Assembly: GCA_011046055.1 (NCBI GenBank)
Contig: DSBN01000053.1
Span: 1-12,353, forward strand
Length of the DNA: 12,353 bases
Source: Sediminispirochaeta sp.
GTDB taxonomy: Bacteria > Spirochaetota > Spirochaetia > DSM-16054 > Sediminispirochaetaceae
Direction of reading: 5' to 3'
Positions 1 to 12,353 of this stretch are shown here, piece after piece. Position numbers and translations under genes: made by a program. Each line of letters opens with the position of its first letter. Position 1 is the stretch's first letter. A model generated the notes under the pieces. It made no database searches. It saw only the letters and a list, made by a program, of their open reading frames with translations, and had not been told where the DNA came from.

Positions 1-1
1 C

Positions 2-457
2 CCTCTGGCCGCGGGCTATATCTCGAGGCGCACCGTGATCAAACGGCGCGGGGTCGAGTACTTTGAGCAGGTCTTTCTCAAAAAGTTCGACCACACTACC
101 ATCGGCGGCTTGCTGCTGACCCTGATCATCCTATTCTCCTTTCAGGGTGAGATTATTCTGAACAATCCCCTGCACATACTGCTGATCGCCGTCCCCCTAA
201 TCATTCAGACCTTTCTCATCTTCGGTATCGCCTATGGTTGGGCCAAACTGTGGAAGGTGCCCTACGACATAGCCGCTCCGGGGGCAATGATCGGAGCGAG
301 CAACTTTTTTGAGCTGGCGGTGGCGGTGGCGGTGAGTCTGTTCGGACTGCAGTCGGGTGCTGCGCTGGCAACGGTGGTGGGCGTACTGGTGGAAGTGCCG
401 ATCATGCTGAGCCTAGTGAAAATTGCGGTGGCCACCCGCGCTTCCTTTCAGGGATAA
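2..457 (+). CDS. acr3: Arsenite efflux permease Acr3, C-terminal part (5' truncated)
   Basis: This is an inner-membrane carrier that expels arsenite. The reading frame is open from base 2 and ends with TAA at 455-457, so only about the last 151 residues are present and the true start lies upstream. At least three hydrophobic helices are visible. The stretch GASNFFELAVAV is the hallmark of the Acr3 family; its Glu corresponds to the conserved acidic residue of the ninth helix that is needed for transport in characterised Acr3 proteins. The AVAVAV part is encoded by three tandem GGCGGT units at 316-333. The regulator arsR starts 4 bases after the stop and arsC follows, which confirms an arsenic operon. 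Assignment to Acr3 rather than to the unrelated ArsB permease rests on this motif and on the sequence around it. Confidence 0.93.
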   Translation, partial: PLAAGYISRRTVIKRRGVEYFEQVFLKKFDHTTIGGLLLTLIILFSFQGEIILNNPLHILLIAVPLIIQTFLIFGIAYGWAKLWKVPYDIAAPGAMIGASNFFELAVAVAVSLFGLQSGAALATVVGVLVEVPIMLSLVKIAVATRASFQG

Positions 458-461
458 AAAA

Positions 462-875
462 ATGCGTGATATTGTCGATGAGCTGAAAACCCTGGCCGAT
501 TTGAATCGTCTGCGGATCCTTTCGCTGATATGGGAAGGGGGAGACTTGTGCGGCTGCGAGGTCGAACGGATACTCGATATGAAACAGAGCAACACCTCAC
601 GCCAGCTGCAGCGCCTGCGGGCAGCCGGCTTTCTCCACAGCTATAAACAGGCTCAGTGGTCCCACTACCGTATAGCGGCTGCCCACATTGGGGAGGAGAG
701 CCTGCTGCGGCAAATTATTATATTGGCTCGAGCCTCGACGGAGGTCTACGACGCTGACCTCGATAGATTGCGCGACTACCGCGATCGCGGTTTCTCCTGC
801 CAGACCATCCACACCTGGGTTCCCTTTGACCCAAGCAATATATCCACACAATCGAGGAGCACACATGAGCATTAA
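462..875 (+). CDS. arsR: ArsR-family arsenite-responsive repressor
   Basis: This is a 137-residue winged-helix repressor that is expected to leave its operator when As(III) binds. The ATG at 462 is preferred because it follows the acr3 stop by 4 bases, has an AGGG about 8 bases upstream, and gives the normal ArsR N-terminus ([15 protein letters not shown]). The sensor motif DLCGCEV places Cys30 and Cys32 at the start of the recognition-helix region, the classic As(III) site. A third cysteine, Cys113, lies near the C-terminus and could be a third thiolate ligand. The recognition helix reads [18 protein letters not shown] (residues 41-58). The last codons overlap arsC by 11 bases. The regulator sits between permease and reductase rather than first in the operon, so the operator it binds is probably upstream of this window. 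Confidence 0.93.
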
Positions 876-1305
876 GAAAAAAAAGGTGCTGTTTATCTGC
901 ATCCACAACAGCGCTCGCAGCCAGATGGCCGAAACCTTTCTCAACGACCTGGGCGGAGAGTGGTTCCAGGCCGAGAGCGCCGGTCTCGAACCGGGCACCC
1001 TGAATCCCCTGGTGGTGCAGGTGATGGCCGAAGAGGGCTACGATATCTCCGGCAACTCCACCAACAGCGTGTTCGACTTCTACCAGCAGCAGCGGTCCTA
1101 CGACTTTGTGGTGGCGGTCTGCAGCAAGGAGGCCGAAGAGCGCTGCCCCATTTTCCCCGGAGCCCGCCGTCGGCTCCACTGGCCCTTCGACGACCCCTCA
1201 TCGATGGGCGGCAGCGAGCAGGAGCGCCTGGAGGCTACCCGCCGAATCCGCGACCAGATCAAGGCCAAGATCGGTGAGTTCATCGCCGAGGAGAAGTCCT
1301 CCTGA
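865..1305 (+). CDS. arsC: Arsenate reductase, low-molecular-weight phosphatase fold (thioredoxin-type)
   Basis: This 146-residue cytoplasmic enzyme reduces arsenate to arsenite, which Acr3 then exports. The start at 865 has a GAGGAG ribosome site at 854-859 and overlaps the end of arsR, suggesting translational coupling. The phosphatase-like P-loop is CIHNSARS (Cys12 to Arg18). The resolving cysteines of the thioredoxin-coupled class appear as Cys86 and Cys94 in [12 protein letters not shown], and the general-acid Asp region is HWPFDDPS (Asp109/Asp110). This pattern matches the Staphylococcus pI258/Bacillus ArsC class and not the glutaredoxin-dependent E. coli plasmid class. The gene ends 17 bases before the convergent stop of the ATPase gene. 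I see no strong terminator in that gap, so ars transcripts may run antisense into the ATPase gene. Confidence 0.93.
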
Positions 1306-1322
1306 CGAAAAATCCGTGGTTT

Positions 1323-2672
1323 TCAGGTCGATGGGCAGAGAGTTCGCACATACTGGGGCAGCTTTGCCGCATGGTAGTAGGGTATATTGAGGAGCAGTGA
1401 TGATTTTTTCTTCATCGTAGTGATGGTATTTACGGAATGAGCTCCGGCATACAGGCGCACCCCGCATCGCTCATCGCTCATGTCGAGAAACTGCATCAGT
1501 GATCGCAGCCTTCCGACGGCACCTGCCTTCACTTCCACCGGTATGATCTGACCGTCAACCAGAACAAGATAATCGACCTCCGCGCTGGACTGTTTTTTTT
1601 CCCGGACCCAATAGAGGTAGCCTACAAGTTCAGTGGGCGAAGAAGATCGTAGTTCCTGACCAACTATATGCTCGGCGAACAAGCCCTTACGGGCATCCCT
1701 CAAGTCGCGAATCGAAATGAGTTCTTCCTGTACGCCCATCGCATATGCGCAAAGCCCGGTATCGAGGAGGTGTAGACGCGGTTTTTTTCTTTTGTTCCTT
1801 TGCAGAGGCAAGCCCGTGGAAGTTAGGGGATATTCCACGGTACAGAGCATGGCTTTCTGCAGCGTCTCGAAGCTTTCCTTGACTTGGGTACTACCATAGG
1901 AGCTCCCCCCGTAGCCGTTGAACGTAAGCCTCTGCATCGGGTGGAAGAGCATAGTGGAAAAGACATGCCGAGCGATCGCTTTTTTCGACTCAGAGATCGG
2001 ATATTTCTCGATATCATCGGCGTACGATGTAATTAGGTCATGATAGACTTGCCGTACCCTTATCAGATCCCCGCTCTCCGCATAGGTCCTCACAGCCTCG
2101 GGCATCCCGCCGACCAGGGTATATCGGTGAAAAAGCTCCAGAAGTTTCTCATGGGCATAATCGGGTACCGGTACCTGTTGAAAGGCTTCCACAGCCTGGG
2201 TCTCCCCGAGTGCCAGGAGAAACTCCTCAAATGAGACCGGATGCATATACGCATAAGTGACCCGGCCTACCGGGAAAGCTCTCCTCACATCTACTGATTG
2301 TTCGAGCAGAGAGCCTGCGGCAACTATATGGTACTCCGGATATTCTTCATAGAGATATCGCAACAGATTGATTGCTCGGTCGGATCGCTGTATCTCATCA
2401 ATAAATATCAGTGTCTTACGTTCTTTCCGCACACCCCGCAGGAAGAATACCTCATCGACGACTTCGTGCAAGGGACGCTCATTGTAGAATAGTCTCAGAT
2501 CTTCGTACCGGTCGAGGTTTAAATGGATATATTGCGGGTAGTCCTCGGCAAACTTCAATACGGTGGTCGTCTTCCCGGTCTGTCGAGCCCCCCTGATCAC
2601 CAGAGGTTTCCGCACGGAACGTCCACCCCATTCACGAAGGTACCCTTCAAGCTTTCGTGGAAATACCTGCAT
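1323..2672 (-). CDS. AAA+ ATPase with C-terminal DUF4143 domain
   Basis: This 449-residue protein belongs to the large, poorly understood group of stand-alone bacterial and archaeal ATPases with an N-terminal P-loop domain and a C-terminal DUF4143 domain. Walker A is GARQTGKT (28-35), Walker B is LIFIDEIQ (88-95), and the sensor-like motif AAGSLLE lies at 118-124. The C-terminal half carries LLDTGLCAYAMG (302-313) and an EVDYLVLVDG...VEVKAG arrangement (365-384) that resembles a PD-(D/E)xK nuclease-like core, with Asp367, Glu380 and Lys382 as candidate residues. The ATG at 2670-2672 is preceded on its own strand by AAGG at 2677-2680. The gene stands alone between convergent arsC and the region 2673-3042. 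It has no obvious partner, and its physiological role is unknown. Such genes are often scattered or recently transferred, but nothing here proves transfer. Confidence 0.9.
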   Translation of the reverse strand: MQVFPRKLEGYLREWGGRSVRKPLVIRGARQTGKTTTVLKFAEDYPQYIHLNLDRYEDLRLFYNERPLHEVVDEVFFLRGVRKERKTLIFIDEIQRSDRAINLLRYLYEEYPEYHIVAAGSLLEQSVDVRRAFPVGRVTYAYMHPVSFEEFLLALGETQAVEAFQQVPVPDYAHEKLLELFHRYTLVGGMPEAVRTYAESGDLIRVRQVYHDLITSYADDIEKYPISESKKAIARHVFSTMLFHPMQRLTFNGYGGSSYGSTQVKESFETLQKAMLCTVEYPLTSTGLPLQRNKRKKPRLHLLDTGLCAYAMGVQEELISIRDLRDARKGLFAEHIVGQELRSSSPTELVGYLYWVREKKQSSAEVDYLVLVDGQIIPVEVKAGAVGRLRSLMQFLDMSDERCGVRLYAGAHSVNTITTMKKKSSLLLNIPYYHAAKLPQYVRTLCPST

Positions 2673-2676
2673 AAAC

Positions 2677-2792
2677 CTTATTTTATAGTAGCTTTATAAC
2701 AAAGTAAAGGTTAAATAGTGCAAATCCACATACAAAGTAAACGTTAAAAACCCGATCCGACAAAATGTCATTAAAAATAGAAGATTTGCACT
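2677..2792 (-). promoter_or_regulatory. Repeat-rich upstream region of the ATPase gene
   Basis: Directly upstream of the ATPase start the DNA is AT-rich and contains a 17-base direct repeat, ACAAAGTAAAGGTTAAA at 2699-2715 and ACAAAGTAAACGTTAAA at 2732-2748, with 16 of 17 bases identical and a 33-base period (about three helical turns). A perfect 10-base inverted repeat, AGTGCAAATC at 2717-2726 and GATTTGCACT at 2783-2792, brackets the second copy. On the gene strand each direct repeat contains TTTACT, a possible -35 element, but no single convincing -35/-10 pair could be chosen. The arrangement suggests a regulator binding tandem sites. The function is inferred. Confidence 0.45.
2699..2748. 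repeat. Pair of 17-base direct repeats, 33-base period
   Basis: The two copies are at 2699-2715 and 2732-2748 and differ at one position (G/C at the eleventh base). There are only two copies, so this is neither a CRISPR array nor a typical iteron origin. The position in front of the ATPase start makes operator use the simplest reading. Confidence 0.75.
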
Positions 2793-2833
2793 CACAACAG
2801 GATACCCCCGGTACCCGATACTCTTTTTTGCCG

Positions 2834-2851
2834 TTAGGTAGTTCTACCTAA
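2834..2851. repeat. Perfect palindromic element TTAGGTAG-TT-CTACCTAA
   Basis: Two 8-base arms (2834-2841 and 2844-2851) are exact reverse complements around a TT centre. A two-base centre is too short for a stable RNA loop, so a dimeric DNA-binding protein site is more likely than a terminator. It lies in the gene-free stretch between the ATPase promoter and the 3' end of the flavoprotein gene. Its target gene is not clear. The nearest plus-strand candidate is the tiny frame at 2870-2974. Confidence 0.5.
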
Positions 2852-2869
2852 TTTCAGTTTTCTCGTAAA

Positions 2870-2974
2870 TTGAGTAAAACGGCGGATGATATAGGGTCTC
2901 TGTATTCCTCACCCTTGCCTGAGTTGAGGCGGAAGGAGAAGCTGGTGGGCTTAGCCGAAGAATGGAGTTGGTGA
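2870..2974 (+). other. Possible 34-codon reading frame or gene remnant
   Basis: A frame opening with TTG at 2870 and ending with TGA at 2972-2974 encodes a charged peptide that includes LPELRRKEKLVGLAEEW, which looks like real protein (an amphipathic helix) rather than random translation. There is no clear ribosome binding site before the TTG. It could be a small protein, the N-terminal stub of a decayed gene, or chance. The palindrome at 2834-2851 lies just upstream and the hairpin at 2977-3024 just downstream, which fits a short transcription unit. I do not recognise the peptide. Confidence 0.2.
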
Positions 2975-2976
2975 TT

Positions 2977-3031
2977 CTGGCTCAGAGATACTAATACATC
3001 GCAGCATTAGAATCTCCGCACCAGTGTTTTT
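2977..3031 (+). terminator. Terminator-like hairpin followed by a T run
   Basis: GAGATACTAAT (2985-2995) pairs with ATTAGAATCTC (3006-3016) with one mismatch across a 10-base loop. An outer CTGG (2977-2980) pairs with CCAG (3021-3024). Five T residues follow at 3027-3031 on the plus strand, which is the orientation of an intrinsic terminator for a plus-strand transcript. On the minus strand the same hairpin lies just past the flavoprotein stop codon but lacks a downstream T run, so there it could only act as a weak terminator or a 3'-end stabiliser. Confidence 0.4.
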
Positions 3032-3042
3032 ATCACCCCACC

Positions 3043-4473
3043 TCAGCGATCGGCCAGCAGGTCGGTAGGCCTCTGCCCGTCCATAAGCTCATGGTAGGTC
3101 TCGTAGATTCGTTCTGTCAGTTTTAGACGCAGTTCGGTGAGCTGGGCGGAAGCTTTCTTGTACTCCTGCCGCAGCGCGGAGATACTCTCCTTCCGCGTGT
3201 TCTCTATCTTTGCCGCCAGGTTCCGTTCGTATGCGTTTTTTGCCACTCGGAAGCGCTCCTCAGCCGAGAGATACTCCTCTCTCAGCTGCCGGATACGGGA
3301 GATAACCTCCGCCGCTCTCTCTTTCATATCGTTGAACAGAGTTTGGAGGTAGCCGGCTCGCAGCTCTTCCATCAGTTCGGCGGTCGGTACAATGGCTTTG
3401 ACCCGGTACGCGTTGCTGCCGACGAAGGCAAATCCCCGGGAGAGCCTCCCTTTGCGCGCGTTGTTGAGGGCAATGGAGATACAGTAGTTCGCCTCATCGG
3501 CTTGACAGCCGGCAAGACACTGCCAGGGGCATTTGAAGGGCTGTTTCTCCCCGGAAGCTTGCTCCAAAAACTCGTTGAGGATCGCCCTTCCCGGCAGTCC
3601 TACGGGACTCTTGATGATTCCGATGTCCTCTTTTCGCGCGTTGACGTAAGCCTCCTTGAAGGCCCTGTCGGCATCGCACTCCTCGGTGGCGACAAACCGG
3701 GTCCCCATTTGCACCGCCTGGGCGCCGGACTTCATGATGTTGTAGATATCCTCTCCGGTGAAAATCCCACCCGCGGCGATGACCGGAATCTCCCGCTGGA
3801 ACTCCTCTTGATAAGGAGCTACAGTCTCCCGAACTTCCGGCACGACCTTCTCTATTCTGTAAGCCGGATCGCCGATCTCATCCTCCGGCACGCCGAGGTG
3901 GCCGCCGGCCTCAGGCCCCTCTACCACTATGGCGTCGGGAACGTCCTTGTAGATACGCTTCCACATCTTGAAAATAAGATCCGCCGCCCGCTGCGAACTG
4001 ACAATGGGGGCGACCTTGATATTGTTTTTTCGTATCTCGTCGACGGGGATGTTCTTTATCGGCAGACCGGCGCCCATTATTATGAGGTCCACCCTCTCTT
4101 CGATCGCGGTCAGCAGCAGCTCGTGGAAGTCGTTCAGCGCCACCATGATATTAACCCCGATGATGCCTTTGGTTCGCGATCGAGCTTTTCTAATCTCCTT
4201 GCGCAGCGCGCGGATATTGGCCGCCCGCCCGTCCTTGAAGTAGTCCGCCTCGATCATACCAACGCCGTTGGCGGCGATCACCCCTATTCCCCCGTTCTCC
4301 GCGACGGACGATGCCAGACCGGACAGCGATATACCGACCCCCATGCCCCCCTGCACTATCGGTACCCGGGCGACGAGGTCGCCGATCCTCAGCTTTGGCA
4401 TTTCAAACTTGGGTAGATTGATCTGTATCGATTTTATCAAAGATATAAAACTCTCGTAGGTAAGCTCAGTCAT
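3043..4473 (-). CDS. Nitronate monooxygenase/FabK-like FMN-dependent TIM-barrel protein with coiled-coil tail
   Basis: This 476-residue protein belongs to the 2-nitropropane dioxygenase/nitronate monooxygenase superfamily, which also contains FabK-type enoyl-ACP reductases. FMN- and phosphate-binding motifs are visible: QGGMGVG (41-47), GPEAGGHLG (186-194), AAGGIFTG (233-240) and GAQAVQMGTRF (250-260). After the barrel comes a cysteine cluster, Cys315, Cys319, Cys323 and Cys331, in CPWQCLAGCQ...YC. The last 90 or so residues are highly charged and heptad-like, probably a coiled coil, an extension that minimal family members lack. The start at 4471-4473 is chosen because GGAGGG lies about 8 bases upstream; a further in-frame ATG at 4599 would lie upstream of the predicted transcription start. 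The gene stands alone and diverges from the AOR operon. The substrate cannot be assigned: nitronate, enoyl thioester or another electron acceptor are all possible. Confidence 0.85.
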   Translation of the reverse strand: MTELTYESFISLIKSIQINLPKFEMPKLRIGDLVARVPIVQGGMGVGISLSGLASSVAENGGIGVIAANGVGMIEADYFKDGRAANIRALRKEIRKARSRTKGIIGVNIMVALNDFHELLLTAIEERVDLIIMGAGLPIKNIPVDEIRKNNIKVAPIVSSQRAADLIFKMWKRIYKDVPDAIVVEGPEAGGHLGVPEDEIGDPAYRIEKVVPEVRETVAPYQEEFQREIPVIAAGGIFTGEDIYNIMKSGAQAVQMGTRFVATEECDADRAFKEAYVNARKEDIGIIKSPVGLPGRAILNEFLEQASGEKQPFKCPWQCLAGCQADEANYCISIALNNARKGRLSRGFAFVGSNAYRVKAIVPTAELMEELRAGYLQTLFNDMKERAAEVISRIRQLREEYLSAEERFRVAKNAYERNLAAKIENTRKESISALRQEYKKASAQLTELRLKLTERIYETYHELMDGQRPTDLLADR

Positions 4474-4588
4474 AATGGACCCTCCATCGGCATTTTTTCG
4501 GTTGCGGGCCGATACCCTGCATAGTAAACCTTTTTTCCGATTTTGAATACCGGATTGAAAGACTTTTCCTCCACTTTTGAAAAGCTGG

Positions 4589-4618
4589 ATTATTACCACT
4601 GTTTTTTTGCACTATCAA
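4589..4618 (-). promoter_or_regulatory. Sigma70-like promoter for the flavoprotein gene
   Basis: Read on the minus strand, TTGATA (4613-4618) is followed after 18 bases by AATAAT (4589-4594). Each matches the consensus at five of six positions. A start near 4582 would give a leader of about 110 bases before the ATG at 4473, and would exclude the upstream in-frame ATG at 4599 as the start codon. Confidence 0.5.
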
Positions 4619-4810
4619 TCTTTTTTTTAGATATAATTTCTTTTATATTACATATTTTTCACATTTGTTGCGCCATTTAGAATTTTGTTGTTACACTAAT
4701 GAATTCTCTGACACCTAATCACAATTATGCTAATATGATATATCAGTAAATTTTTATAAATTGCAGATATTTTTTATATAAAAAAAGTTACATACTTTTA
4801 TATGTCCGAA
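4619..4810. promoter_or_regulatory. AT-rich divergent control region upstream of the AOR operon
   Basis: This stretch between the divergent flavoprotein promoter and the first AOR-operon gene is strikingly AT-rich, with runs such as a T-tract near 4620 and TATATAAAAAAA near 4777. It must hold the promoter for the seven-gene operon, but so many A/T hexamers fit a -10 that none can be picked with confidence. TATAAA at 4777-4782 is one candidate. A 10-base palindrome TGATATATCA lies at 4736-4745. No convincing FNR or CRP box was found. The composition would suit binding by a nucleoid protein. No gene is seen here. Confidence 0.45.
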
Positions 4811-4822
4811 GAGGAGGGCTTC

Positions 4823-5497
4823 ATGTCAGATGAACGGAATACGGTTCTCGATACATCGATGAATCGTCGTGATTTTTTGAAGTTGACCGGTATGAGCGCC
4901 GTTGGTGTATCCGCCTTGTCATGGCTTCTACCAGGCTGTACTTCGAACAAGGAAGACGTAGCAGTTTTTGAGACAGCTTCCGGGGTTCTGATTCACGAAT
5001 CTCCCCGTTGTACCGGTTGTCTGCTCTGCGAAAACGCATGTACCGGCGTAAACGACGGAAAATCCAGCCAGTACCTTGCCCGGGTCAAAGTGAGTTCTGG
5101 ATTGGCTTACGGCTCCAACGGAGTGCGAGGAGAATGGTGGAAAACCGACGGCGCCATGGGCAACTTCAGGTTGGATGCGGAACTCTGCCGCCAGTGTGAA
5201 CAGCCCGCCTGTGCTCTGGCCTGCCCGGAGAATGCGATCTTTGAAGAACCGAAGGTAGGCGCCCGGGAGATCGACCCGGAGAAATGCGTGGGCTGCGGAA
5301 CCTGCGAGAGAGCATGTCCCTGGGGAATACCCAAGATCGATCCGGAGACTAACGTAGCCACCAAATGTGTGCTCTGTCACGGCTACTCAGCCTGCGTATC
5401 GATATGTCCGACCGGAGCTCTCCACTACGTGAGAGTTGGGATGAAGCGACTCGGAAGTACCGGGAACACTTCCTCACCGAAAAAATATAATCAGTAA
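4823..5497 (+). CDS. Tat-signal ferredoxin-like subunit with four [4Fe-4S] clusters
   Basis: This 224-residue electron-transfer protein is the probable partner of the AOR encoded next. The ATG at 4823 is chosen over the one at 4802 because GAGGAGGG (4811-4818) sits 4 bases before it. A twin-arginine signal is clear: NRRDFLKLTG (14-23), followed by a short hydrophobic stretch ending in LLPGC (Cys39), which could be an atypical lipoprotein site. Sixteen cysteines form four cluster motifs in the DmsB/HycB-like order: Cys63/66/69/73, Cys122/125/130/134, Cys155/158/161/165 and Cys182/185/191/195. This resembles the ferredoxin-like proteins of the E. coli ydh cluster (YdhY/YdhX). The signal implies folding and cluster insertion in the cytoplasm, then export by Tat. 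The AOR gene starts 21 bases after the stop. No quinone-reacting membrane anchor is encoded nearby. Confidence 0.92.
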   Translation: MSDERNTVLDTSMNRRDFLKLTGMSAVGVSALSWLLPGCTSNKEDVAVFETASGVLIHESPRCTGCLLCENACTGVNDGKSSQYLARVKVSSGLAYGSNGVRGEWWKTDGAMGNFRLDAELCRQCEQPACALACPENAIFEEPKVGAREIDPEKCVGCGTCERACPWGIPKIDPETNVATKCVLCHGYSACVSICPTGALHYVRVGMKRLGSTGNTSSPKKYNQ

Positions 5498-5518
5498 ATA
5501 GAGACAAGGAGAGTACAT

Positions 5519-7624
5519 ATGGCAATACAAGGTGGATGGGCAGGAAAAATCCTGCGAGTCAACTTGACTGAAGGTAAAATTTCCCACGAGGATACGGAAA
5601 AATACAAAAACTATATCGGAGGAATGGGCTTTGGTTACAAGGTGATATGGGATGAGGTCCTCGCCGGAACCAAAGCATATGACGAGGCCAATAAAATCGT
5701 CTTTGGAGTCGGACCGCTCACCGGTTCCGGGGCTCTCTGTTCAGGTCGTACCAACATCACCAGCCTGCTGGCTTCCAACCCCTTCCACGGAGTCAGCGAC
5801 AGCCACATGGGCGGGCACTTCGCCGTTGAATTGAAATACGCCGGCTACAACGGAATCATTATCGAGGGTAAGAGTGAACGGCCCGTCTGGCTCAGGATCG
5901 AAGACGACGATGTGAGCATCGAAGACGCCTCCCTGTACTGGGGACACGGCACCTTCAAAACCATCACCGGAGTCACCGCGGTCATGGGCGGCGACTCCCA
6001 AGTGGCGGCCATAGGACAGGCCGGAGAGAACATGGTCAACCTCTCGGTCATCCGCACCGGCCCAAGCCACTCCGCGGGAGGACACGGCGGAGTCATGGGC
6101 TCGAAAAACCTCAAAGCCATCGGGGTCAAGGGTACCGGCGCCGTGCATATCAATATGGAAAACATGGAGTGGTACAATCTCAACAAGTTCACCATGAGCA
6201 TCATTGGAGCGAACAACCAGCACGTAGTCCCCCGCACTCCCCAACCCTGGGCCGAACACGACCATCCCGGCAGCCGTTGGACCGCCAAGAAGGATCTCTA
6301 CTGGGAAAAAGCCGACCCTCCAATCGAAACTGGTATCTGTACACCCGAACAGACCAACAAGGTCGGGTACAGAACCATGAAAGCCATGCTCGACTTGGGG
6401 GCTAACGGGCCAAAATACACCGTGCGAATGGGCGGCTGCGCCAGCTGTCCGATTCGATGTCACTCCCACGTGAACGTACCACAGCTGAAAAATTACGGAG
6501 CTGATCCCAATGTGGCCAACACCTGCATGGGATTCTTCGGTCCTTTTAGCGTGATGTTCAAAGGGGTCAACATCGAAGGCGAACACAAGGACGACGCCAC
6601 GGTCATAGCCCGCGCTCTGGGCTCCCATGTCGCCGACGAGTACGGAGTGTGGTGCAACTACGGTCAGCTCTCTCGAGACCTCAAATGGACCTATGAGAGG
6701 GGCATTCTACGACGGGTCATTCCCGCCGCTGAGTACAACTCCATCCGCTGGGACCTCCTGAAGAAGGGAGACCCCGGATTCTTCGAGGACTTCTACCGCC
6801 GGATAGCGATGAAAGAGGGAGAACTGAGCCGGCTCGGTGAAGGTGCCTACTGGATCGATCGTCACTGGAACCTCGGCGAAGAGTACTGGACCGACAAAAA
6901 TAACAAACTGTGGACAAAAATCGGATATCCCGTTCATCACGCCAACGAATCAAATGGGCAGGTCGGCGCCTTGATCAGCTCCATGTTCAACCGTGACGCC
7001 CAGTGTCACACCCACCAGAACTTCCTCGGCAGCGGTCTGCCGACCAAGCTGCAGCAGGATGTAGCCGAAGAGCTGTGGGGGGACCGAAATGCAATCGACG
7101 AGCCCGCCAACTACCGCCCCATGAGCAGGGGGAAGGCCAGGTTCGAGAAATGGAGCATCGTGAGAAACGTACTGCACGACTCTCTAACCCTCTGCAATTG
7201 GATGTGGCCCCTCGCCCTGAGTCCGCTCAAGGAGAGAAACTACCGCGGCGACACCGCTCTGGAGGAGAAGTACTTCACCGCCGTCACCGGTGAAGAGATG
7301 AGTGAAGAGGAATTGGATCTCGCGGCGGAGAGAATTTTCACCCTCCACCGAGCCTTGACGGTCAAACAGATGGGCACCGTAAATATGCGAGAAGAACACG
7401 ACCGGCTCACCGGATGGCAGTTCGATATGGATCCGGACAAGGAAGCCTTTACCGCCGGGACCATCAAGCTCGACCGTGATGATTTTGAAAAAGGCTTGAC
7501 CATGCTCTACGAAGAGATGGGCTGGGATCCTCAAACAGGCGCACCCACCAGAGAGACCTTGGAAAAGCTTCAGCTCAAATACGTGGCTGATGAATTGGAG
7601 ACTCTGGATCTGTTGCCGGCATAA
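5519..7624 (+). CDS. ydhV: Aldehyde:ferredoxin oxidoreductase family protein, YdhV type
   Basis: This 701-residue protein has the length and, as far as I can recall it, close sequence similarity to E. coli YdhV (about 700 residues) throughout, for example near the N-terminus (GGMGFGYK, GPLTGSGA) and at HRALTVKQM. Family members bind a bis-pyranopterin Mo or W cofactor and one [4Fe-4S] cluster; E. coli YdhV has been reported to hold a bis-Mo-MPT cofactor. The cluster ligands are visible as Cys307, Cys310 and Cys314 (CASCPIRC), with the distal Cys559 in LTLCNWMWP. The ATG at 5519 follows AAGGAGAG (5506-5513) by 5 bases. No signal peptide is present, so the protein is either cytoplasmic or carried out by the Tat-signal FeS subunit. 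The substrate is unknown even for E. coli YdhV; aldehyde or carboxylic acid chemistry is a family-level expectation only. Whether Mo or W is used cannot be read from the sequence. Confidence 0.93.
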   Translation: MAIQGGWAGKILRVNLTEGKISHEDTEKYKNYIGGMGFGYKVIWDEVLAGTKAYDEANKIVFGVGPLTGSGALCSGRTNITSLLASNPFHGVSDSHMGGHFAVELKYAGYNGIIIEGKSERPVWLRIEDDDVSIEDASLYWGHGTFKTITGVTAVMGGDSQVAAIGQAGENMVNLSVIRTGPSHSAGGHGGVMGSKNLKAIGVKGTGAVHINMENMEWYNLNKFTMSIIGANNQHVVPRTPQPWAEHDHPGSRWTAKKDLYWEKADPPIETGICTPEQTNKVGYRTMKAMLDLGANGPKYTVRMGGCASCPIRCHSHVNVPQLKNYGADPNVANTCMGFFGPFSVMFKGVNIEGEHKDDATVIARALGSHVADEYGVWCNYGQLSRDLKWTYERGILRRVIPAAEYNSIRWDLLKKGDPGFFEDFYRRIAMKEGELSRLGEGAYWIDRHWNLGEEYWTDKNNKLWTKIGYPVHHANESNGQVGALISSMFNRDAQCHTHQNFLGSGLPTKLQQDVAEELWGDRNAIDEPANYRPMSRGKARFEKWSIVRNVLHDSLTLCNWMWPLALSPLKERNYRGDTALEEKYFTAVTGEEMSEEELDLAAERIFTLHRALTVKQMGTVNMREEHDRLTGWQFDMDPDKEAFTAGTIKLDRDDFEKGLTMLYEEMGWDPQTGAPTRETLEKLQLKYVADELETLDLLPA

Positions 7625-7632
7625 AGAGCACA

Positions 7633-8124
7633 ATGGAAAACGAAAACACTGTATCCGCGTTGGATCAGATCAAAGAAAAAAGCGCTGCCGGATTCGTCGT
7701 GCACGAATCCGGCCTCAGCGCTGAAATCACCGAAGAAGAGCGCTCGATGGTCGGAGAAATCAAGGGCGAAAAAGGCGTCTATTTTTTTGACCCAAACACA
7801 ATGGCGCCCCGTTACGCCTCAATAATGGTGAACCTCGAAGAGAAGAACTACCTCGCTCTGGCCGCCGAGACAATACGCAACGACAGCCGCACCTATCCGC
7901 GGACCACCCCTTTGGCCCTCTTCAGCGAGTCTTCTTTCTCCTTCACCCAGGAGACCGTGGAGATAATTTTGCGGAGCTTTCAGGACAAACCGGGGTTTGA
8001 GGACATCGAGAAATGCGGAGCCTCAAATGGCGCAATGCATCTTTTTTCAAAAAAATATCTCGATCCCGCACAGGCTGAATACCTCTGTGAATGGGATGAA
8101 GTGGGACGGGCGGAGAACCAATGA
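7633..8124 (+). CDS. Unrecognised 163-residue protein of the AOR operon
   Basis: I do not recognise this family. The gene starts 8 bases after the AOR stop and its TGA overlaps the ATG of the next gene (ATGA), so it is firmly inside the operon. It is acidic and soluble-looking, with no signal peptide and no membrane segment. The N-terminal third is charged (VHESGLSAEITEEERSMVGE); the middle and C-terminal parts look like a compact alpha/beta fold. Two cysteines occur near the C-terminus (in EKCGASNG and YLCEWDE) and no metal motif is evident. Its place between an AOR and an FdhD-like gene suggests an assembly chaperone or small subunit, perhaps the counterpart of YdhW in the E. coli ydh operon. 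That link rests on position only. Confidence 0.8.
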   Translation: MENENTVSALDQIKEKSAAGFVVHESGLSAEITEEERSMVGEIKGEKGVYFFDPNTMAPRYASIMVNLEEKNYLALAAETIRNDSRTYPRTTPLALFSESSFSFTQETVEIILRSFQDKPGFEDIEKCGASNGAMHLFSKKYLDPAQAEYLCEWDEVGRAENQ

Positions 8125-8798
8125 TACGGACACGCAGCTATACCCCCACGGTGGATGAGGAGCAGGTCAGACTGAGAATAGCCGAGGAGGTCTACAACGA
8201 CTTTTTCTGCACTCCCCAGGAGCTCACCGAACTCTGCATCGGACACCTCTACTTACGCGGAAAAATCCACAGCGCCGATGATGTTGTGCTTGTCCAAACG
8301 GAGACGAAGAACCCCATCGAAATGGTGGCCACAATTCTGCCGAACCAGAGCCTGGGAACAAACCCCGCGGCGACGGATAATACCGACTTCGAGGTTCCAG
8401 GGATTGATACCCTGAGAGAAGCTGCCGCGGAGATGTTCTCCATGGCGGAGATCTATAAAAAATGGGGCGGAATTCACTGCTCAGCACTTTTATACGAAAA
8501 TGAGATTGTCGCCTTCAAGGAAGATATCGGACGACACAACGCGATGGACAAGGTCATCGGCCAAGCCTTGATCGACAATTATGACATCTCCAAGCTCATC
8601 TACTTGACCAGCGGACGGGTAAATGCTGAAATAATAAGCAAGGCAGCGACGGCGGGATTGCCGCTGATTGTTTCACGTAGTATTGTTTCCACCATCGCCC
8701 TCGAGACCGCCCGTCGACTGGAGATAGGGCTGATCGGAAGGATCGAATGGGAAGAGCCTATCGTATATGAAGAAGCACAACATAGAATGCAGCGATAG
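8121..8798 (+). CDS. fdhD: FdhD-like accessory protein lacking the catalytic CxxC motif
   Basis: This 225-residue protein is homologous to FdhD, which in E. coli passes sulfur from IscS to the bis-MGD cofactor before it enters formate dehydrogenase. Family signatures are clear: FFCTPQELTELCIGHLY (28-44), GGIHCSALLYE (116-126), EDIGRHNAMDKVIG (134-147), LTSGR (162-166) and IVSRS (183-187). However, the segment between about residue 60 and 105, where FdhD normally has the sulfur-carrying CxxC loop, contains no cysteine. The only cysteines are Cys30, Cys39 and Cys120. The protein is also shorter than E. coli FdhD (277 residues). The ATG overlaps the previous stop, with GGAGAA about 4 bases upstream. 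In this operon it may bind or deliver the AOR pterin cofactor rather than sulfurate it. The symbol denotes the family, not proven function. Confidence 0.85.
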   Translation: MIRTRSYTPTVDEEQVRLRIAEEVYNDFFCTPQELTELCIGHLYLRGKIHSADDVVLVQTETKNPIEMVATILPNQSLGTNPAATDNTDFEVPGIDTLREAAAEMFSMAEIYKKWGGIHCSALLYENEIVAFKEDIGRHNAMDKVIGQALIDNYDISKLIYLTSGRVNAEIISKAATAGLPLIVSRSIVSTIALETARRLEIGLIGRIEWEEPIVYEEAQHRMQR

Positions 8799-8814
8799 CT
8801 ATAACGGCGAAGTT

Positions 8815-9537
8815 ATGGCTTTGCGGCAACACCTGCGTGAGCTACGGCAGGTCCTGGTGGTCTCGGCCATGAGCGTGCTCCTGTTCGCCGTGGCGATGTA
8901 CAACTATTTCGACCCGGTCATCGCTTTTCTCTATTCCCCCTTCGCCAATATCCCCCAAATAGTGACGGGGAACACTCTCTTCGCCCATCACGTCTTTGAA
9001 GGCTTTCTCACCAGGATAAAAATCAGTGTCTTTGTCGGCTTGATCTTCTCTTCCCCGATCCTGATTTTTCTGCTTATTCGTTTCATTTTTCCCGCCCTCA
9101 CCAAACGGGAGAAACGCATCACTCTGTGGACGCTGATATCCAGCGCGGCCTTGGTGTTTGGAGGCTTTTATTACGGGTACTACTCGATACTGCCGATTGC
9201 CATCGACTTTTTTACCAGCGCCGGATTTTTTCCTGACCATATCGGATTGATGCTGAACTACGAGAGAAACATCATGTACGTGTTCCGTTTCCTCTTTTTG
9301 GTCCTGGTGACGTTCCAGCTGCCGGTTTTGATGGTGATTCTGATGATGAGCAATATCATTCACCGTGGCACGCTCTTTCGAATGGGGCGCTTCGTTGTTA
9401 TTGGACTTTTTCTCTTCTCCGCGATTATCACTCCTCCGGATTTTGTGAGCCAGGTGATGATCGCCCTACCGATGATCGTGCTGTATTATTTTGCGCTCTT
9501 GGTTGCCGTCATTTTCGGCTTTGGAAAGGAGGCGTGA
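8815..9537 (+). CDS. tatC: Twin-arginine translocase subunit TatC
   Basis: This is a 240-residue inner-membrane protein with six predicted helices, the receptor for twin-arginine signals. The ATG at 8815 gives the typical N-terminus MALRQHLRELRQ. An in-frame ATG at 8767 would add 16 polar residues and overlap the FdhD-like gene by 32 bases, and cannot be excluded. Key features are HLRELR in the N-terminal cytoplasmic segment, FPALTKREKR with the conserved Glu (Glu103 in E. coli) before the third helix, FQLPV in place of the E. coli FEVPV (Gln at the Glu170 position, a natural variant in some TatC proteins), and ITPPDFVSQ near residues 203-211. The gene is followed directly by tatB-like and tatA genes. 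Location in the AOR operon points to export of the Tat-signal FeS subunit. Confidence 0.93.
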   Translation: MALRQHLRELRQVLVVSAMSVLLFAVAMYNYFDPVIAFLYSPFANIPQIVTGNTLFAHHVFEGFLTRIKISVFVGLIFSSPILIFLLIRFIFPALTKREKRITLWTLISSAALVFGGFYYGYYSILPIAIDFFTSAGFFPDHIGLMLNYERNIMYVFRFLFLVLVTFQLPVLMVILMMSNIIHRGTLFRMGRFVVIGLFLFSAIITPPDFVSQVMIALPMIVLYYFALLVAVIFGFGKEA

Positions 9538-9875
9538 TGCCGGGACTTGGGATCTCCGAACTGCTGCTCATTGCCTTGCTGATTCTCCTTTTTGTCCGTA
9601 CCGAGGACCTGCCCAATATAATGCGTTTTCTCGGCCGAACCTGGGCCAAAGCCTATCGTTACTACCTTCTGTTCAAGCAGGAGATGAGAAAAATGGAGAA
9701 ATCCATGGGTATCGAGGAGGAGATGAAGGATATTCGATCAATTAGCGCCCGGCTCAATAGTGAAATCGCCTCTTTCAACAAGGATTTGAGGAGTGAAAAT
9801 AAAGAAAGAGATTATGCAAAAGAGATAGAAAAACAAACCGAAGAAATACCGAATAATTCTGATACAAAGGAGTAA
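9537..9875 (+). CDS. tatB: TatB-like (TatA/B family) translocase subunit
   Basis: This 112-residue protein has the TatA/B layout: a short N-terminus (MPGLGISELLL), one membrane helix to about residue 21, a hinge, an amphipathic helix (LPNIMRFLGRTWAKAYRYY), and a long charged tail rich in Glu and Lys. The Glu at residue 8 matches the conserved polar residue of TatB (ISELLLI). The usual hinge GPExLP is altered to RTEDLP. The ATG shares its A with the tatC stop (TGATG) and follows AAGGAGG (9526-9532) by 4 bases. The upstream GTG at 9534 is too close to that site. The length, tail and order before a TatA favour TatB, but short TatB and long TatA proteins are hard to separate by eye. Confidence 0.82.
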   Translation: MPGLGISELLLIALLILLFVRTEDLPNIMRFLGRTWAKAYRYYLLFKQEMRKMEKSMGIEEEMKDIRSISARLNSEIASFNKDLRSENKERDYAKEIEKQTEEIPNNSDTKE

Positions 9876-9878
9876 ATC

Positions 9879-10071
9879 ATGTTAGGTACAACGGAAATTG
9901 TAGTTATCGGCGGAGTAGTGGTACTACTTTTCGGCGCCAGCGCCATACCCAAGTTCGCCAAAAAACCTCGGCAAAGCAAAAAAAGAGTTCCGTGACGGAA
10001 TGGCCGAAGAGGTCAAACAGGGCGAAGAAACTCAAGAAGGTGATTCGTCAAAAAAAAAGGAAGACAAATAG
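9879..10071 (+). pseudogene. tatA: tatA with a one-base frameshift in an A run
   Basis: The gene begins with a strong AAAGGAG site (9866-9872) and encodes MLGTTEIVVIGG...LLFGASAIPKFAK, a textbook TatA membrane helix, hinge and start of the amphipathic helix. At the run of six A residues at 9960-9965 the frame breaks and reaches TGA at 9993-9995 after 38 codons. Removing one A restores NLGKAKKEFRDGMAEEVKQ and a charged tail to TAG at 10069-10071, the expected length of about 63 residues. The downstream frame is fully TatA-like, so decay is recent, or the extra A is a sequencing error in a homopolymer. As written, the product would keep the membrane helix but lose most of the amphipathic helix. 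It is the last gene of the operon, 3 bases after tatB. Confidence 0.85.
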
Positions 10072-10096
10072 TATAGCCCAACATCTTTTTACAAGA

Positions 10097-10130
10097 ACAT
10101 ATGCTGCCCTCGGATGAGGGAAGCATATGT
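10097..10130 (+). terminator. Strong hairpin after the AOR/tat operon
   Basis: ACATATGCT (10097-10105) pairs perfectly with AGCATATGT (10122-10130). Inside, after one G/A mismatch, CCCTC (10107-10111) pairs with GAGGG (10116-10120) around a four-base GGAT loop. The stem of 14 pairs is stable, but the sequence after it (GTCTTCCCCCTCTTC) is pyrimidine-rich rather than a T run, so it may be an imperfect intrinsic terminator or a 3'-end protecting hairpin. It lies 25 bases past the tatA stop. Confidence 0.6.
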
Positions 10131-10306
10131 GTCTTCCCCCTCTTCGCGTGGGACTATCTCGTAACGCCTAAAACACTCCCTCCTCGACCAATTCACATGC
10201 CCGTATAAATATTCATTATTATTGACACATAGAGGCCGCTGCTGTATCTTTATACCCTGAATATTTAACGATCGATCAAACGCAGCATGAAACGGGAGAA
10301 TGGACC
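10131..10306 (+). promoter_or_regulatory. Intergenic region with sigma70-like promoter for putP
   Basis: TTGACA at 10222-10227 matches the -35 consensus perfectly and is followed after 17 bases by TATCTT at 10245-10250, a moderate -10. An AT-rich stretch lies just upstream of the -35 (10204-10221). Transcription from about 10257 would give a 50-base leader before the putP ATG. No reading frame or other structure stands out in this stretch. Confidence 0.6.
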
Positions 10307-11764
10307 ATGCTTTATCTACAATTCGGCCTCTACCTGGCGCTGATGCTCGCCGTGGGCTACTATTACATGAAACGCACCAGCAACAACAACGACTTCATCA
10401 TCGGCGGCAGAACGATGGGGCCGGTCACCACCGCCATCTCCGCCGGAGCTTCCGACATGTCCAGCTGGCTTTTGCTCGGGCTCCCCGGAGCGGTGTTCGC
10501 CTCTGGGCTGGTGGAGGGGGTCTGGATATCCCTGGGACTCCTGCTGGGAGCCTACTTCAACTGGCTGATAGTAGCCGAACGCCTGCGGACCATGACGGAA
10601 AAACTGGACGCGGTCACTCTCCCCTCCTTTATCGCCAAACGCTCCGACGACGAGACGGGGATTCTGAAGACCGTATCTACCCTGGTCATTCTCTTTTTCT
10701 TCACCCTCTACGTGGCCTCTGGCTTGAAAGGAGGGACCCTGCTTTTCGCCCACACCTTCGGGGCTAGTGAAGCGACGGCCATGGCCATCACTACCTTGGT
10801 GGTGGTCTCCTACACCTTTCTCGGAGGATACATGGCCGTCTGCTGGACCGACCTGCTGCAGGGACTCTTGATGCTGGGAGCTCTGATCTTCAGCTCACTC
10901 CTCGGCTTTTTCGCCGTCTCCGGCTCCGGGGCGCAGATCAGCGCCGCCAATCCGGCAGCCTTCAAGTTCACTACCAGCTTCATCACCGGGGCGAGCCTCA
11001 TGGCCTGGGGCTTCGGTTACTTCGGCCAACCCCACATCCTGGCCCGCTTCATCGGTATCAGAAACGCCGAATCGGTCAAAAGCGCGCGCCGGGTCGGCAT
11101 CACCTGGATGGCCCTCAGCCTCGTCCTGGCGACCATGATCGGTATCGTGGGGATCGGCTACAACGCCCTTTTCCCCTTGGAAGGGGTCGCCGGGCCGGGA
11201 GGAGACAGCGAGAGGATATTCCTGGCCCTGACCAGCGCCCTCTTTCATCCCCTGTTCAGCGGATTCGTTCTGGCGGCGGTTCTGGCGGCGGTCATGTCCA
11301 CGGCGGACTCCCAATTGCTCGTCCTCACCTCATCCCTCACTTCGGACATCCCCTATATCGCCAAGATGGATGAGAAAAAAAAGGAGCTCATCAGCCGGTT
11401 GGGGGTGGTCGGTTTCGCCTTCATCGCCTACCTTATCAGTGCCAACGACAACGGGACCATCCTGGCCATGGTGGGCTACGCCTGGGGAGGCTTCGGCGCC
11501 GCCTTCGGACCGGTGGTGATACTCGCTCTGACCTGGCGGAGAATGACCAGGTGGGGCGCCCTGGCGGGTATGCTGGTCGGGTCTATCACCATCTACGTGG
11601 TGAAAAACTACATCTCCATCGAAGGGGAGTACTTCTACGAGCTTCTGCCCGGCTTTATCTTGGCCTTCCTGGCTATCATCGTAGTCAGTCTGCTCGGGGA
11701 CAAACCCTCTCACCAGGGGCTGGAGGTTTTTGATGAGACGGAGAGCCTGGTAAGGGCAAAATAG
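10307..11764 (+). CDS. putP: Sodium/proline-type symporter (SSS family, PutP)
   Basis: This is a 485-residue inner-membrane sodium/solute symporter with 12-13 hydrophobic helices, close in length to E. coli PutP (502). Diagnostic segments are ISAGASDMSSWLLLGLPGA (residues 44-62), with Ala48, Asp50 and Met51 at the sites of E. coli Ala53, Asp55 and Met56; GYFGQPHILARFIG in the middle; and LAAVMSTADSQLL, where Ser331 and Thr332 match the sodium-binding Ser340 and Thr341. The ATG at 10307 follows GGGAGA (10294-10299) by 7 bases; a 10300 ATG lies in another frame. The gene has its own promoter and no proline-catabolic neighbour in the window. L-proline is the most likely substrate on family similarity, for nutrition or osmoprotection. 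Confidence 0.9.
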   Translation: MLYLQFGLYLALMLAVGYYYMKRTSNNNDFIIGGRTMGPVTTAISAGASDMSSWLLLGLPGAVFASGLVEGVWISLGLLLGAYFNWLIVAERLRTMTEKLDAVTLPSFIAKRSDDETGILKTVSTLVILFFFTLYVASGLKGGTLLFAHTFGASEATAMAITTLVVVSYTFLGGYMAVCWTDLLQGLLMLGALIFSSLLGFFAVSGSGAQISAANPAAFKFTTSFITGASLMAWGFGYFGQPHILARFIGIRNAESVKSARRVGITWMALSLVLATMIGIVGIGYNALFPLEGVAGPGGDSERIFLALTSALFHPLFSGFVLAAVLAAVMSTADSQLLVLTSSLTSDIPYIAKMDEKKKELISRLGVVGFAFIAYLISANDNGTILAMVGYAWGGFGAAFGPVVILALTWRRMTRWGALAGMLVGSITIYVVKNYISIEGEYFYELLPGFILAFLAIIVVSLLGDKPSHQGLEVFDETESLVRAK

Positions 11765-11790
11765 TAATAGCCGCGAAATCCCGGACAGAT

Positions 11791-11838
11791 ACCTTGACAT
11801 TCAAGCTTTTTACAATTACCTTGATACTCAAGGTAATT
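11791..11838 (+). promoter_or_regulatory. Tandem inverted-repeat operators overlapping the marR promoter
   Basis: The main site has perfect 11-base arms, AATTACCTTGA (11814-11824) and TCAAGGTAATT (11828-11838), around TAC. A second, shorter copy lies 27 bases upstream, ACCTTGA (11791-11797), CAT, TCAAGCT (11801-11807), with one arm mismatch. The upstream copy contains the -35 TTGACA (11794-11799); the downstream copy covers the -10 position 17 bases later (TACCTT, 11817-11822) and an AAGG ribosome site (11830-11833). The core CTTGA-N3-TCAAG resembles sites of MarR-family regulators such as FabT. Autorepression by the adjacent MarR protein is the simplest inference. Confidence 0.75.
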
Positions 11839-11842
11839 TTCA

Positions 11843-12304
11843 ATGGAACGAAAGCAACAGAAACACGATGAACGCCTGGAAGAGTACTCGAGGGCGCTGA
11901 CCGAGTTCTTCGATCGTCTGAATTCCTGGGAGCAGAGCGTAGTATCGGACACCGGCGTCTCCCTGGCCCAAATGCACCTGATCGAAGTGATCGGCAACCG
12001 CGGGCGGATGAGAATGAAGGAGCTCGCCCAGCTCCTCGGGGTGACCACCGGTACCCTCACGGTGATGGTGCATCGGCTGGCGGAGAGGGACTACCTGATT
12101 CGACTCAAGGATGAGCAGGACCGACGCTCCTACTTCGTGGATCTGAGCGAAAAAGGAAAGGCCGAGTATCACCATCACCACCACATGCACTTCCACCTCG
12201 TTGAAGGAATTGTACACACTCTTGGCGAAAGAGAATCCGAGCAGTTCTTTGCCCATTTGAAAAAGCTGCAAGACGCATTAATTATAGGAGTATTGAATGA
12301 GTGA
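11843..12304 (+). CDS. MarR-family transcriptional regulator with a histidine-rich segment
   Basis: This 153-residue protein has the MarR layout: N-terminal dimerisation helix, winged helix-turn-helix (MRMKELAQLLGVTTGTLTVMVHRLAERDYL, residues 56-85; helix-turn-helix about 58-80), the wing RLKDEQDRRSYFVDLSEKG (87-105), then C-terminal dimerisation helices. The wing motif DRRSYFVDLSEKG is typical of the family. Residues 110-118 are HHHHHMHFH, at the start of the helix that in zinc-responsive relatives such as AdcR carries metal ligands, so metal sensing is possible but unproven. The gene follows the tandem operators directly, with only four bases between the operator and the ATG, and its last 8 bases overlap the next gene. 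The regulated genes are therefore itself and the operon running off the window; the ligand is unknown. Confidence 0.9.
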   Translation: MERKQQKHDERLEEYSRALTEFFDRLNSWEQSVVSDTGVSLAQMHLIEVIGNRGRMRMKELAQLLGVTTGTLTVMVHRLAERDYLIRLKDEQDRRSYFVDLSEKGKAEYHHHHHMHFHLVEGIVHTLGERESEQFFAHLKKLQDALIIGVLNE

Positions 12305-12353
12305 ACGAATATGCAATCAGCACTGGGTAACGGGACAAAATAATAAACAAGGG
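12297..12353 (+). CDS. Start of a gene coupled to marR (3' part outside window)
   Basis: An ATG at 12297 follows AGGAG (12286-12290) by 6 bases and opens a frame of 19 codons that is still open at the window end. It overlaps the marR stop by 8 bases, the usual sign of translational coupling. The visible N-terminus, MSERICNQHWVTGQ, is polar, with no signal peptide, and is not recognisable. It is probably the target or effector gene controlled by the MarR regulator. Confidence 0.6.
   Translation, partial: MSERICNQHWVTGQNNKQG

Follow-up and report, generated by a model that had tools for sequence, protein, structure and literature searches.

The locus raises the question whether a YdhV-type enzyme, that is, an AOR/WOR large subunit, is carried out of the cytoplasm by a Tat translocase encoded beside it, folded cofactor enzymes being known to need Tat. 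In the window—the whole 12,353-nucleotide stretch of Sediminispirochaeta sp. DNA analysed here, belonging to an assembly that is 68% complete—seven coding units, all on the plus strand (4823..10071), follow each other in the order YdhY-type Fe-S subunit with a Tat signal, YdhV, YdhW, FdhD-like protein, TatC, TatB-like protein and TatA (Table 1). With a probability of about 0.68, this operon makes a Class V WOR of the YdhV-YdhY type together with the Tat translocon that exports it.

The units are separated by gaps of 21, 8 and 3 bases or overlap by 4, 32 and 1 bases. The operon is flanked by an NMO-like gene on the opposite strand and by putP, it starts behind an AT-rich region (GC 0.32-0.33 at 4500-4899) and it ends ahead of a strong hairpin. 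The tight packing, the AT-rich start and the hairpin, all described in the initial annotation, were found again; tatA, however, is not one open frame, and the hairpin is not followed by a T-run. Across the window, neither promoter-like sites (11 versus 8.5, sd 3.0, in shuffles) nor terminator-like sites (18 versus 11.8, sd 3.8) are in excess, and therefore neither a promoter nor an intrinsic terminator is claimed.

Table 1 Features of the ydhV-tat operon and its borders (positions of the window)
Feature	Position	Strand	Remark
AT-rich leader	4600..4822	.	promoter-like sites give no evidence
YdhY/WorS-type Fe-S subunit	4823..5497	+	NRRDFLK Tat signal, lipobox-like LPGC, 17 Cys
YdhV (AOR/WOR large subunit)	5519..7624	+	NF007354; no signal peptide seen
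YdhW homologue	7633..8124	+	163 aa; predicted two-module, C-terminal module winged-helix-like
FdhD-like protein	8121..8798	+	PF02634; loop cysteines absent
TatC	8767..9537	+	only tatC found in the window genome
TatB-like protein	9537..9875	+	weak match to TIGR01410
tatA, interrupted frame	9879..10071	+	N-terminal half in frame 9879, C-terminal half in frame 9880
Strong hairpin 3' of tatA	10093..10135	+	-23.8 kcal/mol, z -4.4; without T-run

The large subunit scores 1107.9 bits with NF007354, above the equivalog cut-off of 868, and no signal peptide was seen in it. Its residues Cys307, Cys310, Cys314, Cys559 and Cys336 (window numbering) are conserved in all 48 YdhV rows aligned; the last one corresponds to the extra metal ligand of the YdhV/BamB type, as given in the available text of PMC12096430, the contrast in this column being weak because 3/9 other AORs also have a Cys there. 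The evolutionary tree covers YdhV-type rows only. To our knowledge, no substrate has been assigned to any YdhV enzyme.

The Fe-S subunit, with 17 Cys consistent with four [4Fe-4S] clusters, has PRK09898 as its best NCBIfam model (171 bits, under the cut-off of 213), and its identity as YdhY is based on its position and the model length. Neither this partner nor the 163-aa gene had been named before; the latter is YdhW, with a match to NF007411 (112 bits, below the cut-off of 203). The Tat signal previously proposed for the Fe-S partner holds: its NRRDFLK-containing N-terminus exceeds the cut-off of TIGR01409 (20 versus 16.7 bits), while remaining below that of PF10518 (18.4 versus 22.7 bits). 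It is the sole over-cut-off TIGR01409 match in the 68% complete assembly, as far as an insensitive scan reaches, two weaker matches on contig C4 both lying below the cut-off. Among the 43 YdhY proteins examined, 34 possess the RR motif. The signal ends in LPGC, a non-canonical lipobox, and 9/10 spirochaete loci show a similar xx[GAS]C, one lacking it; a membrane anchor via this lipobox-like Cys is thus possible, and the former statement that there is no membrane anchor was too strong.

With a large subunit over the YdhV cut-off, Cys336 and a small subunit bearing a Tat signal, the operon product is, judging from its sequence, most likely a Class V WOR of the YdhV-YdhY type with a putative periplasm-facing location. 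Such enzymes, defined by their Tat-signal small subunit, are described in the accessible part of PMC13328260 (June 2026), where TatAE, TatC and FdhD are reported near the Cetobacterium somerae cluster; an AOR with a Tat partner is therefore not unprecedented, as had been supposed, and the idea of a Tat system dedicated to a YdhV operon is already partly published. The C. somerae CsWOR41 (Class V WOR, clade 41 in a WOR tree of 92 clades), according to the same text, shares with the present operon the YdhV-type large subunit, the Tat-signal small subunit, a third small gene and nearby FdhD and tat; here, however, tat belongs to the compact operon itself and has the composition TatC-TatB-TatA, and the flanks are the NMO-like gene and putP, whereas C. 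somerae has TupABC upstream. Spirochaetes are missing from the taxon list of that paper, and a search of open-access papers found none that deals with tat in YdhV operons of spirochaetes. New in comparison with print are the ydhV-tat linkage in Spirochaetota, the Tat signals near tatC, the two Tat lineages and the lipobox-like Cys.

Two further systems are related to the enzyme. The E. coli ydhYVWXUT cluster contains orthologous YdhY, YdhV and YdhW in the order Y-V-W; the enterobacterial loci examined, however, are without an fdhD or tat match in the cluster, carry YdhX (with RR) and have RL instead of RR in YdhY. The earlier remark that E. coli-type clusters lack tat agrees with the absence of a tatC match within ~8 kb in 6/6 enterobacterial loci. 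The class II benzoyl-CoA reductase BamB, a cytoplasmic enzyme with other partner subunits and another reaction, also belongs to the AOR family, and its structure 4z3w is matched in sequence by the window YdhV over residues 8-239. An active-site Cys ligand is described as common to the BamB and YdhV clades (PMC12096430, available text), and gammaproteobacterial clusters have membrane and cytochrome subunits (PMC13328260, accessible part).

The gene order, the Tat signal carried by the Fe-S subunit only, the single tatC as assembled, the conserved linkage and the two Tat lineages (see below) are read from the sequence, and the most likely interpretation is that a YdhV-YdhY complex facing the periplasm is exported by a Tat of its own, with YdhV as a presumed hitchhiker. 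YdhV would fold in the cytoplasm, gaining its bis-pyranopterin Mo/W cofactor and [4Fe-4S] cluster with the help of the FdhD-like protein and perhaps YdhW, and would then bind YdhY. The RR signal of YdhY would direct the folded pair to the operon TatCBA, so that YdhV would cross as a hitchhiker. Once exported, the complex may be kept at the periplasmic side of the inner membrane by a lipid attached to the Cys at the signal end of YdhY; there it would exchange electrons with some partner and substrate.

It should be noted that YdhV is without a signal of its own, which speaks against its putative export as a hitchhiker. It may be asked whether YdhY alone leaves the cytoplasm, or stays anchored by a signal that is not cleaved, with YdhV remaining cytoplasmic and no partnership across the membrane. 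This is unlikely, even though recombinant CsWOR41L has been purified on its own, free of the S subunit (PMC13328260, accessible part) and enterobacterial YdhY has Leu for the second Arg (RL) in 6/6 cases with YdhV and YdhY still being neighbours. A YdhY-type gene adjoins ydhV in the YdhV loci examined, the locus L040, whose contig starts inside ydhV, being uninformative; in the 5/5 enterobacteria looked at, a second Fe-S protein, YdhX, exhibits TRRKF or SRRKF; and exporting a redox subunit minus its catalytic partner would make little sense beside a private tat.

The export of the YdhV-YdhY pair by its own Tat is further supported by the single tatC and by the conserved linkage. The full-length TatC scores 149.2 bits with TIGR00945 (cut-off 132.7) and covers positions 1-208 of PF00902. 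No second tatC or tatA, nor any TatA/B/E-family match elsewhere, was found in the genome, which answers the call for a second tat locus as far as a 68% complete assembly—which may lack further tat genes or clients—allows. YdhV occurs in 9 of 392 Spirochaetota genomes and all nine carry tat genes in the operon, eight with tatC and the ninth (G357) with tatA, where the contig ends. The tat genes follow immediately after ydhVW-fdhD; in G002 and G003, in whose YdhV operons no fdhD was detected, they follow ydhVW. Outside this set, YdhV occurs without tat beside it in the spirochaete L029/G399. The association of YdhV with tatC has a hypergeometric p of 6e-4 in Spirochaetota and of 3.4e-4 in Bacillota (tatC in 13/13 YdhV genomes versus 218/398), both values uncorrected for relatedness. 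The linkage, whose conservation in relatives had been put forward as a check, is conserved across spirochaete families and some Bacillota, but adjacency is not required everywhere, since 8 of the 13 Bacillota genomes have no tatC in the stretch examined around ydhV. In G001, a 94% complete genome of the same genus, neither a YdhV above the cut-off nor a tatC was found, and the search for Tat signals gave nothing at E 0.05, so that in this genus the whole set comes or goes together.

Concerning the tat genes themselves, the YdhV-operon slot is filled by two unrelated Tat lineages, mostly TatA-TatC, and TatC-TatB-TatA in the lineage of the window. A single origin of all operon TatC was rejected by the AU test (p 2.7e-9, 13 operon rows against 56, with L042, whose tat is divergent and upstream, and L153, with a distant YdhV, left out of the 13). 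The dedicated export inferred in the initial annotation is supported, whereas the two lineages went unnoticed.

The tat of the operon might also be the general Tat system, which just happens to stand next to one out of many substrates. With one tatC found, other Tat clients must use it, and the genome is 68% complete, while the Tat-signal scan is insensitive, having missed the RR YdhY of G323 and G345; in addition, six of the 23 Tat signals detected in the tatC-bearing genomes of the class (20 genomes) are unlinked. This is nevertheless improbable: the other 17 of these signals are found no more than 6 kb from tatC, where 0.11 would be expected, and belong to YdhY in six cases and to other clients in 11; G352 and G376 have two tatC loci each, with one signal beside each; and the linkage persists across the two Tat lineages. 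Each cassette appears to be reserved for a single redox client. Translocase genes beside their own substrate are also seen in Bacillus subtilis PhoD with TatAd-TatCd (PMC3827258, available portion); PhoD, however, is a single, phosphate-controlled enzyme, whereas the Tat of the present operon would serve a multi-subunit Mo/W-FeS enzyme with the signal on the partner only. A redox client also adjoins the majority of the remaining tat loci in the class, an observation missed before.

The last two tat genes are less regular. The TatB-like protein remains below the TIGR01410 cut-off (34.6 versus 56.5 bits) and has no Pfam match, its homologues occupying the same place in the loci L120 and L121. 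The tatA frame 9879 encodes the TatA N-terminal half up to a stop at 9995, the remainder being in frame 9880 to 10071, with the change at an A-run (9960-9965); as assembled, the tatCBA set is not whole, contrary to what had been stated. Close relatives have an intact tatA in a plain open frame, both halves matching them closely, and this points to a slip in assembly or sequencing or to a change that is very recent; a programmed frameshift, despite the A-run, was dropped.

With regard to the accessory proteins, the FdhD-like one matches PF02634 (147.7 bits, cut-off 27.2) and stays under the TIGR00129 cut-off (125.8 versus 140.9 bits). The loop with the sulfur-transfer Cys is missing in the window, L120, L121, L040 and L042, the other aligned operon FdhDs keeping at least one Cys there. 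It was not retained as the ordinary FdhD of the genome, a second FdhD being encoded on contig C269 and the operon FdhDs of the window, L120 and L121 forming their own clade (100/99) in a tree with long branches and few supported forks. YdhW was considered as a TorD/NarJ-like chaperone, a type with an all-helical fold, and this was dropped: the C-terminal half of its predicted model is winged-helix-like, no TorD/NarJ chain is among the matches listed, and neither a profile search (0 at E 1) nor Foldseek at E 0.001 retrieved a solved relative. A decaying system in this organism, with a genuine break in tatA and a translocon without function, as the frame change at the A-run, the lack of another TatA/B/E-family match and the absent FdhD loop cysteines might indicate, is highly improbable, the other six genes being open, both tatA halves remaining close to those of intact relatives and the loop loss being common to L120 and L121, whose TatA is intact.

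As for the class as a whole, it may be proposed, tentatively and at slightly less than even odds, that Tat in Spirochaetia is not a housekeeping system but a set of private, co-inherited export cassettes whose modules recombine, an ancestral TatA-TatC of the YdhV operon having been replaced by the unrelated TatC-TatB-TatA with the client genes unchanged, and G352 and G376 having two cassettes beside their own clients. A translocase that apparently serves one client, and whose type changes from lineage to lineage at one operon position, represents a natural experiment on Tat-client matching, and genomes with two cassettes, such as G352, permit a direct test of cross-talk. For the YdhV family, the linkage with tat points the search for the substrate outside the cytoplasmic membrane.

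The window spans positions 1-12353 of C19, one of the 400 contigs in the metagenome assembly G000 (2.29 Mb, 68% complete). Its operon encodes a YdhV-type enzyme, i.e. a Class V WOR, together with what is probably its own exporter. The initial annotation had proposed a self-contained operon with a whole tatCBA set; the seven packed plus-strand units and their families were confirmed, but the frame of tatA is interrupted, its N-terminal half being in the frame of 9879 and the remainder in that of 9880, with the switch at the A-run 9960-9965. The gene is a single open frame in the close relatives P0163, P0165 and P0166. The first unit, a Fe-S protein preceding ydhV and nearest to PRK09898, is presumably YdhY. 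A second tat locus was not found in the 68% complete assembly, either as a second tatC or as any further TatA/B/E match at E 0.1.

Features of the window with their family assignments
Positions	Strand	Feature	Remarks
35-1305		Arsenic-resistance-like gene group	Permease end, ArsR-like, ArsC-like; names by reading only
3046-4599	-	Nitronate monooxygenase/FabK-like protein	C-terminal extension with weak TPR_MLP1_2 match
4823-10071	+	Operon, seven coding units	Gaps of 21, 8 and 3 bases; overlaps of 4, 32 and 1
	+	Fe-S protein, first of seven	Nearest family model PRK09898; the model length of 208 and the position ahead of ydhV agree with YdhY
	+	YdhV	Well above family cut-off; closest named proteins from a Spirochaetia MAG (83% identity) and a Spirochaetaceae MAG (81%)
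7633-8124	+	YdhW homologue	Family search; two modules predicted, the C-terminal half winged-helix-like; internal duplication visible in relatives
8121-8798	+	FdhD-family protein	Family search
	+	TatC	Family search
	+	TatB-like protein	Family search
9879-10071	+	TatA, last of seven	Family search; interrupted
10307-12304		PutP-type sodium/proline symporter, then MarR-family regulator	

Among the 392 Spirochaetota genomes sampled, YdhV was detected (E 1e-100) in nine, all above the family cut-off, and tatC in 125, the chance of such co-occurrence being 6e-4 with kinship ignored. In eight of the nine, ydhV is followed at a distance of 1.2 to 1.8 kb by tatC in the same orientation; the ninth (G357) has fdhD and then tatA, where its 6,620-base contig ends, and no tatC was found anywhere in that genome. 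The genome G001, from the window's genus and 94% complete, contains no YdhV over the cut-off, no tatC and no detectable Tat signal. The best 80 loci kept from a scan of public genomes included two additional spirochaete ones, of which L026 is uninformative on the linkage because it ends inside fdhD. The other, L029, is a true exception, with YdhY-YdhV-YdhW lacking tat genes nearby and a TatA-TatC-TatB locus on contig C100 of its genome, beside which no Tat client was found.

In the Bacillota (398 genomes from the phylum of Anaerosolibacter, G393), tatC is near ydhV in four of the 13 genomes with YdhV (12 above the cut-off), namely G393, G497, G690 and G481, the last with a distant YdhV. All 13 possess tatC, present in 218 of the 398 (chance 3.4e-4, kinship again ignored). 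Around ydhV in eight of them no tatC was found up to about 6 kb per side, less at contig ends, and the contig of G636, also among the 13, is only 5.4 kb. In two loci (L025, L027) the YdhV genes are accompanied by tatA alone, with no tatC in the locus.

The twin-arginine motif (RR) is present in 34 of 43 YdhY proteins, 33 recognized by script and one (L023), where the script took an earlier motif, on inspection; no motif was found in L036, L148 and L152, the second of which reaches a contig edge. Six enterobacterial YdhY (L030, L031, L032, L039, L041, L043) exhibit a Tat-like signal with RL in place of RR, the second arginine being replaced by leucine and LFGC kept; no tat match was found near the six enterobacterial loci. 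In L041, the ydhV frame is split in three pieces. Enterobacterial YdhX carries RRKF in all five examined. A lipobox-like xx[GAS]C closes the YdhY signal in 21 of the 43 proteins and in nine of ten spirochaete loci, the forms in the latter (LPGC, TLGC, ALGC, FPGC) being non-canonical. The exporter of the operon probably carries out YdhY with YdhV attached.

Two types of translocase occupy the same slot. TatA-TatC follows fdhD in L023, L024, L044, L040, L117, L118, L119, L142 and L143, these forming, with L122 and its relative L008, most of the linked operons; in the latter two, ydhW precedes two TatA and then TatC, with no fdhD detected. TatC-TatB-TatA follows fdhD in the window, L120 (genome G376) and L121 (G352). 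The FdhD-like proteins of these three operons all lack the cysteine loop, which is also absent in L040 and L042. In the 69-row TatC tree, the three cluster together (100/94) within a nine-member spirochaetal group (100/99) separate from the TatA-TatC type, and a single clade of 13 operon TatCs was rejected (AU test, p 2.7e-9). In the 48-row YdhV tree, the YdhVs of the TatC-TatB-TatA operons form one clade (100/100) nested in a 31-row group (95/80), in which the remaining tatC-linked members are of the TatA-TatC type and 10 rows are labelled as lacking a linked tatC. L153 (G481), with tatC about 3 kb off and labelled 'no' for linkage, is positioned outside that group. On these trees, the simplest reading would be that TatA-TatC was captured first and replaced later in the window's spirochaete lineage; because the oldest branchings are poorly resolved, there may instead have been two independent captures.

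Within the window's class, presumably Spirochaetia, 20 genomes with tatC (22 loci) yielded 23 Tat signals with the Tat-signal model at E 0.05, 17 of them within 6 kb of a tatC (0.11 expected at random positions) and comprising six YdhY and 11 other clients. The six not near tatC belong to G301 and G345 (two each), G234 and G248 (one each); in five tatC-less genomes of the class no Tat signal was found. A second tatC locus is present in both G352 and G376, each of their loci having one Tat signal beside it. When 20 of these 22 tatC neighbourhoods were searched simply for RR, with matches inside TatC and multi-pass proteins set aside by eye, a client-like gene was revealed in 17, making 19 of 22 loci with the window and G002; no RR client was found in G066 and G380, and G266 has an RK variant instead.

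Ten non-YdhV loci were represented by a single RR protein apiece in a family scan (the second client of G376 and second RR genes in four loci being left out); the clients are a molybdopterin oxidoreductase (G234), a ferredoxin-type Fe-S protein (G248), C_GCAxxG_C_C proteins (G263, G365), DUF362 proteins (G274, G332, G344), an aldo/keto reductase with Fe-S motifs (G301) and flavoproteins (G386, second locus of G352). The class neighbourhoods L104-L116 show redox clients beside tat, i.e. DUF362, C_GCAxxG_C_C, FAD/FMN, molybdopterin and aldo/keto reductase proteins. L110 (G332) offers another case of an AOR beside tat genes: at 3870-9284, an AOR-family protein of 579 aa, distinct from YdhV and scoring 99 bits to it, lies immediately upstream of TatA-TatC, after which comes an RR-signal DUF362 protein. 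Two loci have tat genes of the YdhV-operon type, FdhD-TatA-TatC in L113 (G380, 4622-6765) and TatA-TatC alone in L103 (G066), with neither YdhV nor a Tat client found nearby; they are possibly leftovers of a lost YdhV operon.

According to a June 2026 paper (PMC13328260), YdhV-type enzymes belong to Class V of the WORs, whose defining trait is that the small subunit bears a Tat signal, TM segments or both, and the Cetobacterium somerae cluster has TatAE, TatC and FdhD alongside; the central idea of the initial annotation is therefore partly in print. The same paper reports 46 aldehydes tried with no activity found, and its taxon list lacks spirochaetes. A review gives Cys336 as metal ligand in the YdhV clade and no known reaction (PMC12096430). 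Tat genes linked to their own substrate are a known kind, as with PhoD and TatAdCd of B. subtilis (PMC3827258).

The initial annotation was largely right in its observation, and its proposal of dedicated export of an AOR complex is partly supported and partly anticipated by PMC13328260. The novelty lies in the pattern across spirochaetes: near-constant linkage, mostly one client beside each cassette of tat genes, and a single operon slot filled by either of two unrelated translocases.
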